In this document: piece by piece, positions 1 to 64,000 of the stretch
Numbering within the stretch: the stretch's first letter is position 1
Layout: every line of letters starts with the position of its first letter
Notes under the pieces: model-generated
What the model was told of the DNA's origin: nothing
What the model saw: only the letters and a program-made list of their open reading frames with translations
Databases searched by the model: none
Assembly (NCBI GenBank): GCA_017795005.1
Contig: CP051242.1
Span: 124,001 to 188,000, forward strand
Source of the DNA: Balneolaceae bacterium
GTDB lineage: Bacteria > Bacteroidota > Rhodothermia > Balneolales > Balneolaceae
Length of the DNA stretch: 64,000 bases
Direction: 5' to 3'
Translations under genes and position numbers: made by a program

Positions 1-28
1 AAATTTTAATGCTTTCAGCATATATGGG

Positions 29-36
29 TATCTTTC
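29..36 (+). promoter_or_regulatory. possible -7 box upstream of thiN
   Basis: TATCTTTC lies four bases before the thiN ATG and resembles the Bacteroidota -7 element TAnnTTTG. If used, the transcript would be almost leaderless. No clear -33 TTTG can be judged because the window begins here. Weak, position-based call. Confidence 0.25.
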
Positions 37-40
37 AAGC

Positions 41-676
41 ATGAACGTTTTAATAGTAGCCGGAGGAACACCTCCCACCAAAAAATTACTGGAACGGGAA
101 ATCGAAGCCGCTGAAATCGTGATAGGAGCAGACAGTGGTGGACATGCATTATTGGGCTATGGCTTCACACCCGATATTGTTATCGGCGACATGGATAGTT
201 TCAAATACACTAATCACGATGGAATCAATATCCTGGAAGATCCGGATCAGGAAACCAATGATTTGGAAAAAGCCTTGCATTATGCGCTTAAACAGGGCGC
301 CACACATGCTGTAGTTCTTGGTGCGTTAGGAAAACGTATCGATCACCTGATGAAAAATATGTCAGTACTGCAGCAATTCTGGTCTAAATTTGAGAACATT
401 CTTTTCCGGGATGATTACGGAGACACCTTTCTGGTTCAATCCCCTTATAAACCTGAATTACCTGTTGGCTCGATCATTTCTTTTTTCCCGGTTCGCAATC
501 CTGTGGAAGAATTCACGTCTACCGGAGTCTTGTATCCTTTAACAAATAGCACTCTCGAAATGGGTGGTCAGGATGGGACTTCCAATGAAATCACCGATCA
601 AGATTCCACCATCACGTTTAAAGAAGGCTTTCTAGGCGTGTTTGTCGGGAATGGCGATAAGATGAGTAGAGGGTAG
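41..676 (+). CDS. thiN: thiamine pyrophosphokinase
   Basis: Converts thiamine to thiamine diphosphate with ATP in the cytoplasm, the last step of cofactor formation and salvage. The 211-residue length is typical. Family motifs are in order: the N-terminal VAGG loop and ADSGG (residues 30-34), the metal-binding GDMDS (49-53), an acidic DQETNDLEKAL stretch (69-79), GKRIDH (97-102) and a C-terminal GTSNE. The next gene starts one base after its stop, so the two are probably co-transcribed. No TPP riboswitch can be assessed, since only 40 upstream bases are present. Confidence 0.93.
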   Translation: MNVLIVAGGTPPTKKLLEREIEAAEIVIGADSGGHALLGYGFTPDIVIGDMDSFKYTNHDGINILEDPDQETNDLEKALHYALKQGATHAVVLGALGKRIDHLMKNMSVLQQFWSKFENILFRDDYGDTFLVQSPYKPELPVGSIISFFPVRNPVEEFTSTGVLYPLTNSTLEMGGQDGTSNEITDQDSTITFKEGFLGVFVGNGDKMSRG

Positions 677-677
677 T

Positions 678-1286
678 TTGGGAAAGCGGATTTGCCTGAT
701 AACTCATACCGAAGCCACTCATTCCGTTGAAGGAAAAGTAGGTGGGTGGTATGATTCGGAATTAACTCAAGAAGGAAGCGATCAGGCCGCTTCTTTGATG
801 GATCGAATTACTAATCTGGGATTTGATATTAGCAAATCCATCATTTACAGTTCCGATTTAAAAAGAGCCTCACAAACGGCTGCTATTATTTCCGAACCTT
901 TCGAAAACCGACCTATTCTGGATCAGCGCCTAAGAGAAATGTCATTCGGAAAACATGAAGGCATAGATCAAACTGAGCACAATAAGATAATGGTTGCGGT
1001 GCCTGAATCCGGAAACAGAATGGATCACCAGATTTGTGAGGGAGCTGAATCCCGAAGAGAGGTAGCGACAAGAATCACTTCGTTTGTTAATGAAATCATG
1101 AGTGATGAACAGGAAGCAGTCGTTATAACTCATGGTTTTGCAGCTACCTTCTTCATCGCCGCTTTTCAAAAGGTTGATATAGAGCAAATGGGCTATCTGA
1201 ATTATAAGCTTTATCCGGGAAGCATCGCTTTGCTCGAAGAAGACGACCTTTTTCAAAACCGATCTGTTACGTTTTTAAATGGGTGA
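678..1286 (+). CDS. histidine phosphatase superfamily protein
   Basis: Phosphoglycerate mutase/alpha-ribazole phosphatase-like protein of 202 residues beginning with TTG one base after thiN. The family's RHG signature reads T-H-T here (LITHTEATHS, H10 retained), so the Arg of the phosphate pocket is replaced. The downstream SSDLKRASQTA block, the acidic RLREMSFGKHEG segment and the second catalytic His (VVITHG) are kept. The substrate cannot be told from sequence. The pairing with thiN might suggest a thiamine-phosphate phosphatase role, but that is only inference from position. Confidence 0.8.
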   Translation: MGKRICLITHTEATHSVEGKVGGWYDSELTQEGSDQAASLMDRITNLGFDISKSIIYSSDLKRASQTAAIISEPFENRPILDQRLREMSFGKHEGIDQTEHNKIMVAVPESGNRMDHQICEGAESRREVATRITSFVNEIMSDEQEAVVITHGFAATFFIAAFQKVDIEQMGYLNYKLYPGSIALLEEDDLFQNRSVTFLNG

Positions 1287-1362
1287 TTTTTACTATCACT
1301 CCTCGATATTACATTTCTATTTCCCTATTCTTAATTGATAATTGAACAATTCTTAATTCATT

Positions 1363-2697
1363 ATGCATCACCTACACCGCGAAAAGCTTTTTTCTTTATT
1401 TGATGACGACCAGAATGGCGTTGTGTTTATCCAGGGCGCTGAAACCATGTATCGGTATAAAACCGATTATGAGTTTCCTTTCCGGCAGGAATCCAATTTC
1501 TGGTATCTGACCGGAGCTAATGAAGCCGATTGTGCTTTAGTGCTGGATTTAAAGAAAGAAGAATATCATTTATTCGTCCCTAAACGTGATGCCCAATACG
1601 CGGTCTGGCATGGCTATGTAAAAACCAAAAAGCAATATCTGGAAGAGTATAAGCCGGATCACCTGCATTACCAGAATGAAATACTGAGTGTTCTGAATGC
1701 GCTTAAACCGGAAGTAGTCTACTGCCTGAATGATGAACAAGCGGAATTTATTGAAGATTTAGATCGTGGATTTACCGTAGAAACAGAAGCTCTTGAAGAC
1801 GCGCTCACTTACTGCCGTGTACTGAAAACCGAATGGGAACTGGATCAGATGAGAGAAGCCTCACGGGTAAATGATCTGGCCTATGAAGCAGTAATGAAAG
1901 CCATTAAACCCGGCATGTACGAATATGAACTGAAAGCAATCTTCAACAAAGTGCAAATTGAAAACGGCTTGTTGCAGGATGCCTACAATGGAATTTTTGC
2001 TTCGGGGGTGAATGCTTCCATTCTTCACTATGTAGAAAATACTGATCAGATTAACGACGGAGATTTATTTCTGATGGACGCCGGATTTGAGTGCAATGGC
2101 TACGCGGCTGATTATACCCGCACCTTTCCGGCAAACGGGAAATTCACCGAAACGCAGGCCGGAATTTATCAGGCGGTGCTGGATGCTCATAATGTCGTAA
2201 TTGAAGCCATTAAACCAGGCGTTAAAATGGAAGACCTCCACCTGATGGCTTCCCGCATTATGATGGAAGGCTTGATAAAGCTGGATATAATTCGTGGGAA
2301 TATTGATGAGATTATGGAGAACAATATTTTCGCTTTGTTCTTCCCGCACGGACTTGGACACTTCCTTGGCTTAGACACTCATGATGTGGGCGGGTATCCC
2401 AAAGGTGTGGACCGCATTGATCGTCCCGGTATTAAATTCCTACGTGCCCGGAGAGAACTGCTCCCCGGAATGGTGGTGACCATAGAGCCCGGTATTTATT
2501 TCGTTCCTGCTGTTCTGGAACCAGCCATAAAAGATCCGGAAAAAGCCAAGTACCTGAACACCGAAAAAGTGACGTCCCTACTCGGGTTTGGCGGCGTTCG
2601 TATTGAGGATGATATTGTAGTTACCGAAGACGGCTACGAAAACCTGACGAATGTACCTAAAGAGATCAGCGAGATCGAGGCGTTGATGAAGGGTTAG
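1363..2697 (+). CDS. pepP: Xaa-Pro aminopeptidase (M24B)
   Basis: Cytoplasmic metallopeptidase that removes an N-terminal residue preceding proline. The N-terminal creatinase-like domain (about 1-150) is followed by the pita-bread catalytic domain. All five dinuclear-metal ligands are visible: D239 and D250 (MDAGFECNGYAADYTRT), H333 (HGLGH), E375 (TIEPGIY) and E415 (VRIEDD). The 444-residue length is normal for aminopeptidase P. It stands alone after a 76-base gap from the phosphatase gene and is followed by the attC-like region. Confidence 0.93.
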   Translation: MHHLHREKLFSLFDDDQNGVVFIQGAETMYRYKTDYEFPFRQESNFWYLTGANEADCALVLDLKKEEYHLFVPKRDAQYAVWHGYVKTKKQYLEEYKPDHLHYQNEILSVLNALKPEVVYCLNDEQAEFIEDLDRGFTVETEALEDALTYCRVLKTEWELDQMREASRVNDLAYEAVMKAIKPGMYEYELKAIFNKVQIENGLLQDAYNGIFASGVNASILHYVENTDQINDGDLFLMDAGFECNGYAADYTRTFPANGKFTETQAGIYQAVLDAHNVVIEAIKPGVKMEDLHLMASRIMMEGLIKLDIIRGNIDEIMENNIFALFFPHGLGHFLGLDTHDVGGYPKGVDRIDRPGIKFLRARRELLPGMVVTIEPGIYFVPAVLEPAIKDPEKAKYLNTEKVTSLLGFGGVRIEDDIVVTEDGYENLTNVPKEISEIEALMKG

Positions 2698-2726
2698 ATG
2701 GAAAGCTTGTGAGCAATAGAATTATT

Positions 2727-2801
2727 TAGTTACTTCAACAAAAACCGAGAACCTGCACCGCCCTGCCTACCGCAGGCAGGTTAAACACCGGGTCGTTATA
2801 C
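2727..2801 (+). other. attC-like recombination site A (candidate)
   Basis: About 75 bases ending in ACCGGGTC-GTTATAC (2787-2801). It contains the palindrome CCTGCCTACCGCAGGCAGG (2762-2780) and an upstream CAAC at about 2736-2739. It resembles the second half of an integron attC (L'-R' with core GTT). The R' octet GTTATACTGC (2795-2804) is answered by its exact complement GCAGTATAAC after the following gene, the relationship expected of a cassette's two ends. No integrase is visible in the window. The left (R''-L'') half is poorly defined. Confidence 0.4.
2762..2780. repeat. dispersed palindrome CCTGCCTACCGCAGGCAGG, copy 1
   Basis: A 19-base interrupted palindrome. Identical copies are at 3314-3332 and 42823-42841, with a one-base variant at 41495-41513. 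All are intergenic. Here it occupies the loop position of an attC-like site. Its family resembles short REP-type palindromes. Confidence 0.8.
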
Positions 2802-2817
2802 TGCTAATTCAAAAATC

Positions 2818-3237
2818 GTGAAATCAGAAAAAACATTAACTATTGAACAAGCAATTAAACGAGGTTTCTTTTTTGTAAACCTTCCTGTTTTTCTGATTAT
2901 AGCTTTACCCCTATTTATAGCTGGAATACTTCCGGAAAGCTGGAATCTTAATCCAATAGTTGGTTTAGCAATAATACCTTCAATTATTATGGCTTGGGTT
3001 TGGTGGTCATGGTCACTGCCTAAATGGAGATTATGGGCGGTTAAGAAAGTTGATGATATAGAGTTATTATTTAACAAAGCCGTTGAAGCACAATTGATGT
3101 GGCCTGTTGGTCATTTTTTTCAGAAAACGGAAATCAATTCTGACAAACAGAAAAAGAAACTAAGAAGAATTATGGTTGAAAAAATGGATACTTCTGATGA
3201 ATATGTTCTTCAGATTATCTCAAAAATAACTAATTAA
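2818..3237 (+). CDS. hypothetical membrane protein in a putative integron cassette
   Basis: 139 residues starting at GTG, 17 bases after the GTTATAC core. Two hydrophobic segments (about 19-38 and 45-66) form a helical hairpin in the inner membrane. A charged cytoplasmic C-terminal tail follows, with KKVDDIELLFNKAVEAQ and a Lys-rich KQKKKLRR stretch. I do not recognise the family. The gene fills a roughly 550-base unit between two attC-like sites, as a cassette gene would, and is AT-richer than pepP. No function can be proposed. Confidence 0.7.
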   Translation: MKSEKTLTIEQAIKRGFFFVNLPVFLIIALPLFIAGILPESWNLNPIVGLAIIPSIIMAWVWWSWSLPKWRLWAVKKVDDIELLFNKAVEAQLMWPVGHFFQKTEINSDKQKKKLRRIMVEKMDTSDEYVLQIISKITN

Positions 3238-3241
3238 GATC

Positions 3242-3353
3242 GCAGTATAACAAGAGTTTCAAACGGACTTGAACGGGGTTCGGGTCTTTAATTTTAAACC
3301 CTAGACTCGCCGCCCTGCCTACCGCAGGCAGGTTAAACGCCGGGTCGTTAGGT
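3242..3353 (+). other. attC-like recombination site B (candidate)
   Basis: 112 bases from GCAGTATAAC (R''-like, 3242-3251) to CGGGTC-GTTAGGT (R' core GTTRRRY at 3347-3353). GTTTCAA (3257-3263) can pair with TTAAAC (3333-3338) leaving one extrahelical C, as in known attC hairpins. The palindrome CCTGCCTACCGCAGGCAGG (3314-3332) sits where variable terminal structures occur. GCAGTATAAC is the exact reverse complement of 2795-2804 at the start of the upstream unit. This is good structural evidence, but no integrase is present. Confidence 0.55.
3314..3332. repeat. dispersed palindrome CCTGCCTACCGCAGGCAGG, copy 2
   Basis: Identical 19-base copy of the element at 2762-2780, embedded in attC-like site B. 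The flanks CGCC upstream and TTAAAC downstream are also shared between the two copies. Confidence 0.8.
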
Positions 3354-3362
3354 AACATTGAC

Positions 3363-3710
3363 ATGAGTCAAATAGTCAAACTTTACTTATTGGCGATCGC
3401 ATTTTTTTTCATTTCCTGCTTCAGTTTGTATCACTTTTTCTATGTGCTTCCTTCAGTAAATCAGATTAAGTATTTAGTAAATATTGAGGAAGTCGATATT
3501 GGAATGAACACTGCCAAACTCGATGAGTTACTTGGTAAACCTTATTTGATTGAGGCAATTGACGCTCCTCTAGCTTCATACCTTTATAATCACGAAGTAC
3601 CAGAAGGAAATGATGGCCTTTTTCAAATCGCAATTGATTCTACAAATCATGTTGTTGCTATTACCTTCTCTATGAGAAAAAAGAACAGCTATAATTATTT
3701 ATCGGAATAA
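3363..3710 (+). CDS. BamE/SmpA-like small membrane-anchored protein (tandem copy 1)
   Basis: 115 residues. An N-terminal hydrophobic segment (about 6-30) acts as signal anchor. The soluble part contains VDIGMNTAKLDELLGKP, which resembles the I-x-x-GM-(5-7)-LLG-x-P motif of the SmpA/OmlA (BamE) fold. The ATG is 10 bases after the GTTAGGT core of attC-like site B, as expected of a first cassette gene. Its stop overlaps the start of the next gene (TAATGA), and that gene is a diverged duplicate. The role is unknown; the BamE resemblance is fold-level only. Confidence 0.65.
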   Translation: MSQIVKLYLLAIAFFFISCFSLYHFFYVLPSVNQIKYLVNIEEVDIGMNTAKLDELLGKPYLIEAIDAPLASYLYNHEVPEGNDGLFQIAIDSTNHVVAITFSMRKKNSYNYLSE

Positions 3711-4033
3711 TGAAGAGTCCAGATAAATATTACATAGCTGGTTTTTCTTCAATGTTTATGATTCTTTTTTGTCTTTATCATTTCTTCTACGTGATTCCTT
3801 CACTAAAGAGTGATAGCTATTTAGTGAAAATTGAACAGGTTCATATTGGAATGAATACTGATAAACTTGATGATTTACTAGGCAAGCCAATCAAAATTCG
3901 ATCATTAAATAATCCAAACGCGCCTCAAATTTACGAGTACACTTTACCAAAGGGTAAAAATGGAATTTTTGAGGTTTCAATTGATTCTACAAATCATGTG
4001 AATGGTGTTCACTTATATATTTTAAAACAATAA
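3710..4033 (+). CDS. BamE/SmpA-like small membrane-anchored protein (tandem copy 2)
   Basis: 107 residues, a paralogue of the upstream gene. Both share LYHFFYV-x-PS after the hydrophobic N-terminus, then YLV-x-IE-x-V-x-IGMNT-x-KLD-x-LLGKP and the C-terminal IDSTNHV. The start codon overlaps the upstream stop, so translation is likely coupled. The two copies have diverged at roughly half their positions, so the duplication is not recent. The function is unknown. It may be anchored to the inner membrane with the domain outside the cytoplasm. Confidence 0.65.
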   Translation: MKSPDKYYIAGFSSMFMILFCLYHFFYVIPSLKSDSYLVKIEQVHIGMNTDKLDDLLGKPIKIRSLNNPNAPQIYEYTLPKGKNGIFEVSIDSTNHVNGVHLYILKQ

Positions 4034-4062
4034 TGAATGTCTTAGAATAAAAATCTGTCTCT

Positions 4063-4644
4063 ATGTTTTCTAACAAGCGTTTCAAGTGGATACTATATAT
4101 GCGAGCCCATGTACTTTTTATTGCACTAATTTACTCAGTATCTGGATGTACTAACTATGACACAAAAAAATTCGTTTTTTTATCCTCTTCTGATAAATAT
4201 TCAGATAGCATAAGATTATTTGAAAGTACTGATCTTCGAATCACGTTATCGAATCCAATGACCTCTTATCCTGACGACCGGTATGAACTCGGGATTAATA
4301 CTCAGCTTTCGTTTAGCAATCTTGGCTTAAAGGCGGTTGTCATTGATTCCATATCTATTGATCAGTACCATAAAAATTTAAATATATCAGACTCTGTTCG
4401 TGTGTGGCTGACTTCCCAAAGTAGATACTCTTTCCCAATTGAGTTATGCCCAGAAGCTGATGGCTTTCCTTGTAATGGAATAAATCTGATTTACCACGTA
4501 GATAATTCGAAGCATGATTTTCAAATTAGCGATACAATAACTGTAGAAACTAAACTTTGGCTTAAAATTGATGGCAAGCTAAGGAGCATAAATAGGGTTG
4601 ACAAAAAAGTTTATCAAAGATTTCAAGGGGATTACTATCTCTAA
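4063..4644 (+). CDS. putative lipoprotein, unknown function
   Basis: 193 residues. The N-terminus carries basic residues, a hydrophobic stretch and a lipobox-like VSG-C (Cys29), so it is probably a lipoprotein. A second ATG 36 bases downstream (4099) would give a more ordinary signal peptide and may be the true start. The rest is rich in Ser, Asp and beta-branched residues with a DSIRLFESTDLRITLSNP region, suggesting a beta-sandwich. I do not recognise it. It follows the two BamE-like genes by 29 bases and is probably their operon partner. Confidence 0.6.
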   Translation: MFSNKRFKWILYMRAHVLFIALIYSVSGCTNYDTKKFVFLSSSDKYSDSIRLFESTDLRITLSNPMTSYPDDRYELGINTQLSFSNLGLKAVVIDSISIDQYHKNLNISDSVRVWLTSQSRYSFPIELCPEADGFPCNGINLIYHVDNSKHDFQISDTITVETKLWLKIDGKLRSINRVDKKVYQRFQGDYYL

Positions 4645-4687
4645 AACCGGCTACATAATAAGCGTTACAATCTGAGGCAGTAGATTT

Positions 4688-4782
4688 TGCTGCGTGATGT
4701 ATTCCTGGAAGCTCCAGCTTCCATTGAGGCAGAGCCTCAAACTTGGCATTCCGAAGGAGGACCTTCGGAACGAGGATTAAAC
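4688..4782. repeat. dispersed 95-bp repeat with nested hairpins, copy 1
   Basis: Begins TGCTGCGTGATG and contains three small palindromes: GGAAGCTCCAGCTTCC, GAGGCAGAGCCTC and CCGAAGGAGGACCTTCGG. A diverged second copy lies at 6611-6707 in the same orientation. It resembles REP/BIME-type intergenic repeats. The rest of 4645-4891 holds no gene that I can see. Confidence 0.75.
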
Positions 4783-4891
4783 AACCACTACGTAGTCGCC
4801 CCGCGAAGGCAGGAATGACTCTCCTGATATAAAAATCGACCACAGAGAATCACCTTTCTAAAAATTGTAAGAATCCTATATTCAGGCATCT

Positions 4892-5464
4892 ATGGAATCA
4901 CTCATTAATTTCTTTAACCGTATCCAACCGCTTTCTTCGCAAACACTTGCTTTGATGGGTAATTTGTTTGAACCTGATACACTCGAAAAGGGAGCATACT
5001 TTATAAGAAAAGGAGAAATTGCCCGCGAAATTGCCTTTTTAGAATCCGGGTTTGTACGGGCATATTACATCAACAGTGAAGGGAAAGAATACAATAAGAC
5101 TTTTTTCCCCGCCCCTACTATCATCGGATCATACGCTTCCCTTATCAGTAAACAAAAAAATGAGGTCGCTCAACAGGCGCTCACCGACTGCAGGATTTGG
5201 AGAGCTTCTTTTCAAAAAATTGAAGAACTCTCTAAAGATAGCATCGAGATTGAACGGCTGAGACGAATAATAGCCGAAAGCTATTTTTTAAATAATGAGA
5301 AAAAAGAACTTGAAATGGCTTTACTGGATGCTGATCAACGCTATGAGATCCTTCAAAAAGAGTTCCCCGGAATTGAGCAGAAAATTCCTCAATATCATAT
5401 TGCCGCCTATTTAGGAATAAGTGCTACCCAGCTCAGCCGGATCAGAAAAAAACGCACTCAATAA
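4892..5464 (+). CDS. Crp/Fnr-family transcriptional regulator
   Basis: 190 residues. An N-terminal cyclic-nucleotide-binding-like beta-barrel (about 10-115, with KGEIAREIAFLESGFVRAYYINSEGKE) is followed by a long helix and a C-terminal helix-turn-helix (IPQYHIAAYLGISATQLSRI, about 164-183). This is the short Bacteroidota form that usually lacks the cAMP-contacting residues, so the ligand is unknown. It precedes the membrane protein and START-protein genes on the same strand by 93 bases and might regulate them; that is position-only inference. Confidence 0.88.
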   Translation: MESLINFFNRIQPLSSQTLALMGNLFEPDTLEKGAYFIRKGEIAREIAFLESGFVRAYYINSEGKEYNKTFFPAPTIIGSYASLISKQKNEVAQQALTDCRIWRASFQKIEELSKDSIEIERLRRIIAESYFLNNEKKELEMALLDADQRYEILQKEFPGIEQKIPQYHIAAYLGISATQLSRIRKKRTQ

Positions 5465-5557
5465 GCTTTATTTCTTTACCTATGTAAATGCGGCTGCCCT
5501 TCGCTTCGTGCTACTTTGTAATCGTATTTAACATCATTCACTTTAAATCTTATTGCA

Positions 5558-5968
5558 ATGCAGCGTAAAGAAATCAACTTTTTCAAATTTCTGTTTATTG
5601 TTTCGGCTTTGTGGAACCTGGTCGGTGCCATTTTTGGGTACTTTAACACTGCCTATACTTTTCAGGGATTTTTTGGCAGGGAGTTAACCGACCCGCTTTT
5701 CTTTACTATTTATCAGGGTGCATGGGGTACAACGCTCGTCTATATTATTGGATACGCCATTGTTGCCTATAATCCTGTCAGGCATACAGGAATAGTAATC
5801 GTTGGCGGCATTGGTAAAGTTGCCTTCGCTATTTCGTTGTTCAAACTTTATCTGTCAGGTATTGCTTCATCTGTTGTGTTTGTGGTGATTATCGGCGATT
5901 TCGTTTTTGCAGTATTATTTCTGTATTACTTTATAAGAATCCACAAAACAGGAGAAGGGATTGTTTAG
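5558..5968 (+). CDS. small four-helix membrane protein, unknown function
   Basis: 136 residues with four predicted transmembrane helices (about 9-27, 48-68, 77-98 and 103-127) and a short basic C-terminus (RIHKTGEGIV). It resembles small uncharacterised integral membrane proteins of Bacteroidota, but I cannot name a family. It sits between a Crp-type regulator and a START-domain gene. The START gene's ATG is 16 bases after its stop, suggesting one transcript. Confidence 0.7.
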   Translation: MQRKEINFFKFLFIVSALWNLVGAIFGYFNTAYTFQGFFGRELTDPLFFTIYQGAWGTTLVYIIGYAIVAYNPVRHTGIVIVGGIGKVAFAISLFKLYLSGIASSVVFVVIIGDFVFAVLFLYYFIRIHKTGEGIV

Positions 5969-5984
5969 AGATACACCTTTGATT

Positions 5985-6584
5985 ATGAAGCTCTTTGCAT
6001 TAATTACATGTGTTTCAGCCTTGTTGTCTGCAAACCTTACTGCGCAAACTGACTGGAAAATGGAACGGGAGCGGGATGGTATTCGGATTTATACAAAACA
6101 GGAAGTCAATTCTAAATATCATTCCTTTAAAGGTATCGTTCTGGTTGCGGCTTCCGTAGAAGATGTTACCAAAGTACTAAAGGATGCTGATAATTATACC
6201 CGCTGGTATGGCTTTACGAATACATCACAATTGCTGGAACAAACGGAGAATGAACAATTCAATTATGTAGAAACCAAGTTTCCATGGCCATTCAAAAACA
6301 GAGATATGGTGTATAAAATGACCATTGATACTTCCAAAGATGAAATGATTTTTCATTTAACCGGATTACCCGATTATATGCCCGAACGAAAAGGAATTGT
6401 AAGGATGAGAAAAGCGGAAGGTTATATTTTATTGGAGCCTGAAGGCGAAAATACACGAGTAACCTATGTTTTTCATTCCGATCCGGGCAAAAGTATTCCT
6501 TCCCGGTTAGCTAACAGCTCCATTGGTGAATTGCCATATTCTACGCTTTCTGGATTAAGAAACATCTTTACTCCTGAAAAATAA
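5985..6584 (+). CDS. START-domain lipid-binding-like protein, exported
   Basis: About 199 residues from the ATG at 5985. The open frame extends to a TTG at 5961, but MKLFALITCVSALLSANLTAQ is a complete signal peptide, so 5985 is preferred. The mature part is a single StAR-related lipid-transfer-like domain: VASVEDVTKVLKDADNYTRWY, then ETKFPWPFKNRDMVYKMTI and TRVTYVFHSDPGKSIP. These proteins bind lipid or hydrophobic ligands; periplasmic location is inferred. The ligand is unknown. Followed by a dispersed repeat. Confidence 0.82.
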   Translation: MKLFALITCVSALLSANLTAQTDWKMERERDGIRIYTKQEVNSKYHSFKGIVLVAASVEDVTKVLKDADNYTRWYGFTNTSQLLEQTENEQFNYVETKFPWPFKNRDMVYKMTIDTSKDEMIFHLTGLPDYMPERKGIVRMRKAEGYILLEPEGENTRVTYVFHSDPGKSIPSRLANSSIGELPYSTLSGLRNIFTPEK

Positions 6585-6610
6585 ACTTCTTCCCCCTCAT
6601 CAAGAAGCTC

Positions 6611-6707
6611 TGCTGCGTGATGCTTCCTCAGAAGCTCTGGGTTCTGTTGAGGCAGAGCCTCAAACCCTGCATACTGAAGAAGGAGGGCTTTGGAACCAGG
6701 CTTAAAC
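6611..6707. repeat. dispersed ~97-bp repeat with nested hairpins, copy 2
   Basis: Diverged copy of 4688-4782. TGCTGCGTGATG, TTGAGGCAGAGCCTCAAA and the end of the element (TTAAAC) are conserved, while the outer palindromes have decayed. It lies between the START and MBL genes, 1.9 kb from copy 1. Confidence 0.75.
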
Positions 6708-6768
6708 GAAAATACATTGTTCCCTTTAGTTAAGGAATGCTCTTATCTTCATCAGGGTTTTATCTCGC

Positions 6769-7827
6769 ATGGCAAAAAAGAGCATATTTAAGAAAATCAG
6801 TATGGTTATAGCAATAGTACTTGGGGTATTTATTCTGTTTGTAGTTGGGGTTGGTTTATGGACGTCTGCTCCGGGTTACAAAGGGGAGCAAAGTGATCAT
6901 TTTACCGGGACTAAGTTCATTAATGGTCCGGGCTACGAGGAGCAGGGGTTTACTCAGCTTTTAAAATGGGTGACCAACCGAAAGCCGGGCGAATGGGCGG
7001 AGCTTACCGAAGAAGACATCACGTATGGTGAACAACCGGCCAAACGTATTTTAGATTCCACTCAGGTAATCACCTATGTCAATCACTCTACTTTTCTCAT
7101 TCAAACAGATGGACTGAATATCATCACCGATCCGGTGTACAGTAAACGGGTCTCCCCATTTAGTTTTGCAGGACCAAAACGTATGCGTCCGCCCGGAATT
7201 TGTTTCGAAGATCTACCTGATCTGGATTTCGTGCTCATCAGCCACAATCACTACGATCATCTGGATATTGCCACGCTGAAACGAATCAAAGAAGTGCATG
7301 ATCCGACTTTCATCACGCCGCTTGGAGTGGATTTGTATTTGAATAAACAAGGAATCTCTAAGACCATTTCTCTGGATTGGTGGGAGGAAACTCCGGCATC
7401 CGATTCTGTACAAATTGCGGCAGTGGAAGCCCAGCATTTTTCAAGCCGGGGTATGTTTGATCGCGATAAAACCTTATGGGCAGGGTTTGTAATCAAATCA
7501 CCAAATGGAAATATCTATTTCGCCGGAGATACCGGATATAACAGCTTCTTTTCTGAAATCGGAGAACGATACGCTCCTATCAAAACTTCGTTAATTCCGA
7601 TCGGCGCCTACATTCCCCGATGGTTTATGAGTCCCGTTCATGTGGATCCTGCTCAGGCCGTTCAGATTCATAAAGATGTGCAATCTGAATTGAGTATCGG
7701 AATGCATTTCGGAACCTTTCCTCTGGCGGACGATGGTAAGGATGATCCCATCAACGATTTTAATGATGTAGTCGGCAAAGAGAATTTTATTCTGCTGAAG
7801 GAAGGGGAGAGATTGGTTCGGGAGTAA
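6769..7827 (+). CDS. MBL-fold metallohydrolase, NAPE-PLD-like
   Basis: 352 residues. An N-terminal membrane helix (about 9-31) anchors a metallo-beta-lactamase domain. The zinc motif SHNHYDHLD spans 158-166 (H159, H161, D163, H164). Further ligands are in EAQHFSSRG, FAGDTGY and SIGMHFGTF. The LIPIGAYIPRWFMSPVHVDPAQAVQIH segment is characteristic of the UlaG/N-acylphosphatidylethanolamine phospholipase D-like group. The likely substrate is a phospholipid or other phosphodiester, outside the cytoplasm. Monocistronic, flanked by repeats on both sides. Confidence 0.88.
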   Translation: MAKKSIFKKISMVIAIVLGVFILFVVGVGLWTSAPGYKGEQSDHFTGTKFINGPGYEEQGFTQLLKWVTNRKPGEWAELTEEDITYGEQPAKRILDSTQVITYVNHSTFLIQTDGLNIITDPVYSKRVSPFSFAGPKRMRPPGICFEDLPDLDFVLISHNHYDHLDIATLKRIKEVHDPTFITPLGVDLYLNKQGISKTISLDWWEETPASDSVQIAAVEAQHFSSRGMFDRDKTLWAGFVIKSPNGNIYFAGDTGYNSFFSEIGERYAPIKTSLIPIGAYIPRWFMSPVHVDPAQAVQIHKDVQSELSIGMHFGTFPLADDGKDDPINDFNDVVGKENFILLKEGERLVRE

Positions 7828-7910
7828 ATGCTCCAGCCATTTTCCTCCCTCTGAAATCCTGCACGCATGATTTCTGTCTCCCTCCAAAGGGAGACATCTT
7901 TGTCGTCATC

Positions 7911-8012
7911 CCGGACTTGATCCGGGATCTTTGTCAGGTTTGGTAATTACTTTTGGCTAATAAAGAAACTCAAACCAGCTCGTAAGATCCTGAACCAAGT
8001 TCAGGATGACCA
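7911..8012. repeat. intergenic repeat pair (GTCATCCCGGACTTGATCC type)
   Basis: GTCATCCCGG-ACTTGAT-CCGGGATC at about 7912-7931 is a palindromic motif, followed about 50 bases on by AAGATCCTGAACCAAGTTCAGGATGAC. The same two motifs recur in the same order at about 42652-42758. Apart from them 7828-8090 holds no gene, only a small hairpin CTCCCTCCAAAGGGAG at about 7880-7895. Confidence 0.65.
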
Positions 8013-8090
8013 ATAGTTTTTTATTCAAATAAAATCGTGGCACTCAGGGTGACAGCTTTAAAACAAAAGAGAAACACTGCCTCGTTCAGG

Positions 8091-8555
8091 TTATTTCCTA
8101 AGCATTTCGTCCAGACTATACTTTCCCGGAGTTAGCATCATCAATCCGAAAAAGGTAAACATCATTTTCATGGCATGAGCTGCTCCTCTGAATCCGTCGC
8201 CGCGCTCAAGGTGCGTAATGGTTGCAACCAGCATCGTAATAAAAAGAAGAGCCGCCATTAATCTGTATTTATAGCCCAAAGCAAATAGAAATGCCCCGGC
8301 AGTTTCAGCTAATGAAGCCATAAATCCCCAGAACATATAAATGGCATCGATTCCAAATCCCGGCATGTTTTTACCAAGTCCAATCCAGCGCTCGGGTCCG
8401 CCGGTTATCTTGCCCCATCCATGTAAAAAAAGAAAAGACAACCCAACGCCAAGACGTAAAATTAACAGTCCAAGATCTTTATGCTTTGAGAGAAAAGAGA
8501 GGTTCGAATCTAACTTTGCCATTTTTCCTTTTTTTTGAAGGAAATAAACAAACAT
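8091..8555 (-). CDS. DoxX-family membrane protein
   Basis: 154 residues (about 143 if the second ATG, MAKLD at 8522, is used). Four transmembrane helices. The DoxX signature is visible: LGLLILRLGVGLSFLFLHGWGKITGG near the N-terminus and GFMASLAETAGAFLFALG in the middle. Family members are linked to redox and sulphur chemistry, but the activity here is unknown. It is the last gene of a minus-strand operon with the dioxygenase-like and DUF5916 genes (13-base and 1-base gaps). Confidence 0.85.
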   Translation of the reverse strand: MFVYFLQKKGKMAKLDSNLSFLSKHKDLGLLILRLGVGLSFLFLHGWGKITGGPERWIGLGKNMPGFGIDAIYMFWGFMASLAETAGAFLFALGYKYRLMAALLFITMLVATITHLERGDGFRGAAHAMKMMFTFFGLMMLTPGKYSLDEMLRK

Positions 8556-8568
8556 TTTGGCTAACTAG

Positions 8569-9192
8569 TTACTCTTTGAAAATATTTTTACGAAGTATTA
8601 TGTCTCTTTGACCAACCAATAAACCTGACTCTTTACTAAGGTTCATAATCCCATTACTTCCTCCACGAGGTGCAGGGTTGTTTGTATGACGGGAAGTCAG
8701 ATTTTTATCTCCTTCAAACCTGAAATCATTGATGTAATAATAAGACCCATCCGGTTCCAGAATAGTTAAGTGAATATGAGCTGGTTCATTTCCATAAAAG
8801 TGCGGCTTTTGAGTATAAAATGTATACTGCCCTTCAGCATCAGTTTTTACCCACCCTCTGATATACCCGTGTCTTCGTGCCCATCCGGTTTCATTACCTT
8901 TTTTTGGATAGATTCCTTCTTCATTGGTTTGATATACATATAGAATTACATTTTCAGCTGGCGTAATTCCATCAGGTTTATACACAATGCCACTGATTTT
9001 CAGTTGCTCTCCTTCTGTTTCAAAATCGGGCAATGTATCCACTGAGCTCAATGAGTTTTTTTCGTATTCGAAAACGGCTTCGCATCCTTCACATGGCCCA
9101 CCAATTAATGTTCCCTGAGTATATCCTAATGTTGAACCCAATAAACTGGCAATCAAAAATGTCAGAATTTTAGCAATGAAACTTTCTTTCAT
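8569..9192 (-). CDS. exported intradiol ring-cleavage dioxygenase-like protein
   Basis: 207 residues. The signal peptide (about 1-25) is followed by a Cys pair (GGPCEGCEA) and the beta-sandwich of the protocatechuate/catechol dioxygenase family. Expected iron ligands are visible: a Tyr in VILYVYQ, Tyr in HGYIRG, and the HxH pair in PAHIHLTI, with the YTFYT strand between. Intradiol enzymes use non-haem Fe(III) to split catechols, but exported Bacteroidota members are largely uncharacterised, so the substrate is unknown. The start is one base downstream of the DUF5916 gene's stop. Confidence 0.8.
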   Translation of the reverse strand: MKESFIAKILTFLIASLLGSTLGYTQGTLIGGPCEGCEAVFEYEKNSLSSVDTLPDFETEGEQLKISGIVYKPDGITPAENVILYVYQTNEEGIYPKKGNETGWARRHGYIRGWVKTDAEGQYTFYTQKPHFYGNEPAHIHLTILEPDGSYYYINDFRFEGDKNLTSRHTNNPAPRGGSNGIMNLSKESGLLVGQRDIILRKNIFKE

Positions 9193-9193
9193 A

Positions 9194-11401
9194 TCAATTA
9201 AACCAATAGTTCATTTTAAAGACCATGCCACGGTTTTTAACTCCGAAGTTTTCGGTTCCGTAATTGTCATTGTACACCAGATATATATCACTCATTGCCG
9301 CGAATCTCCATTGCAAACGACTGTTGATATTGAAATTATCTGACTGTGTGTTGTATTGCAGAAAGGTCGTCCAGTTTAAATTATTGGAGAAACTGATCTC
9401 TGATTGTGGGCCAATCAAATGAAGTGTTGCTTCTCCGTAATTTTCAGGCAGTTCCACTCTGTTTCCGACATATCTTACCCCAAAATTTCCCCAGGGTTGT
9501 GTTCTCAGGTTTACATTCCCCCCAAACTCTAACCGGGTTCCGTCATAAAATCCGCCATAAGAAGTTTGTATACCTCCGCTCACCACTCCCCGTTGATCCG
9601 TATTATAAGAAAATGAAGCAGTATTATAGATATAGGTTTTTGCTGGCAGGAATTCTTCGCCACCGATTAAATCGGTTGGAAACAATAACCGAACGTTTGT
9701 GTTCTCAAGTGAAAGACTTACCGAACCATGATTTAACGTGTTAAGGAAATAATTCAAACTTGAAAAACGGTCGATGAGCTGACCGTCTGTCTCCCAGCTC
9801 ATAACGGTCCATGCACTTACTTCATGACTATTCACCCACTCCGATTCCGGGCGGAACGTATATCCAATCCATGGATTTAGATAACTAAAACCAACCCGAA
9901 TCAGGCTATCCCGCTCCGCATCGTATTGAAAAGAGCGCCGGGAAAAACCAAGGTCGTTGATATAATTATTTCCAACACGGTCGGCTGTAATTCCGGAAAA
10001 GAAATTACCGTTGTTATACATCATGGTTGCTCCTACAAACGAAACATCATCCAGCTTCTCTTCCGTTTGAGACCAGTGATATCGTGCGTTACCGGTAAGT
10101 CGACCGCTTTCTGATGAATAATGAAATTCGGCTCCCAATGTCCGGTTAAAATCCTCGGTACTATTGTTGGTTCCATCAAAAGCTGAACGATTGGTTACCA
10201 ACGCTTTGACGCTGCTACGACCGAATACACGTTGTTGTACAGCTCCTACCATATAATTATTTGCACCCAGACCATCAATACTTCGTGTTTGTACGTTCAA
10301 TGCACCTACTCTCAGATCTTCATTAACATTTCCGGTCATTCGTGCGCCAAATAAAATTGGAACTAATTCTCCATTGCTAATCCCAATCTGACGTGAAAAG
10401 AAGGGTTTTACTCCCCAAGTTCCAAAGCTCGAAAACAAATCACTATTCTCCAGAAAGAAGGCTCTCTTTTCAGGGAAGAAAATGCTGAATCGTGAAAGAT
10501 TGGTTACCTGTTGGTCAACATCCACTGTGGAAAAATCGGGATTTAATGTCAGATCCATTTTGAGTTTCGAACCGATCGGAATCTTGGCATCCAATCCAAC
10601 ATCAATATCTCCTCCATAACTGTCGCTTTCATTAAAGTCACGATCTGCTGAAGCAAGCACATACGGCTGAATAGCTATTCTTTGTCTTCTTTTTTCAGGT
10701 GGAGTTTCCATTTTTAGCGTGCCTAAGTAGCCCAAATCAATACCCGGAAATCCCTGAGGAACATGACTCCAGGTCGAATACACATTTCGTTTCATATCAT
10801 TTCGCACGAAATTAATGCCCCATTCATTGCTCTCCGGATTGTAATTGATGGACTTAAATGGAATGGCAAATTCAGCCACCCAATATTCATCGTATACTTT
10901 AACGGAACTGCTCCATGCATTATCCCAGTTGAAATCCGGGCGGGTTCTGGAATTTTCAATACTTACTACTCCATCCACTCTTGCCCCAGCTGCATTTACC
11001 CCAAACAGAAAGCCATTTGTTTTTTGATTGTAAGGATCCAGAACTACCGTAAATGCATCGCTGTCCCAATGGTACGAACTGTTATCCCGCTTCAGCGACT
11101 TGATGACCAGTTCTTCTTTTTTCTGATAATTGATCGCCCCGATATACAGGAACTCGTCATCATAGGTGATCCAAGCCTGAGTCTGAGCTTCGGCAAAGCC
11201 AGTATCCTTAGGCCATTTATTCAGAAAATCGGAAGTCAGCACTGCTGTTGTCCACGCAGCTTCATCCAGTTTTCCATCTATATTAATTTGCAGACCGGAC
11301 TTAGTAGATTCGAGTACGAACTCTTCAATAATTGATTGTTCCTGTGCGTTAACTAAACCGGCAGTGATCAAAAAGAGGGATACGAGTATAAACTTTTTCA
11401 T
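9194..11401 (-). CDS. DUF5916 protein with CBM9-like N-terminal domain, outer-membrane barrel
   Basis: 735 residues. The signal peptide (MKKFILVSLFLITAGLVNAQ) precedes a CBM9-like carbohydrate-binding beta-sandwich (about 35-225: IDGKLDEAAW, WDSDAFTVVLDPY, EFAIPFKSINY). Next is the hallmark block TLNPDFSTVDVDQQVTNLSRFSIFFPEKRAFFLEN (about 282-318), then a long stretch of alternating hydrophobic strands ending in an aromatic residue-rich C-terminus (MVFKMNYWFN), typical of an outer-membrane barrel. Function unknown. First gene of a three-gene minus-strand operon. Confidence 0.85.
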   Translation of the reverse strand: MKKFILVSLFLITAGLVNAQEQSIIEEFVLESTKSGLQINIDGKLDEAAWTTAVLTSDFLNKWPKDTGFAEAQTQAWITYDDEFLYIGAINYQKKEELVIKSLKRDNSSYHWDSDAFTVVLDPYNQKTNGFLFGVNAAGARVDGVVSIENSRTRPDFNWDNAWSSSVKVYDEYWVAEFAIPFKSINYNPESNEWGINFVRNDMKRNVYSTWSHVPQGFPGIDLGYLGTLKMETPPEKRRQRIAIQPYVLASADRDFNESDSYGGDIDVGLDAKIPIGSKLKMDLTLNPDFSTVDVDQQVTNLSRFSIFFPEKRAFFLENSDLFSSFGTWGVKPFFSRQIGISNGELVPILFGARMTGNVNEDLRVGALNVQTRSIDGLGANNYMVGAVQQRVFGRSSVKALVTNRSAFDGTNNSTEDFNRTLGAEFHYSSESGRLTGNARYHWSQTEEKLDDVSFVGATMMYNNGNFFSGITADRVGNNYINDLGFSRRSFQYDAERDSLIRVGFSYLNPWIGYTFRPESEWVNSHEVSAWTVMSWETDGQLIDRFSSLNYFLNTLNHGSVSLSLENTNVRLLFPTDLIGGEEFLPAKTYIYNTASFSYNTDQRGVVSGGIQTSYGGFYDGTRLEFGGNVNLRTQPWGNFGVRYVGNRVELPENYGEATLHLIGPQSEISFSNNLNWTTFLQYNTQSDNFNINSRLQWRFAAMSDIYLVYNDNYGTENFGVKNRGMVFKMNYWFN

Positions 11402-11561
11402 GGGGCATATTTTTTAGTTTCCCCGAGATACTCATTTCTTCTTTATATGTTGGGAGCCATCGATATACAGCTCTTATTTTTCCCTGAAAAACACTAAATC
11501 CCATAGTTGTCACATTCGCATATTTTTAAGCAACATTTGCAGTGGTAAACCAGTAGTATGC

Positions 11562-11589
11562 AGAATGTACATTTCTGGCTCTACATTCT
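11562..11589. promoter_or_regulatory. possible operator: AGAATGTA-N12-TACATTCT
   Basis: A perfect 8-base inverted repeat spaced by 12 bases, about 70 bases before the NTF2-like/LytS/LytTR operon. Autoregulation by the LytTR regulator is conceivable, but known LytTR sites are usually direct repeats. The rest of 11402-11658, between divergent operons, shows no gene. Confidence 0.3.
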
Positions 11590-11658
11590 TCCGGCGGTAT
11601 GAGTATTTTAGTTAGTTGTTGTTGGTCGAATAGAAGCAGACAAACCAAATATTGTATT

Positions 11659-12099
11659 ATGAAAATCCTACTCACTTTTATTCTTGTTTTATCTTTTTCG
11701 GTCGTGGCTAATGCCCAAAATACGGATGAAAATTTAGTCAGACAGGCAGCCCTTAATTACATTGAAGGCTTTTACGAAGGCGATACTCTAAAACTTCAGT
11801 CCAGCCTAAAACCAGATTTATTGAAATACGGATACTGGAAAGATCGGGAATCCGGAGAGTTTGGTGATGAAATTTACATGAGCTTTGATCAGGCCAAAGC
11901 ATTTGCCCGTAGAGTAAAAGCAAGTGGAAATTATCCAGCTGATGACGCCCCGAAAGAAATAGAGATTCTCGACCTCATGGAAACCATTGCCGCTGTTAAA
12001 ATCACCGCATACTGGGGAGTGGACTATATGTTACTTTCTAAAGAAGGGGATAAATGGATGATTGGTCAGGTTATTTGGGAGGGACCGCTGGAGAAATAG
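11659..12099 (+). CDS. exported NTF2-like (putative lumazine-binding) protein
   Basis: 146 residues from the ATG at 11659. An upstream in-frame ATG at 11599 would add 20 residues before an otherwise complete signal peptide (MKILLTFILVLSFSVVANAQ), so it was rejected. The mature part has the NTF2/SnoaL-like cone-fold pattern: a helix with AALNYIEGFYEGDTLKLQSSL, then strands IAAVKITAYWGVDYMLLSKEGDKWMIGQVIW. The ligand is unknown. The histidine kinase gene starts on the base after its stop, so it may be a periplasmic partner of the two-component system. Confidence 0.78.
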   Translation: MKILLTFILVLSFSVVANAQNTDENLVRQAALNYIEGFYEGDTLKLQSSLKPDLLKYGYWKDRESGEFGDEIYMSFDQAKAFARRVKASGNYPADDAPKEIEILDLMETIAAVKITAYWGVDYMLLSKEGDKWMIGQVIWEGPLEK

Positions 12100-13176
12100 A
12101 TGCTTTCCTTTTTTGAGAAATATCAGTCAACTCCAAAACGAATTCTGTGGCATGTACTTTTTTGGGTGTGCTACATAGCGATGTATACCGTTATCTATGG
12201 AAATTTCGAAGACACCTATGGAGCGGAGTTCTTTTGGGCAATGGCTTACCTTCCACTTAAAATTATTGCCACTTACTTTACCCTGTATTTTGTAATCCCA
12301 AGATATTTTCTTCAAAAGAAATACGTCACCGCAACACTCCTCACTACCCTCGCAATTGTTGTCGCAGCATTCACCCAGCGCTTACTCGACTACTATGTAT
12401 TTTATCCTATTTACGGGTATGAGTGGATGTCAGACGGACCTTTAAATGTGGCTAAGAGTCTGAAAAATATTCTTAGTATTTATCCGGTTGTAGCTCTGGC
12501 TTCATTTATCAAAATCACGAAATATTTTTATAGTGAAGAAAGTCGTTCTCAGGAACTTCAACAGGAAAAGCTACAGGCAGAGCTCAATTTTCTGAAAGGT
12601 CAGATACATCCTCATTTCCTGTTTAATACCTTAAACAACCTGTATGCGCTGACGCTTAAAAAAGCGGAGTCTTCTCCCGAAGTAGTACTTAAGCTATCTG
12701 AACTTCTCAGTTTCATGTTGTATGAATGCAATTCCCGAACCGTTTCTTTAAACAAGGAATTGAAACTCATCGAGAACTATATCGCCCTCGAAAAAATCCG
12801 GTATGATGACCGGCTTACCGTTACTTATGAAACTTATGGGGATGTATCTCAGTGCGAAATTCCGCCTATGTTGCTATTAACATTTGTAGAGAATGCGTTT
12901 AAACATGGCACAAGTGATACTCTGGATGAAGTTTGGGTAGATATTAATGTGGTTGTTCGGGATCAGCATTTATCCTTGTCTGTAAAAAACAGTAATGGCA
13001 AAAATGATGATCATGAAGAGTTCGAATATCAGAAAGGTATTGGACTGAAGAATGTAAATCGTCGTCTCGAGTTATTATATGAAGATCATTACAATCTCAG
13101 CATTGAGGATGATGGCAAAACCTATTCCGTTTCTTTGGAAATAGAACTCGAAGCATTACTAAACCATACTCCCTAA
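12100..13176 (+). CDS. LytS/YehU-type sensor histidine kinase
   Basis: 358 residues. Four N-terminal membrane helices (about 14-140) form an input domain without an obvious soluble sensor, followed by a coiled coil (about 145-165). The His_kinase domain carries the phospho-acceptor motif QIHPHFLFNTLNNL at 168-181. The ATPase domain has the LLTFVENAFKHG N-box and the KGIGLKNVNRRLELLY G-box. The partner response-regulator gene overlaps its stop by one base. The signal is unknown; the NTF2-like protein just upstream could contribute to sensing. Confidence 0.92.
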   Translation: MLSFFEKYQSTPKRILWHVLFWVCYIAMYTVIYGNFEDTYGAEFFWAMAYLPLKIIATYFTLYFVIPRYFLQKKYVTATLLTTLAIVVAAFTQRLLDYYVFYPIYGYEWMSDGPLNVAKSLKNILSIYPVVALASFIKITKYFYSEESRSQELQQEKLQAELNFLKGQIHPHFLFNTLNNLYALTLKKAESSPEVVLKLSELLSFMLYECNSRTVSLNKELKLIENYIALEKIRYDDRLTVTYETYGDVSQCEIPPMLLLTFVENAFKHGTSDTLDEVWVDINVVVRDQHLSLSVKNSNGKNDDHEEFEYQKGIGLKNVNRRLELLYEDHYNLSIEDDGKTYSVSLEIELEALLNHTP

Positions 13177-13898
13177 TGAGTCTCAGCTGTTATATCATAG
13201 ATGATGAGCCACTCGCTATTGAAGTGATTGAATCTCATATTTCTAAGATTGACGGTCTTGAAGTAAAAGCAACGTTTCAGAATGCAGTAAAAGCTTTTCA
13301 GGAACTTCGGAATAACTCAGTTGATGTCTTATTTCTTGATATTCAAATGCCTCGTCTTACTGGTATTGAATTTTTGAGAACCTTAAAAAATCCTCCCAAA
13401 GTGATTTTTACTACTGCCTACCGCGAATATGCTTTGGAAGGGTTTGAACTGGATGTGGTTGATTATCTCCTAAAACCCGTCTCATTCGATCGTTTTCTGA
13501 AAGCGGTAAATAAAGTTTTTGACGCTCTCCAAAATCCAGTTAGCCCGTCAGTTTCTCCCGAAAGTACCGATGAACACCATTTTGTATTTGTTCCTTCAGA
13601 TAAAAAGAATGTGAAAGTCTGTCTGGAAGAAATCCTCTACATTGAAAGTAAACGGGATTATATTCTCATCAAAACTAACAATAAGGAAGTTACCACTTAT
13701 CAGACGATCACTTATATGGAGGAGCGGCTTCCGGATGATCAGTTTGTAAGGGTGCATCGATCCTTTATCATCAATCTGAGGAAAATCGAAAGCTGGAGTA
13801 ATAACGAAATTGAACTGGCTGACACTACCATTCCTATTGGCCGCACTTATAAAAGGGAAGCTTTAAAGCGTTTAGGAGAAAGCTCTGAGGTTTTGTGA
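13176..13898 (+). CDS. LytTR-family response regulator
   Basis: 240 residues. The receiver domain (1-120) has acidic pocket residues D9 and D10, phospho-acceptor D55 (FLDIQMPR) and the conserved Lys100 (LLKP). A short Pro/Ser linker leads to the LytTR DNA-binding domain (about 135-235: KVCLEEILYIESKRDYILI and QFVRVHRSFIINLRKIES). The regulon is unknown. It overlaps the kinase gene by one base (TAATG) and is followed by an intrinsic terminator. Confidence 0.93.
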   Translation: MSLSCYIIDDEPLAIEVIESHISKIDGLEVKATFQNAVKAFQELRNNSVDVLFLDIQMPRLTGIEFLRTLKNPPKVIFTTAYREYALEGFELDVVDYLLKPVSFDRFLKAVNKVFDALQNPVSPSVSPESTDEHHFVFVPSDKKNVKVCLEEILYIESKRDYILIKTNNKEVTTYQTITYMEERLPDDQFVRVHRSFIINLRKIESWSNNEIELADTTIPIGRTYKREALKRLGESSEVL

Positions 13899-13912
13899 TT
13901 GATTACTCAATA

Positions 13913-13938
13913 AAAGAGACGCTTTGTATTGCGTCTTT
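13913..13938 (+). terminator. intrinsic terminator after the LytTR regulator
   Basis: Stem AGACGC (13917-13922) / GCGTCT (13931-13936) with loop TTTGTATT and a short T-run, 15 bases after the regulator's stop. An A-run on the other side could also let it act on the minus strand. Confidence 0.65.
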
Positions 13939-14056
13939 ACCGCTTTATCATACCTACCCTCTTTTGAAGAAAACTTCTTCTCTCATCACTGAAAAGATTA
14001 CTATCCAAGCTCATCATTTTGTACATTCCATGCGTTAGCAAAAGCGACTCAAAAGC

Positions 14057-15874
14057 ATGTCAGATACCTACCGCGCTCTTACCCGAAAATACCGCCCGAA
14101 TAGTTTTGAGGATATCGTTTCTCAGGATCATGTTAGCAGCACGCTGCTTAACGCGATCAAACAGAACAGGCTTTCTCATGCCTACATGTTTTGTGGCCCG
14201 CGTGGAGTGGGTAAAACAACTATGGCGCGTGTACTTGCCAGAGTAATCAATAACATTGATGCGGACGTTGATGGTGAAGCACTCAATCAAACCATGAGCA
14301 TCACTGAAATGGATGCTGCTTCTAATAATAAAGTGGAAGACGTTCATCATCTCAGAGAAATTGTCCGAATACCGCCCCAGAACAGCCTCTATAAAGTAAT
14401 TATTGTAGATGAGGTTCACATGTTGTCCAAAGCGGCTTTTAATGCTTTATTGAAAACGCTTGAAGAACCGCCTGAACACGTCATTTTTATTTTTGCTACT
14501 ACTGAGCCTCATAAAGTTCTTCCAACGATTTTATCACGGGTTCAGCGCTTCGACTTCAAACGTATCGCTGTTGATGAAATCGTGAATCGTCTTAGAAAAA
14601 TCTCTGTTGACGAACAAATCGCTATTGATGAGGAGTCGTTACATGTAATTGCTAAAAAAGCGGATGGCGCATTACGTGATGCACTGGGGTTAATGGATCA
14701 GGCTATTGCTTTTTGTGGTGATACCATCACACATAATGAATTGCTGCAAGCGTTGAATGTTGTTGGAACTGATCGCTTATTCGAATTCATGACTTGTGTA
14801 AAAGCGCATGATGCCGATAAAGGACTGGAGCTCATCAATACCTTACTCCAAGAAGGATATGATATTCAGGAATACCTGATCGGCCTTACCGAACACTTGA
14901 GAAATTTATACATAGCTCATCACTCCGATAAAATGTATCTGGTGGAAGCCTCTGAAGAAACCAAAGCAAAGTATAAAAGCACTGCTACCGATTTTTCCAG
15001 AGATGATCTGATGCGAATGCTTCATATTGTTAGTGAAGCTCAAATTAAACTTAAGGATGCACATCAGCCCAGAATTCAGTTTGAAATCACCCTTCTGAAA
15101 CTCATTCATATGGAGCGATCTGAAAACCTCTCTAAACTTCTTGGTGAGCTGGAAGACTTAAAAAAAAACTTTAGGAACTTAGGGGTAGGGGAAGGAACAA
15201 AGGCACTAAGGGATGAGGAAGGCACAGAGGGTAGTTCTGATTCAGAAATAGAAGAAAATGCTCGTGTTGAGGATGTGTCTGATGAGGCTGGTAGTTCAGA
15301 AACTAATGCAGTTGTTAATACAGAACCTGTTGAAGAAGTTGTTCCGGAACCTGCTCCAGTTCATGATGAATACGATTTAGGACAACCAGCATTAGTAACA
15401 GAAGTCACTCAAAAAGCTAAGGTGCTTCACTTTTCAAATGGGAATGGAAATGGTTCCCCTAAACCTGCTCCTATTCAGGCAGAAGTCAGAGAAGACGCAC
15501 CTGTCCGGAAACTTTTAGTGGAGGATGTGCGGGCTATATGGGATGAGTTTATTACTTCTCTCAATAACAAAGTACCAAAAGTACTGGAGCTTCAGGTGCA
15601 GCGTGTTCAGCCGATAAAGCTTAAAGGAGCAGAACTTACTCTGGAATGTGATAACGCCTTTGCACAAAAAATGCTGGATGAGCAAGGACATGAATTGTCT
15701 CTTCACTTGAAGGAACATATTGGAGTTATGTTACGTTTTAAAACTGAAGTTAACAGACAAGAAGGGAATGTCTCTAAAGCAAAGAATCCCTACGAACGAT
15801 TTAAAGAGATTCAGCAAAAAGATCCTATTATCCGCGAACTGGTGGATAAATTCGGAGCTGAACTGGAATACTAA
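14057..15874 (+). CDS. dnaX: DNA polymerase III subunits gamma/tau
   Basis: Clamp-loader ATPase of 605 residues. AAA+ core: Walker A GPRGVGKTT (47-55), Walker B VDEVHML, sensor ATTEPHKV, SRVQRFDFKR and domain III to about residue 355. The four zinc-binding cysteines normally following Walker A are absent. At codons 368-371 (15160-15168) lies a run of nine A; the -1 frame meets TAG at 15172 and the +1 frame TAG at 15180, so a short gamma-like product could arise by slippage. An acidic, Pro-rich linker (about 375-480) precedes the tau C-terminal domain. First gene of dnaX-ybaB-recR. Confidence 0.95.
   Translation: MSDTYRALTRKYRPNSFEDIVSQDHVSSTLLNAIKQNRLSHAYMFCGPRGVGKTTMARVLARVINNIDADVDGEALNQTMSITEMDAASNNKVEDVHHLREIVRIPPQNSLYKVIIVDEVHMLSKAAFNALLKTLEEPPEHVIFIFATTEPHKVLPTILSRVQRFDFKRIAVDEIVNRLRKISVDEQIAIDEESLHVIAKKADGALRDALGLMDQAIAFCGDTITHNELLQALNVVGTDRLFEFMTCVKAHDADKGLELINTLLQEGYDIQEYLIGLTEHLRNLYIAHHSDKMYLVEASEETKAKYKSTATDFSRDDLMRMLHIVSEAQIKLKDAHQPRIQFEITLLKLIHMERSENLSKLLGELEDLKKNFRNLGVGEGTKALRDEEGTEGSSDSEIEENARVEDVSDEAGSSETNAVVNTEPVEEVVPEPAPVHDEYDLGQPALVTEVTQKAKVLHFSNGNGNGSPKPAPIQAEVREDAPVRKLLVEDVRAIWDEFITSLNNKVPKVLELQVQRVQPIKLKGAELTLECDNAFAQKMLDEQGHELSLHLKEHIGVMLRFKTEVNRQEGNVSKAKNPYERFKEIQQKDPIIRELVDKFGAELEY
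15143..15182 (+). promoter_or_regulatory. candidate programmed slippage site in dnaX (A9 with flanking stops)
   Basis: A9 at 15160-15168 in frame TTA-AAA-AAA-AAC. A GGTGAG (15143-15148) ends 11 bases upstream and could act as an internal anti-SD contact. The stops are TAG 15172-15174 in the -1 frame and TAG 15180-15182 in the +1 frame. The position, right after the AAA+ core, matches where other bacteria make gamma by frameshifting or transcript slippage. Confidence 0.6.
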
Positions 15875-15886
15875 CCTATTTTAATT

Positions 15887-16234
15887 ATGGCAGATTTTAA
15901 TATGGCCGATATGTTCGGCAAAATTCAGGAAATGCAATCTAAAGTGCAGGAAACTCAGGCTAACCTTGGAAAGGTGGAAGTGGAAGCTGAAGCCGGTGGA
16001 GGCATGGTAAAAGTAAAAGCGAACGGACTTCGCCAAATCCTTTCTGTTACTCTTGATAAAGATGTGATTGATCCAGATGATAAAGAAATACTTGAAGATC
16101 TTGTTGTAGCCGGAGTCAATAAAGCACTCGAAAAAGCTGACGAGGAAGCCAAAGCGAAAATGCAGGAAGCTTACAAAGGCATGATGCCCGGCGGCGGAAT
16201 CCCCGGTATGGACCTCTCTAAATTTGGACTCTAA
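15887..16234 (+). CDS. ybaB: YbaB/EbfC nucleoid-associated protein
   Basis: 115 residues, the usual length. An N-terminal helix (MFGKIQEMQSKVQETQANLGKVEVEAEAGG) is followed by the central strands GMVKVKANGLRQILSVTLD and a C-terminal helix (EDLVVAGVNKALEKADEEAKAKMQE) ending in a Gly/Met-rich tail. The protein binds DNA as a tweezer-like dimer. It lies 12 bases after dnaX and 81 before recR, the conserved bacterial dnaX-ybaB-recR order, which supports the call. Confidence 0.93.
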   Translation: MADFNMADMFGKIQEMQSKVQETQANLGKVEVEAEAGGGMVKVKANGLRQILSVTLDKDVIDPDDKEILEDLVVAGVNKALEKADEEAKAKMQEAYKGMMPGGGIPGMDLSKFGL

Positions 16235-16249
16235 GAAATTCAAAATGAA

Positions 16250-16289
16250 AAATTAAAGATTCAAAATGGGCTCGCCCAATCTTTAATTT
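16250..16289. repeat. intergenic cruciform repeat between ybaB and recR
   Basis: Perfect 12-base arms AAATTAAAGATT (16250-16261) and AATCTTTAATTT (16278-16289). Inside is a second palindrome, TGGGCTCGCCCA (16267-16278). Similar A/T-rich motifs (TTCAAAA, AATCTTTAA) surround it. It looks like a dispersed intergenic palindrome rather than a terminator, since recR needs read-through in this operon. Confidence 0.6.
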
Positions 16290-16315
16290 TGAATCTTTAA
16301 TCTTTAATTCCTTAA

Positions 16316-16918
16316 ATGCAGATTACTTCAGAATACTTAGAGCGAGCAATTGAACAGCTATCAAAGCTTCCGGGTACAGGCCGAAAATCAGCTCAAAGAA
16401 TTGCCATACATCTTCTCAAACAAAATGATGAATACGCTCTGAAATTGGCAAACGCCATTATTGATTTAAAGAATAAAGTTACCCGTTGCTCTGTTTGCGG
16501 GAACGTAAGTGATTCCGATCCCTGTAAGATTTGTGAGAATCCCAAAAGGGAAAACGGTCAGGTTTGTGTGGTAGAGGAATTCAATGACGTGTATATCATT
16601 GAGAAGACCAATGAATTTCGTGGGAGGTATCACGTTCTTGGTGGAGTTATTTCTCCAATGGATAATATTGGTCCTGACCAACTTCGAATCCAGGAGTTAC
16701 TTAAACGTGTTGGTGGAGATGAACAAATAACAGAAGTAATTCTGGCTTTGAACCCTGACGCTGAGGGAGAGGCGACATCTTATTATATCAATAAATTATT
16801 GATGCCTTACGAAGTTAAAGTTACCCGTATTGCCTATGGAATCCCGATGGGAACTGAGCTCGAGTTTATTGATGAAGCTACACTTAGCAGGGCCTTTACA
16901 AGCCGTAGTTCTTTCTAA
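16316..16918 (+). CDS. recR: recombination mediator RecR
   Basis: 200 residues, full length. An N-terminal helix-hairpin-helix (LSKLPGTGRKSAQRIAIHLL) is followed by a four-Cys zinc finger (CSVCGNVSDSDPCKIC, about 58-73). The Toprim domain (QVCVVEEFNDVYIIEKT and LNPDAEGEATSYYI) and the C-terminal ITRIAYGIPMGTELEFIDEATL block complete the protein. It helps load RecA at gaps with RecF/RecO. Third gene of the dnaX operon. Followed at once by the inverted-repeat unit with the GxxExxY gene. Confidence 0.96.
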   Translation: MQITSEYLERAIEQLSKLPGTGRKSAQRIAIHLLKQNDEYALKLANAIIDLKNKVTRCSVCGNVSDSDPCKICENPKRENGQVCVVEEFNDVYIIEKTNEFRGRYHVLGGVISPMDNIGPDQLRIQELLKRVGGDEQITEVILALNPDAEGEATSYYINKLLMPYEVKVTRIAYGIPMGTELEFIDEATLSRAFTSRSSF

Positions 16919-16922
16919 TAAA

Positions 16923-17366
16923 CTGCTGAGGACGCAAAGATTCGTAGAGTAATCATGTTAGAAAACGAACTATCAGGAATTGTTTTAGACTCATCGGTTA
17001 TGGTGCATCGGGAGCTAGGACCTGGTTTACTTGAGTCTGCTTATCAATCTTGTTTAGCTTTTGAACTTGAGAACCGTGGTTTGTTTGTTGAACGAGAAAA
17101 GCCAATGCCACTTACTTATACCGGACTAAAAATGGATATTGGTTATCGGGTTGATCTTATGATTGAAAATAAGGTGATTATCGAAACTAAATCTGTAGAT
17201 GCCTTAAATGATATTCATATGGCACAAATTTTAACATATTTGAAATTATCAGGCTGTAAATTAGGTCTGTTTATAAACTTCAACGTTACTCTTTTAAAGG
17301 ACGGTTTTAGAAGAGTAGTAAATAATCTATAACTAAAACCTCTGCGAACCTTGGCGTTCTCTGCGG
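16923..17366. mobile_element. 444-bp inverted-repeat unit carrying a GxxExxY gene
   Basis: Ends 16923-16949 and 17340-17366 are imperfect inverted repeats, 21 of 27 positions matching by eye (GAC/GCAAAG/TTCG/AGAG core). They enclose only the GxxExxY gene. The unit begins five bases after the recR stop and ends 16 bases before the next gene. No transposase is present. Size and plan parallel the four-helix-bundle unit at 28488-28926. Confidence 0.5.
16955..17332 (+). CDS. GxxExxY family protein
   Basis: 125 residues. The signature G24-L-L-E27-S-A-Y30 follows ELGPG near the N-terminus. A nuclease-like core follows (GYRVDLMIENKVIIETKS) that has the D-(n)-E-x-K order of PD-(D/E)XK enzymes, and the C-terminus reads KLGLFINFNVTLLKDGFRRVV. 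Biochemical function is not established for the family; it is common in Bacteroidota and environmental genomes. It sits in an inverted-repeat-bounded unit between two unrelated conserved genes, suggesting an accessory origin. Confidence 0.85.
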   Translation: MLENELSGIVLDSSVMVHRELGPGLLESAYQSCLAFELENRGLFVEREKPMPLTYTGLKMDIGYRVDLMIENKVIIETKSVDALNDIHMAQILTYLKLSGCKLGLFINFNVTLLKDGFRRVVNNL

Positions 17367-17382
17367 TTATAAATCTCGAAGT

Positions 17383-19257
17383 ATGAGAAAACTTATTTGT
17401 TTATTTCTTTCCATCATCCTTTTTACTGTTTCAAAAGCACAGTCTACCAGTTACTGGCAACAAGAAGTAGATTATACCATGGTAATTGATGTGGATACCG
17501 AGAAGCATCGATTAAAAGGATCTCAAATTTTAGCATACACGAATAACTCCCCTGACGAGCTAAGGCGTGTGTACTATCATCTGTATTTCAATGCTTTTCA
17601 ACCGGGAAGTATGATGGATGTACGTTCAAGAACCATTCAGGATCCTGATGGCCGGGTTCGTGATCGTATTCTCTATTTGGGAGAAGATGATATCGGATAC
17701 CATAATATTCTATCTCTGAAGCATGATGGTGAAGACGTAGAATTTACGGTTGAAGGCACCATTTTAGTTGTGGAGCTTAACGAAGTTATTAAACCAGGAG
17801 CTACCACTACTTTTGAAATGGAGTTTGAAAGTCAGGTCCCCGAACAAGTACGACGATCAGGAAAACAAAACGCAGAAGGTGTTGAGTTTTCCATGAGTCA
17901 GTGGTATCCTAAACTAGCTGAATATGATTATCGTGGATGGCACCCTAATCCGTATGTTGGGCGGGAATTCCATGGTGTTTTCGGAGATTTTGATGTTAAA
18001 ATCATGATCGACAATGACTATTTGGTTGGAGCAACCGGAATCCTACAAAACCCAAATGAAATTGGTCATGGTTATCAGGATGATGGAGTTGAAGTTTCCT
18101 ATGACAGTGATAAAATTACCTATCACTTTGTTGCAGAAAATGTACTCGACTTTTTCTGGGGTGCCGATCCTGATTTTGTTCATACTACCGCGCAGGTTCC
18201 GAATGGACCAAAATTACATTTCTTTTATCAGGCAGATCAGGTAAGTGTTCGTGCTACCGAAGAAGAAAACGAAAACTATCGTTCATATTGGGAACAACTT
18301 CCAGAATATCTTGTTGGAGCATTCGAGTATGCCAATGAACATTTTGGTGAATATCCTTACCCACAATACACAACTATCCAAGGTGGTGACGGAGGTATGG
18401 AATATCCAATGGGTACATTGATTACAGGAGCTCGCTCCTTAGGCAGTTTAGTTGGCGTTAGTGTTCACGAAATGTATCACAGCTGGTACCAGAATGTGAT
18501 AGCGACAAATGAAGCGTTATATCCCTGGATTGACGAAGGTTTTACCAGTTACGCTTCGGCTGAAACCATGGACCATCTTTTTGAACGAGAGTCAGATTTT
18601 CCATATTCAGGCTCTTACAATGGCTATTATGCTGTAGCTCGTTCTGGAGTAGAAGAACCGATGTCTACCCATGCCGACCATTATAATACCAATTTCGCTT
18701 ATGGCCGGGCTTCCTACAGCAAAGGCGCTGTATATTTAGGGCAACTTGATTACATCATTGGTCACGAGACATTCAGAAGAGCGATTAAAGAACTTCATAA
18801 TCAATGGAAGTTGAAGCACCCGACTGATCTGGATGTAATTCGTTTGATGGAAAAAGAATCCGGAATGGTGCTGGATTGGTATCACGAGTATTTTGTGAGC
18901 ACTACAAAAACCATTGATTATTCTATAAAATCGGTAGAAGGAAATGAGGAATCTACTACTGTCGTATTAGAGCGAGTTAGCTTAATGCCTATGCCACTGG
19001 ATATTCATGTAACGTATGAAGATGGATCAGAAGAAATATTCTACATCCCACTTCGAATTATGCGTGGAGAAAAACCTGCTGAAAATGACACTAAAAGAAC
19101 AATTCTCGAAGATTGGCAATGGGTAAATCCAAGCTATACTTTTGAAATCCCTATTTCAATGGATTCAATTTCAAGTATTGCAATAGATCCATCTCAACGA
19201 TTAGCGGATATCGACAAATCGAATAATATCTATCCGGCTGTACAACAAGAAGATTAA
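17383..19257 (+). CDS. M1-family metallopeptidase, exported
   Basis: 624 residues with signal peptide MRKLICLFLSIILFTVSKAQ. The gluzincin zinc site is H362-E-M-Y-H366 with E385 after exactly 18 residues (HExxH-x18-E). The substrate loop reads GGMEYPMG instead of the usual GxMEN. An N-terminal beta-saddle domain (to about 270) precedes the catalytic domain, and a C-terminal beta domain follows from about 505. Likely a periplasmic or surface aminopeptidase degrading peptides. An intrinsic terminator follows the gene. Confidence 0.9.
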   Translation: MRKLICLFLSIILFTVSKAQSTSYWQQEVDYTMVIDVDTEKHRLKGSQILAYTNNSPDELRRVYYHLYFNAFQPGSMMDVRSRTIQDPDGRVRDRILYLGEDDIGYHNILSLKHDGEDVEFTVEGTILVVELNEVIKPGATTTFEMEFESQVPEQVRRSGKQNAEGVEFSMSQWYPKLAEYDYRGWHPNPYVGREFHGVFGDFDVKIMIDNDYLVGATGILQNPNEIGHGYQDDGVEVSYDSDKITYHFVAENVLDFFWGADPDFVHTTAQVPNGPKLHFFYQADQVSVRATEEENENYRSYWEQLPEYLVGAFEYANEHFGEYPYPQYTTIQGGDGGMEYPMGTLITGARSLGSLVGVSVHEMYHSWYQNVIATNEALYPWIDEGFTSYASAETMDHLFERESDFPYSGSYNGYYAVARSGVEEPMSTHADHYNTNFAYGRASYSKGAVYLGQLDYIIGHETFRRAIKELHNQWKLKHPTDLDVIRLMEKESGMVLDWYHEYFVSTTKTIDYSIKSVEGNEESTTVVLERVSLMPMPLDIHVTYEDGSEEIFYIPLRIMRGEKPAENDTKRTILEDWQWVNPSYTFEIPISMDSISSIAIDPSQRLADIDKSNNIYPAVQQED

Positions 19258-19274
19258 GTCGGAATATTTATAAA

Positions 19275-19297
19275 AAGCCGGAGATTTACTTCGGCTT
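19275..19297 (+). terminator. intrinsic terminator after the M1 peptidase
   Basis: Stem AAGCCGGAG / CTTCGGCTT (eight of nine pairs) with loop ATTTA, followed by TAACTTT, 17 bases after the stop. The T-rich tail overlaps the -7 box of the next gene. Confidence 0.7.
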
Positions 19298-19305
19298 TAA
19301 CTTTG
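19298..19305 (+). promoter_or_regulatory. -7 promoter box of the malic enzyme gene
   Basis: TAACTTTG matches the Bacteroidota -7 consensus TAnnTTTG exactly and lies 13 bases before the ATG, giving a very short leader. A -33 TTTG is not obvious, because that region is the terminator stem. Confidence 0.5.
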
Positions 19306-19318
19306 TAGCCTAACCACT

Positions 19319-20467
19319 ATGTCAAAAAAAGACTATGCTGCTCTTTCTCTGGAGGCTCATAAAAAAGCTCAGGGGAAAATTGCCATTGAATCGAAGCTTC
19401 CACTCGAGACCAAAGATGACCTCAGTATTGCCTACTCACCCGGAGTAGCAGAACCCTGCAGAGAAATAGACAAGGATGTGGAAAAAGTGTACGATTACAC
19501 TACAAAAGGTAATCTTGTTGCTGTGATCAGCGATGGTTCTGCTGTATTAGGACTTGGGAATATTGGTCCCGAAGCCGCATTACCGGTGATGGAAGGCAAA
19601 GCGGTACTCTTCAAGAAATTCGGGCAGGTTGATGCTGTACCCATCGTATTATCTACTCAAGATACGGAAGAAATCATCACCGCTGTAAAAGCAATTGCGC
19701 CTACTTTTGGCGGAATTAACCTGGAAGATATCTCTGCCCCAAGATGTTTTGAGATAGAACAACGGCTTAAGAAAGAGCTTCCAATTCCTGTTTTCCATGA
19801 CGATCAGCATGGGACGGCTATTGTTACTCTTGCAGGAATGATCAATGCCTGTAAACTTACCGATCGGAAACTTGAGGATTTAACGGTAGTTATTAACGGC
19901 GCTGGAGCTGCAGGTGTAGCCATTGTAAAACTGCTATTCAAAGCCGGAGTTAAAGAAGTGATGATGTGCGACAGTAAGGGCCTCATTTATGAAGGACGGG
20001 ATAACCTGAATTCAGAAAAACAGGAAATGGCGAAACTGACAAATTTCAGTAATCGGAAAGGTGATTTAAAAGACGCGGTTAAAGGTGCGGATGTGTTTAT
20101 CGGGGTTTCGGTTGCCGGAGCTTTAACTCAGGAAATGGTTAAAACTATGAAACCTGACCCAATCATCTTTGCAATGGCAAACCCAGTCCCTGAGATTATG
20201 CCGGAAGAAGCCCATGAGTCCGGCGCTCATATCATTGCAACCGGTCGTTCTGACTTCCCCAATCAGGTAAATAATGTACTCGCTTTTCCGGGGTTGTTTC
20301 GTGGCGCACTTGATGCACGAATGAGTAATTTAACCACCGAGCTCTTCATTAAAGTTGCTCAGGCAATTGCTGATTGCGTAGAAGACCTTTCACCGGATAA
20401 AATTATTCCAAGTCCTTTTGATGAGCGTGTTCCTCAAAAAGTAGCAGAGGCGGTGAGGGATTTTTAA
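19319..20467 (+). CDS. NAD(P)-dependent malic enzyme
   Basis: Decarboxylates malate to pyruvate with reduction of NAD(P). 382 residues, so this is the short form without the phosphotransacetylase-like C-terminal domain of MaeB. Visible motifs: [65 protein letters not shown] and the NAD-binding [10 protein letters not shown]. The late block [17 protein letters not shown] is also typical. Cofactor preference cannot be read safely. Its stop overlaps the convergent gene's end by four bases. Confidence 0.92.
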
Positions 20468-21033
20468 AACAAACTCGTCTGCTCTTTGTCTTTTTTCTGG
20501 GCTTCTTCGATGCGGGGTTCTTCTGGGGTGGCGGGAGCATCGCTCAGCATCTCGGGGAGGAATCGTTTTTCGTAAATTCGCCGGGCGATTCCGTGCAAAG
20601 CTTTTTCTCCTCTTGGCGTTATTCGAACAAATCCACTTTCATCTTCTGAAAGAAATCCAAAAGAGCGGAGGTCGTTCACAATCAGGTAGGCCAGTTTATC
20701 GACAACTCCGGCGTTTTTTTCTACAAACTCACGATGAGATACATCCTCTTCACTCAAATAAACTTGTCCAAGCACATTCAGTTCAATATTAGTAAGCGGA
20801 AATCCTTCACTTCCTTTTGTTAGAAGATCATCCCAGACTTCCTGAGAGTAAAATAAACCAAACCACCATTTTCCTTCTTTCATCAATTCCTGAGAATAGG
20901 AGCAGGAAATATATTCACCAGCTGGTGCTTTTCTGGGTTCCCCACGACTCCGATACATATTCACCATGGTCGCCAAATCCAGTTCCTGGATGTTGGGCGG
21001 GTATTTGAAATGGAAGTTGCTTCGCTTTTGCAT
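20464..21033 (-). CDS. unknown protein with C-terminal clamp-binding-like motif
   Basis: 189 residues, family not recognised. The N-terminal half is aromatic-rich (YPPNIQELDLATMVNMY, GKWWFGLFYSQEVWDDLL). The middle (VVDKLAYLIVNDLRSFGFLSEDESGFVRITPRGEKALHGIARR) looks like a winged-helix segment. The tail is acidic and Lys-rich and ends in QTSLF at the very C-terminus, close to the sliding-clamp motif QL(S/D)LF. It lies downstream of topA on the same strand. A DNA-replication or repair link is inference from the tail only. Confidence 0.6.
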   Translation of the reverse strand: MQKRSNFHFKYPPNIQELDLATMVNMYRSRGEPRKAPAGEYISCSYSQELMKEGKWWFGLFYSQEVWDDLLTKGSEGFPLTNIELNVLGQVYLSEEDVSHREFVEKNAGVVDKLAYLIVNDLRSFGFLSEDESGFVRITPRGEKALHGIARRIYEKRFLPEMLSDAPATPEEPRIEEAQKKDKEQTSLF

Positions 21034-21177
21034 GGTGGTTTTAGTGGTGTTTCAACAAGACCGCTTCAAAACAGGCTTCGTTGCGTTTCTCGCAAAGACT
21101 AGTTCGAATACTTTCGTCCCTGGTCGTTCGTCAAACTTCGCAAACAAAATACTTCCCGGAAAGCAGGCTGTCAACTA

Positions 21178-23724
21178 TCAACCTTTCTCGGCGATAAGAT
21201 TTATTGCATCTCCTAAACTAAACTTAGCCGGGTCGGTATCTTTTGGAAGACCGATATTCTTTTTTCCATGTTTGATGTATGGACCATATCGACCGTCCAT
21301 CACTTTAATTGGCAGATCCGTATCAGGATGTTTTCCTAAATTTTTAAGTTCTGAACTTTTTCTGGATTTAGCTTTCTGTTTGAGCAATTCCACGGCTTCG
21401 TCCAGCTGAATTTCCAGTACGTTACCATCTTTGGGAATGGATTTAAATTTGCCATCATGTACAACATACGGACCGTACCGTCCAACACCCGCTTTTACCA
21501 CTTTGCCATCATCCGGGTGATCTCCTAAGGTTCTGGGTAGTGTAAGCAGTTTTACAGCAAGCTCCAGATCTATATCTTCGGGAGTCATTCCACGAAGTAA
21601 AGAAGCTCGTTTCGGTTTTTTATTTTCTTCCGTTGCTTCCCCTAGCTGTACATAAGGACCGTATCTTCCGGTAAGAAGGAATATTGGCAAGCCTTCTTCA
21701 GGATGAACTCCTATCGGCTTGTCTTCCTCTTCAGAAAGTTTGATCAGTTCTTCCAGTTTCTCAGCTGTTACGTCGCTTGGATCCATATCCATTGGCAAAG
21801 AAGTTGAAACCTCTTCATCCCCTTTTTGCATTTTCGCGTAGGGCCCAAACCGACCTACAGCTACTTTGATTCCTTCTAATCCATCCAATGGCAAATCCAG
21901 TAGCTTTGCTTTCTGTGGATCAATTTTATCTTCCTGAGTTTCAACTTTGGCTTTAAGTCCATTTTCTCCTTTATAGTAATCATCCAGATATTTAACGGGA
22001 TCTACAGTTCCAGTAGCAACTCCATCCAGTTTGTCTTCCAATGCAGAGGTGAAATCGCTGTCTACTAAATCCGGGAAATGCTCTTCAAGTAATGAGCTTA
22101 CTGCAAAAGCAGTAAATGATGGTACCAAAGCTTTGCCATCCAGTTTAGCATAGCCACGATCCTGAATGGTGGAAATAACGGCTGCATAGGTACTTGGACG
22201 ACCTACTCCACTTTTCTCGAGTTCCTTCACCAATGTTGCTTCAGTATAACGTGCTGGTGGTTTTGTTTCATGAGAATTGAAATTCAAATCCTGAAGATCA
22301 GTATTGTCTCCTTCTTTCATAGCAGGCAGGAAGTTTTCCTGATTTTCCAACGCAGCTTCCGGATCGTCACTTCCTTCTACATAGGCACGGAAAAATCCTG
22401 GAAATAAAATCTTCTTACCACTAGCTCTGAAGTCTGCTGATGTGCCATCATTTTTTGCTGTGATAGTCACACCCGTGAACTCAAGTTCAGCCTCAGCCAT
22501 TTGAGTAGCAATGGTTCTCTTCCATATCAGATCGTACAATTTGTACTCGCGATCTTTCAAACCTGACTTTTCAGGTTGAATAAATTTCGAACCGGAAGGG
22601 CGAATGGCTTCGTGCGCTTCCTGTGCAGATTTCCCTTTTGCCGTATAATTCCGAACTCTCTCAAACAGGTACTCTTCCCCATACATTTCTACTATCCCAT
22701 CACGAGTAGCGTCTATCGCCTGACTCGAAAGTCGGGTTGAATCCGTTCTCATATACGTAATGAAACCCTTTTCATACAGTTTCTGAGCAACACTCATCGT
22801 ATCCCGAGCAGACATTCCCAACTTTCTGTTGGCTTCCTGCTGAAGGGTTGAGGTAATAAAAGGTGGCGACGGATTTCGTTTTTGAGTATTCACATCCACA
22901 TTAGTCACTGACCATTCTGCAGCCTTTAAATCGTCAACAAGTGCACTGGCTTTTTCTTCATCCAGAAGAACGACAGAATCCGGTTTTTTTAGTTTCCCTG
23001 TATTCTCATCAAAATCTTTACCACTGGCAATTCGCTTTTCATTCAGATGGGTAAGGTCGGCTTTGAATTCATCATTTTCACCTGACTTTTGTAGTACTGC
23101 CTGTAAATCGTAATAAGTCCCGCTTCTGAATTTCATGCGTTCGCGCTCACGTTCAACAAGAAATTCTACCGCTACCGATTGCACACGTCCTGCTGATAAA
23201 CCAGGAGAAATTTTCTTCCACAACAATGGTGAAACGGTATAACCTGCAAGTCGATCCAGAATCCGTCTGGTTTCCTGTGCAAATACCAGATTCATATCTA
23301 TCTCACGGGTATTTTCGAGAGCGTTTTGAACTGCTTCTTTGGTGATTTCACGAAACACCATTCGCTTAACGGGAACTTTCGGTTTAAGCACTTCCAGTAA
23401 ATGCCAGGAAATAGCTTCTCCTTCGCGGTCCTCATCCGTTGCAAGAATCAGTTCATCAACATCTTTCAGTTTGTCTTTCAGTCTCTTTACGATCTTCTTT
23501 TTATCCGGCGGAGTAACATAAATTGCAAAGTATCTGTCGTCCGGATTAATACCCAAAGTAGCCCATGACTCCTTCTTATATTTGGCAGGGATCATTTTTG
23601 CCGAAGCCGGAAGATCACGGATATGCCCCATAGACGAATCAACATCATATCCTTTAGGCAGATATTTGCTGATTGTTTTTGTTTTAGTAGGGGACTCTAC
23701 AATTACGAGACTTTTCATGTACAA
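21178..23724 (-). CDS. topA: DNA topoisomerase I (type IA)
   Basis: 848 residues; a start at the third codon (MKSLVIVESPTK, 23718) is equally likely. Toprim residues E10 and DEDREGE (97-103) and catalytic Tyr324 (GFITYMRTDS) are present, so it should relax negative supercoils. Instead of Cys4 zinc fingers the C-terminus carries four repeats with G-R-(Y/F)-G-P-Y (VGRFGPYAKM, TGRYGPYVQL, VGRYGPYVVH, DGRYGPYIKH), each about 60-75 residues apart, a zinc-less topoisomerase tail common in this phylum. Two bases separate it from the peroxiredoxin gene's end plus a short gap. Confidence 0.95.
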   Translation of the reverse strand: MYMKSLVIVESPTKTKTISKYLPKGYDVDSSMGHIRDLPASAKMIPAKYKKESWATLGINPDDRYFAIYVTPPDKKKIVKRLKDKLKDVDELILATDEDREGEAISWHLLEVLKPKVPVKRMVFREITKEAVQNALENTREIDMNLVFAQETRRILDRLAGYTVSPLLWKKISPGLSAGRVQSVAVEFLVERERERMKFRSGTYYDLQAVLQKSGENDEFKADLTHLNEKRIASGKDFDENTGKLKKPDSVVLLDEEKASALVDDLKAAEWSVTNVDVNTQKRNPSPPFITSTLQQEANRKLGMSARDTMSVAQKLYEKGFITYMRTDSTRLSSQAIDATRDGIVEMYGEEYLFERVRNYTAKGKSAQEAHEAIRPSGSKFIQPEKSGLKDREYKLYDLIWKRTIATQMAEAELEFTGVTITAKNDGTSADFRASGKKILFPGFFRAYVEGSDDPEAALENQENFLPAMKEGDNTDLQDLNFNSHETKPPARYTEATLVKELEKSGVGRPSTYAAVISTIQDRGYAKLDGKALVPSFTAFAVSSLLEEHFPDLVDSDFTSALEDKLDGVATGTVDPVKYLDDYYKGENGLKAKVETQEDKIDPQKAKLLDLPLDGLEGIKVAVGRFGPYAKMQKGDEEVSTSLPMDMDPSDVTAEKLEELIKLSEEEDKPIGVHPEEGLPIFLLTGRYGPYVQLGEATEENKKPKRASLLRGMTPEDIDLELAVKLLTLPRTLGDHPDDGKVVKAGVGRYGPYVVHDGKFKSIPKDGNVLEIQLDEAVELLKQKAKSRKSSELKNLGKHPDTDLPIKVMDGRYGPYIKHGKKNIGLPKDTDPAKFSLGDAINLIAEKG

Positions 23725-23730
23725 ACAGTA

Positions 23731-24207
23731 TTAATTCAATTCATTCACCAGAGCTTTCAACTCTTCTGCATGTGCTTTGGTATCAACTTTTTCGATAACA
23801 TCCAAAATAGTACCATCTGTATCAATAACAAAGGCTGAACGTGATGGACCTGTAAAAGTCTTACCGTACATCTTTTTTTCGATAATAGAATCGGTTGCTT
23901 CAGAAAATTTATACTCTGGGTCGGATGCCAGCATATAATTAATTCCGTGTTTCTTAGCATAGTTTTGATGAGAGCGGCACCCATCTTTACTTATCGCCAA
24001 AACATTGAATCCTTTTTTTTCAAACCAATCGGAATGCTCGGCTAAATCTACCGTTTGCCGATCACAACTTGAGGTATTGTTCTTCATATATACGGATACG
24101 ATTGTTGGCTTTTCCAATAACTCTGAAAATGTAACCTCCTGTTCAGCTCCGTCTTTTACTACTTTGAAACTGAAATCCGTATCCATTTTTGTGCCTTTCC
24201 TGATCAT
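23731..24207 (-). CDS. peroxiredoxin, BCP/AhpC-TSA type
   Basis: 158 residues (151 from the in-frame ATG at codon 8, MDTDFSF). Thioredoxin-fold peroxidase with peroxidatic Cys48 in NNTSSCDRQ; Thr45 of the T-x-x-C motif is kept but the usual preceding Pro is replaced. Cys77 (SKDGCRSH) is a candidate resolving residue. The conserved Arg is in GPSRSAFVI. It reduces peroxides with thiol donors. It sits with OsmC on the minus strand, a natural oxidative-stress pair, just upstream of topA. Confidence 0.88.
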   Translation of the reverse strand: MIRKGTKMDTDFSFKVVKDGAEQEVTFSELLEKPTIVSVYMKNNTSSCDRQTVDLAEHSDWFEKKGFNVLAISKDGCRSHQNYAKKHGINYMLASDPEYKFSEATDSIIEKKMYGKTFTGPSRSAFVIDTDGTILDVIEKVDTKAHAEELKALVNELN

Positions 24208-24231
24208 AGTCTTTTGATTTTTTTTGATGTG

Positions 24232-24705
24232 CTATCGGGCCACTTTATAGCTTGAGTTATGCCTCACCGGAAAATTGCATGAGTTTGCAATAAAGCACAT
24301 CTGGTTTGCTTTGTGATGAATGGAATCGAGTTTAACAGCCATTCGTTCCTCGGTAATGGTTACAATTGGATTCAGTGTCACTTCCGTAAATTTTCCTCTA
24401 CCGTCTTTTTCTTCAATCATTATACCGGTTGCTTCATCTTTATATTCAACAACAATTACACCTTCCACATAACATAAATGTAGAAACCACAACATATGAC
24501 AGGATGAAAGAGACGCGAGAAATAATTCTTCAGGGTTATGTTTACCAAGGTCCCCTCGAAATGACGGATCTGAAGAAGCTTCAATGTTAGCCTTCCCGTT
24601 AACCTTTATGATGTGACTTCGACTATAGCTTTTATATCCTGATGTACCTTCTCCCAGATTCCCGATCCATTCAATCGTAGCTTGATAATTATGTTCTTTA
24701 CTCAT
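24232..24705 (-). CDS. OsmC/Ohr-family protein
   Basis: 157 residues. Fold markers are GDLGKHNPEELFLASLSSCHMLWFLHLC, with Cys69 as the first redox residue. A second conserved Cys is at 143 (NSCNFPV); Cys78 and Cys137 are extra. The family reduces organic hydroperoxides through a Cys pair, using lipoyl or similar donors. YSRSHIIKVNG and the helix HHKANQMCF also match OsmC-like proteins. It ends 24 bases upstream of the peroxiredoxin gene, so both are probably in one transcript. Confidence 0.88.
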   Translation of the reverse strand: MSKEHNYQATIEWIGNLGEGTSGYKSYSRSHIIKVNGKANIEASSDPSFRGDLGKHNPEELFLASLSSCHMLWFLHLCYVEGVIVVEYKDEATGIMIEEKDGRGKFTEVTLNPIVTITEERMAVKLDSIHHKANQMCFIANSCNFPVRHNSSYKVAR

Positions 24706-24715
24706 GTTCTTTAGC

Positions 24716-24802
24716 CTGACCTCCCCTGATTTTGATCTAATTCGTTAAAACTAAATTGCGCCTCCCCTCCTTATCAAGGAGGGGATAGAGGGGAGGTCAG
24801 AA
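24716..24802. repeat. inverted repeat CTGACCTCCCCT / AGGGGAGGTCAG
   Basis: Outer arms CTGACCTCCCCT (about 24716-24727) and AGGGGAGGTCAG (about 24790-24801) enclose an inner hairpin CCTCCCCTCCTTATCAAGGAGGGG. It lies between the divergent OsmC and RraB genes. Similar GGAGG-rich hairpins occur at 25696-25915. No coding capacity. Confidence 0.6.
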
Positions 24803-24859
24803 AACAGTTTTGATTTTTTTTAATAAGCTATCATATTTAAGGAGTAAATACGAGAAATT

Positions 24860-25171
24860 ATGAATCCAGATAAAAAAGTACTTGATCTATTAAACTCAAT
24901 GGGCTCTAATACCTCAAAAGTCCGACCTGTTTATTTTTACTTCTATTTTCCGAATGAAAAGGTAGCCAAAACATTTGCATTGAGACTTCAAGGCATGAAC
25001 TTTAATGTTAAAGTGAGGCGATCAGGAATGGGTAAAGATTGGCTTTGTCTAGCTGACCGGGAGATGGCTCCTGATTTAGATTTGTTGGAAGGACTTCGAA
25101 AACTCCTTACTTCACTTGCAGAAAACCTACACGGTAATTATGATGGATGGGAAACTGAAATGATATTTTAA
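24860..25171 (+). CDS. RraB-like ribonuclease E inhibitor family protein
   Basis: 103 residues. The pattern FYFYFPNEKVAKTFALRLQGMNFNVKVRRSGMGKDWLCLADREM, followed by a helix and the C-terminal NLHGNYDGWETEM, matches the RraB/DUF695-associated fold. The GGxYDGWE-type ending is the most telling part. In gammaproteobacteria RraB modulates RNase E; here the partner is unknown because Bacteroidota degradosomes differ. It is followed after two bases by a membrane protein gene. Confidence 0.75.
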   Translation: MNPDKKVLDLLNSMGSNTSKVRPVYFYFYFPNEKVAKTFALRLQGMNFNVKVRRSGMGKDWLCLADREMAPDLDLLEGLRKLLTSLAENLHGNYDGWETEMIF

Positions 25172-25173
25172 CT

Positions 25174-25629
25174 ATGAAAGATTATTCTCAATACCATTAC
25201 ATGGAATTGTATGATATGTTAAATCATATCAATCCTTATGATTATCCAGAACGAATTAAAGAAGTAGAAAAAGAAATCGAGCTAAGAAAAGAAAGAGGGG
25301 AGGTTCCAACCCGATTGGTTCCTGAAATTGATTTAACAAGAGAAGATTATTTATACTTTCTTAAAATTTTTGGGATGTTTGTATATGCCATTTTCCTTTC
25401 CCTTTTAGGTTATATTTTAATGAATACTTTATTTAAAGATGGTCGATTTTCAGGTTCAGCAGATTTCTTTTTCGCTTTTAATACAATTCTATCTATGCTT
25501 GCTCTTATCGAACTTAAATTTTTGGGTAAGGTTAAATACCTGAGGTATATTCTCGCGGTATACTTAATCACTTCATTACTAACCTTTGGACTTATTATCG
25601 GTTTTGATGAATTAGTAATACCTTTTTAA
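25174..25629 (+). CDS. hypothetical membrane protein downstream of RraB
   Basis: 151 residues. A soluble N-terminal region (about 1-60, YHYMELYDMLNHINPYDYPERIKEVEKEIELRKERGEVP) looks helical and charged, then three to four transmembrane helices follow (about 64-86, 97-115 and 121-148). The family is not recognised. The start is two bases after the RraB-like gene, so the pair is co-transcribed. AT-rich relative to the flanking metabolic genes. Confidence 0.65.
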   Translation: MKDYSQYHYMELYDMLNHINPYDYPERIKEVEKEIELRKERGEVPTRLVPEIDLTREDYLYFLKIFGMFVYAIFLSLLGYILMNTLFKDGRFSGSADFFFAFNTILSMLALIELKFLGKVKYLRYILAVYLITSLLTFGLIIGFDELVIPF

Positions 25630-25695
25630 GCCAATAAATAGAATGTGTTTTTTATGTGCTGAATCAAGTTCAGCGTGACAACTTCCTGACTGGTC

Positions 25696-25735
25696 TTTCG
25701 ACCTCCTCTGTCTCCTCCCTGTCTGCCGAACAGGC
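25696..25735. repeat. 40-bp dispersed repeat, copy 1
   Basis: Begins TTTCGACCTCCTCTG and ends CTGCCGAACAGGC. An identical 40-base copy is at 34621-34660. Around it, 25630-25907 holds further hairpins: GAAAAGTTGAA / TTCAACTTTTC (25807-25817, 25825-25835), TCCCCTTGAGGGGA (about 25791-25804) and CTCCCTCAAGGGAG. No gene is seen in this 278-base gap. Confidence 0.8.
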
Positions 25736-25907
25736 AGGCTTCTCAAGGAGGAGGACTTTTCTACATAGAGTATTCCCTATTATTAAGTCTCCCCTTGAGG
25801 GGAGATGAAAAGTTGAACATGTTCTTCAACTTTTCTGAGGGGTGTCAAAAAAACTGAGGCTTTACGGACACCCTCCGTCACTTCGTGACACCTCCCTCAA
25901 GGGAGGA

Positions 25908-26474
25908 CTAACTAAATGGACTCAACAAAAACTTAGCGACTGCTGCAACTACCAGTGAATGCTTCACCTCACCATTCCCAACCATTTCCAGAAACTGGAC
26001 CAATGGTATCAAGTGTACGTTAATCCGTTCATTTCCATCCAGCTGTTGTTCCTGTACTTTCTTACAATTTCTAATCAGGTAGGTGTGAGTATAATTGGTT
26101 TGCATAGCCGGATTTGAACTTACATTCCCTAAATAAATGCATTCGTTTCCGGCATAACCCGTTTCTTCCAGAAGTTCTCTCTCTGAGGAATCCTGCGGAT
26201 TTTCTCCCGGGTCACAAACACCGCCCGGAAGCTCCAAAGTTGGCTTTTCAATACCATAACGGTATTGCTCCACCAGTATAATTTCATCTTCTGAAGTAAG
26301 GGCAATTACATTGATCCAGTCTGGTGCGTCCAGGATAGAAAAAGTAGCCGAATGATTTTCCGATTCAATCTTCATATCCCTTTTTAATACCTTGAATATA
26401 TTCGTCGTATATTCCACCCGTTCATTGGTGGTTACCCACGGTTCAATGGTATAATTAAACGTTTTTTTACCCAT
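25908..26474 (-). CDS. NUDIX hydrolase, ADP-ribose pyrophosphatase-like
   Basis: 188 residues. The complete Nudix box GX5EX7REUXEEXGU is at 85-107 (GVCDPGE ... RELLEETGY). Upstream, VALTSEDEIILVEQYRYGIEKPTLELPGG is typical of ADP-sugar diphosphatases, and SNPAMQTNYTHTYLI follows the box. It likely cleaves ADP-ribose or a related dinucleotide to AMP plus sugar phosphate. The start codon overlaps that of the divergent AMP nucleosidase gene in CATG, so the two purine-nucleotide genes share one compact start region. Confidence 0.88.
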   Translation of the reverse strand: MGKKTFNYTIEPWVTTNERVEYTTNIFKVLKRDMKIESENHSATFSILDAPDWINVIALTSEDEIILVEQYRYGIEKPTLELPGGVCDPGENPQDSSERELLEETGYAGNECIYLGNVSSNPAMQTNYTHTYLIRNCKKVQEQQLDGNERINVHLIPLVQFLEMVGNGEVKHSLVVAAVAKFLLSPFS

Positions 26475-27657
26475 GTCTGATTCAATGCATTTAGTCCATT
26501 CTGATTTTTCTTCTCCTGAAGAACTTTCCCAAGCTACGGAAAAAGCCTGCGACCTGATGGAAGAAATTTATGAGAAAGGGATGTACCCAAAAATGATCGT
26601 ACATCGGGAGTACTCGGAGCATAATCCTAATATCAAAGGCGAAATGGCTCAACCCAAAGCTTTCCGATGGTATCTAAGAAGGGAAATCAAACGCCTGATT
26701 TCAAAAAAAGCAGATATCGAGATCAAACCTTCCCGACCGGTTATTCCACTTAATGATCCTAAATTGATGAATCACACCGACGAGGAAGAATGGGATTTTA
26801 CCAAAAAGAAGATGTTCCTGTTTTCACCGGAACGAGTGGATATCTCTCTGAATCGTTTATCTCACTATACCGGAACTGATCCCTGTGATTTCCAACGATA
26901 TATTCTGTTTACCAATTATGCCATGCATGTGGAGGTATTTCTGGATAAATATCCGGATTGTGAAAAGCCTGTCCGTGATGGAGTTCAGATGCCGGCGTAT
27001 CATCATAAACTTCCTGATAATAAAGGAATCACGCTCATCAATATTGGAGTTGGTCCTTCCAATGCTAAAACCATTACAGATCATGTTGCCGTACTTCGCC
27101 CGGATGCCATGATTATGGTTGGTCATTGTGGCGGTTTACGAAATCATCAGGAAATAGGTGATTTTGTTCTAGCCAACGGCTATTTCCGGGACGATAAAGT
27201 CCTTGATGAACTCTTCCCGATTGGAAATCCGGTTATTCCGAATTATCTCCTGAACCTGTACCTGAAAGGTGTTTTGGATAAGTATGAATTAAAACACCGG
27301 ATTGGAACTGTATTTACAACGGCTAATCGAAACTGGGAATTTTCAGCCAAACATACCGTCCGACAAATTCATCAAAGTCGAAGTCTGGCCATTGATATGG
27401 AGTCCTCTACTGTAGCTACTAACGGCTTCCGGTATCGTATTCCTCATGCAACCCTGCTTTGTGTAAGTGATAAACCACTTCATGGAAAACCCAAACTTTC
27501 AGAAGCCGCTCAAACCTTCTACCAAAATTCAAAAGAACTTCATCTTCAGATTGTAATCGAAACCATCGATATGGTAAAGGCTAACTACCCGGAAGGATTG
27601 CCGAATTCCAGTATCCGTGCTTTCAATGAGCCATTGATGGAAGCCGGGGAAGATTAG
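26473..27657 (+). CDS. amn: AMP nucleosidase
   Basis: Splits AMP to adenine and ribose 5-phosphate, a purine-level control step. 394 residues. The N-terminal regulatory domain (about 1-170) precedes the nucleoside phosphorylase-like catalytic domain: INIGVGPSNAKTITDHVAVLRPDAMIMVGHCGGLR, IGDFVLANGYFRDD, IDMESSTVATNGFRYRIPHATLLCVSDKPLHG. Its ATG overlaps the divergent NUDIX ATG by two bases, so its promoter must lie inside that gene. Confidence 0.92.
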   Translation: MSDSMHLVHSDFSSPEELSQATEKACDLMEEIYEKGMYPKMIVHREYSEHNPNIKGEMAQPKAFRWYLRREIKRLISKKADIEIKPSRPVIPLNDPKLMNHTDEEEWDFTKKKMFLFSPERVDISLNRLSHYTGTDPCDFQRYILFTNYAMHVEVFLDKYPDCEKPVRDGVQMPAYHHKLPDNKGITLINIGVGPSNAKTITDHVAVLRPDAMIMVGHCGGLRNHQEIGDFVLANGYFRDDKVLDELFPIGNPVIPNYLLNLYLKGVLDKYELKHRIGTVFTTANRNWEFSAKHTVRQIHQSRSLAIDMESSTVATNGFRYRIPHATLLCVSDKPLHGKPKLSEAAQTFYQNSKELHLQIVIETIDMVKANYPEGLPNSSIRAFNEPLMEAGED

Positions 27658-27706
27658 GAACATAGAACTTCGAAGTTCAAAACTCCTTGTTCAAAGTTCG
27701 ATGTTC
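27658..27706. repeat. imperfect palindrome upstream of radC
   Basis: GAACATAGAACTT (27658-27670) is mirrored by AAGTTCGATGTTC (27694-27706); inside are AACTTCGAAGTT and TCCTTGTTCAA. The core ACAAGGA(G/A)TTTT(G/C)AA on the opposite strand is shared with the termini of the unit at 28488-28926. It may be a solo or decayed relative of those ends. Confidence 0.6.
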
Positions 27707-27770
27707 GAAAATTTTTTGTAAGGAGTCTCTTTGTTTTTGGTCTGACATGTAAAAAGGCATGTGAGGCACT

Positions 27771-28493
27771 ATGGATTTTACAATTGAAACCTTTTCTCCC
27801 GAAGATTTTCTGAACCGCTCCGTTAAGGATATGCGTCCTGATGACCAACCCCGCGAAAAACTGATGAAATATGGAGCGGGCTCATTATCGGATTCGGAGC
27901 TACTGGCAATTCTTCTTCGAACAGGAACTAAAAAGCTGAATGTGTTGGAAACCTCCAAAGCTTTGCTGGATCACTTCGGAGGATTACATGCACTTATCAA
28001 AAGAGAGTGGACTGAGCTTCGGGTGATTCCCGGTATTGCCAAAGTGAAGGCAATTACTTTGGAGGCAGCTTTCGAACTAGCTCGTAGAATTCAGGTAGCC
28101 GGGTTAGGAGAAGAAATACAGATTACGAGTCCGGAAGATGCAGCTGCTTTCTTTGGTCCGAAAATGCGTCATCTTAGCAAGGAAGTTTTTATGGTGGCCT
28201 TCCTGAATAACAAAAAAGTAATGACAGGTTTTCATCAGGTTAGCTCCGGCGGAAGTAATGCTACCATTGTAGAGCCGGCTGAAGTATTGAGGCAAGCAAT
28301 TATCAATCAAGCCAACTCCATTATTTTAGTTCATAATCATCCATCGGGAAGAACTGAAGCATCAACAGCTGATATAAACCTTACTAAACGAATTGCCGAA
28401 TCCGGTAAACTTCTCGGCATTCCGGTTGACGACCATATCATTATTGCCGGGTATGAATATATTTCTCTTCGCGCAGAAAGATTATTCCAATAA
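27771..28493 (+). CDS. radC: RadC-family JAB/MPN+ domain protein
   Basis: 240 residues, full length. An N-terminal helix-hairpin-helix part (LRVIPGIAKVKAITLEAAFEL, about 82-105) is followed by the JAMM metalloprotease-like motif E138, H188-N-H190-P-S-G and D201. The family was named from a repair mutant, but its biochemical role remains unsettled. The stop codon (28491-28493) falls inside the left arm of the inverted repeat that bounds the four-helix-bundle unit. Confidence 0.93.
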   Translation: MDFTIETFSPEDFLNRSVKDMRPDDQPREKLMKYGAGSLSDSELLAILLRTGTKKLNVLETSKALLDHFGGLHALIKREWTELRVIPGIAKVKAITLEAAFELARRIQVAGLGEEIQITSPEDAAAFFGPKMRHLSKEVFMVAFLNNKKVMTGFHQVSSGGSNATIVEPAEVLRQAIINQANSIILVHNHPSGRTEASTADINLTKRIAESGKLLGIPVDDHIIIAGYEYISLRAERLFQ

Positions 28494-28926
28494 ACAATAT
28501 TCAACAAGGAATTTTCAATGAACAAATCAAAATCTTTTGATTTACAAGAAAGGCTCATCAACTTTTCTTTAATGGTGATGAAGATTGTGGATTTGCTTCC
28601 TAGGACCTATACAGGGCAGCATTTTGCAAAACAATTAATCAGATCAGGAACATCGCCGTCTTTTCAATATGGAGAAGCTCAGGCTGCGGAATCCCGAAAA
28701 GACTTCATTCATAAACTCAAAATTGGACAGAAAGAACTTAAGGAGACATTTATTTGTCTGACTTTAATAAAAAAGCATCCTTTACTATCTGACCCTTTAT
28801 TAGATACAGCGATTTCCGAATGCGATCAATTGATTGCTATATTTTTTAAAAGTATCTCAACTGCAAAAATTAACCAGAGAGAAAACAATTGAAACTTGTT
28901 TATTCCTTGTTGAATATTGTTTATTG
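28488..28926. mobile_element. 439-bp perfect inverted-repeat unit carrying a four-helix-bundle gene
   Basis: The arms 28488-28512 and 28902-28926 are exact 25-base reverse complements (CAATAAACAATATTC ... CAACAAGGAAT). They enclose one gene for a four-helix-bundle protein of the 23S rRNA intervening-sequence (IVS) family. The layout matches rRNA intervening sequences (stem plus S23-type ORF), but the location is after radC, not in rRNA. No transposase. The left arm overlaps the radC stop. Confidence 0.7.
28518..28892 (+). CDS. four-helix-bundle protein, 23S rRNA IVS (S23) family
   Basis: 124 residues, almost all helical. Signature parts are FDLQERLINFSLMVMKIVDLLP, GQHFAKQLIRSGTSPSFQYGEAQAAESRKDFIHKLKIGQKELKET and a final helix ECDQLIAIFFKSI. 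The family occurs in intervening sequences of 23S rRNA and as free-standing genes; members probably form pentameric or similar bundles, and the function is not known. Related Avd proteins belong to retroelements, but no reverse transcriptase is nearby. The ATG is six bases inside the left repeat arm. Confidence 0.85.
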   Translation: MNKSKSFDLQERLINFSLMVMKIVDLLPRTYTGQHFAKQLIRSGTSPSFQYGEAQAAESRKDFIHKLKIGQKELKETFICLTLIKKHPLLSDPLLDTAISECDQLIAIFFKSISTAKINQRENN

Positions 28927-28958
28927 AAAACCTCTAATTCCTAATTCTGATTTCCCTT

Positions 28959-28966
28959 ATCTTTAA
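28959..28966 (+). promoter_or_regulatory. possible -7 box of argS
   Basis: TATCTTTA, one mismatch from TAnnTTTG, 24 bases before the argS ATG. It lies just outside the inverted-repeat unit, so argS transcription would not depend on radC. Confidence 0.35.
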
Positions 28967-28990
28967 ACCGAATCTGAAACAGAATTACGA

Positions 28991-30616
28991 ATGAACGATT
29001 ACCTCGAAGAGATATTAACAGCCTCGTTGGCACAATTTGAATTAGAAGAAACCCCGGAAATTCATCTTGAAGCTCCGAAAGTGGAAAGTCATGGAGATGC
29101 GTCCACCAATCTGGCTATGTTACTTGCAAAGCCCCTGCGAAATAATCCGCGGGCTATTGCTCAACAAATCGTTGATGGATTAAAATATGATGAAGCAAAA
29201 ATCTCTTCTGTAGAAATTGCAGGTCCGGGGTTTATCAACTTTCGTTTTGCTGAAGATTACCTTTATGATGAACTCGGGTCTATTATAGATCTCGGTACAG
29301 ACTTTGGTAAAACTGAAACTCAAAAAGGAAAAAAGATTCAGATTGAATTTGTAAGCGCCAATCCAACTGGGCCGCTTACCGTTGGTCACGGACGAAATGC
29401 CGTACTTGGCGATACCGTAGCCCGACTTATGGAGTGGACGGGAGCTGAAGTTGACCGTGAATATTACTTCAATAATGCTGGCCGACAAATGCGTGTACTT
29501 GGCCAGAGTGTTCAGGCAAGATATTTGGAAGAATTGGGCAAAGATTCTGAATTCCCAGAAGGCGGCTATGAAGGAGAATACATAAAAGATATCGCCAAAG
29601 AAGTAATTGAAGAGCAAGGCGAAACGTTAGTTGATGCTGACTGGACTCCATTCAAGGAAAAAGCCGAACAAGCCATTTTCAAAGATATCAGCAATACGCT
29701 GAATCGAATGAAAATCCATATGGATAATCATTTTAATGAGCATAGCTTATACGATGGTGGAGATATTGACTCCGTTGTATCCAGACTAAGAGAAAAAGAA
29801 TTGGTGTATGAGGCTGATGGCGCTACCTGGTTCAAGACGACCGAATTTGGAAAAGAAAAAGACACGGTTCTAATAAAAAGTACAGGTGAACCAACCTATC
29901 GGCTACCGGACATTGCCTATCACGCGAATAAACTGGATAGGGGATATGATTTATGCATCGATATTTTCGGCGCAGACCACATTGCCACCTACCCTGATGT
30001 TCTTTCAGGAATTTCTGCTCTTGGATACAATCCCGATAAAATAGATGTGATTGTCTATCAGTTTGTGACCATTGTTAAAGACGGTCAGCCTTTTAAAATG
30101 AGTACCCGAAAGGCAAATTTTGTGACTTTGGACGAACTTATGGACGAAGTAGGCTCAGATGTTACCCGGTTTTTCTTTTTGATGCGTTCACCTAATACTC
30201 ATCTCGAATTCGATATTGCCCAGGCTAAAGAAGCCGGGGAAAAAAACCCGGTATTTTATCTTCAGTACGCCCATGCCAGAATATTCAGCATTCTTCGTAA
30301 AGCAGATGAAGAATATTCCTTTGATGGGGAAGTTCAACTTAATTTACTAAAAGAAGATGCTGAAACTTCACTGATCAAAACCTTATTTAAATTCCCGGGA
30401 GCAATACAAAGTGCGGCGGATGCCCGTGAACCTCATCGACTGATTAACTACCTGAATGATGTTGCTTCTGCTTTCACTACTTTCTACCACGATTGCAGAA
30501 TTATTGGGGTAGACCCGAAACTAGCTCAGTCCAGAATCGCCCTGGCTAAAATCACTGCGCAAGTACTAAAAAACGGATTGACAATTCTTGGGATTACAGC
30601 CCCTGAACGGATGTGA
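28991..30616 (+). CDS. argS: arginyl-tRNA synthetase
   Basis: Charges tRNA-Arg. 541 residues. The N-terminal Add-1 domain (to about 100) precedes the class I catalytic core, with the HIGH-type motif TGPLTVGHGRNAVLGD (about 123-138) and the KMSK-type motif FKMSTRKANFVTLDEL (about 369-384). The C-terminal anticodon-binding domain has the DALR-type helices ending QVLKNGLTILGITAPERM. No truncation. The next gene's upstream GTG overlaps its stop. Confidence 0.95.
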   Translation: MNDYLEEILTASLAQFELEETPEIHLEAPKVESHGDASTNLAMLLAKPLRNNPRAIAQQIVDGLKYDEAKISSVEIAGPGFINFRFAEDYLYDELGSIIDLGTDFGKTETQKGKKIQIEFVSANPTGPLTVGHGRNAVLGDTVARLMEWTGAEVDREYYFNNAGRQMRVLGQSVQARYLEELGKDSEFPEGGYEGEYIKDIAKEVIEEQGETLVDADWTPFKEKAEQAIFKDISNTLNRMKIHMDNHFNEHSLYDGGDIDSVVSRLREKELVYEADGATWFKTTEFGKEKDTVLIKSTGEPTYRLPDIAYHANKLDRGYDLCIDIFGADHIATYPDVLSGISALGYNPDKIDVIVYQFVTIVKDGQPFKMSTRKANFVTLDELMDEVGSDVTRFFFLMRSPNTHLEFDIAQAKEAGEKNPVFYLQYAHARIFSILRKADEEYSFDGEVQLNLLKEDAETSLIKTLFKFPGAIQSAADAREPHRLINYLNDVASAFTTFYHDCRIIGVDPKLAQSRIALAKITAQVLKNGLTILGITAPERM

Positions 30617-30618
30617 TC

Positions 30619-31005
30619 ATGAAGAAAGCCTCCATCTACTTATTTATTATTTTACTTCTTCAATCCTGTGGGGTTTTTGATAATGAGCAGAATTTATCAT
30701 GTACCGATAATCCTTATATCGTTGCTGAAACTATGCCCAGCTTGATCGGCGGATTATCAGGGCTTCAAAGTAATCTTGTATATCCACAAGAGGCTATCGA
30801 TCAGGGGATTGAAGGGCGTGTGACAGTACAATTTATTGTTAATAAAAAAGGCAACGTTCTGGAGCCAAGAATAATTAGAGGAATTGGTGGTGGAGCTGAT
30901 GAAGCTGCCATTGAAGCAGTAACTATGTCTAAATTTAGTCCCGGAATGCAAAATGGAAAACCAGTATGCGTTCAGTATTCTCTTCCTATTGTTTTTCGAC
31001 TTTAA
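30619..31005 (+). CDS. TonB C-terminal-domain lipoprotein
   Basis: 128 residues from the ATG at 30619; an in-frame GTG at 30613 overlaps argS but gives a poorer signal peptide. The lipobox LLLQSCG places Cys at about residue 17. The rest is a TonB C-terminal fold: PSLIGGLSGLQSNLVYPQEAIDQGIEGRVTVQFIVNKKGNVLEPRIIRGIGGGADEAAIEAVTMSKFSPGMQNGKPVCVQYSLPIVF. There is no periplasmic spacer or membrane anchor as in true TonB, so it is probably an envelope lipoprotein of unknown partner. Confidence 0.82.
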   Translation: MKKASIYLFIILLLQSCGVFDNEQNLSCTDNPYIVAETMPSLIGGLSGLQSNLVYPQEAIDQGIEGRVTVQFIVNKKGNVLEPRIIRGIGGGADEAAIEAVTMSKFSPGMQNGKPVCVQYSLPIVFRL

Positions 31006-31011
31006 CGGCTT

Positions 31012-34000
31012 TTATTTAATCAAAACCATTGAACGGATTTGCACAAAACCGCCTGTCTCAATTCTGTAGTAATATACTCCACTCGAAAGAAAAGAGGCAT
31101 TAAATTGTACTGTGTGACTTCCGGCTGATTTTTGTTCATCAACTAAGGTGATAACTTTTTGTCCCAGGGTATTAAAAACTTCAATGCTAACAAGTCCGGC
31201 TTTTTTTAAACGGTATGAAATGGATGTAGTTGGATTAAACGGATTTGGGTAATTCTGACTTAGTTTATACTCAAGTATTTCTTCATCCGGTTCCAACCTG
31301 CTTTGTATTCCATGATTAACATGAATTTTAAAACGTCTTGATTTTCCTGTAACCTGATAAAAACCATACCTGGAAGCTGATTTCATATCTATTATTTTAT
31401 TCAACTCCTGATCCTCTAATGTAATCTCCCAATGATCCGGAATCCTGTTCCATCCAGACCAATTCAGTTCATAATCACCCGATTTTACCACCTGGATTTC
31501 AAGTTTAACAATATTGTTTTCCTGAACCGATGATCTCCCTTCGAATACTCTTTGTTCACCTTTTGCTCCTATAAACGAAACCTGATCTATTATACCATTC
31601 AACGATTTCATTCTGAGTACATCATGAACATCTGTGCCCGAGTTAGCGGTTTCCGAGAAAATTAAATATGCCTGATTATCAAGTACTGTTGCTTCTTTAT
31701 TGGATAATTGAACATTTATAAAGGAAGGTTTTTTATCTGAAATTACTTTTCCAAAATGATTTGGTTGAAGTCCGGTTTTCTGAGTTTGGCGAAACCTTAA
31801 AACGGGATTTTCATCTGTTGTCTGAACAAAAAAACCTTGCATAGGAGCGATATACCTTCCTGCATCACCAATACTATTAGCTGAATTGTAGTATTTAAAC
31901 CCTGATGTACCGCCGGATGTTATTACTTCCGGATCCCAGACAGCGTAACTTGTTCCCAGATTTGTTCCATCACTTACAATTTCATGCCAGTCAAGTGTTC
32001 CCGCAAAAGGATTCCCAACCAGATTATAGCTTAACGAATCTTCTGCTCCACGTACCAAATCCACAATCAATGAATCCGGTTCGGTACCACTAAACTCAAG
32101 GTACGTCGGCAGAGGACTTCCTCCGGGAGCGTCTTCAAACATATAGAATAAATACCCTTTCCCGGATGTAAAAGTTGAGTCTGTTCCGGAATATCCGGAG
32201 TAGCTTTGATCTCCCTCATTAAATAACCAAAGACTGGATTCACTTTCTGAAACGGTATAATCTGCCCAGGTTCCTCCCTGAGTATGAAAACTATCACTAA
32301 GAGTACTGAACATCTCTCCTTGAACCGGACTTGATATAATTCTCCATCCTGAATTTGAGTCATTAAATTTTCGGGAATAAGTAAGATTACCGGATATTTC
32401 TCCACCTCCTTTTTCGAGCCAGGCAGTATTCGTAGTGTCTGATATCAACTTCAAAGAACCTTTACTAACATCAAATACTCCACTCTCTAAAGACAGTTTT
32501 TCATAAACCCATAACCCGGATGCCAACTTTATTGAATCAGAAACTGAATTTATAGAAAGTGTATTCAGTTTTTGACTTGGAGATTTAAACCGAAGTGAAT
32601 CTGAATCTGAACTCCAATCCAGAATTGATAAAACAGAAGATGAATCTCCTGAAAAACCGAGACCTCCAGAGCTAATATAAAGTCCCCCATATAAACTCAG
32701 ACTTTGACCATTTAAATCTAATTCTGAAGTGCTTCCATCAAAAGTTATTCCACGAACCAGCCCAGTCTCGTCAAGTGTAACGGTATGCTTTATGTAAGCA
32801 CGATGAAGACTCGTTGTTGGTTTGGTTCCTCCACTCCAGGTAGCACCATCTGACCAGTTTCCAGAAGCAATTGTTTCAAAAACTATCTCAGGTTCAGCTT
32901 CACTTACAAGAACTGTTAATCGTTGACTCGTTGATTGGAGGGGGTCTTCATGAGAAATAGTAATCGAATAAGTACCGGATGATGCATTCGCAATATAAAT
33001 CTGCTCAATATTGTCCAGATCATTATCCCCGGTAGTAGCCACATTTGAAGGATTTGATTTATCCAGAATCCATGGCTGAAATGAAGACATTGAAGGATCA
33101 GTTACAGTAAGATCAAGATCATTTACTAATAAAGTATCTGATGGATCATTTGCATCCGTTGGAGGAGTCCCAGCTGGATCAGTCCATGCAATTGTGATAA
33201 TTAATGGCCGTACTGATGTATGCTCGAAATCAAAAGAAACCGTACCTCCATCTGAAATCAAAGTATCTTTAAGAACAACCTTTGAAGCATCTGAATTATT
33301 TGCTGAAAGAAAGCGAACTGCGCGCTCAGTATTTAATAACCCCCAACCTGTTTTATAATCCGGTCCTTCATTTCCAATATCACTAGCTGTATGAGCAAGA
33401 AGTGCCCGAATTGACGCTGATGACAAAGTATCTGAATTAAGATTTTGATAATGCTCTCTAATCAATGCAACTGACCCGGCAACTACTGCTGTTGCTGCAG
33501 AAGTCCCTCCTCCGGTTGAATATGCCGCATCTGCAGTGGATGTAGAAGTGTACACATTGGTTGGAGCAACAATATCCGGCTTAATTCTTCCATCATCTGT
33601 AGGTCCGAATCCTGAAGAAGAAATTGGATCAACAGAACTTAAATCATCATAATTATCAGAAGAACTTGAAACTGCCCCTACAATTAACACATTCTTTGCA
33701 ACCGAAGCGCCGTTTACAGATTCAAATCCCGTTGAACCTCCATCTAATTCTCTTACCGTTGTTGAATCTGTAACACAGTTTTGTTCTGAATCATATTTCC
33801 AATGTTTGACTGGCTGAGAGGACGGGCCTTCTCCTCGGTTATTTCCTGCTGCCTTTATTATCAGATAATTCGGTGCCAGATAAGCCACGCTATCCCAATC
33901 CTGTGCCTGGGAATCATGATACCCAAATTGATAGGCTTTGGTGGCGTCTTCCGATTCCAGCGAAAACCACATCCAACCAATGTCAGGACTTGTATTACTT

Positions 34001-34563
34001 GGATCACAAATACTCATATTGGTTGTCCAACCAGCCGTTTCAATATAGGGATGAGCAGAAGTCAAAAGTCCATTTGCTGCTTCTGTCGCCATTTCAGAGA
34101 TATCATTGGTCCAATTCCATGTTTCAACTGTTGCCTGATTTGCCATACCTCGTGCATCCGAGTCAACACCCGTGGCTACCATGGTTCCAACCATCTGAGT
34201 TGCATGCGCATTGTTTGTACCTGATGAAGCCTCCTCAAACGTAACCCGTCCCGAAAATTCATTATGTGATAATCGTGGCTGGTCCTCATCCCAATATCCT
34301 AAAACTACTCCATCTCCTGAAAGAGAAAGACCTGCAATTCCTCCACTCCAAAGCTGGTCGTTATTTACGGCTTGTGCTGCCCCCAGATTTGCTGACAAAT
34401 ATATTACCGGAAGTTTATACGAAGTGCCTTTTTGCTTTGCATTTTTCTTTGCTGCAAATTCAAGGAGGGCTTTTTTATTGAAGGTTTGAGCTGATGCAAT
34501 TTTCCCGTTAACAGAAATGAAAAGGATCAGGAGAAAATAAAAAAAGAAGTTTTTAGAGTGCAT
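31012..34563 (-). CDS. secreted S8 subtilisin-like protease with T9SS sorting domain
   Basis: 1183 residues. Signal peptide, then the subtilase domain with the triad D92 (GYWDEDQPR), H120 (NAHATQM) and S355 (GGGTSAATA), and oxyanion Asn241 (AAGNN). A proprotein-convertase-like beta domain follows (about 430-560), then beta-rich low-homology repeats. The type A C-terminal sorting domain (about 1100-1183) has [30 protein letters not shown] and SGVYYYRI. It is probably exported by the type IX system and attached to or released from the surface. Convergent with the TonB-domain gene. Confidence 0.92.
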
Positions 34564-34620
34564 AAGGCTTGCTTTTCAAGCCCTAAGATAGCGGTCTGGA
34601 ATAAAACTTCATTACTATTA

Positions 34621-34660
34621 TTTCGACCTCCTCTGTCTCCTCCCTGTCTGCCGAACAGGC
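34621..34660. repeat. 40-bp dispersed repeat, copy 2
   Basis: Identical to 25696-25735 in the same orientation. It lies in the 126-base gap between the subtilase and methyltransferase genes; a small GGCTTG/CAAGCC hairpin is also present beside the subtilase start. Confidence 0.8.
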
Positions 34661-34689
34661 GGGGGGATTGAGGGTGTGTCTGAAAGTGA

Positions 34690-35496
34690 TTAATTAGGCA
34701 CCAGCTTTGTAAAGCAAACAATTCCTCTTACTAACTGATCTGCTACTTTAAAACCAGCCTGATTGAAAAGCTTTTTGCTCTCATCTTTAGTCCAGAATTT
34801 AATCCCTCCCAGTGAAATAGACTCCTGCAACAGGCGCCCATACCAGGCATCACTTTTGATAAGATGCATCACAAAAAATACTCCATCCTGTTTGATAACC
34901 CGGCGAGCTTCATACAAAACTTTCAATTCTTCAGACAACTCATTCAGCGTTCCACCCATCACGATGCCATCAAAGGTTTTGCTAAAAAAAGGAATCTCTT
35001 TTCCATCTGCCCTAACCAAAAACATATCTGTCTCATCGGCTTCGGCTTTAAGTCGTGCTTCTTCCAACATTTGAGAAGAAAAATCCAGCGCTACAATTTC
35101 AGCCTTTTTTTGTGCTGCTTTTAGTGCTCTCCCGTACAAAGCTGTTGAACATCCTAAATCGAGATATAAACCACCTTCTTTTGGAGCGGCCCACTCAATA
35201 AGCAGTTCGTGTTCTTTTTCGATTGGGAAGTCTTCTCCTGATAATAGAGAAAGAGATCGTTTGCGCCAGATATCTTCGTAAATCGACGCTGTAAGCTTAA
35301 AATGATTGGTGCTTTGGGCAATAGAGCTGAAAGCCGGTTCTTTGCCCAGAATATCAATAATATTATTCCTGACCTTATATTCATCGCCTTCCTGTGAACA
35401 AACAGATCCGTTGAACGGAGTGTCCAACTCTGCAATGTTTTCAGGAACGTGTATAGTCGCTCTCTCATCAATCGGCGATCGTAATTCTAAATTCAT
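34690..35496 (-). CDS. class I SAM-dependent methyltransferase
   Basis: 268 residues. An N-terminal segment with a Cys-containing FNGSVCSQEGDEYKVRNNIIDIL (Trm112/UbiE-like lead-in) precedes the Rossmann methyltransferase domain. Motif I is LYLDLGCSTALYGRAL, then VALDFSSQMLEEAR, a DGKEIPFFSKTFDGIVMGGTLNEL motif IV region, and VIKQDGVFFVMHLIKS. The substrate is unknown; the Methyltransf_11 group often acts on small molecules or lipids. It lies just beyond the left end of the RM insertion. Confidence 0.82.
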   Translation of the reverse strand: MNLELRSPIDERATIHVPENIAELDTPFNGSVCSQEGDEYKVRNNIIDILGKEPAFSSIAQSTNHFKLTASIYEDIWRKRSLSLLSGEDFPIEKEHELLIEWAAPKEGGLYLDLGCSTALYGRALKAAQKKAEIVALDFSSQMLEEARLKAEADETDMFLVRADGKEIPFFSKTFDGIVMGGTLNELSEELKVLYEARRVIKQDGVFFVMHLIKSDAWYGRLLQESISLGGIKFWTKDESKKLFNQAGFKVADQLVRGIVCFTKLVPN

Positions 35497-35550
35497 GTCC
35501 TTTCTGTTAATTTGAAAACCGCGTACGCCAATGTATTCGGAGTGTTTCGC

Positions 35551-35618
35551 TACTTCTGAAGCACCAGCGATATCTGTGCGCCTTTATCAACACTTAACAT
35601 CTTCGCAGCATTTCCTTT
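35551..35618 (-). repeat. 68-bp direct repeat, left copy (duplicated 3' end of the SAM hydrolase gene)
   Basis: Identical over 68 bases to 38240-38307, the final codons of the intact SAM hydrolase gene. In this copy the codons are followed by G, giving TAG instead of TAA. It is a target-site-type duplication flanking the RM unit, whose restriction gene stops exactly at its edge (35618-35620). Confidence 0.97.
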
Positions 35619-36670
35619 TAAAGACTGCTCAAAATCTGATCAATTTCCTTTTTAGAAATTTTATTCAGTTGAGTTAGGTTTTGAGAAGCTAATTTTTTCC
35701 AATGGTCAACTTTTGTTCTTTCAGTTGTTTTAACTTCCCAATAATAGCTTAGTTCCTCACTCGATGTTTCAATAATAAGATCTCTTATTTGCGCAAAACT
35801 GGATGTAATATTGATTAAGCTTCTGGGTACATCTTTATAGCTTTTCCCATTCAATATATAATCTTCTTGACCGCCAGCAGTAAATGGATCTCTTACATTT
35901 GGACAAATCACGGATTCTTTTGTAACTAACCAAGTAGTTACATTTTGAAACTTATTAAGGCCTTTTCCAAATAACTCAGGAAAATAAACCATCGCTTTGT
36001 TCTTTAAACCTTGTTTTTTTTCTTTAGACAGATTCCCCCAATATTTAAGAACTACATTTTGAGACCCTTCATCAGCTTGATTAATCCACCAAAGTTTATC
36101 CCCTTTTTTTAAAGTACTCCTGTAATAATCAACCATTGGACCTATTGGGTTTTCACTTTCTCTTATCACATCATATGAAATCTCCATTTTATCAAATATC
36201 GTCTCTCCTAAACCTAAATTCATATCGATAAGATATCGAGGCGAATGAGTTACAACTACTTCTGCTAGACAGTCTTCATAAGGTCTAAACTTGAATTGAA
36301 TTGGATCTGAAAGTTTCCCAAAAAACATATATATCCTTTCAGCATCCTTGTCTCTTCTAGACTCAAGGACACTATTTCCTGTAGTTCTCCAATGATTTTT
36401 ATTTGTAGTTTTAACTTCTATTCCATAAAAGTTTTTAACGATTATATCTGGAAAATCTTGAGCTGCTGTAATTCTGATTGAATTTTCAAAAGGTGTTCCT
36501 CTAGAATTGTTTTTTAAGATATCTGCAAGATATGGTTCAAATTGAACCCCACCTAAAGCAAGAATTTGGTTTGGATTTTTAGAAGCTAAATCATCAAGCT
36601 CCTGCTTTGATACACTAAGTAATTGCTCAAACTCATTTTTGTGAGGTACAGGGTTTGATGAATAAATCAT
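35618..36670 (-). CDS. type II restriction endonuclease (putative)
   Basis: 350 residues. A PD-(D/E)XK-type core is visible: P74-D75 (AAQDFPDIIV), then E85-V-K87 (FYGIEVKTT). GGVQFEPYLADIL and WRTTGNSVLESRRDKDAERIYMFFG are other conserved-looking blocks. The family name is not recognised, and cut-site specificity cannot be read. It lies three bases downstream of the C5 methyltransferase gene, the strongest support for the call. Codon use is AT-rich. Its stop codon uses the first base of the 68-bp repeat. Confidence 0.75.
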   Translation of the reverse strand: MIYSSNPVPHKNEFEQLLSVSKQELDDLASKNPNQILALGGVQFEPYLADILKNNSRGTPFENSIRITAAQDFPDIIVKNFYGIEVKTTNKNHWRTTGNSVLESRRDKDAERIYMFFGKLSDPIQFKFRPYEDCLAEVVVTHSPRYLIDMNLGLGETIFDKMEISYDVIRESENPIGPMVDYYRSTLKKGDKLWWINQADEGSQNVVLKYWGNLSKEKKQGLKNKAMVYFPELFGKGLNKFQNVTTWLVTKESVICPNVRDPFTAGGQEDYILNGKSYKDVPRSLINITSSFAQIRDLIIETSSEELSYYWEVKTTERTKVDHWKKLASQNLTQLNKISKKEIDQILSSL

Positions 36671-36673
36671 GAT

Positions 36674-38026
36674 TCAATTATTAAAATAAAGTTCCCATTT
36701 ATTCTCCAAACTTCTAGCTAAGTGATAAGCAAGTAACGGTGGAACAGCATTACCCACTACTTTATACGCCGCTGATGGGCTTACTAAAAATTTTTTGCGG
36801 GTATTTTTACTCTTAAGAACAAAATCAAAATCCCTTGGGAATGTCTGAATTAAACCACATTCTCTTAATGTTAATCTTCGTTCCTTCAGCCCTTGTTGGA
36901 GTTCTTCCAAATAAGTTCCACCATTTAATTCTGAAAGTCTTCTAAACTCAATATTACCATGATGCTCAGCCCGAATAGTTGGCGCTAATCCATCTAGCCT
37001 AACTTCTGTCTGCCCTTGACAGTGAGCTCCCATATACTTTGCTCTTGAGTAATACTGTTGGGATAGGTCTTTTGCTTGTTCAGGTTCTCTTAATGATTGG
37101 AATAAAGATCTTACAGTCATAGGAGGTTTTAGCGCCTCTCCAGAAAAATTAACCCGATGAGTCGGAGACGGATATGGGTTTAACACCTTTTCGAATTCCC
37201 TCTTTTCCAATTTTTTCAAGACATCTTTTCTTAACGCTGATTTTTTCAAACCAATAAAAAAGACCCTTTCTCTAGATTGAGGAACACCATAATCACCTGC
37301 ATGTAGTACTTGCGGTTCAAAAACAAAATACCCGTCTCTATTAATTGATGAGAAGTCTTGCTGAATTATATCTTTAACATTAGATAAGTTTACTAGCCCT
37401 TTTACATTCTCTGCTACAAAAACTTTTGGCTTAGTTATCTCTATAACTTCTTTCATCCACATGTAAAGCTTACCACGAGTCTCTTCAGTAGCCTCATATT
37501 CTTTTTTTGGCTCACCTAAATGATTTTTGTGAGAGTTAAAACCATTTCTTTTTCCCGAAATGCTAAAATCCTGACAAGGAAACCCACCAGTAACAATGTC
37601 TACATCTTCAGGAAAAATATTTTCGCCAGACTTATGCAGCTTCACTAAGTCTACAATGCTCTCAGAGCGAAAAATTTCAGGCTCAACCTCTCTATCCTTA
37701 AAATAATTTACCCAAGTATTACGAGCACTTAATAGAATGTCATTTGCAAAAACAGTTTTGAATTTTGTTTTCTTTAGCTCAACAAATCCATTATCTACCT
37801 CTCTTTCAACAAACTCAGGATTCAAAACTTCATTTATTGAATCTTTATGAACCTCAAAACCACCTTCAAAGCCCAAATCCATTCCACCGCAACCGGAAAA
37901 CAGCGAAATCATACTTAATGTTTTAAACGATTTTTTCTGGACATTTTGTGCGTTGTAGCTTAAAACAAGTTGAGGTTCTTCAACTTCTGATATTACGTCT
38001 TCATTTTTATACTCAACAGAATTCAT
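36674..38026 (-). CDS. DNA (cytosine-5) methyltransferase
   Basis: 450 residues. All core motifs of m5C enzymes are present: I FSGCGG (43-48), IV with catalytic Cys151 (GGFPCQDFS), VI ENV (206-208), VIII QSRERVFFIGL, and X YKVVGNAVPPLLAYHLA. The target-recognition region lies between VIII and IX (about 270-365). An unusual N-terminal extension of about 38 residues precedes motif I. It protects DNA from the neighbouring nuclease. The recognition sequence is unknown. Low GC suggests horizontal gain. Confidence 0.95.
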   Translation of the reverse strand: MNSVEYKNEDVISEVEEPQLVLSYNAQNVQKKSFKTLSMISLFSGCGGMDLGFEGGFEVHKDSINEVLNPEFVEREVDNGFVELKKTKFKTVFANDILLSARNTWVNYFKDREVEPEIFRSESIVDLVKLHKSGENIFPEDVDIVTGGFPCQDFSISGKRNGFNSHKNHLGEPKKEYEATEETRGKLYMWMKEVIEITKPKVFVAENVKGLVNLSNVKDIIQQDFSSINRDGYFVFEPQVLHAGDYGVPQSRERVFFIGLKKSALRKDVLKKLEKREFEKVLNPYPSPTHRVNFSGEALKPPMTVRSLFQSLREPEQAKDLSQQYYSRAKYMGAHCQGQTEVRLDGLAPTIRAEHHGNIEFRRLSELNGGTYLEELQQGLKERRLTLRECGLIQTFPRDFDFVLKSKNTRKKFLVSPSAAYKVVGNAVPPLLAYHLARSLENKWELYFNN

Positions 38027-38104
38027 ACACTTTCAAAAAATCAGTTTGCTTTGAACTGGTTATCCTTTTTTTAGAATTTCTTTTTAAACCTCATTTCTCA
38101 AGCT

Positions 38105-38239
38105 TTATCTTTTTATAACATATTTCCAAATCACAATAACATTCCATCCTAGTTTTTTCAACTTTCTTAAGCTCTTTTTATCTCTTTCTTTATTCTTTTA
38201 TATCTTATCAGTCCAAAACCTTTTATTCGTTTTAGCCAT
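38105..38239 (-). pseudogene. vsr: vsr mismatch endonuclease relic (truncated, in-frame stop)
   Basis: On the minus strand the frame reads AKTNKRFWTDKI, a TAA, then KNKERD, KLKKLGWNVIVIW and ends IKR. This matches the C-terminal third of Vsr-type very-short-patch repair endonucleases (P-x-TN-x-x-FW-x-x-KI-x-x-N-x-x-RD ... LGW-x-V-x-x-(I/V)W). The N-terminal part with catalytic residues is missing, cut off exactly at the edge of the 68-bp repeat. Vsr genes usually accompany C5 methyltransferases, which fits its neighbour. Confidence 0.75.
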
Positions 38240-39033
38240 TACTTCTGAAGCACCAGCGATATCTGTGCGCCTTTATCAACACTTAACATCTTCGCAGCAT
38301 TTCCTTTATTAATGCCAACTTCCAGCATCCCCGAACTACCAATAAAAGCAACCGGTTCGCCTGGTTCCACATCTCCAAAGGTATTTACCAGATGATCAAT
38401 GATAGTGTTCCCAACATAAATTTTCACTTTTCTGCGACCAACTGTGTCTTCCAATAAACTTTCTGAAATATTAGTGATCAGGTTTCCAAACCGATCAATA
38501 TGAATTACCCAACCCTGTAGTCCATCTTTATCTCCAATGGGAGTCGCCCAATGGTAAGTAACCAGGTCCTTAATCGGATCTCCTAATTCTTTAAGCTCTA
38601 CACCACTACTAATATGGGCAGCAACAGGAGCAAAAATATCACGCCCGTGAAAAGTTCTGGAGCGATCTTTCCTCCAATATTTTTGGTTATTGAGCTTGTA
38701 AGCTTTGTATTTGAACTCATCGTACAACAAAGAAAAAATTCCATTATCAGGACCTACAAAATACTGATCCTCAATTTTAAGAACGATAGGGTGGCGATCT
38801 GTACCCACTCCGGGATCAACTACAACGAGGTGCACTGTTTCGGGTGGAAAAAGAAAAGCGGAGTTTCGAACTACCCAGGCACCAGCCATTATATCCTGCG
38901 CCGGAATATCGTGAGAGACATCAATAAGCCTCGCTTTGGGAGTAATCCCCAGCATAACGGCCTTCATGGCACTTACATAGTGATCCTGAGTACCAAAATC
39001 TGTAGTAAGAGTAATGACCTGAGTATCAGGCAT
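38239..39033 (-). CDS. SAM hydrolase / SAM-dependent hydroxide adenosyltransferase (DUF62)
   Basis: 264 residues. Family motifs: LTTDFGTQDHYVSAMKAVM, LIDVSHDIPAQDIMAGAW, VHLVVVDPGVGTDRHPI and YFVGPDNGIFSLL, then GWVIHIDRFGNLITNI. Members hydrolyse S-adenosylmethionine to adenosine and methionine; the physiological reason is not settled. Its start overlaps the end of dnaN by eight bases, so it is translated from the dnaN transcript. The last codons lie in the 68-bp repeat, and its stop (TAA) is completed by the first base of the RM insertion. Confidence 0.9.
   Translation of the reverse strand: MPDTQVITLTTDFGTQDHYVSAMKAVMLGITPKARLIDVSHDIPAQDIMAGAWVVRNSAFLFPPETVHLVVVDPGVGTDRHPIVLKIEDQYFVGPDNGIFSLLYDEFKYKAYKLNNQKYWRKDRSRTFHGRDIFAPVAAHISSGVELKELGDPIKDLVTYHWATPIGDKDGLQGWVIHIDRFGNLITNISESLLEDTVGRRKVKIYVGNTIIDHLVNTFGDVEPGEPVAFIGSSGMLEVGINKGNAAKMLSVDKGAQISLVLQK
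38240..38307 (-). repeat. 68-bp direct repeat, right copy (end of the SAM hydrolase gene)
   Basis: Perfect match to 35551-35618, offset 2689 bases. This copy is continuous with the intact gene, so it is the parental target; the left copy is the duplicate. Confidence 0.97.
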
Positions 39034-40141
39034 AGCTGTTAAGCATCACCGGCATCACTAGCATGAGGATATCTTCATTTTCATCCTCTGAGGATGGCTT
39101 TACAATTCCAGCACGATTTGGTGATGAAAACTCAAAACTCACTTCCTCATCATCAATGTTACTTAGAACATCACCAAGGTACTTTGCATTGAATCCGATT
39201 TCCATGCTTTCATTTGCATACTCACAATCGATGGTTTCCTTTGCTTCGCTGCTCATATCCAAATCTTCAGCTCGAATAGTAAGCTTATCAGTATCCATTT
39301 GAAGGCGGATTTGCCGGGTTGTAGAACTGGAGAAAATAGAAACCCGCTTTACAGTAGAAAGCATCTGCTCTTTACTAATCGTAAGAAATTTGTCGTTATC
39401 TCTTGGAATCACCGAATCATAATTTGGATACTGCTCGTTAATAAGCCTGGTTATTAAAATTGTATTTCCGCTTTTGAAGCGAGCATGATCCTGAGTCACG
39501 GTAACGTCACAATCATCACCGGAAATAGTTTTCTGTATCAGACTAAGAGCTTTATCCGGAATAATGAAATTCACATCATTATCAGCTGTAATTTCTTTAT
39601 TGGTATACTTTACCAAACGGTGACCATCGGTAGCAACAAACTTGCTTTCTTCCGTTCCAATCTGAAAGTACACACCCATCATAGCTGGACGAAGATCATC
39701 GCTTGAAACTGCAAATAAGGTTTTATCTATCGCTTTGTGAACCAACTCAGAAGTAGAGGCAATATGGGTTCCATCATCCAAATTTGGAACTTCGGGGAAT
39801 TCATCTGCCTCATCACCAACTAATTTATAATTACCTTTATCAGTACGGAAGTTGATATTCTTACGTTCATCGACATCAAAAAATACAGTGATGTTCGGCA
39901 ATTGCCTCAGAGTTTCGAGTAACCGACGTGCCGGAATAGCTACCGCGCCATCCTCTTCAATATCCGCTTCGATATACTCAATGATTGAAATTTCAAGGTC
40001 AGTTGCAGTGAGTTTCAGCTTTCCATCTTCACTTTGAAATAAAATCGTTTCTAAAATAGGAAGAGTTGCTTTCGAAGGTACGGCGCCAATTACCGCAGAA
40101 AGGCCTTTATTAAGTTCGCTACTTGATACAGAAAATTTCAT
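39026..40141 (-). CDS. dnaN: DNA polymerase III beta subunit (sliding clamp)
   Basis: 371 residues forming three clamp domains, typical length. Recognisable blocks: LNKGLSAVIGAVPSKATLPILETILF at the N-terminus, AIPARRLLETLRQLP, FAVSSDDLRPAMMGVYFQ, FVATDGHRLVKY, LITRLINEQYPNYDSVIP and the C-terminal VSFEFSSPNRAGIVKPS with the conserved hydrophobic end MLVMPVML. It tethers polymerase and repair proteins to DNA. No dnaA or recF neighbour; the partner here is the SAM hydrolase gene. Confidence 0.96.
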   Translation of the reverse strand: MKFSVSSSELNKGLSAVIGAVPSKATLPILETILFQSEDGKLKLTATDLEISIIEYIEADIEEDGAVAIPARRLLETLRQLPNITVFFDVDERKNINFRTDKGNYKLVGDEADEFPEVPNLDDGTHIASTSELVHKAIDKTLFAVSSDDLRPAMMGVYFQIGTEESKFVATDGHRLVKYTNKEITADNDVNFIIPDKALSLIQKTISGDDCDVTVTQDHARFKSGNTILITRLINEQYPNYDSVIPRDNDKFLTISKEQMLSTVKRVSIFSSSTTRQIRLQMDTDKLTIRAEDLDMSSEAKETIDCEYANESMEIGFNAKYLGDVLSNIDDEEVSFEFSSPNRAGIVKPSSEDENEDILMLVMPVMLNSYA

Positions 40142-40327
40142 GAATCCGTGTATTATTAGGTGTTAAGGACAATTTTTTCCGGAATCTTGCCCTTTCAAAA
40201 TGATGTGCTTATACTAAGAAATACTTGTTCTCTCCGCAACCAGATAGAACATGATTTTATTATTCAAATAACCCTGTTTTCTTATCGTTAAAGCGCTACT
40301 GTAGTATTAAAACCTGAACACTCTTTT

Positions 40328-41428
40328 TTGATGAAAAGAATCCTTTCAGCGCTCTTTATAATCAGCTTACTCAGCATTTCTGCTCGGGCTCAGTCTGCAT
40401 TGGCAAAGTACGGGAATGATTTCCTTAGTACAGGAGCCGGGGCACGTGCACTTGGAATGGGTGGAACACATTCGGCATTAGCAAATGATGTTACCGCCGG
40501 ATATTGGAACGTAGCCGGCCTGGCACAACTAGAACGGCCTGAGTTAATATACATGCATTCCGAGCGTTTTGGTGGGATTGTTGGATACGATTATGGAGCA
40601 GCGGCGATGCCATTAAAATCAGGAAACGGTGTGGTCGGAATCAGCTTTTTTCGTCAGGGAGTAGACAATATTGCCAACACCTTAAATGCCTGGGATAATG
40701 AGCGAGGACAAAATGGAGGTCCGAGACAAGATGCTGAATCTTACATCACCAAATTCAGTGCTGCAGATGCTGCCATTTTTCTGAGCTATGCAAAAAAGTA
40801 TTCCGACAGACTTTCATACGGGGCTTCTGCTAAAATTATCAACCAGCGACTCGGACCTTTTGCCAATGCCTGGGGCTACAGTATAGATGTGGGTGCGCAA
40901 TACAAAACCGATATTGTTGATCTGGGAGTTTCCATCCAGGATGTGACCACCATGCAGAAAATGTGGACGGTGAATGAAGAGGAGTTTAACGGATCGAACG
41001 GTCAGTCATTCCAGGAAACCTTCGGCGACTCCATTCCATCCGGACAAAATGAATACGTTCTTCCTTCGGTACGATTAGGTGCTTCCAAAACATTCTCAGT
41101 GACCGATTTTGATTTTGTTGCTGCCGCTGATCTAAACCTGTTATTCGAAAACCGGCGTGCTTACTACATGAACATTGGTTCGATGAGTATTGAGCCACAC
41201 ATCGGGGGAGAGGTTACATACAAAAACAGAATCTCGGCTCGTGCGGGACTTACCGACTTTATAACTGATCCTGAATCCGGTTTTTCGGTTTCTCCCACTC
41301 TCGGACTTGGATTTCGGGTTGCCACCTTCTACATCGATTATGGTTTTGCCAGCTTCGCAGGAACCTCCAGTAACCTCGGCTACACCCATCGCATCTCGCT
41401 GAAGTTTAATTTGAAAGAAAAGGAGTAA
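40328..41428 (+). CDS. PorV/PorQ-family outer-membrane protein
   Basis: 366 residues. A signal peptide (about 1-22) precedes the hallmark FLSTGAGARALGMGGTHSALANDVTAGYWNVAGLAQL. A FadL-like 14-strand barrel pattern follows and ends in an aromatic strand (YTHRISLKFNLKEKE). PorV-type proteins shuttle substrates of the type IX system; the exact paralogue cannot be assigned from sequence alone. The T9SS substrate at 31012-34563 shows that the pathway exists in this genome. Preceded by 186 bases without a gene. Confidence 0.82.
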   Translation: MMKRILSALFIISLLSISARAQSALAKYGNDFLSTGAGARALGMGGTHSALANDVTAGYWNVAGLAQLERPELIYMHSERFGGIVGYDYGAAAMPLKSGNGVVGISFFRQGVDNIANTLNAWDNERGQNGGPRQDAESYITKFSAADAAIFLSYAKKYSDRLSYGASAKIINQRLGPFANAWGYSIDVGAQYKTDIVDLGVSIQDVTTMQKMWTVNEEEFNGSNGQSFQETFGDSIPSGQNEYVLPSVRLGASKTFSVTDFDFVAAADLNLLFENRRAYYMNIGSMSIEPHIGGEVTYKNRISARAGLTDFITDPESGFSVSPTLGLGFRVATFYIDYGFASFAGTSSNLGYTHRISLKFNLKEKE

Positions 41429-41439
41429 TACTTTTCTTG

Positions 41440-41519
41440 GTCATCCTGAGGCTACTGCCGAAGGATCTGCAAGGTTTAGTAATTGTGCATATTCCCTACC
41501 TACCGCAGGCAGGTTTGCT
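41440..41519 (+). repeat. 80-bp direct repeat flanking miaA, copy 1
   Basis: Matches 42768-42847 with about nine mismatches in 80 by eye. It includes the GTCA(T/C)CCTGAGG end, a TTAGTAATTGTGCA segment and the CCGCAGGCAGG palindrome. Confidence 0.8.
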
Positions 41520-41696
41520 TTCTCCTGCCTTCCATAGTCATGTTCGGCGGACAGGCTCACAATGACTTTTTTTACCCTCGCTCCTATGCTCTGCGTCGGA
41601 GCGTACGGTAACGACGCAGAGCATCGTTACTAGCAAAAAAAGAGAACGAGCCAAGCCGACGCTGTGCAGATCCTTCGGCAGTAGCCTCAGGATGAC
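41440..41696. mobile_element. 257-bp MITE-like element with perfect 31-bp terminal inverted repeats
   Basis: 41440-41470 and 41666-41696 are exact reverse complements (GTCATCCTGAGGCTACTGCC ...). Inside are the palindrome variant CCTACCTACCGCAGGCAGG (41495-41513) and a perfect 13-base hairpin ATGCTCTGCGTCG / CGACGCAGAGCAT (41586-41598, 41612-41624). There is no coding capacity. The right end overlaps the upstream candidate ATG of miaA. The first 80 bases recur downstream of miaA. Confidence 0.7.
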
Positions 41697-41727
41697 ATAT
41701 TCCCTACCTTCCTCAAAAAAGTTACTA

Positions 41728-42636
41728 GTGCGCATCATCCTCCTCGGCCCGACTGCATCCGGTAAAACGGAATTATCCCTTCAGCTTGCTGAGGAACTGG
41801 GGACGTCCATCATTTCTGCAGATTCCCGACAGTGCTATAAGCACCTGGATATCGGAACGGCCAAACCTTCGAAAGAAGAACTGAATCGGGTTCCGCACTT
41901 CAACATTTCCAACCTGGAGTTGGAAGAAGATGATAGTGCCGTGAAGTTTGTGGAACGGGCAGAGACTTGGGAAAAGGAAATCCTACAACACTCAAAACAC
42001 GTTCTTTACGCAGGAGGAAGCACATTACATTTGACCGGACTTATACAACCCTTCAGTGATATCCCGGATTCTAGTGAGGAAAACATTGCTCAACTCAATC
42101 AGCAAATTGAAAAAGAAGGCATTGAACCGCTTTATGAGAAGCTGAAGGAAGTTGATCCTAAATACATCTCAAAAATGGATGGAATGAACCGACAGCGTAT
42201 CATTCGAGCATTGGATGTATGGATACAAACCGGGAAACCGTTCAGCTCTTTTCATCAAAAAGAAGAATTAACGTTACCTAAGAACACCATTGTGTTTGGT
42301 CTTCATCACCCCAGAGAGAAATTGTATGACCGCATTAATCAACGGGTGGATAACATGCTAGAACAAGGGCTTATTGAAGAAGTACAATCCATACTGGCTC
42401 AGGGTTATTCGAAGGATTTACAGTCTCTACAGACCGTTGGATATAGAGAAGTAATTACCTATTTCGATGGAGGTCTCACCAAGGAAGAAATGATCGAAAA
42501 GATCAAAACAAACACCCGAAGATACGCTAAGCGGCAGCTTACCTGGTTTCGTCGCTGGGACTTTATTGAATGGCTCGATGCGGATAAGTTTAGTGTTGAG
42601 GAGATGAAGGAGCAGGTTTTGGGGTTTATTTCTTGA
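41728..42636 (+). CDS. miaA: tRNA dimethylallyltransferase
   Basis: Adds the isopentenyl group to A37 of tRNAs reading U-starting codons. About 302 residues from GTG 41728; an in-frame ATG at 41692 (12 codons earlier) lies inside the terminal repeat of the upstream element, so its extra residues look repeat-derived. P-loop LLGPTASGKTELS, SADSRQCYKHLDIGTAKPS, ALYAGGSTLHL-like YAGGST, NRQRIIRALDVW and the C-terminal RRYAKRQLTWFRRW are all present. Complete and intact. Confidence 0.93.
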   Translation: MRIILLGPTASGKTELSLQLAEELGTSIISADSRQCYKHLDIGTAKPSKEELNRVPHFNISNLELEEDDSAVKFVERAETWEKEILQHSKHVLYAGGSTLHLTGLIQPFSDIPDSSEENIAQLNQQIEKEGIEPLYEKLKEVDPKYISKMDGMNRQRIIRALDVWIQTGKPFSSFHQKEELTLPKNTIVFGLHHPREKLYDRINQRVDNMLEQGLIEEVQSILAQGYSKDLQSLQTVGYREVITYFDGGLTKEEMIEKIKTNTRRYAKRQLTWFRRWDFIEWLDADKFSVEEMKEQVLGFIS

Positions 42637-42651
42637 CTCTCTTATGGACGT

Positions 42652-42847
42652 CATCCCGGACTTGATCCGGGATCTTTGCGGGGCTTCTTAGTTAGTTATT
42701 TGAATCGGTAAGAAATCAGAGATCGAATCATAAGATCCTGAAACGAGTTCAGGATGACCTTTTCTTTGTCACCCTGAGGATACTTCCGAAGGATCTACAA
42801 AGCTTAGTAATTGTGCAGATTCCCTGCCTACCGCAGGCAGGTTCGCT
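42652..42847. repeat. composite intergenic repeat region downstream of miaA
   Basis: In order: GTCATCCCGGACTTGATCC-type palindrome (about 42652-42675), AAGATCCTGAAACGAGTTCAGGATGAC (about 42731-42758), and the second 80-bp repeat (42768-42847) ending in CCTGCCTACCGCAGGCAGG (42823-42841). A GAAGGGTTTTAACCCTTC hairpin follows at about 42878-42895. The 359-base gap 42637-42995 holds no gene. Confidence 0.75.
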
Positions 42848-42962
42848 CTCACTCAGTATAACTTTGTTTCACAAGCGAAGGGTTTTAACCCTTCAGCACA
42901 ACACCTGATCGTACCTCTAAAAAAATCACGAAAAGCCTTTAGCAGCTAAACACAATAAGCCT

Positions 42963-42970
42963 TAAATTTG
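42963..42970 (+). promoter_or_regulatory. -7 promoter box of the purS operon
   Basis: TAAATTTG matches TAnnTTTG exactly and lies 25 bases before the purS ATG. No certain -33 element is visible. Confidence 0.5.
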
Positions 42971-42995
42971 AGTCTCACTTAAACGAAGCTCCATC

Positions 42996-43238
42996 ATGTA
43001 TAAAGCTAAAGTAAATGTAACATTGCGCCCTTCAATTTTAGACCCAAAAGGGAAAGCTACTCATCACGCTCTTCAAAATCTTGGTATAAACCAGGTTAAA
43101 AAAGTTCGCATCGGTAAATTCATAGAGCTGGATGTTAACGCTGATTCAGAAGCTGCTGCTAAAGAAATTGTCGAATCTGCTTGTGCCAAATTACTGGCCA
43201 ATGAAGTGATGGAAGATTTCGAAATCGAAATCAACTAA
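42996..43238 (+). CDS. purS: phosphoribosylformylglycinamidine synthase subunit PurS
   Basis: 80 residues, the usual size. It has the PurS pattern MYKAKVNVTLRPSILDPKGKATHHALQNLG and the later VRIGKFIELDV with CAKLLANEVMEDFEIE. It bridges PurQ and PurL in the FGAM synthase complex of de novo purine synthesis. First of a plus-strand series purS-clpS-purQ-lptB-rhodanese with three- to nineteen-base gaps. PurL is not in the window, so the complex is encoded at more than one locus. Confidence 0.95.
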   Translation: MYKAKVNVTLRPSILDPKGKATHHALQNLGINQVKKVRIGKFIELDVNADSEAAAKEIVESACAKLLANEVMEDFEIEIN

Positions 43239-43241
43239 TCG

Positions 43242-43571
43242 ATGTTTTCCAAGTTCTTCAATATGTACTATACCGAACCGGTGTTGGCCGATATTGAGGA
43301 AGCTACGGAAACTAAAATTGAATCAGAAGTTGAGGAACAGGTTAAAACGCCCTGGCGCCTTTTCTTATATGATGACGATATCCATACCTTCGATGAAGTT
43401 ATCGAGCAACTAATGAAAGCGACCGGCTGTTCAATATCTCATGCAGAAAAACTTACCTGGCAGGTTCATAACGAAGGTAAAGCACTGGTTCATGAAGGAG
43501 AATTCGAAGAATGCCTTCGAATCGACAGCGTTTTAAAAGAAATTCAACTCGTTACCGAAATAAAAGGATAA
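43242..43571 (+). CDS. clpS: ATP-dependent Clp protease adaptor ClpS
   Basis: 109 residues. After a variable N-terminus (about 1-35) comes the ClpS fold: PWRLFLYDDDIHTFDEVIEQLMKATGCSISHAEKLTWQVHNEGKALVHEGEFEECLRIDSVLKEIQLVTEI. The DDxxHTFDEV pocket and the HNEGKA segment contact N-degron residues. It delivers N-end-rule substrates to ClpA/C-P. Notable position: between purS and purQ with three-base gaps, implying co-expression with purine synthesis. Confidence 0.92.
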   Translation: MFSKFFNMYYTEPVLADIEEATETKIESEVEEQVKTPWRLFLYDDDIHTFDEVIEQLMKATGCSISHAEKLTWQVHNEGKALVHEGEFEECLRIDSVLKEIQLVTEIKG

Positions 43572-43574
43572 AAC

Positions 43575-44273
43575 GTGGCAACATTTGGCGTAATTGTATT
43601 CCCTGGCTCTAATTGTGATCATGATGCATACCATGCTATGAAACATGTAATGAATTGTGAGGTGAAATTTCTCTGGCATAAAGATACTGACCTCTCTGGT
43701 ATCGACTTTCTGATTGTTCCCGGTGGCTTCTCCTATGGTGACTATTTGCGATCAGGAGCTATTGCACGTTTTTCACCTATCATGCAGGAAGTGATTAAGT
43801 TTGCTGAAAAGGGTGGGCCTGTAATGGGGATTTGCAATGGCTTTCAGATTTTGCTTGAAGCCGGATTAATTCCCGGTGCTATGATGCACAATCATAAACT
43901 TCGTTTTGTATGTAAAAACATCAACATGCGTTGCGAGACCACCAATTCCTTATTTACTTCCGGACTTGAAAAAGGACAGGTATTTAATATTCCCGTTTCA
44001 CATGGAGAGGGTAATTATTTTATAAGTGATGATGGACTTAAATCATTACAGGACAACGATCAGGTTTTATTCCGGTATAGCGACGCCCAAGGAAATCTTA
44101 CTGATGAAGCAAACTTCAATGGCTCAATTGATAATATTGCCGGGATTACAAACACAGGGAGGAATGTATTAGGGATGATGCCCCACCCGGAACGAGCTAT
44201 GGAAATGATTCTGGGCTCAGAAGATGGAAAACCAATTTTCGATTCAATCCTGAATTCCTTGTCTGTAGCTTAG
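43575..44273 (+). CDS. purQ: phosphoribosylformylglycinamidine synthase glutaminase subunit PurQ
   Basis: 232 residues beginning at GTG, three bases after clpS. Class I glutamine amidotransferase: VIVFPGSNCDHDAYHAM, GGFSYGDYLRSGAIARFSPIM, nucleophile Cys in MGICNGFQILLEAGLIPGAM, and the His/Glu pair in MMPHPERAMEMILG. It supplies ammonia to PurL in FGAM synthase, with PurS. The separate PurQ/PurS/PurL arrangement is as in Gram-positives rather than the fused enterobacterial PurL. Confidence 0.95.
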   Translation: MATFGVIVFPGSNCDHDAYHAMKHVMNCEVKFLWHKDTDLSGIDFLIVPGGFSYGDYLRSGAIARFSPIMQEVIKFAEKGGPVMGICNGFQILLEAGLIPGAMMHNHKLRFVCKNINMRCETTNSLFTSGLEKGQVFNIPVSHGEGNYFISDDGLKSLQDNDQVLFRYSDAQGNLTDEANFNGSIDNIAGITNTGRNVLGMMPHPERAMEMILGSEDGKPIFDSILNSLSVA

Positions 44274-44292
44274 GATTTAGTACCTTCTCTTC

Positions 44293-45051
44293 ATGAGTGG
44301 CGATTCTTCAGCATTAAAACTTTACAGCCAGGGATTGGTTAAACGCTATCGAAAGCGAACGGTAGTTAATGAAGTATCCATCAATGTACAGCAAGGGGAG
44401 ATTGTTGGACTTCTCGGTCCAAATGGTGCCGGTAAAACTACTACTTTCTATATGATGGTAGGATTAGTAACTCCAAATGCCGGAAATATTTTTTTGGATG
44501 ATGAAAATATTACTCAGACTCCGATGTATAAACGCGCCCGAAAAGGAGTTGGTTACCTTGCTCAGGAAGCAAGTGTATTCAGAAATTTAACGGTCAGGCA
44601 AAACCTCGAGTCTGTTCTCCAGTTTCTTGATTATACTAAACAAGAGATAAAGGAACGGTGCGATCGTTTAATCGAGGAGTTTTCACTTCAAACAGTTGTA
44701 AATAGTAAAGGCTACAGTTTATCAGGAGGAGAACGACGCCGTACCGAAATTGCCAGAGCATTGGTAACTAATCCAAAATTTATTCTACTTGATGAACCTT
44801 TTGCTGGAGTAGATCCTATTGCCGTTGAGGATATACAGGAAATTGTTTCAAAACTTAAAGAACAGAATATTGGAATTTTAATTACCGATCATAATGTTCA
44901 TGAGACATTAGCTATCACAGACCGGGCTTACCTTATGTTTGAAGGGAAAATTTTAATGGAAGGTGATGCCGATACACTGGCTAATGATGAAAAAGCCAGA
45001 AAATTATATCTTGGTCAAACTTTTAAATTAGATCGATACAAAAACGAGTAA
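44293..45051 (+). CDS. lptB: LPS export ABC transporter ATP-binding protein LptB
   Basis: 252 residues. Walker A GPNGAGKTT, Q-loop LAQEASVFRNLTV, signature SLSGGERRRTEIARAL, Walker B FILLDEPFAGVDP, switch TDHNVHETL. The LSGGERRR and PFAGVDPIAVEDIQ forms are specific to the LptB group, which powers lipopolysaccharide extraction with LptFG. It lies 19 bases after purQ with a rhodanese gene following by three bases. The lptC/lptA genes are not nearby. Confidence 0.93.
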   Translation: MSGDSSALKLYSQGLVKRYRKRTVVNEVSINVQQGEIVGLLGPNGAGKTTTFYMMVGLVTPNAGNIFLDDENITQTPMYKRARKGVGYLAQEASVFRNLTVRQNLESVLQFLDYTKQEIKERCDRLIEEFSLQTVVNSKGYSLSGGERRRTEIARALVTNPKFILLDEPFAGVDPIAVEDIQEIVSKLKEQNIGILITDHNVHETLAITDRAYLMFEGKILMEGDADTLANDEKARKLYLGQTFKLDRYKNE

Positions 45052-45054
45052 AAC

Positions 45055-45375
45055 ATGAAAGAAATAACAGTGCAGGAACTCAAACAAAAAAAAGAAAATG
45101 GGGATGACTTCCTTTTAATTGATGTACGGGAAGACGTAGAATATTTGGTCTCAAATTTAGATGGACAACATATTCCTCTAGGACAGCTTCAAAACCGCCT
45201 GGATGAAATAGAAACTGACAAAGATGCTGAGATTGTGATGATGTGCCGATCAGGTGGAAGAAGTGGGAAAGCAGTTGGTATTATGGAAAGCAACGGCTAT
45301 ACGAATATTCATAACCTGAAGGGTGGAATAACTGCCTGGTCTAATGAAATCGATCCAAGTATGCCCGTTGCTTAA
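45055..45375 (+). CDS. rhodanese-like domain protein
   Basis: 106 residues, a single rhodanese module. FLLIDVREDVEYLVSNLDGQHIPLGQL is followed by the catalytic loop MMCRSGGRSGKA with Cys64, then NLKGGITAWSNEIDP. It can carry persulfide sulphur; the acceptor is unknown. Three bases after lptB. Its stop codon is half of a 16-base palindrome shared with the convergent rho stop. Confidence 0.92.
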   Translation: MKEITVQELKQKKENGDDFLLIDVREDVEYLVSNLDGQHIPLGQLQNRLDEIETDKDAEIVMMCRSGGRSGKAVGIMESNGYTNIHNLKGGITAWSNEIDPSMPVA

Positions 45376-46605
45376 TTAAGCAATCGCGGCAATTTGATTC
45401 AACAATTCCTGATTACTTTCTGTGTTTTTGAGCACTTTAAGTAGTCCAAGCATCGATTCTCTTGGAGATTTTTTCAATAGGTAGCGGCGTACCATATTTC
45501 GTTCTTCCAGAGAGTCGGTGATAAACTTGTCTTCGTTTCTGGTACCTGATGCAGTAATATTTATGGCTGGATAAATACGGTCGTTAGCCAGTTCTCTGTC
45601 TAGTACTAATTCCATATTACCTGTCCCTTTGAATTCCTCAAAAATTAGATCATCCATTCTGGAGTTGGTCTCAACTAAACAGGTTGCGATAATAGTAAGT
45701 GATCCGCCACCTTCGATTTTACGGGCTGAACCAAAAATCTTCTTTGGAATTTCAAGTGCCCGGATATCCAAACCTCCAGAAAGCGTTCTTCCACTATTTG
45801 TTTGAATGGCATTATAAGCTCTTCCCAAACGAGTCATAGAATCTATTAACAGAACGGCATCTCCACCCATTTCAGCTTTACGTTTAGCATATCCGAGTGC
45901 CATTTCAGTAATTCTGATATGACTTTGGGTTTTTTTATCGTTTGAGGAAGCAAATACTTCTGCATCGGTAGATCGGATAAAGTCAGTAACCTCTTCCGGT
46001 CGTTCATCAACTAATAACACACTTAAGTGAATATCAGGATGGTGCTTTGACAAGGAATTAGCAATCTGCTTTAGTAAAACCGTTTTACCTGTTCTTGGCG
46101 GAGCAACAATTAATGCACGTTGACCTTTACCAATTGGAGAGACAAGATCAATAACCCTCATCTCCGTATCTTCTGCATGCTCACCCATTTTGATCCAATC
46201 TACCGGCATAATCGGAGTTTGCCGTTCAAAACGAGAACACTTAGTCCAGAATTCAAGTGGTTTTCTGTTCACAAACTCAACCGAGTGGACATGCTTATTC
46301 CCCTTATTATCTTCTTCAAATTCTCCTTCAAGAATTAATCCTTGTCTTAAATCAAGGGCTTTTACTTCTTCTGGTTTAAGAAATGGATCCTGGGGACTGT
46401 AACTAAATTCGTAATCCAGTTTTCGGATAAAACCCCATCCTTTCGCATTAATTTCCAGAACACCGGCATATTTTCCGGCAATTCCTAAATTGTTATTCCA
46501 ATAAAACTTTGGAATAAAAACATTACCGCCTTTATTATTGCGGTTTCTGTTTTTGTTATTTCTGTTTTTGTTGTTACGGTTTTTATAATTCTTTTTCCGT
46601 GCCAT
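45376..46605 (-). CDS. rho: transcription termination factor Rho
   Basis: 409 residues. A short, highly basic Asn/Lys/Arg-rich head (about 1-28) replaces the usual Rho N-domain helix bundle. The RNA-binding OSB domain (about 35-110, GVLEINAKGWGFIRKLDYEFSYSPQDPFLKP) and the hexameric ATPase follow: P-loop GKGQRALIVAPPRTGKTVLL, VLLVDERPEEVTDF, DSMTRLGRAYN, and R-loop/Q-loop parts. Stop codons of rho and the rhodanese gene are adjacent with no gap. Confidence 0.95.
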   Translation of the reverse strand: MARKKNYKNRNNKNRNNKNRNRNNKGGNVFIPKFYWNNNLGIAGKYAGVLEINAKGWGFIRKLDYEFSYSPQDPFLKPEEVKALDLRQGLILEGEFEEDNKGNKHVHSVEFVNRKPLEFWTKCSRFERQTPIMPVDWIKMGEHAEDTEMRVIDLVSPIGKGQRALIVAPPRTGKTVLLKQIANSLSKHHPDIHLSVLLVDERPEEVTDFIRSTDAEVFASSNDKKTQSHIRITEMALGYAKRKAEMGGDAVLLIDSMTRLGRAYNAIQTNSGRTLSGGLDIRALEIPKKIFGSARKIEGGGSLTIIATCLVETNSRMDDLIFEEFKGTGNMELVLDRELANDRIYPAINITASGTRNEDKFITDSLEERNMVRRYLLKKSPRESMLGLLKVLKNTESNQELLNQIAAIA

Positions 46606-46680
46606 TCAAATAAATTGTGTTATCTCCTCTGTGGAAGTACCTAAATCAGTATTGTTTTGAGTAGTAAAAAGGAGAGCTTA

Positions 46681-46713
46681 AAAAAAACTGGTGCGGAGCT
46701 TTATCTCCGCACC
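46681..46713 (-). terminator. intrinsic terminator of the glycogen/envelope operon
   Basis: On the minus strand GGTGCGGAG-ATAAAG-CTCCGCACC is a perfect nine-pair stem followed by AGTTTTTTT, 53 bases after the stop of the TPR gene. It separates this operon from rho. Confidence 0.85.
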
Positions 46714-46765
46714 TAAATCTTATCAGAAGATGAGAAAAGATACAAATGTTTAGCTTGATAGCAAA

Positions 46766-48103
46766 CTATCTAACAGTAGTAGTTTCATTTATCCAGCTGT
46801 AACAGCTCATTAATGAACCGTCTACTTTCACACTTTGTCCATCTTCATAACTTAATGTGAAGAACTTGTCTTCAGTAGTAGGTGTTACTGCTTCGTAGGT
46901 AGCAAGCTGTGAATTTACTGTATTAGTAACTGATGCATCTACACGCTTCGCTTTGTTTAGATAATCAACAACTACCCAGTAAACCACCTTATCTTTAGCT
47001 TCAAGCTTACGACCGTCTGAGCAAGAGCTTACTGCCTGACCATAAATGTTTGCCATTTTTAAATAGGCTAATCCATAATTTGGATCAACTTTTAGAGCGG
47101 CATTAATATACTGCTTCGATGTTTGTAGTTGCCCCATACTCGCATAAACATCTGATAGATCAATGTTGATTTCTTTCTTGTTCTGATCATCTGGAGCTTT
47201 CGTTAACGCCTCTTTATAAAGAGCTGCAGCTTCTGAATATTTTGCATTTCCTTTTTCAATATCTGCTAAGGCTACAGCACTGTCAAAAGTAGGATCTAAA
47301 CTGTGAATTTTTCTAAGAGTAGTAATCAATTCAGTTTGCATGTTTAGATCTTCCTGTGCCTCTGCAACAGCTCTTAATGCTTCAAGATCATCAGGATTTG
47401 CTTCTAGTTTACCGGTATAGAATTCTAATATCTCTTCTGGAGTGTTAAACACTTTTTTCAGAGTTTCATCAAAAAAGGCAAGAATATCTTCGCTTGCATA
47501 TGGAGTTGCAGTATCAATCATAGCAATAACTTCATCCTTACGATCCTGTCGTACCATGTTATCGATAGTAACCCGGATGTAATATCCATTAGCGAGAGTA
47601 GTAGTTTTTTCTGGGTCCAACTCAAACATAGCTTCAAAATCAGCATAAGCTTTTTGAAGTCCGTCATCAATGGCATTATAATTTTCAAGGAAGTATCTGC
47701 CTCTTCGCTGATATAATTCATATGTATCTTCTTCGGTTTCAGCAAATAACTCAAAGCTTTCTTCATAAAGCGCTAATGCACTATCGATATATGCTTCTTT
47801 TTCACTAGGATCGGATTTATCAAGTCCTATTTTGGTATATATAGTAATCAGTTTAGTATACTGAGTAGCAAGTTTAAATCTCCCTGCAGGAATACCTTCA
47901 ATTCCTTCAGGTTTTTTACAAGTCATCCACCGACCATAAGTAAGTGCAAATGGATAATCTCCATTGTTATAATTACCCTGAAATATGGAAAACGCAGCTA
48001 TTTCCGAATATCCCTCTGGAGGGTTTGGGTTACAATCATCCTGAGCATATGCAAAAGATGAACCCACAAATAAAATCCCTAGTATTGTAGCTAATATTTT
48101 CAT
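46766..48103 (-). CDS. TPR-repeat protein, exported
   Basis: 445 residues. Signal peptide MKILATILGILFVGSSFAYAQ. Tetratricopeptide helices run through most of the protein (for example DLEALRAVAEAQEDLNMQTELITTLRKIHSLD, AKYSEAAALYKEALTKAPDD, LQTSKQYINAALKVDPNYGLAYLKMANIYGQA). The C-terminal third has a Cys and a VKVDGSLMSCYSWINE tail. It is a periplasmic protein-interaction scaffold; partner unknown. Last gene of the glgB operon, 67 bases after the barrel gene. Confidence 0.85.
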   Translation of the reverse strand: MKILATILGILFVGSSFAYAQDDCNPNPPEGYSEIAAFSIFQGNYNNGDYPFALTYGRWMTCKKPEGIEGIPAGRFKLATQYTKLITIYTKIGLDKSDPSEKEAYIDSALALYEESFELFAETEEDTYELYQRRGRYFLENYNAIDDGLQKAYADFEAMFELDPEKTTTLANGYYIRVTIDNMVRQDRKDEVIAMIDTATPYASEDILAFFDETLKKVFNTPEEILEFYTGKLEANPDDLEALRAVAEAQEDLNMQTELITTLRKIHSLDPTFDSAVALADIEKGNAKYSEAAALYKEALTKAPDDQNKKEINIDLSDVYASMGQLQTSKQYINAALKVDPNYGLAYLKMANIYGQAVSSCSDGRKLEAKDKVVYWVVVDYLNKAKRVDASVTNTVNSQLATYEAVTPTTEDKFFTLSYEDGQSVKVDGSLMSCYSWINETTTVR

Positions 48104-48170
48104 TGCTTTATTATTTATTGATTAATGCTTGTATATAAACTCTACAGATCACCAAATTATTACTATAGAA

Positions 48171-49481
48171 TTATCTAAGCTTTGGTCGAATAAACATGAG
48201 CTCGGTTAAATTCACGGAGAAACCTAGTGCCCAAATCCGTTCTTTAATTAAGTTGTTATTTGTTGTACCTCTAAACCCGTACTGGAAACTTATATCAATT
48301 GACGATGAAGATCTTGCTAATATCCCCAAACCTGTATTGATCCAAAGAGTACTAATGTCATTACCTTGAATAGTCAGATGACCTGTATCGTAAGATACTC
48401 CACCTGAGTATTTAAATTTCGAAAAAAATGAGTCGTTATTCAATTTATATGGATGAAATTGACTCCCAAATCCAATTTTAAGCCTGTCTTTCATAAATAT
48501 TTCTTCGGATGGGTCAACATCATAAGAAAATTCACTCCATTTTTGAAACGATCCCTCAGCTGCAAAACTAATAATTGATGATGGACCGTATCCAAGACCA
48601 AAAGCTGCCTCAAGAGGAACATTTACATCTCCGCTTGAATTAGATAAAGATGAAGTGTAATCAAGTTCTTGTTCTACCCCATTTATCGTTTTATTCACAT
48701 CAAAGCTGGTTTTAGAACCAATTGTATAGGGCAGGTTTAATGTTGCACCAATAGCAATTCTATCTGTCTCCCGAAAAATATTTGAGAATGAGCCAGATAT
48801 ACCAAATCTGTGGGATAAGGCAACTCCGGTACTTCCTGTGCTTTGTTCCTGTGGATTAAAAAGAGCCGAGCTAAAAGTTAAAGATTCATCACGCTGAAGT
48901 TTCAAAAATGCAACCGAAGGAGCGTAGCCGATAGATATATTGTCGGTAAGTTCGAGTCCAAAACCAATTTCAAACTTGTTTAAACCACCGCTTTGGCTTA
49001 TATCATTCGTAAAGAAAACAGTATCAGTTTGTGAGACCATAAATGATCCACTATCAGAAAAGCGGAAACTTGATCGGGTTACAGGATATAAGCTTACCGA
49101 AGCACCAAGTTTACCTTTTGAAATTGGGAAAAGGATATGGAAATAACCTGATTCAAAATTCCCATTTTTTTCGCTACCAGCGTTATTTTCAAGAGTATGA
49201 CCACTTAAGCTAAGACCGGTAAATGCTTGAGTAAAATATGATCTTTCCCATAATGCGGGGTTTGATAAGCTTGTCAATTCCTGAGAAATACCAGAAACAC
49301 CTAAAATACCATATCCTTTAAAGTTATCGGATGTGAGGTCTTCCGGAACCCCCAAACCGAATACTGAGTACGGAGAACCGCCTCGCCCTTCAGATGTCTG
49401 TTGTTGAGCATTTGCAGAAAAAGGGATCAAAAAGATCAAAAACAGAATTAGTTTAGTCGACATCTGATAATTGTTATTCAT
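48171..49481 (-). CDS. outer-membrane beta-barrel protein
   Basis: 436 residues (430 from the second ATG at 49463, which better fits a signal peptide MSTKLILFLIFLIPFSANAQ). RGGSPYSVFGLGVPEDLTSDNFKGYGILGVSGI and LTSLSNPALWERSYFTQAFTGLSLSGHTL resemble FadL/PorV-like Bacteroidota proteins. Alternating strands continue to the end. No defined substrate. It overlaps the DUF4270 gene by eight bases. The pairing with DUF4270 is likely functional, as both are envelope proteins. Confidence 0.8.
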   Translation of the reverse strand: MNNNYQMSTKLILFLIFLIPFSANAQQQTSEGRGGSPYSVFGLGVPEDLTSDNFKGYGILGVSGISQELTSLSNPALWERSYFTQAFTGLSLSGHTLENNAGSEKNGNFESGYFHILFPISKGKLGASVSLYPVTRSSFRFSDSGSFMVSQTDTVFFTNDISQSGGLNKFEIGFGLELTDNISIGYAPSVAFLKLQRDESLTFSSALFNPQEQSTGSTGVALSHRFGISGSFSNIFRETDRIAIGATLNLPYTIGSKTSFDVNKTINGVEQELDYTSSLSNSSGDVNVPLEAAFGLGYGPSSIISFAAEGSFQKWSEFSYDVDPSEEIFMKDRLKIGFGSQFHPYKLNNDSFFSKFKYSGGVSYDTGHLTIQGNDISTLWINTGLGILARSSSSIDISFQYGFRGTTNNNLIKERIWALGFSVNLTELMFIRPKLR

Positions 49482-50682
49482 TTTCTGCTCCTGATTCTAA
49501 TCCATAAATAATAATACGTGGTGATACTGAGGGATCAGAATCTCCAAAAAACAAGGATGTATAAGCAAGAGCACCTTGATTAGCGCTGGCATAAATATAA
49601 AGATCACTGATATCACGGGTTCCATGTATATAATCGTTTAACAAACCTGTAATATTAAATCGGTAGGTGCCATCAGCTCTGGCTGCTGCAGAAAGATCAA
49701 TTGCACCAAACGCTAGCTCATAGGCTACATCTTCAAGTGGACCAATAGAAAGTCCCAAGCCCAAAATAGTAGATCTTACTTCCCCCTCAGGCATATTATT
49801 TATTGAAAGTGTATCGTGATTAAAAACCAACTCTGCACGAACAAAATTAATATCCTCTACCTCATCACCGATTAAGGAAAGGTTGAATTTAAATATGTTA
49901 TTTAAAGTGCTATGTAAGTTGATTCTGTCGGAACTGGTAACTTCACCAGTTCGGTCGACATCATAACCCCAGTCTAATATTCCAATAGATAAAGTATCAG
50001 GAGTATTCGCTTTTAAACTACTTAATGAGTAATTAATATATCTTATATTATTTGACCCTGCTTCAGGAATAATAACAAGACCATATTCATTTAATCGGTA
50101 ATTCTCATCTCTGACGGAATCTGGCTCATTGAAGAAAGAAGGATATTCGTCACTCCATGATCCGGTCAAATCAACTTCAATAAAACCATTTGTATCTGCA
50201 TCTGCATCAGAAAACTGGCCTATTGTTTCACCCTGATCGAAAAATATATCCATATTATTTTGGAAAGCAGATCCTCTCCATAAAGACGTTACCCTGTGAA
50301 TAGTATAATTATTTACCTGAGTTGTGTCCCCATAAATATCATTCTCTAATAACTGTAATCTAAGGGTATATGTAGTTGTATCATCCAATACTATCGTATT
50401 TGAAGATCTTGAAATTGCCGGTTTAAAAAATGAGTAGGTTTCAATGGTTCCGAATAGATCGTCCTCATAATTTCCAACAGCAGAGCGGCCTAACCTTCCC
50501 AGGTATGCATTTTGATTTGAAACAGAAATAGTTGAAACTGAAAGTGTATCTATATTGATATCGGTTTTTTCAACAAAACCACCACCAATTGTACCCGGAT
50601 CCTGACAGGCAAAAAAAGTACTCAATATGATTACAGAAAAAGTAAGCTGCCAGAATGTGGCAGCTTTTGGTCTATTATGCAT
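49474..50682 (-). CDS. DUF4270 lipoprotein
   Basis: 402 residues. The N-terminal signal ends in a lipobox-like FFACQ (Cys about residue 26). The mature start DPGTIGGGFVEKTDINIDTLSV and the YLGRLGRSAVGNYEDDLFGTIETYSFFKP segment are typical of DUF4270. Beta-rich throughout, probably a surface or outer-membrane lipoprotein. In Bacteroidota the family is commonly next to a short glycogen/starch synthase, as here (17 bases downstream). The function is unknown. Confidence 0.82.
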   Translation of the reverse strand: MHNRPKAATFWQLTFSVIILSTFFACQDPGTIGGGFVEKTDINIDTLSVSTISVSNQNAYLGRLGRSAVGNYEDDLFGTIETYSFFKPAISRSSNTIVLDDTTTYTLRLQLLENDIYGDTTQVNNYTIHRVTSLWRGSAFQNNMDIFFDQGETIGQFSDADADTNGFIEVDLTGSWSDEYPSFFNEPDSVRDENYRLNEYGLVIIPEAGSNNIRYINYSLSSLKANTPDTLSIGILDWGYDVDRTGEVTSSDRINLHSTLNNIFKFNLSLIGDEVEDINFVRAELVFNHDTLSINNMPEGEVRSTILGLGLSIGPLEDVAYELAFGAIDLSAAARADGTYRFNITGLLNDYIHGTRDISDLYIYASANQGALAYTSLFFGDSDPSVSPRIIIYGLESGAENE

Positions 50683-50699
50683 TAAAATGATTCTCTTAT

Positions 50700-51497
50700 T
50701 TATTCGGCTATTACCTTATAATAGTCGGCAAATTTACTAGATACGTCTTCCGGAGAACCCTGAATTTGTTTCGGGTTTACATTGAGTTCCTTGAATACCT
50801 CATCAAACTCATTTTTTAAATAATTTCCGGTAACAACATGATCGCTAAACATCAAACCAAGCTTAAGTAAATCTACCTTACCATTATCCGTTAATTCATT
50901 GATATTAACATCTTCTGGTAAGCCAAGTAATTCTAAAATTTTTGCTGTATCAGCAGTTCCTTCATTTTCTGGATGATGAAGATTATAGATAACCTGAGTA
51001 TTCTGAAAAATCTTTTCATCCTTGTATTTGGTTTTTACAAGAAGCGGAATCAATCCTGCCGGCCAGTCGTGGCAGTGAATAATATCCGGTTCCCAACCGA
51101 GCTTCATAACTGTTTCAAGTACCCCTTTATTGTAGAAGGCTAGTCTTTCTGCATTATCAGGATAAAACTCTTCGTTTTTTGGGTCTTTGAATAACCCTTT
51201 TCTCTTGAAGTAAGTATCGTTATCGAGGAAATAAACCTGAAGTTTAGCATTTGGAATACTCGCAACCTTAATCTTCATGCTTTCTTTAGTATCACCAACT
51301 TCAACTTCTATTCCAGAAAGCCGGATTACTTCATGCAATCTGTTTCTTCGGTCGTTGATGGTACCGTATTTGGGCAATAAAATTCGTATTTCGAAACCTT
51401 TGTCTTGTAAGGATGCCGGCAAAAACCGAAGCAAATCGGCCGTATAAGTCATTCTTGCAAAAGGGGAAATTTCAGCCGCTGCGTATAATATTTTCAT
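50700..51497 (-). CDS. short glycogen/starch synthase-like protein (GT5 N-terminal domain only)
   Basis: 265 residues covering only the GT5 catalytic N-terminal half: ILYAAAEISPFARMTYTADLLRFLP, FEIRILLPKYG, DIIHCHDWPAGLIPLLVK, FSDHVVTGNYLKNEF. The canonical ADP-glucose loop KTGGLADV reads RMTYTADL, and the second Rossmann domain is absent. Short forms are regular in Bacteroidota, so this is not a truncation artefact. Catalytic competence is doubtful; a regulatory or carbohydrate-sensing role is possible. In the operon between comA and DUF4270. Confidence 0.82.
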   Translation of the reverse strand: MKILYAAAEISPFARMTYTADLLRFLPASLQDKGFEIRILLPKYGTINDRRNRLHEVIRLSGIEVEVGDTKESMKIKVASIPNAKLQVYFLDNDTYFKRKGLFKDPKNEEFYPDNAERLAFYNKGVLETVMKLGWEPDIIHCHDWPAGLIPLLVKTKYKDEKIFQNTQVIYNLHHPENEGTADTAKILELLGLPEDVNINELTDNGKVDLLKLGLMFSDHVVTGNYLKNEFDEVFKELNVNPKQIQGSPEDVSSKFADYYKVIAE

Positions 51498-51510
51498 AAA
51501 TGTGTGGTAC

Positions 51511-52335
51511 TTACTCTTCGTTAGAGATTTTGTTCTCTTTAATTACTTGATCTAATTCGTTGTCTTCATCCAGTGAATAAAAATCCATCAAGGTATCACT
51601 TCTCAATCCGAGGCGAAGTGTTTCCAATGGAATTACTTCTTCAGGTTGGATATTCCCTAGATTTACATTACTGCCATATTTTTTAATGAACCAAACCTGT
51701 TGCTCTTTTTTAGGGGCTTCAAATATAAGGTTTTCTACAGGAATTTGATCTGTTATCTCTTCGATCAAACCTGATCTGACTTCTCCATTAGGCCGGAACA
51801 CACCAACTGTGCCGCTTTCCCGTGCTTCACAAATTACTTTTGAAGCACCGGCATCGAGTTCCTGTTTAATTATGTTTACCCATTTGTAAGGAGGTATTAT
51901 TTCGTTAGGGTTTTTACTCCCTACCTCTGAATAAACAGTAAAATCTTTACTAAGCTCCTTAATAATCTTCTGTTTTTTTTCATCGGAAATCCAAATGGTT
52001 CCGTTTGAAACCTCTAAAGACGTAATTTCATACTTTTCCAGCAGGTTTCGGTAAGCATCCAGCTGCCCTCTTAACAAATAAGCCTCGAAGAGAGTCCCAC
52101 CAAAATAAACCGGAATTCCAGCATCAGTATACACTTTAATCTTTTCTTCAAGATTAGGAGTAACATATGAAGTTCCCCATCCAAGCTTTACAACATCGGT
52201 ATAACTGGCGCAAATAGAACAAAAATCTTCTGCCTGTCTTATGCTATATCCTTTATCCAGTACTAAAGTAATCCCTTCTTTTCTTGGTTTTTCTGACCTT
52301 TTCGGAAGGTTCTTGAGTGAAATTGACATATTCAA
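51511..52335 (-). CDS. phosphosulfolactate synthase family protein (ComA-like)
   Basis: 274 residues, a TIM-barrel enzyme. Blocks include KPRKEGITLVLDKGYSIRQAEDFC, DVVKLGWGTSYVT, VYFGGTLFEAYLLRG, SLEVSNGTIWISDEKK, EVGSKNP, KVICEARESGTVGVF and LIFEAPKKEQQVWFIKKYG. Archaeal ComA adds sulfite to phosphoenolpyruvate in coenzyme M synthesis; bacteria with homologues may make sulfolactate or other sulfonates. It lies within the glycogen operon (13 and 51 bases from its neighbours), an unexplained link. Confidence 0.85.
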   Translation of the reverse strand: MNMSISLKNLPKRSEKPRKEGITLVLDKGYSIRQAEDFCSICASYTDVVKLGWGTSYVTPNLEEKIKVYTDAGIPVYFGGTLFEAYLLRGQLDAYRNLLEKYEITSLEVSNGTIWISDEKKQKIIKELSKDFTVYSEVGSKNPNEIIPPYKWVNIIKQELDAGASKVICEARESGTVGVFRPNGEVRSGLIEEITDQIPVENLIFEAPKKEQQVWFIKKYGSNVNLGNIQPEEVIPLETLRLGLRSDTLMDFYSLDEDNELDQVIKENKISNEE

Positions 52336-52386
52336 TGATTTTAATCGAAGCCTCTAATATACAAAAATAGGTGCTTTTTTTAAAGG

Positions 52387-53892
52387 TTAGCTTTTAACAA
52401 TGACTTTACGATTACTAAGTTCTACAAACGAGGCGATTCTCTCTTCGTCTATTTCAGAAAACATATGATTTGTATATCTCCATAACCAGTTCCCTGAAGA
52501 AGTACCTGGAAAATTCATTCTGTGTGACGTATCGAGATTCATAAAATCCTGCATTGGAAAAATTGCCTGATCTGAAACTGAAAGCATTCCCAGTCTTATA
52601 AATTCCCAGTTAATTGAAGAGCCGTCTGATTTTGAGTATACCCTTACTCTATGCTTTTCTTGTTCTGGTGCCTGATTATACCAACCTATAGAGGTGTCGT
52701 TATCGTGAGTACCAGTATATACAACACTATTCTGAGGGTAATTATGTGGAAGAAACGCATTTGTTGAGTCAGAGTCGAAAGCAAACTGAATGATCTTCAT
52801 TCCAGGAAATGCATATTTATCTCTCAGCTTTTCTACCCCTTCCGTAACAAATCCTAGATCTTCTGCTATGATTGGAAGCTCGCCACATTCTTTTAGAATA
52901 GTATCGAATAACTTCTCCCCCGGACCTTCGACCCACCTACCGTTTATTGCTGTTTCTTCTTTGGCGTTAACTTCCCAATATTCATCAAAGCCACGGAAAT
53001 GGTCAACGCGTATAGCATCACAAGTATTAAACATGTGTTTAAAACGATCCACCCACCAGGAAAAACCGTCTTTTTCCAGCTCTTTCCAATTATACTGTGG
53101 ATTACCCCAAAGTTGTCCGGTTTCACTAAAATAATCCGGCGGTACACCTGCAACTAATACCCGATTACCTTGTTTATCCACTTCAAAATATTGCGGGTTA
53201 GCCCAAACATCGGAACTATTATGATCTACAAAAATTGGGATATCACCAACAACCCGTATATTTTTTTCATTGGCATACTTTTTTAGCTCAACCCATTGAT
53301 TATTAAACTCATATTGCATCCAATATTGCAGGCTAATCTCTTCTTTAAATTTCTTTTTATAGGATTTTAATGCTTCCGGCTTTCTTTGCGCTATGTCTTT
53401 ATCCCATTTATTCCAGGGCTGTTTGTTATAGTGCAGAGAGCAAGCCATAAATAGTACATAATCATCCAGCCAGTGCTTGTTCGCTTTTTTAAAGCTCTTG
53501 AAGTTCTTTTCTTCCTCCGAAGTTAAATTTGCATAGAAGCTTGTACTTGCAACTTTAAAGAGTTCATCTTTTTTAGCAAAAGCTTCATCATAACTTACCT
53601 CAACTCCGGGAGCAATTTCTGTTTTAGCAGCTTCAGCACGTGTTATTAATCCTTTTGAAATTAAAATATCCGGACTAATTAGATAGGTATTACCTGCAAA
53701 AGCAGAAAAACTAGCGTATGGCGAGTTTCCGTATCCTGTAGGCGTTAATGGTAGAAGTTGCCATATTGTTTGGTGTGTTCTTTCCAGAAAATCTATAAAT
53801 GCTCTTGCCTCATTTCCAAAGTCGCCGATTCCATATTTTCCCGGAAAAGAGGTTGGGTGTACAAGTGTACCACAAGAACGAGGAAATCTCAT
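52387..53892 (-). CDS. malQ: 4-alpha-glucanotransferase (amylomaltase)
   Basis: 501 residues, GH77. Visible: TSFPGKYGIGDFG near the N-terminus, WQLLPLTPTGYGNSPYASFSAFAGN, IFVDHNSSDVWANPQYF, catalytic nucleophile in AIRVDHFRGFDEYW, acid/base ELPIIAEDLGFVT, and YTGTHDNDT. It rearranges alpha-1,4-glucan chains. Seven bases downstream of glgB, so the two glycogen-remodelling enzymes are co-transcribed. Full length. Confidence 0.93.
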   Translation of the reverse strand: MRFPRSCGTLVHPTSFPGKYGIGDFGNEARAFIDFLERTHQTIWQLLPLTPTGYGNSPYASFSAFAGNTYLISPDILISKGLITRAEAAKTEIAPGVEVSYDEAFAKKDELFKVASTSFYANLTSEEEKNFKSFKKANKHWLDDYVLFMACSLHYNKQPWNKWDKDIAQRKPEALKSYKKKFKEEISLQYWMQYEFNNQWVELKKYANEKNIRVVGDIPIFVDHNSSDVWANPQYFEVDKQGNRVLVAGVPPDYFSETGQLWGNPQYNWKELEKDGFSWWVDRFKHMFNTCDAIRVDHFRGFDEYWEVNAKEETAINGRWVEGPGEKLFDTILKECGELPIIAEDLGFVTEGVEKLRDKYAFPGMKIIQFAFDSDSTNAFLPHNYPQNSVVYTGTHDNDTSIGWYNQAPEQEKHRVRVYSKSDGSSINWEFIRLGMLSVSDQAIFPMQDFMNLDTSHRMNFPGTSSGNWLWRYTNHMFSEIDEERIASFVELSNRKVIVKS

Positions 53893-53898
53893 ATTTTT

Positions 53899-56103
53899 CT
53901 ACTTCTTAGGTTTTAAAATTACCCCAGCTAATGGTGGGACCGTTATCTTAAGTTGAGCAGGCTGATTTTGCCACTCGTTCCACTCCGCATTTAATACTGC
54001 TTCTCCAACATTACTTCCACCATAAAACTCAGAATCACTATTCATAATCACCTCATACTCCCCTGCTTTTGGGGCGCCAATGGTATATCCATGATGAACA
54101 GTAGGGGTAAAGTTTAAAATCGTAATAATAAAGTCTTCCGGGTCTTTAGCTCTTCTGATAAAAGAAATAATGCTGTTATCCGCATCATTAATATCCAGCC
54201 ATTCAAACCCTCTCCAATCAAAATCAACCTCATGAAGAGCAGGGACATCTTTATTTAATCTGTTGAGATCTTTTACCAAAAGTTGAACTCCCTGATGATT
54301 TTGCCAATCCAATAAGTGCCAGTCTAATGATTTAGATTCGCTCCATTCTTCCCATTGTCCAAATTCACACCCCATAAAGAGAAGTTGCTTTCCGGGATGA
54401 GCATACATATAGGTATATAAAAGTCTGAGGTTCGCAAACTTCTGCCAGTCGTCTCCCGGCATTTTAGCCAACATAGCCTGCTTCATATGAACTACTTCAT
54501 CATGAGAAAAAGGAAGAGTAAAATTCTCACTAAAAGCATATATCAAAGAAAAAGTAAGTTCTCCCTGATGGTATTTCCTGAAAATTGGATCTTTTTCGAT
54601 ATAGGCCAGAGTGTCGTTCATCCAACCCATATTCCATTTAAAATCGAAGCCTAACCCTCCGGTTTCAGTTGGACGGGAAACTCCTCCCCAGGAAGTTGAT
54701 TCCTCAGCAAAAGTGATTGTTCCCGGAAAATGGTGGTGAACAGAGTCATTAAAACTTCTCAAAAACTCAATTGCTTCTATATTTTCACGCCCACCATATT
54801 TATTTGGAATCCATTCACCTTCTTCCCTTGAATAGTCTAAATAAAGCATCGAAGCTACTGCATCAACCCGAAGACCATCAATATGGAACTTATCGCACCA
54901 GTAAAGTGCATTTGATATTAGAAAATTCTGGACCTCTGTACGACCGAAATTGAAAATACAGGTACCCCAATCTTTATGCTCTCCTTGTCGGGCGTCTTCA
55001 TGCTCATAAAGTCCTGTTCCATCAAATCTTCGAAGTCCATGCTCGTCTTTTGCAAAATGTGCAGGAACCCAGTCTACGATAACACCAATACCTGCTTTAT
55101 GGCATTCATCAACAAAATGCATAAAATCATGAGGCGAGCCAAACCGACTTGTTGGAGCATAGTATCCGGTTATCTGATATCCCCATGATGGATCATATGG
55201 GTGCTCAGCAATCGGAAGTAGCTCTACATGTGTATAGCCCATTTCTTTCACATATGGTACCAGTTGTTCTGCAAGCTCCCGGTAACTTAAAAATCCGGGT
55301 TCTTCACCAACTTTTCGCCTCCAGGAGCCGGCATGTATCTCATATATTGAAATCGGTTTATCATGAGACTGAGTTTTTGCCCTGTTTTTAACCCATTCTT
55401 TATCTCCCCATTTATACCCATCAAGATTATAAACTTTTGAAGCCGTTCCTGGCCGTAGCTCTGCGCTGAATGCAAATGGATCAGCCTTTTTTAAAGGAGG
55501 ATCCTGAACAGGAGACTTTATTTCAAACTTATAAAAATCACCTTCTCCAACATGAGGAATAAAGATTTCCCAAAGTCCCTGATCATGAAACTTTCTCATT
55601 CTATGAACACGTCCGTCCCAATTATTAAACGAACCAATAACACTTACTCGTGTAGCACTTGGGGCTGATACTACAAAGTGGGTTCCCTTTACTCCATCTA
55701 CTTCTTTGGGATGGGCTCCCATAAAATCGTACGCCTTGTGATGGTTTCCCTCTCCCCAAAGCTGTAAGTCGAATTCACTAATCATTGAGCCATAAACATA
55801 TGGGTCCTGAATTGAAAACTCATCTCCTTGATGAGGAGTAATTGTTAGGATGTAGGAAAACTTGTTTTTCCGTCTTGGAAACACATATTCAAAAAGACCT
55901 TCTTCAGAAACGCGATTCAATTCTACCGGTTTAGATGAGCCGACTTTCACAGACACCTTATCCGCTTCCGGCCTGAAAACACGCAAAACTAACTTCTCTT
56001 TTTTATCAATTTTTATGGAGTGGAGTCCCAAAATTGAAAACGGGTCGCCATGCGAACCATCTGATATTGTTTCAATAATTTGTTTAGAAAGTGTCGTGCT
56101 CAT
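53899..56103 (-). CDS. glgB: 1,4-alpha-glucan branching enzyme
   Basis: 734 residues. Two N-terminal CBM48-type domains ([33 protein letters not shown]) precede the GH13 barrel: [25 protein letters not shown], nucleophile Asp in [15 protein letters not shown], acid Glu in [11 protein letters not shown] and [10 protein letters not shown]. The C-terminal beta domain ends [13 protein letters not shown]. It forms alpha-1,6 branches in glycogen. First gene of a seven-gene minus-strand operon. A TATATTTT sequence lies about 25 bases upstream of its ATG. Confidence 0.95.
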
Positions 56104-56125
56104 TATTTCTTCTTTAGAAGGGGCG

Positions 56126-56133
56126 AAAATATA
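56126..56133 (-). promoter_or_regulatory. possible -7 box of the glgB operon
   Basis: TATATTTT on the minus strand, one mismatch from TAnnTTTG, 22 bases before the glgB ATG. The divergent gene's own -7 box lies about 60 bases away. Confidence 0.35.
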
Positions 56134-56192
56134 AGAATTTTAGAATAAAGCATTTTAGCTGATTTTGGAGTGTTTTGATGAAGCTTATTGTC

Positions 56193-56200
56193 TATTTTTG
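56193..56200 (+). promoter_or_regulatory. possible -7 box of the LolC/E-like gene
   Basis: TATTTTTG matches TAnnTTTG exactly, four bases before the ATG at 56205, implying a leaderless or nearly leaderless message. A TTTG at 56174 is closer than the usual -33 spacing. Confidence 0.4.
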
Positions 56201-56204
56201 ATGG

Positions 56205-57431
56205 ATGGATAACACTGGTTTTATAGCCCGGAGATATCTTTTCTCCAGAAAACATATTTCCCTTATTTCAACTCTTACTTATATCAGTATTGCAGGCGTT
56301 ACTGTAGGTACTGCTTTATTAATCGTTGTTCTTTCTGTGTTCAATGGTTTTTATGATGTTATCAAGACCATACTTCTTTCCAGTGACCCGGATATCAGAA
56401 TTGAATCTTCTTCTACAAGTATTTTCACAGAGAACAAAGAGCTCACCAATATACTGGATGGGATTCCTGAAATAAAAGTGTACTCTCACTATGTAGAAGG
56501 GAAAGCTTTATTGAGTTATGGGGATGACCGAAACACCGTTGTAGAAGTCCGCGGAATTGATACTGACCGTTTTTTTGAGCTGGTAAACATCGAAGAAAGT
56601 GTTACTTCAGGAGTTTTTGAAGTAAAGGTGAGAAACCGCAAACCTGGTGCAGTTATCCCGGAACAGATACGAACGGATTTACTACTTAGCACGGGCGATG
56701 AGATTGCATTACTTAGTGCTTCAGGAATGAAAAAAGCTTTAACTCAGATTACACTGCCCAGATCTTATAGATTCGATGTTCGGGGTTCCTATCTATTACA
56801 ACAGGTAGCGGACGGACCACAAGTCTTTGTTGATTTAACAGCAGCTCAACGGTTGTTTAATGCTCGAAAAGGAATCTCTGGTGTAGATGTTAAGCTTTAT
56901 GATAATGAACAAGCTGCTTCAGTAAAAAAAATACTTCAATCCCAGTTAGGTGAAAATTATACCATCTCAACCTGGTATGATTTACAAAAGCCATTATATG
57001 ATGTAATGTATCTGGAAAAGTGGGGTTCTTATATCGTACTTATGATTATTGTCGTAGTGGCTGTGCTTAATATTATTGGTTCACTTACCATGATCGTAAT
57101 TCAAAAGAGAAGAGATATCGGGATACTAATTTCAATGGGTTATTCGAAATCACGGATCAAATCCATTTTCCGAAAACAAGGGCTTTTTATTGGTTTGATT
57201 GGATGCGGAATTGGTGGCTCTGTCGGTTTTTTGTTATGCTGGCTTCAACAGGAGTTTGGGATTATTAAACTATCCTCAGCGTTTATAATTAGCGCATATC
57301 CGGTAGATGTTCAACTAATGGACATCACTATAATTCTACTTGGCAGCTTACTGTTGTGCCTGGCTGCCAGCTGGTTTCCTTCGAAAAGAGCTTCAGAGAT
57401 TCAGCCTGCTGAAGCGGTCAGGTATGAGTAG
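56205..57431 (+). CDS. LolC/LolE-like ABC transporter permease
   Basis: 408 residues. An N-terminal membrane helix (about 20-45, SLISTLTYISIAGVTVGTALLIVVLSVFNGFY), a large periplasmic MacB-like domain (about 50-265), then three C-terminal helices with the FtsX-type GSLTMIVIQKRRDIGILISMGYSKSRIKSIFRKQG coupling segment. The N-terminal FIARRYLFSRKH is typical of lipoprotein-releasing permeases. It probably moves lipoproteins from the inner membrane; the ATPase LolD is not adjacent. Confidence 0.88.
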   Translation: MDNTGFIARRYLFSRKHISLISTLTYISIAGVTVGTALLIVVLSVFNGFYDVIKTILLSSDPDIRIESSSTSIFTENKELTNILDGIPEIKVYSHYVEGKALLSYGDDRNTVVEVRGIDTDRFFELVNIEESVTSGVFEVKVRNRKPGAVIPEQIRTDLLLSTGDEIALLSASGMKKALTQITLPRSYRFDVRGSYLLQQVADGPQVFVDLTAAQRLFNARKGISGVDVKLYDNEQAASVKKILQSQLGENYTISTWYDLQKPLYDVMYLEKWGSYIVLMIIVVVAVLNIIGSLTMIVIQKRRDIGILISMGYSKSRIKSIFRKQGLFIGLIGCGIGGSVGFLLCWLQQEFGIIKLSSAFIISAYPVDVQLMDITIILLGSLLLCLAASWFPSKRASEIQPAEAVRYE

Positions 57432-57452
57432 TCTGTACAAATCGTAACAGCT

Positions 57453-57983
57453 ATGATTGGAACTATTTTAGGGATTATTTCTGCCGTGATTTGGACTGTT
57501 TTTCAGGGGAAATATTTAGTGCCAAAGGAACAAAAAGAGCAGTATAAGTCTATTTCTTATGGTGATATATCAAAACATCATTCTGAATATAAACTCAAAG
57601 CAAGATTACTTTATGCCTTTTACTTTACTTGGGCATTCGTGCAATTTTTCATTTTCTTGCTTTGGATATTTTTTATTCTTGACCAAATCCGACCAAATAT
57701 CACTGAAGATTTTGAAGCTAACCTTGTAGGCTTTCTTTTCTTTCAAACAATGATACTCAATATAGGCTTCGGAATGGCTGTATATGGCTATTTTTTTAAA
57801 ATTTTTGGCATTACCACAAGAACATCTGGAACTGATGTTTTAATTAAATTGAATCTGGATAAATATTTGCACCAATTTTATGTAATTGGAGATGAAGTAC
57901 AAAAAAAATCACTTCGAATGATTTTTATCGTCTTTATTTACTATACAGTTGTAAATATCATTCTATTATCAGTTTGGAGTTAA
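57453..57983 (+). CDS. hypothetical membrane protein
   Basis: 176 residues, four predicted transmembrane helices (about 2-18, 53-77, 88-113 and 153-174) separated by short Lys-rich loops. Not recognised. It begins 22 bases after the LolC/E-like gene on the same strand and is convergent with the Mur ligase gene. Strikingly Phe/Ile-rich and AT-rich compared with neighbours. Confidence 0.65.
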   Translation: MIGTILGIISAVIWTVFQGKYLVPKEQKEQYKSISYGDISKHHSEYKLKARLLYAFYFTWAFVQFFIFLLWIFFILDQIRPNITEDFEANLVGFLFFQTMILNIGFGMAVYGYFFKIFGITTRTSGTDVLIKLNLDKYLHQFYVIGDEVQKKSLRMIFIVFIYYTVVNIILLSVWS

Positions 57984-58000
57984 TCAAAGCTTTCTAAAGA

Positions 58001-59683
58001 TCACTCATTATACACATCAGGAAGATCGTTTTCATAAAGAATAATATCTCCCGGCTTAGCATATTCCTTCACTAAATCATTCGCCTCAAACAGGCTGTTC
58101 ACTACGTTAACATTCTGGGTGGATTCAGCTACTTCCTTAATTCCATCCTGAATGGGTTTAGCTCGTTCTTTCCCAACCAGAATGATTAAATCGAGTTCAG
58201 CTTTTGCTATAGCCTTTCCAAACTCTTTGTTTTCCTCATATTCAATATCTCCAAGTTCAACCATTCCGGGAGTAATAATTATTCGGTTTCCAGATTTAAA
58301 CTGACCTAACATTTCCACCGCATTTTTAGCTCCGACTGGATTTGAGTTAAAGGCATCATCAATGATGGTAAGATTTCCCTGTTGCTTTAATTCAAGCCTG
58401 TGTTCAATTGGTTCTATATTTTTTGCCGCTATAGCCATTGTTTTGGGGCGTATACCTAGATGATGTGCAACACCTATCGCCAATAGCATATTTTGAACGT
58501 TATGTGCCCCAAGCAATCTGGTATTAAATGTAAAAGCATCCCCTCCAAAGCTTACATCAAAGGTAGAACCTGTAGTATCATAGGAAATATCACCACCTAG
58601 AATTGTACCGTTCTTTAGCCCTACCAGTATGCGACTTATATGGGTTCTTTCTTCTCCCATTTTAGAGACTCTGGGATCATCTCCATTCAATACTGCTACT
58701 CCTCCGCTTGTAAGATTATCTACCAGTTTTCCCTTTTCTAAAGCAATTACATCCTGAGATCCAAATGTTTCTAAATGTGCCACGCCTACATTTGTGACTA
58801 TCGATATATCAGGCTGGGCAATATCACAAAGTTCCTGAATATTCCCTTTGTATCTTGCTCCCATTTCAAGAATCAGGATTTGATGATGGGACTGAAGATC
58901 ATTGTTTATCACTTTACAAATCCCCATAGGTGTGTTATAACTTCCAGGAGTAAAACACACGCTGTAACGTTCTTTCAATAAATCCTTCACCATAAACTTG
59001 GTGCTTGTTTTACCATAACTGCCGGTAATTGCAATCACTTTAAGGTGTGGCATAGAAGCAAGTTTTTTGCGTGCCTGTTCTTTAAAACCCTCTTGTATAT
59101 TCCGTTCAATGGGTTTGGTGATGGAGCTTCCGAAGAAAATTAAAAAAGGAATTAACAGGGCTCCAAAAACCCATCCAAAAACCAAGAGTATTACATCATA
59201 AGAAAGCAATCCGGGATCATACATCGGAGAAGTAGACCATATAAAGGGAATCAATCCGGTATAAGCCCAATAGGTAAAAAAGGAAGGGATAAATAACGCA
59301 ATCAAGGCTACTGGAATAGTTAACCTTTTCATCCTTGAAGTAAAAACAAGTGGTTTCTTTACTTTTTCAGACTTGTATTTTTTTATGGTACCAAACCAAA
59401 AAATAGAAATTGTGAAAAGTATTACTGCTGTAGAAGAATTCGTTATATCTACGTTGATGAACTCTAAGCCTACTACAACTAATACTAAAACAATGTTAAA
59501 AATAGATAGGTCAGCAGGAATTACTTTCTTTTCCCAATTATCTCTTAACCAACTCCAGTACTCATTTTGTTTGTAACCAACCTGCTGAAATACATGAAGA
59601 AAAAAGCGTGTCCGAAACCAATAAAACCTTACAAGTACAACGCAAAATAGGATCGCAATAAGTTCGAGAATTGAATAATACAA
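58001..59683 (-). CDS. membrane-anchored Mur ligase family protein (MurF-like)
   Basis: 560 residues starting at TTG. Five N-terminal transmembrane helices (about 3-21, 61-78, 86-100, 121-140 and 162-186) replace the MurF substrate domain. The Mur ligase core begins at about 215: P-loop ITGSYGKTST (219-228), LEMGARYKGNIQELCDIAQPDISIVTNVGVAHLE, LNGDDPRV, then the C-terminal FNSNPVGAKNAVEMLG and IITPGMVELGDIEYEENKEFG. MurF would add D-Ala-D-Ala to the peptidoglycan precursor; the architecture suggests a specialised ligase instead. Confidence 0.78.
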   Translation of the reverse strand: MYYSILELIAILFCVVLVRFYWFRTRFFLHVFQQVGYKQNEYWSWLRDNWEKKVIPADLSIFNIVLVLVVVGLEFINVDITNSSTAVILFTISIFWFGTIKKYKSEKVKKPLVFTSRMKRLTIPVALIALFIPSFFTYWAYTGLIPFIWSTSPMYDPGLLSYDVILLVFGWVFGALLIPFLIFFGSSITKPIERNIQEGFKEQARKKLASMPHLKVIAITGSYGKTSTKFMVKDLLKERYSVCFTPGSYNTPMGICKVINNDLQSHHQILILEMGARYKGNIQELCDIAQPDISIVTNVGVAHLETFGSQDVIALEKGKLVDNLTSGGVAVLNGDDPRVSKMGEERTHISRILVGLKNGTILGGDISYDTTGSTFDVSFGGDAFTFNTRLLGAHNVQNMLLAIGVAHHLGIRPKTMAIAAKNIEPIEHRLELKQQGNLTIIDDAFNSNPVGAKNAVEMLGQFKSGNRIIITPGMVELGDIEYEENKEFGKAIAKAELDLIILVGKERAKPIQDGIKEVAESTQNVNVVNSLFEANDLVKEYAKPGDIILYENDLPDVYNE

Positions 59684-59808
59684 GTATGAATCGTGTTAGA
59701 TTTATGTGAAGTTTTTCGGATTTCCAAAAACGGTTCGAATTTAAAAAAACACTGCGGTATATTCACTTAAATAAAAGTCAAAAGTTTCTTTAAAATCATT
59801 TAAAATAT

Positions 59809-60813
59809 ATGAAATTAATTATCCCAATGGCGGGAAGGGGTACCCGTGTAAGACCACATTCGCATACTGTTCCAAAGCCGCTATTACCTGTTGCCGGCAC
59901 AATGATTATCGAACGTCTTGTAGAAACATTCATACGTACTTTAGATCGTAAAATTGAAGAAATCGTGTATATTTTGGGACCTGATTTTGGGCAGGATATA
60001 AAAGATCAACTCACCGCAATGAGTAGCCGTCATGATGCAAAAGCTACTTTCAGAGTTCAGTTCCCTGCACTTGGAACCGCTCATGCAGTTTACTGTGCGC
60101 ATGAAGATTTAGAAGGAGAAGTAATTGTCGCTTTTGCAGATACACTTTTCGACAGTAAAGAAAATTTCAATATCGAAGGGGCTGATAGTGTTATTTGGTT
60201 AAAAAGAGTTGAAGACCCTTCCAGATTTGGTGTTGCAGTTCATGAAGGAGACACGATTACCGGCTTTGTAGAAAAGCCACAAGATTTTATTTCCGATCTG
60301 GCTATAATAGGTGTGTATTATTTTAAGGATGGAGAAGAGCTTAAAAGCCAGGTTAAAAGGGTTATGGATGACGATATTAAAGGCCCCGGAGGAGAGTACT
60401 TTCTTACTGTTGCCCTCGATAATATGATTAATGAAGGAAAGGTCTTTAAAATTGCAACGGTAGATGAATGGCTTGACTGTGGCACGTTACCCGCATGGCT
60501 GGAAACTACTGGTGAAATTGTTGAAAAGGAAAGTCAGGAAGTTGATGCCTCTAAATACCCGAACTCAACTATTATTCCACCTGTTTTTATTGCTGAAGGC
60601 GTAACAATCGAAAATAGTACTATTGGGTCAAAAGTAAGCATCGAAGCTGGAACTATTATCAAAAATTCTACAGTAGAAAATTCAATTATTCGAAATAATG
60701 CTTCATTGGAAAACGTGCAAACTTCCGGATCAACAATTGGAGCTTATGCCTCGGTAGAAAACTTCTCCGGACAAATAGATATTGGAGATCACTCTACTAT
60801 TGTTTCAGGCTAG
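59809..60813 (+). CDS. sugar-phosphate nucleotidyltransferase
   Basis: 334 residues. The nucleotidyltransferase core starts with the signature IIPMAGRGTRVRPHSHTVPKPLLPVAG, continues with VQFPALGTAHAVYCAHEDL and ends near GTLPAWLETTGE. A C-terminal left-handed beta-helix follows (hexapeptide repeats IENSTI, VSIEAGTI, IKNSTV, ASLENV). The layout resembles RmlA/GlmU-like or mannose-1-phosphate guanylyltransferases; substrate uncertain. It probably makes a nucleotide sugar for the envelope. Confidence 0.88.
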   Translation: MKLIIPMAGRGTRVRPHSHTVPKPLLPVAGTMIIERLVETFIRTLDRKIEEIVYILGPDFGQDIKDQLTAMSSRHDAKATFRVQFPALGTAHAVYCAHEDLEGEVIVAFADTLFDSKENFNIEGADSVIWLKRVEDPSRFGVAVHEGDTITGFVEKPQDFISDLAIIGVYYFKDGEELKSQVKRVMDDDIKGPGGEYFLTVALDNMINEGKVFKIATVDEWLDCGTLPAWLETTGEIVEKESQEVDASKYPNSTIIPPVFIAEGVTIENSTIGSKVSIEAGTIIKNSTVENSIIRNNASLENVQTSGSTIGAYASVENFSGQIDIGDHSTIVSG

Positions 60814-60859
60814 TTATTTACCTAATGAAATCAGACTCTTCTATTAGCTAACATCTATT

Positions 60860-61807
60860 ATGGATCGAAAGAAGTTTTTTACTCTTGGTTCAGCCGGACT
60901 TGTTGGTGCTTCCTTGCCACTAAAAGCAGAAGCGGCTCCGGTACAAACAGGATCGCAACCTAAACGTTGGCAAAATGGTGAAAGTCCCTGGCCAATTTGC
61001 TTGGATACAGCCACTATTCGACCCGCATCACTTGAAGAGAAAGTGAATATTGCGGCAAAAGCGGGGTATGATGCCATTGAGCCCTGGGATGGAGAGCTTG
61101 CACAATATGAAAATAACGGCGGCAATCTTACAGAACTTGGAGATAAAATAAAGGAACTTGGTTTGTTTGTCCCAAGTGTTATTGGGATGTGGAATGCTAT
61201 TCCTCCTGAGGAGGATGACTTTCAAGCTTCTTTGGAAGGATCCCGCAACCGTATGCGAATGGCAAAGGCCATTGGTTCTGAGCACATACAAACCATTCCC
61301 AATACCGTTGGAAACGGGTATGATGTAAAACAGGTCGCGAAACGATATCGTCAAATTATTGAAATTGGTCAGAACGAGTTTGGGTTAAAACCCTCTCTTG
61401 TTTTCGTAAAATTTTTCCCTTTAAAAACAATGGGGCAGGCTATGCAGGTTGCATTAGACGCCGATCACCCATACGCCTCCATTATTCCGGATACGTATCA
61501 TATGTATATTAGTGAAGGAGGATTTAATGGTCTCAAACAAATGAGAGGAAGTGCTATAAGTATTTTTCAGTTTGCAGATGCCCCGGCAAGTCCCAGACCT
61601 AATGAGCTAACGGATCAACAGCGGGTTTTCCCCGGAGATGGAATTTTACCCCTTCCTGAGATTCTCAAAGATTTGTATGAAACTGGGTTTAAGGGTTGTA
61701 TTTCACTGGAATTATATAATCCGGAATACTACCAAAGAGATTTATTGGAAGTAGCGAAAGAAGGGCTTGAAAAAACAATGAAGGTAATTAAGGACGCTGG
61801 AGTTTAA
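60860..61807 (+). CDS. sugar phosphate isomerase/epimerase-like TIM-barrel protein
   Basis: 315 residues. The N-terminus (DRKKFFTLGSAGLVGASLPLKAEA) resembles a Tat signal, but with RK instead of twin Arg. The rest is an AP-endonuclease-2/xylose isomerase-like barrel: AKAGYDAIEPWDGEL, GMWNAIPPEEDDFQASLEGSRNRMRMAKAIGSEHIQTIP, IIPDTYHMYISEGG, GDGILPLPEILKDLYETGFKGCISLELYNPEYYQRD. Metal-dependent sugar interconversion is likely; the substrate is unknown. It lies 46 bases after the nucleotidyltransferase gene. Confidence 0.8.
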   Translation: MDRKKFFTLGSAGLVGASLPLKAEAAPVQTGSQPKRWQNGESPWPICLDTATIRPASLEEKVNIAAKAGYDAIEPWDGELAQYENNGGNLTELGDKIKELGLFVPSVIGMWNAIPPEEDDFQASLEGSRNRMRMAKAIGSEHIQTIPNTVGNGYDVKQVAKRYRQIIEIGQNEFGLKPSLVFVKFFPLKTMGQAMQVALDADHPYASIIPDTYHMYISEGGFNGLKQMRGSAISIFQFADAPASPRPNELTDQQRVFPGDGILPLPEILKDLYETGFKGCISLELYNPEYYQRDLLEVAKEGLEKTMKVIKDAGV

Positions 61808-61813
61808 GTCAAA

Positions 61814-62215
61814 TTACTTCACAACTGTAATTACACCATCAAATCGAGCTATAATATAATTACTTACACCTCCTGGAATATCATCATGGATATCCCATTT
61901 AAAATCTGCTCCACCAATTAAAATATGGTCGCAACCAAGATCATTTGCTGTTTCAACAATAGTAGGTCCTGGCTGACCAATTCTGACCTCAAGCGCCGGC
62001 TCAACTTGTTTCTCACATTCTTCCTCAAAAAGAAATTTAGCCATTTCAACAATACCTAGCGCGATATCTTCCGTCTCTTTTTCAGTAGCAATAACCAAAA
62101 TTGTAACCTTAGGCTTATTGGTTAGCTCTGCACTTAATAGTCCGGCGTGCTTTACAGCCTCACTTGCAAATTTACTTCCATTGGTGGCAATCAGCCAGCT
62201 TGTAGGAAAACTCAT
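61814..62215 (-). CDS. UspA-like universal stress protein
   Basis: 133 residues with the Rossmann-like Usp pattern: SWLIATNGSKFASEAVKHAGLLSAE at the start, VTILVIATEKETEDIALGIVEMAKFLFEEECEKQ in the middle and GQPGPTIVETANDLGCDHILIGGADF near the end. The ATP-binding G-2x-G-9x-G(S/T) signature is not clearly preserved (GGADFKWDIHDDIPGGVSNY), so it may not bind ATP. Convergent with the TIM-barrel gene, six bases apart. Confidence 0.8.
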   Translation of the reverse strand: MSFPTSWLIATNGSKFASEAVKHAGLLSAELTNKPKVTILVIATEKETEDIALGIVEMAKFLFEEECEKQVEPALEVRIGQPGPTIVETANDLGCDHILIGGADFKWDIHDDIPGGVSNYIIARFDGVITVVK

Positions 62216-62308
62216 ACTACATCCCGTTTAATTTTCCTGATGTTACAATTTCTAGCCTTTATTTGAAATTAAAATCTTTTGATTCCTGAAAGCTATCCCG
62301 ACTATCCC

Positions 62309-62317
62309 TATCTTTTG
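62309..62317 (+). promoter_or_regulatory. possible -7 box of the CCA-adding enzyme gene
   Basis: TATCTTTTG is a near match to TAnnTTTG, ending five bases before the ATG at 62323. Confidence 0.3.
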
Positions 62318-62322
62318 TTGTT

Positions 62323-63747
62323 ATGAAATTAGAATACAATATTCCCTCTGCTCACGCTACAGTATTTGAAAAAATCAGTAGAATTGGAGCGCGGTTAAAT
62401 CAACCGGTGTATGTAGTTGGTGGATATGTGCGTGATTATTATTTGGGGCGTCTAAAAGAAAATCCTGATATCGATTTTGTAACCGTCGGATCCGGAATCA
62501 ATTTTGCAAAAGAATTACACAAAGAACTACCGGGTTCTTCCTTAGCTGTCTATAAACAGTTTGGAACCGCGCAGGTTAAAACCGAAAATTTAGAGTTAGA
62601 ATTTGTTGGTGCAAGAAAAGAAAGCTACCGAAGAGACTCCCGAAAACCCATCGTGGAAGACGGAACTCTCGAAGACGATCAGCAAAGGAGAGACTTAACC
62701 ATTAATGCACTTTCATGGTCGTTAAATAAAAATGATTTTGGTCTTTTAAATGATCCCTTTGAAGGAATGCAGGATTTAAAAGCTGGAATAATCAAAACCC
62801 CCGTTGATCCCAAACAGACTTTTAGTGATGATCCTTTAAGAATGATGCGTGCCATTCGTTTTGCTACTCAACTTAATTTCCATATTCATGAAGAAACGTT
62901 TGAAGCTATTTCAAATATGGCCGAGCGTATCAATATCATTTCTAAAGAGAGGATCATTGAAGAGTTGAACAAAATAATTTTAGCACCGAAACCATCCAGT
63001 GGATTTACAATGCTTTTTAAAACCCGATTACTAAATGAGTTCTTTCCGGAGATGGTTGATTTACATGGTGTAAAAGAAGTAAATGGACAGCGCCATAAAG
63101 ATAATTTCTGGCATACACTTCAAGTACTGGACAATGTTGCTGAGGTTTCAGATAACTTGTGGCTTCGATGGTCAGCGATTATGCATGATATTGCCAAACC
63201 TCCAACTCAACGTTTTGACAATCAAGTAGGTTGGACTTTTCACGGGCATGATGCGCTGGGAGCAAAATGGACTAAAAGAATTTTCAAAAGACTAAGTTTA
63301 CCTTTAGACGAACGAATGAAATACGTTCAAAAATTAGTTCGTTTGCATCTTCGTCCCATAGCATTGGTTTCTGATGAAGTAAGTGACAGTGCTATTCGAA
63401 GACTTATTTTTGATGCTGGCGATGATATTGAAGATTTAATGACTCTTTGCCGTGCTGACATCACCAGCAAAAATGAATATAAAGTTGAACGCTTTCAAAA
63501 CAACTTCAATAAAGTTGAAAAGAAAATTCAAGAGGTAGAAAAAAAAGACAGGATAAGGAACTGGAAAAACCCTTTATCGGGTGATGAAATAATGACCGCC
63601 TTGAACATCAAACCCTCGAAAACCATCGGGAATATTAAAGATGCCGTTAAAGAAGCTATTTTGAATGGAGATATTCCAAATGATCATGACGCCGCTTTTG
63701 AGTATATGATGGAGAATAAGGAAACCTTTTTAAGGGAGTCTTCATGA
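62323..63747 (+). CDS. cca: CCA tRNA nucleotidyltransferase with HD domain
   Basis: 474 residues. The polymerase head has VYVVGGYVRDYYLG, the metal-binding PDIDFVTVGSG, the RRDLTINALSW motif and DPLRMMRAIRFATQLNF. The HD-type module has WSAIMHDIAKPPTQRFD and HGHDALGAKWTKRI. It adds or repairs the 3'-CCA of tRNA without a template. A poly(A) polymerase or A-adding role cannot be excluded from sequence, but CCA is the common annotation in this phylum. Complete. Confidence 0.88.
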   Translation: MKLEYNIPSAHATVFEKISRIGARLNQPVYVVGGYVRDYYLGRLKENPDIDFVTVGSGINFAKELHKELPGSSLAVYKQFGTAQVKTENLELEFVGARKESYRRDSRKPIVEDGTLEDDQQRRDLTINALSWSLNKNDFGLLNDPFEGMQDLKAGIIKTPVDPKQTFSDDPLRMMRAIRFATQLNFHIHEETFEAISNMAERINIISKERIIEELNKIILAPKPSSGFTMLFKTRLLNEFFPEMVDLHGVKEVNGQRHKDNFWHTLQVLDNVAEVSDNLWLRWSAIMHDIAKPPTQRFDNQVGWTFHGHDALGAKWTKRIFKRLSLPLDERMKYVQKLVRLHLRPIALVSDEVSDSAIRRLIFDAGDDIEDLMTLCRADITSKNEYKVERFQNNFNKVEKKIQEVEKKDRIRNWKNPLSGDEIMTALNIKPSKTIGNIKDAVKEAILNGDIPNDHDAAFEYMMENKETFLRESS

Positions 63748-63776
63748 AATTAATTCTGAAAACATTTCTAAACTCC

Positions 63777-63828
63777 GGCATAAAGGGACAGAAGCACAAC
63801 GTGTTGCTTTTCTCTGTGCCTTTATGCC
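63777..63828. repeat. long hairpin between cca and ispE
   Basis: Perfect outer arms GGCATAAAGG (63777-63786) and CCTTTATGCC (63819-63828), with a partly complementary inside (ACAGAAGCAC / TGCTTTTCTCTGTG). It could terminate cca transcription but lacks a clear T-run, and it resembles the GGCACAGAG-type dispersed repeats. Confidence 0.6.
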
Positions 63829-63832
63829 TCAT

Positions 63833-63840
63833 TAACTTTG
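63833..63840 (+). promoter_or_regulatory. -7 promoter box of ispE
   Basis: TAACTTTG matches TAnnTTTG exactly and sits 10 bases before the ispE ATG, in the same relation as the identical box at 19298-19305 before the malic enzyme gene. Confidence 0.5.
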
Positions 63841-63850
63841 TACCTTTTAA

Positions 63851-64000
63851 ATGAACGAACTCTGGATTTCAAATTCTTACGCCAAAATAAACCTTGGCCT
63901 TAATGTGCTGGAAAGGCTCCCTAATGGATATCATACTATCGAAACCGGGTTTTGTTTTATTGAATGGAACGATCGTTTTGAGGTTTCACCGCATGGAAAA
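63851..64000 (+). CDS. ispE: 4-diphosphocytidyl-2-C-methyl-D-erythritol kinase (5' part only)
   Basis: The first 50 codons are in the window and run off its end. The translation MNELWISNSYAKINLGLNVL then ERLPNGYHTIETGFCFIEW has the IspE N-terminal features: the SYAKINLGLNV substrate loop and the R-x-DGYH-like PNGYHTIET motif. IspE phosphorylates CDP-ME in the non-mevalonate isoprenoid pathway. The rest of the protein, including the GHMP ATP loop, is not visible. Confidence 0.85.
   Translation, partial: MNELWISNSYAKINLGLNVLERLPNGYHTIETGFCFIEWNDRFEVSPHGK

Follow-up and report, generated by a model that had tools for sequence, protein, structure and literature searches.

The dnaX gene of Thermus thermophilus is a case of experimentally proven transcriptional slippage (Larsen et al. 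2000, as described in PMC1088944 and PMC5009743). Its sense strand carries nine consecutive A residues (A9), τ is encoded in a single zero-frame open reading frame (ORF), stops lie nearby in both other frames, and γ arises from transcripts with an altered number of A's. The E. coli gene also yields γ and τ, using A AAA AAG, a Shine-Dalgarno (SD)-like element and a stem-loop (PMC5009743). Two-ORF dnaX genes, most of them with poly-A, were described by Antonov et al. (2013; PMC3711429) for 17 genes in 12 genera, including Chloroherpeton and Chlorobium; the runs (A7–A10) lie at the γ/τ border, transcriptional realignment was predicted, and a shift in both directions served as the criterion for it. 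In PMC1088944, the avoidance of A9 and T9 in genes is the criterion for a slippage-prone host. Even for E. coli, the function of γ is a long-standing matter of dispute (PMC5009743).

The window (the whole stretch of Balneolaceae DNA that was analyzed, 64 kb) contains a dnaX gene with the following features:

14057–15874, + strand: dnaX, whose zero frame encodes τ (605 codons, calculated 68.3 kDa), from the ORF and its Pfam and NCBIfam matches
14123–14566, + strand: AAA+ ATPase core, residues 23–170, common to γ and τ (Pfam PF13177)
14738–15136, + strand: domain III, residues 228–360, the last domain common to γ and τ (Pfam PF12169, DNA_pol3_gamma3)
15143–15148, + strand: GGTGAG, 11 bases upstream of the A9, earlier proposed as an internal SD sequence and unsupported here
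15158–15169, + strand: slippery codons TTA AAA AAA AAC (368–371), shared as NTA/GCA AAA AAA AAN by 80 of the 88 Balneolaceae dnaX genes compared
15160–15168, + strand: A9 run, the proposed slippage site; the window has no second A9 on either strand (mean of 9.6 in shuffles), and runs of nine or more A's are otherwise avoided in genes
15170–15871, + strand: τ-only part, a variable linker followed by a conserved C-terminal domain (ca. residues 485–605)
15172–15174, + strand: TAG, the −1-frame stop (an A10 transcript would give a 372-residue γ ending in KKKL)
15180–15182, + strand: TAG, the +1-frame stop (an A8 or A11 transcript would give a γ of 374–375 residues ending in TLGT)

The protein was identified as the dnaX equivalog by its match to TIGR02397 in NCBIfam (E = 2.8e-114; 382 bits against a cut-off of 250) and by Pfam matches to PF13177, PF22608 and PF12169. 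By DnaX, the closest named genome is that of a Balneolaceae bacterium (83% identity). The genes downstream are ybaB/ebfC and then recR; an imperfect inverted repeat (aaagattcaaaatgggc ... gcccaatctttaattttgaatcttt, window 16234–16300) lies between the two. The τ-only C-terminal domain gave separate conserved matches, and the same tail was found in the −1 frame of the genus designated g20 (see below). The A9, which the sequence-only reading had placed correctly along with the stops of the two alternative frames, starts eight codons past the end of domain III, i.e. at the γ/τ border. The predicted short products comprise 372 (A10), 374 (A8) and 375 (A11) residues and have masses of about 42.4–42.6 kDa. 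Because domain III ends at residue 360, a product that terminates at residues 372–375 would be a complete clamp-loader subunit without the τ tail.

The likeness to Thermus that had been drawn for this gene holds in detail: the A9 is on the sense strand, τ is in frame, and stops close both other frames. The same design is proposed for Balneolaceae, which differ in belonging to another phylum and in having the run at 61% of the gene, directly after domain III. The locus shares with the E. coli system the gene itself, the γ-plus-τ outcome and a near −1 stop; unlike that system, it has no conserved SD-like element or stem-loop, its +1 frame is closed too, and its A-run is longer. The two-ORF form of Antonov et al. 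recurs in g20 and in many of the sampled genomes of the phylum. It differs from the form in the window, where τ is in frame and γ requires the slip. This τ-in-frame form is invisible to searches for broken genes. In a limited collection of literature, no report was found of a τ-in-frame dnaX in Balneolaceae, of its spread in the phylum or of switching between forms; Balneolaceae and frameshifting occurred together only in an unrelated algal genome paper, and dnaX, Bacteroidetes and slippage only in PMC3711429. The case is less isolated than the sequence-only reading supposed, since two-ORF dnaX genes are known in other bacteria (PMC3711429). This kind of switch is already known; the Balneolaceae case is new and, as judged from comparative sequence data, strongly supported.

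The A9 very probably serves for programmed slippage, whereby realignment of RNA polymerase fixes the proportions of γ and τ made from dnaX. The polymerase would realign on the run and thereby produce transcripts with A counts other than nine. Those with nine A's, or nine plus a multiple of three, would be translated to τ; all others would meet the −1 or +1 stop within a few codons, giving a γ of 372–375 residues that consists of clamp-loader subunit domains I–III minus the C-terminal region of τ. That the slip occurs in transcription, how efficient it would be and that cells contain both proteins are matters of inference.

Conservation was assessed in 88 Balneolaceae dnaX genes from 21 genera, with full-length protein identities down to about 50%. 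A run of nine or ten A's was present at codon 368 in 80 of the 88 genes and in 19 of the 21 genera (counts that ignore kinship); thus, a run of A9 or longer at the γ/τ border is conserved in the DNA of the family, as expected of a Thermus-type gene. The run was A9 in 69 genes and A10 in 11, and in every case its first A was the last base of codon 368. That base was A in 86 of the 88 genes (18.8 expected from codon usage). It was kept across Leu, Val, Ile and Ala (TTA 60, CTA 7, GTA 15, ATA 2, GCA 2), and codon 368 showed the strongest synonymous constraint of the 383 sites tested (z = 17.5). A constraint that is synonymous and spans several amino acids cannot stem from the protein. Codons 369 and 370 were AAA, never AAG, in all 80 run carriers, with Lys-Lys conserved. 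On this comparative evidence, the A-run is not a product of chance and is maintained by selection. The eight genes lacking it at codon 368 comprised seven of genus g19 (L041, L108–L110, L112, L118 and L122) and one of genus g9 (L128). Several of these non-carriers have an A8–A10 between codons 394 and 446 with −1 stops nearby, as if the site had moved.

The alternative frames were examined in the 78 run carriers in which τ is in frame, using a null of synonymous codons (200 rounds). A −1 stop within two codons was present in 66 of the 78 (null mean 28.4, maximum 37), and 73 had a +1 stop within eight codons (the null averaged 32.4 and never exceeded 42). Among 38 relatives without a run at the same place, only three had the −1 stop and six the +1 stop; run and stops evidently appear and vanish together. 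Closure of both frames is required by bidirectional slippage and is unneeded for −1 ribosomal frameshifting. The earlier proposal of a γ/τ switch in this gene is supported by the conservation of the run and by the stop enrichment in both frames, and the check suggested with it, i.e. whether the run and both stops recur in relatives, came out in its favor.

Genus g20 offers a natural experiment, available from two species (L130 and L131), both known from metagenome or TPA assemblies. Their dnaX genes read GCA AAA AAA AAA GAT TAA, so that the zero frame stops after 372 residues. A complete τ tail lies in the −1 frame and ends in FKEIQQ...ELVKRFGAELKQ, much like the tail encoded in the window. 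An assembly error is unlikely because both species carry the A10. Between the two species, the tail had a dN of 0.13 and a dS of 0.84 (dN/dS of ca. 0.15), indicating purifying selection. The τ tail of g20 thus appears to be translated and selected, though it is reachable only through a shift. The N-terminal part had a much lower dS (0.18) than the tail.

The use of homopolymeric runs by the host was studied in a genome sample of 864 kb with 591 genes (715 kb); the null was generated by permuting synonymous codons within each gene in 100 rounds. Runs of at least nine A's were observed twice, once in dnaX, against 35.6 expected (lowest null round 25), and the depletion was present in all three phases. 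Runs of at least nine T's were observed once against 13.9 expected. The threshold was sharp: A7 occurred 237 times (221 expected), A8 43 times (76 expected), and A9 or longer twice (36 expected). The in-phase heptamer A AAA AAA was not avoided in the sampled genes (100 observed, 84 expected). This host therefore shows the avoidance of A9 and T9 in genes that PMC1088944 associates with slippage-prone organisms, and runs of eight to nine nucleotides or more, of A and T alike, look slippage-prone in any phase. The only other sampled gene with an A9 is L371:13504–14428 (307 codons, A9 at codon 213), where the run is possibly a second slippage site or a sign of recent decay. The sole T9 within a sampled gene is at codon 394 of L300:227–3707 (1159 codons).

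The slip could in principle take place during transcription or on the ribosome; the former is, to our reading of the sequences, the probable case. RNA-polymerase slippage is favored because both frames are closed and two-ORF genes occur in both shift directions, because avoidance extends equally to runs of A and of T, in any phase, from eight to nine nucleotides while the heptamer is spared, and because neither upstream pairing with the anti-SD sequence nor downstream folding exceeds the null. A switch made by ribosomes that slip along the A-run unaided by stimulators, then terminating at a stop in either alternative frame, is rather unlikely. Such sliding would also use the stops of both frames and would need neither an SD sequence nor a stem-loop, and E. 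coli ribosomes do slide on consecutive AAA codons in vitro, with premature out-of-frame termination and some product already from three such codons (PMC4363877), so that ribosomes may account for part of the slip. Robust truncation in that study, however, was seen at A11, whereas most Balneolaceae dnaX genes carry A9; moreover, the avoidance of T runs along with A runs, from eight to nine nucleotides in every phase, fits RNA polymerase better than a sliding ribosome.

A −1 programmed ribosomal frameshift of the E. coli type, stimulated by GGTGAG as an internal SD sequence and by a downstream stem-loop, had some appeal, given the location of that hexamer 11 nt upstream of the run and the very close −1 stop. 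It is now highly improbable. Across 80 orthologues, the internal SD sequence put forward by the sequence-only reading was neither conserved nor enriched over the synonymous null (anti-SD pairing of −4.17 kcal/mol against −4.09 in the null), and downstream folding showed no excess either (−10.0 against −10.3); an E. coli-like signal composed of a stimulatory SD and a stem-loop is absent from these genes. The RNA downstream of the run in the window is unremarkable (z = −0.85), and nothing beyond a chance resemblance to a mammalian lncRNA, below threshold, came out of an Rfam scan of 15000–15400. The host genome makes weak use of SD sequences (14% of genes against 6.6% when shuffled), and the ribosomes of Bacteroidia do not recognize them (PMC9976891), a property that may also hold for Balneolaceae. 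A frameshift of this type would also leave the enrichment of +1 stops unexplained. Even less credible is that the run is incidental, by chance or because DnaX needs a basic KK(K/N) stretch. Lys-Lys is indeed conserved at residues 369–370, but the third-base A of codon 368 (86 of 88 genes, four amino acids), the lack of AAG at codons 369–370 in the 80 carriers, the stops enriched in both frames and the avoidance of A9 in other genes all stand against it; the synonymous constraint refutes a run that is incidental at the protein level.

Outside Balneolaceae, the run was patchy among the other families of Balneolales: family f3 has an A9 at codon 369, and some members of f2 have A8–A10 at codons 368–408. 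It was absent from most of family f5 and from most other families of the order, and it was found in none of 20 sampled Rhodothermia outside Balneolales, mostly of high G+C content. This distribution implies that production of γ by an A-run is not universal even within the class. When Balneolales genes without a run at codon 368 were scanned for X XXY YYZ heptamers, none was found in most of them.

In the rest of the phylum, an A9–A11 at the end of domain III was common: it was present in 45 of 49 genes in a sample biased by choice and in 17 of 30 genes when the sampling was spread across families. The gene takes two forms there, a one-ORF form whose other two frames are closed by nearby stops and a two-ORF form with γ in frame. 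The latter was found at 24 loci besides the two of g20, with the τ tail in the −1 frame and, twice, in the +1 frame; the two cases opposite to the usual direction are L198 (a Chitinophagales MAG) and L318. In a FastTree phylogeny of 220 dnaX N-terminal parts, the presence of the run changed at least 20 times, and among run carriers the one- and two-ORF forms changed at least nine times. It is conceivable, if somewhat doubtful, that poly-A slippage is the main route to γ across much of Bacteroidota, having replaced SD-dependent ribosomal frameshifting in a phylum whose ribosomes make no use of SD sequences, with repeated switching between τ-in-frame and γ-in-frame genes. Strong selection, together with interconversion of the forms despite retention of the run, suggests that the cells of this group need both forms of DnaX. 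Cultures of Balneola, Gracilimonas or Flavobacterium thereby offer a way to test whether γ is needed, and a lineage without SD recognition can be compared cleanly with the SD-stimulated frameshift that does the same job in E. coli. As a caution, dnaX will seem broken or short in many genomes of the phylum, though τ is probably made. Genome G098 has two divergent full-length dnaX genes (L216 and L222) on two contigs, perhaps as a result of contamination (4% reported).

Follow-up and report, generated by a model that had tools for sequence, protein, structure and literature searches.

Insertions of restriction-modification (R-M) genes that carry a long, variable duplication of the target have been described in Helicobacter pylori by Nobusato et al. 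2000 (Gene 259:99; PMC1643837, PMC3031569, PMC3874152, PMC4978471). As far as these accounts go, the H. pylori insertions are characterized by an empty allele, direct repeats of about 100 bp that are single in that allele, and the lack of a mobile element. Also on record are IS-flanked R-M units and others that combine inverted repeats with short duplications (PMC3874152, PMC3031569). The recombinase-free movement of R-M genes has awaited an explanation since 2000. The locus analyzed here, which lies in a 64-kb stretch of DNA from a Balneolaceae bacterium (the window), shares the three features of the H. pylori insertions, consistent with an earlier remark on this DNA that R-M movement with long target duplications is known in other bacteria. 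It differs from those insertions in the bacterial family, in its position at the end of a housekeeping gene, in having one end inside a vsr gene that is intact elsewhere beside the same kind of methyltransferase-nuclease (M-R) pair, and in representing one event. We consider the window to hold a case of the known kind in another bacterial group, to which the vsr truncation is an informative addition. The example is also clean: both junctions can be read base by base, and relatives from its own genus retain the empty site.

All genes at the locus lie on the minus strand, in the order dnaN, SAM hydrolase, vsr relic, C5 methyltransferase, restriction endonuclease and UbiE-like methyltransferase. 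The target gene encodes a SAM hydroxide adenosyltransferase (SAM hydrolase; 38239 to 39033; PF01887/PF20257) and ends in copy A (38240 to 38307) of an exact, maximal 68-bp direct repeat, the other copy of which (copy B, 35551 to 35618) follows the restriction endonuclease gene. Copy A consists of the last 22 codons of the hydrolase gene plus the TA of its stop codon and is single in relatives. The identical copy B gives a 22-aa partial hydrolase match and is followed by TAG, which is the ancestral stop codon found in the relatives G040, G039 and G036, and then by the ancestral downstream sequence leading to the UbiE-like methyltransferase gene (34690 to 35496), the hydrolase's ancestral downstream neighbor. 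There are exactly two copies of the 68-mer in the 3.75-Mb genome, and it is the longest exact direct repeat within the window, the next being 40 bp. The insert between the copies (35619 to 38239; 2,621 bp) has a G+C content of 33.6%, compared to 41 to 42% in both flanking genes. It holds the vsr relic (about 38105 to 38239), a C5 cytosine DNA methyltransferase gene (36674 to 38026; 450 aa) and a predicted Type II restriction endonuclease gene (35618 to 36670; 350 aa). The hydrolase stays intact and its stop codon is now TAA, the final A of which is the first base of the insert, and the nuclease stop codon, also TAA, borrows its last A from copy B. The preliminary description had reported the identity of the two copies, the three genes between them and this arrangement of stop codons, all of which we confirmed.

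The preliminary description had also proposed a comparison with related Balneolaceae for a site lacking the insert. The SAM hydrolase gene is present in 89 of the 92 genomes of the family, and the closest relative, G040, belongs to the same genus and has a hydrolase that is 95% identical. At the corresponding locus of G040 (L004), window positions 40500 to 38240 align to 33 to 2294 and window positions 35618 to 34689 align to 2227 to 3156; the two halves of the window thus overlap on L004 at 2227 to 2294, which is exactly 68 bp, and the insert is missing. The same layout with a single 68-bp copy was found in G039, G036, G002 and G033. In these alignments, which include two relatives of the same genus as the window, the hydrolase gene is uninterrupted, ends in TAG in the three nearest relatives and is followed, after a short spacer of about 53 bp, by the UbiE-like gene. 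The two genes are neighbors in 29/29 relatives examined, 52 to 221 bp apart. Given the 68-bp overlap of the halves and the unbroken neighbors in all of these relatives, we conclude that the window has received an insertion, of which the 68 bp are the target duplication. No relative had two copies at an empty site, and the R-M genes are not a fixed resident of this locus across the clade, the two outcomes that would have spoken against an insertion. Both copies are unlike G040 at 4 of the 68 positions and unlike G039 at 11, yet they do not differ from each other, which indicates that the repeat duplicates resident DNA. The event was probably recent, or the copies have been held alike by gene conversion. 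These comparisons confirm the insertion of R-M genes with a target duplication. The claim that this duplication measures 68 bp stands insofar as the repeat is exact and duplicates the target; the truly duplicated stretch is about 62 to 68 bp, because donor bases may overlap the edges of the repeat.

The two ends of the insert bear on what kind of DNA was inserted. The vsr relic, which corresponds to the C-terminal part of a very-short-patch-repair endonuclease and contains one in-frame stop, starts at the first base of the insert; its 5' end, comprising more than half of vsr, is cut off precisely at the edge of the repeat. Across this edge the window reads, in frame, ...V-M-A-K-T-N-K-R-F-W, compared to ...Y-V-M-P-K-T-N-x-x-F-W in intact Vsr. 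At locus L088, an intact vsr lies directly upstream of a homologous M-R pair, and locus L100 has the order vsr-XRE-M-R; the proteins from both loci are Vsr by Pfam (PF03852). Given that vsr is cut exactly at the repeat edge in the window and is intact next to M-R elsewhere, the vsr-side end is not the end of an element. No terminal inverted repeats were found in the insert (the score was below the shuffle mean), and M and R are its only reading frames, with no recombinase, integrase, IS or transposase frame. The lack of inverted repeats and of a recombinase frame, together with the end inside vsr, favors a fragment with arbitrary ends over a defined element. The clean junctions and missing recombinase of the preliminary description were thus borne out, as was the insertion of R-M genes, but the inserted DNA looks like a captured fragment, cut within vsr at the junction, and not like a unit with its own ends. 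Transposition, whether of an IS composite or of an R-M transposon bounded by terminal repeats, has its precedents in the inverted-repeat and IS-flanked R-M units introduced above. However, it is highly unlikely here, given the lack of a terminal inverted repeat and of an IS or transposase frame in the insert, and a duplication far longer than the 4 to 10 bp of the IS1/IS5 cases (PMC3031569). Since the truncated vsr has intact relatives, the insert was broken arbitrarily at that end, which speaks for the capture of a fragment rather than for an undiscovered R-M transposon with fixed ends. The truncation could have happened in an earlier host. The same test, truncation of a neighboring gene, is applicable to other R-M insertion cases.

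Integrases typically target the 3' ends of conserved genes, which remain intact upon such an insertion. Integrase-dependent islands at gene 3' ends have in common with the window the 3'-end repeat on both sides and the preserved gene. We considered that a small satellite could have integrated site-specifically with an integrase supplied in trans, in which case the hydrolase gene's 3' end would be the attachment site and the exact 68-bp repeats at both ends would be attL and attR. This seems quite improbable for several reasons. The insert contains no integrase gene, and the vsr-side end truncates a gene, unlike a defined attachment end. The site was uninterrupted in 29/29 relatives, so that it is not a hotspot and shows none of the repeated use seen with such islands, and a hydrolase search of the 92 genomes found no second partial hydrolase copy in any other genome of the family. 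Furthermore, an attP of foreign origin should deviate from the resident sequence, whereas the two copies are identical and the nearest relative differs from them at 4/68 positions.

We consider it likely that a horizontally acquired fragment, consisting of the 3' part of vsr and the complete C5 methyltransferase and nuclease genes, entered the hydrolase gene at its 3' end and left the 62- to 68-bp target duplication. The locus itself presents the insertion relative to an empty site, the duplicated resident sequence, an insert free of recombinase and IS, and an end inside vsr; from these we infer an illegitimate event that took place at very short matches and needed no recombinase. In the most likely course, a broken or stalled strand end in the hydrolase gene would have switched templates at GTA, a Val codon in the donor's vsr, copied vsr'-M-R as far as the nuclease gene's end and then returned at AAA, to a point 68 bp behind its departure. 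Alternatively, a staggered break could have been filled in and joined to a linear donor. The two routes would give an identical product, a long duplication made without a recombinase, and the locus offers one such product. The intact R-M pair would then have been retained, as addictive R-M pairs tend to be. The last three bases of the repeat are GTA, which makes up to 3 nt of microhomology possible at the vsr edge, and the use of the repeat's first A by the nuclease stop codon makes at least 1 nt possible at the other edge. Microhomology of 1 to 3 nt is weak evidence alone, and the Val codon in question is GTA in L088 and GTT in L100. The repeat start and the nuclease gene end, at a point 24 bp into the insert, share a 9-bp match, AAAGGAAAT (minus strand, within 35585 to 35655); 0/315 interior segments of the insert reach a 9-bp match to the repeat start, although this match was noted post hoc and lies off the junction. 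Joining of the classical Ku-dependent type is unlikely and was rejected, given that no Ku gene was found in the genome.

A different origin of the same structure would be a single crossover of a circle in which the 68-bp hydrolase end was present beforehand, such as one excised from another strain of the same species via the same repeats. Homologous recombination of this kind gives exactly the observed structure, and the repeats would allow the excision. This account, however, only traces the origin back to a previous insertion within the species, and a search for carrier plasmids or phages returned remote homologues (at best 37% in plasmids, 32% in phages and 40% in one viral contig), none of them close. 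We regard this route as unlikely. The R-M system may itself have driven its capture: nuclease breaks after partial loss of methylation, or Vsr breaks, would release the R-M genes on a linear fragment and trigger the template-switch repair by which the target is duplicated. This proposal is likewise doubtful, but if true, long target duplications would be a by-product of R-M attack and not of any transposase.

The cargo is predicted to be a Type II R-M pair capable of sequence-specific cleavage and protection. The C5 methyltransferase (PF00145) has intact catalytic motifs (FSGCGG, PCQ, ENV, QSRER and GNAV) and adjoins the nuclease. The latter carries a PD-x10-EVK motif, the PD and EVK residues of which are invariant across 30 homologues, and it matches the PADLOC Type II REase profile PDLC03508 (E 4e-35), with no match to a Pfam family. 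Its AlphaFold model is fair (pLDDT 83, pTM 0.55), and a Foldseek search with this model gave no significant match, only weak EcoRV and Hjc-like ones (E about 1). Within the family, a homologue of the nuclease occurs in only 1 of the 91 other genomes, where it is 52% identical and lies at another site, and it is missing from both same-genus genomes. We fetched 80 homologous loci, mostly from Bacteroidota, nearly all of which have the M-R order of the window. The vsr/XRE-M-R Type II systems L088 and L100 resemble the window copy in the methyltransferase (about 58 to 67% identity), the nuclease (43 to 53%) and the gene order, and the window copy differs from them in having vsr only as a relic. 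An XRE regulator lies just upstream of M in 45 of 82 loci (the 80, the window and L055); it is missing from this position in the window (38027 to 38239). The R-M pair may now be controlled from the hydrolase operon or by a promoter within this 213-bp gap. A Klebsiella plasmid carries a remote nuclease homologue, which is likewise accompanied by a cytosine methyltransferase and vsr.

The preliminary description had anticipated that the R-M unit would be found in other genomes with different flanking repeats, which was not borne out across the 80 homologous loci. Exact-repeat and gapped scans of these loci found no comparable duplication, and neither did a search of 20 other C5 methyltransferase loci of the family; among all of these, the window's event is the only one and no recurrent pattern was shown, but since old duplications decay and many contigs are short, absence elsewhere does not mean that the process is rare. 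Several candidate repeats were rejected as target duplications. At L081 (Maribacter sp. 4G9; 194 to 549 and 4052 to 4405), the flanks are directly repeated pieces of a group II intron. These pieces bracket the R-M homologue and are possibly a movement route or an assembly break. The repeats at L126 and L130 are dispersed and multi-copy, those at L089 are imperfect, those at L079 and L087 are attC-like or dispersed hairpins, and, among the C5 methyltransferase loci, the L162 repeat is a duplicated prophage gene and the L165 repeat is a dispersed 130-bp double hairpin.

Some of these repeats are of separate interest. At L079 (Winogradskyella), an R-M homologue and an XRE gene lie between attC-like imperfect hairpins (1296 to 1442 and 5281 to 5427) in a cassette-array-like arrangement, and a sequence similar to this hairpin repeat lies upstream at L087. 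L165 (G003:C1:2275000-2290000), from another Balneolaceae genome, has three near-identical double hairpins of 130 to 140 bp (5406 to 5545, 7680 to 7819 and 9600 to 9739) that separate an R-M pair and an OLD-like ATPase gene, with three more full copies elsewhere in G003. This hairpin could be a MITE, a REP-like or an attC-like repeat that builds a defense island. Within the window, the 40-bp exact repeat, TTTCGACCTCCTCTGTCTCC..., occurs at 25696 and 34621, 9 kb apart, and is apparently dispersed and intergenic, and a 30-bp exact repeat with a palindromic core, CGTCATCCCGGACTTGATCCGGGATCTTTG, occurs at 7904 and 42649.
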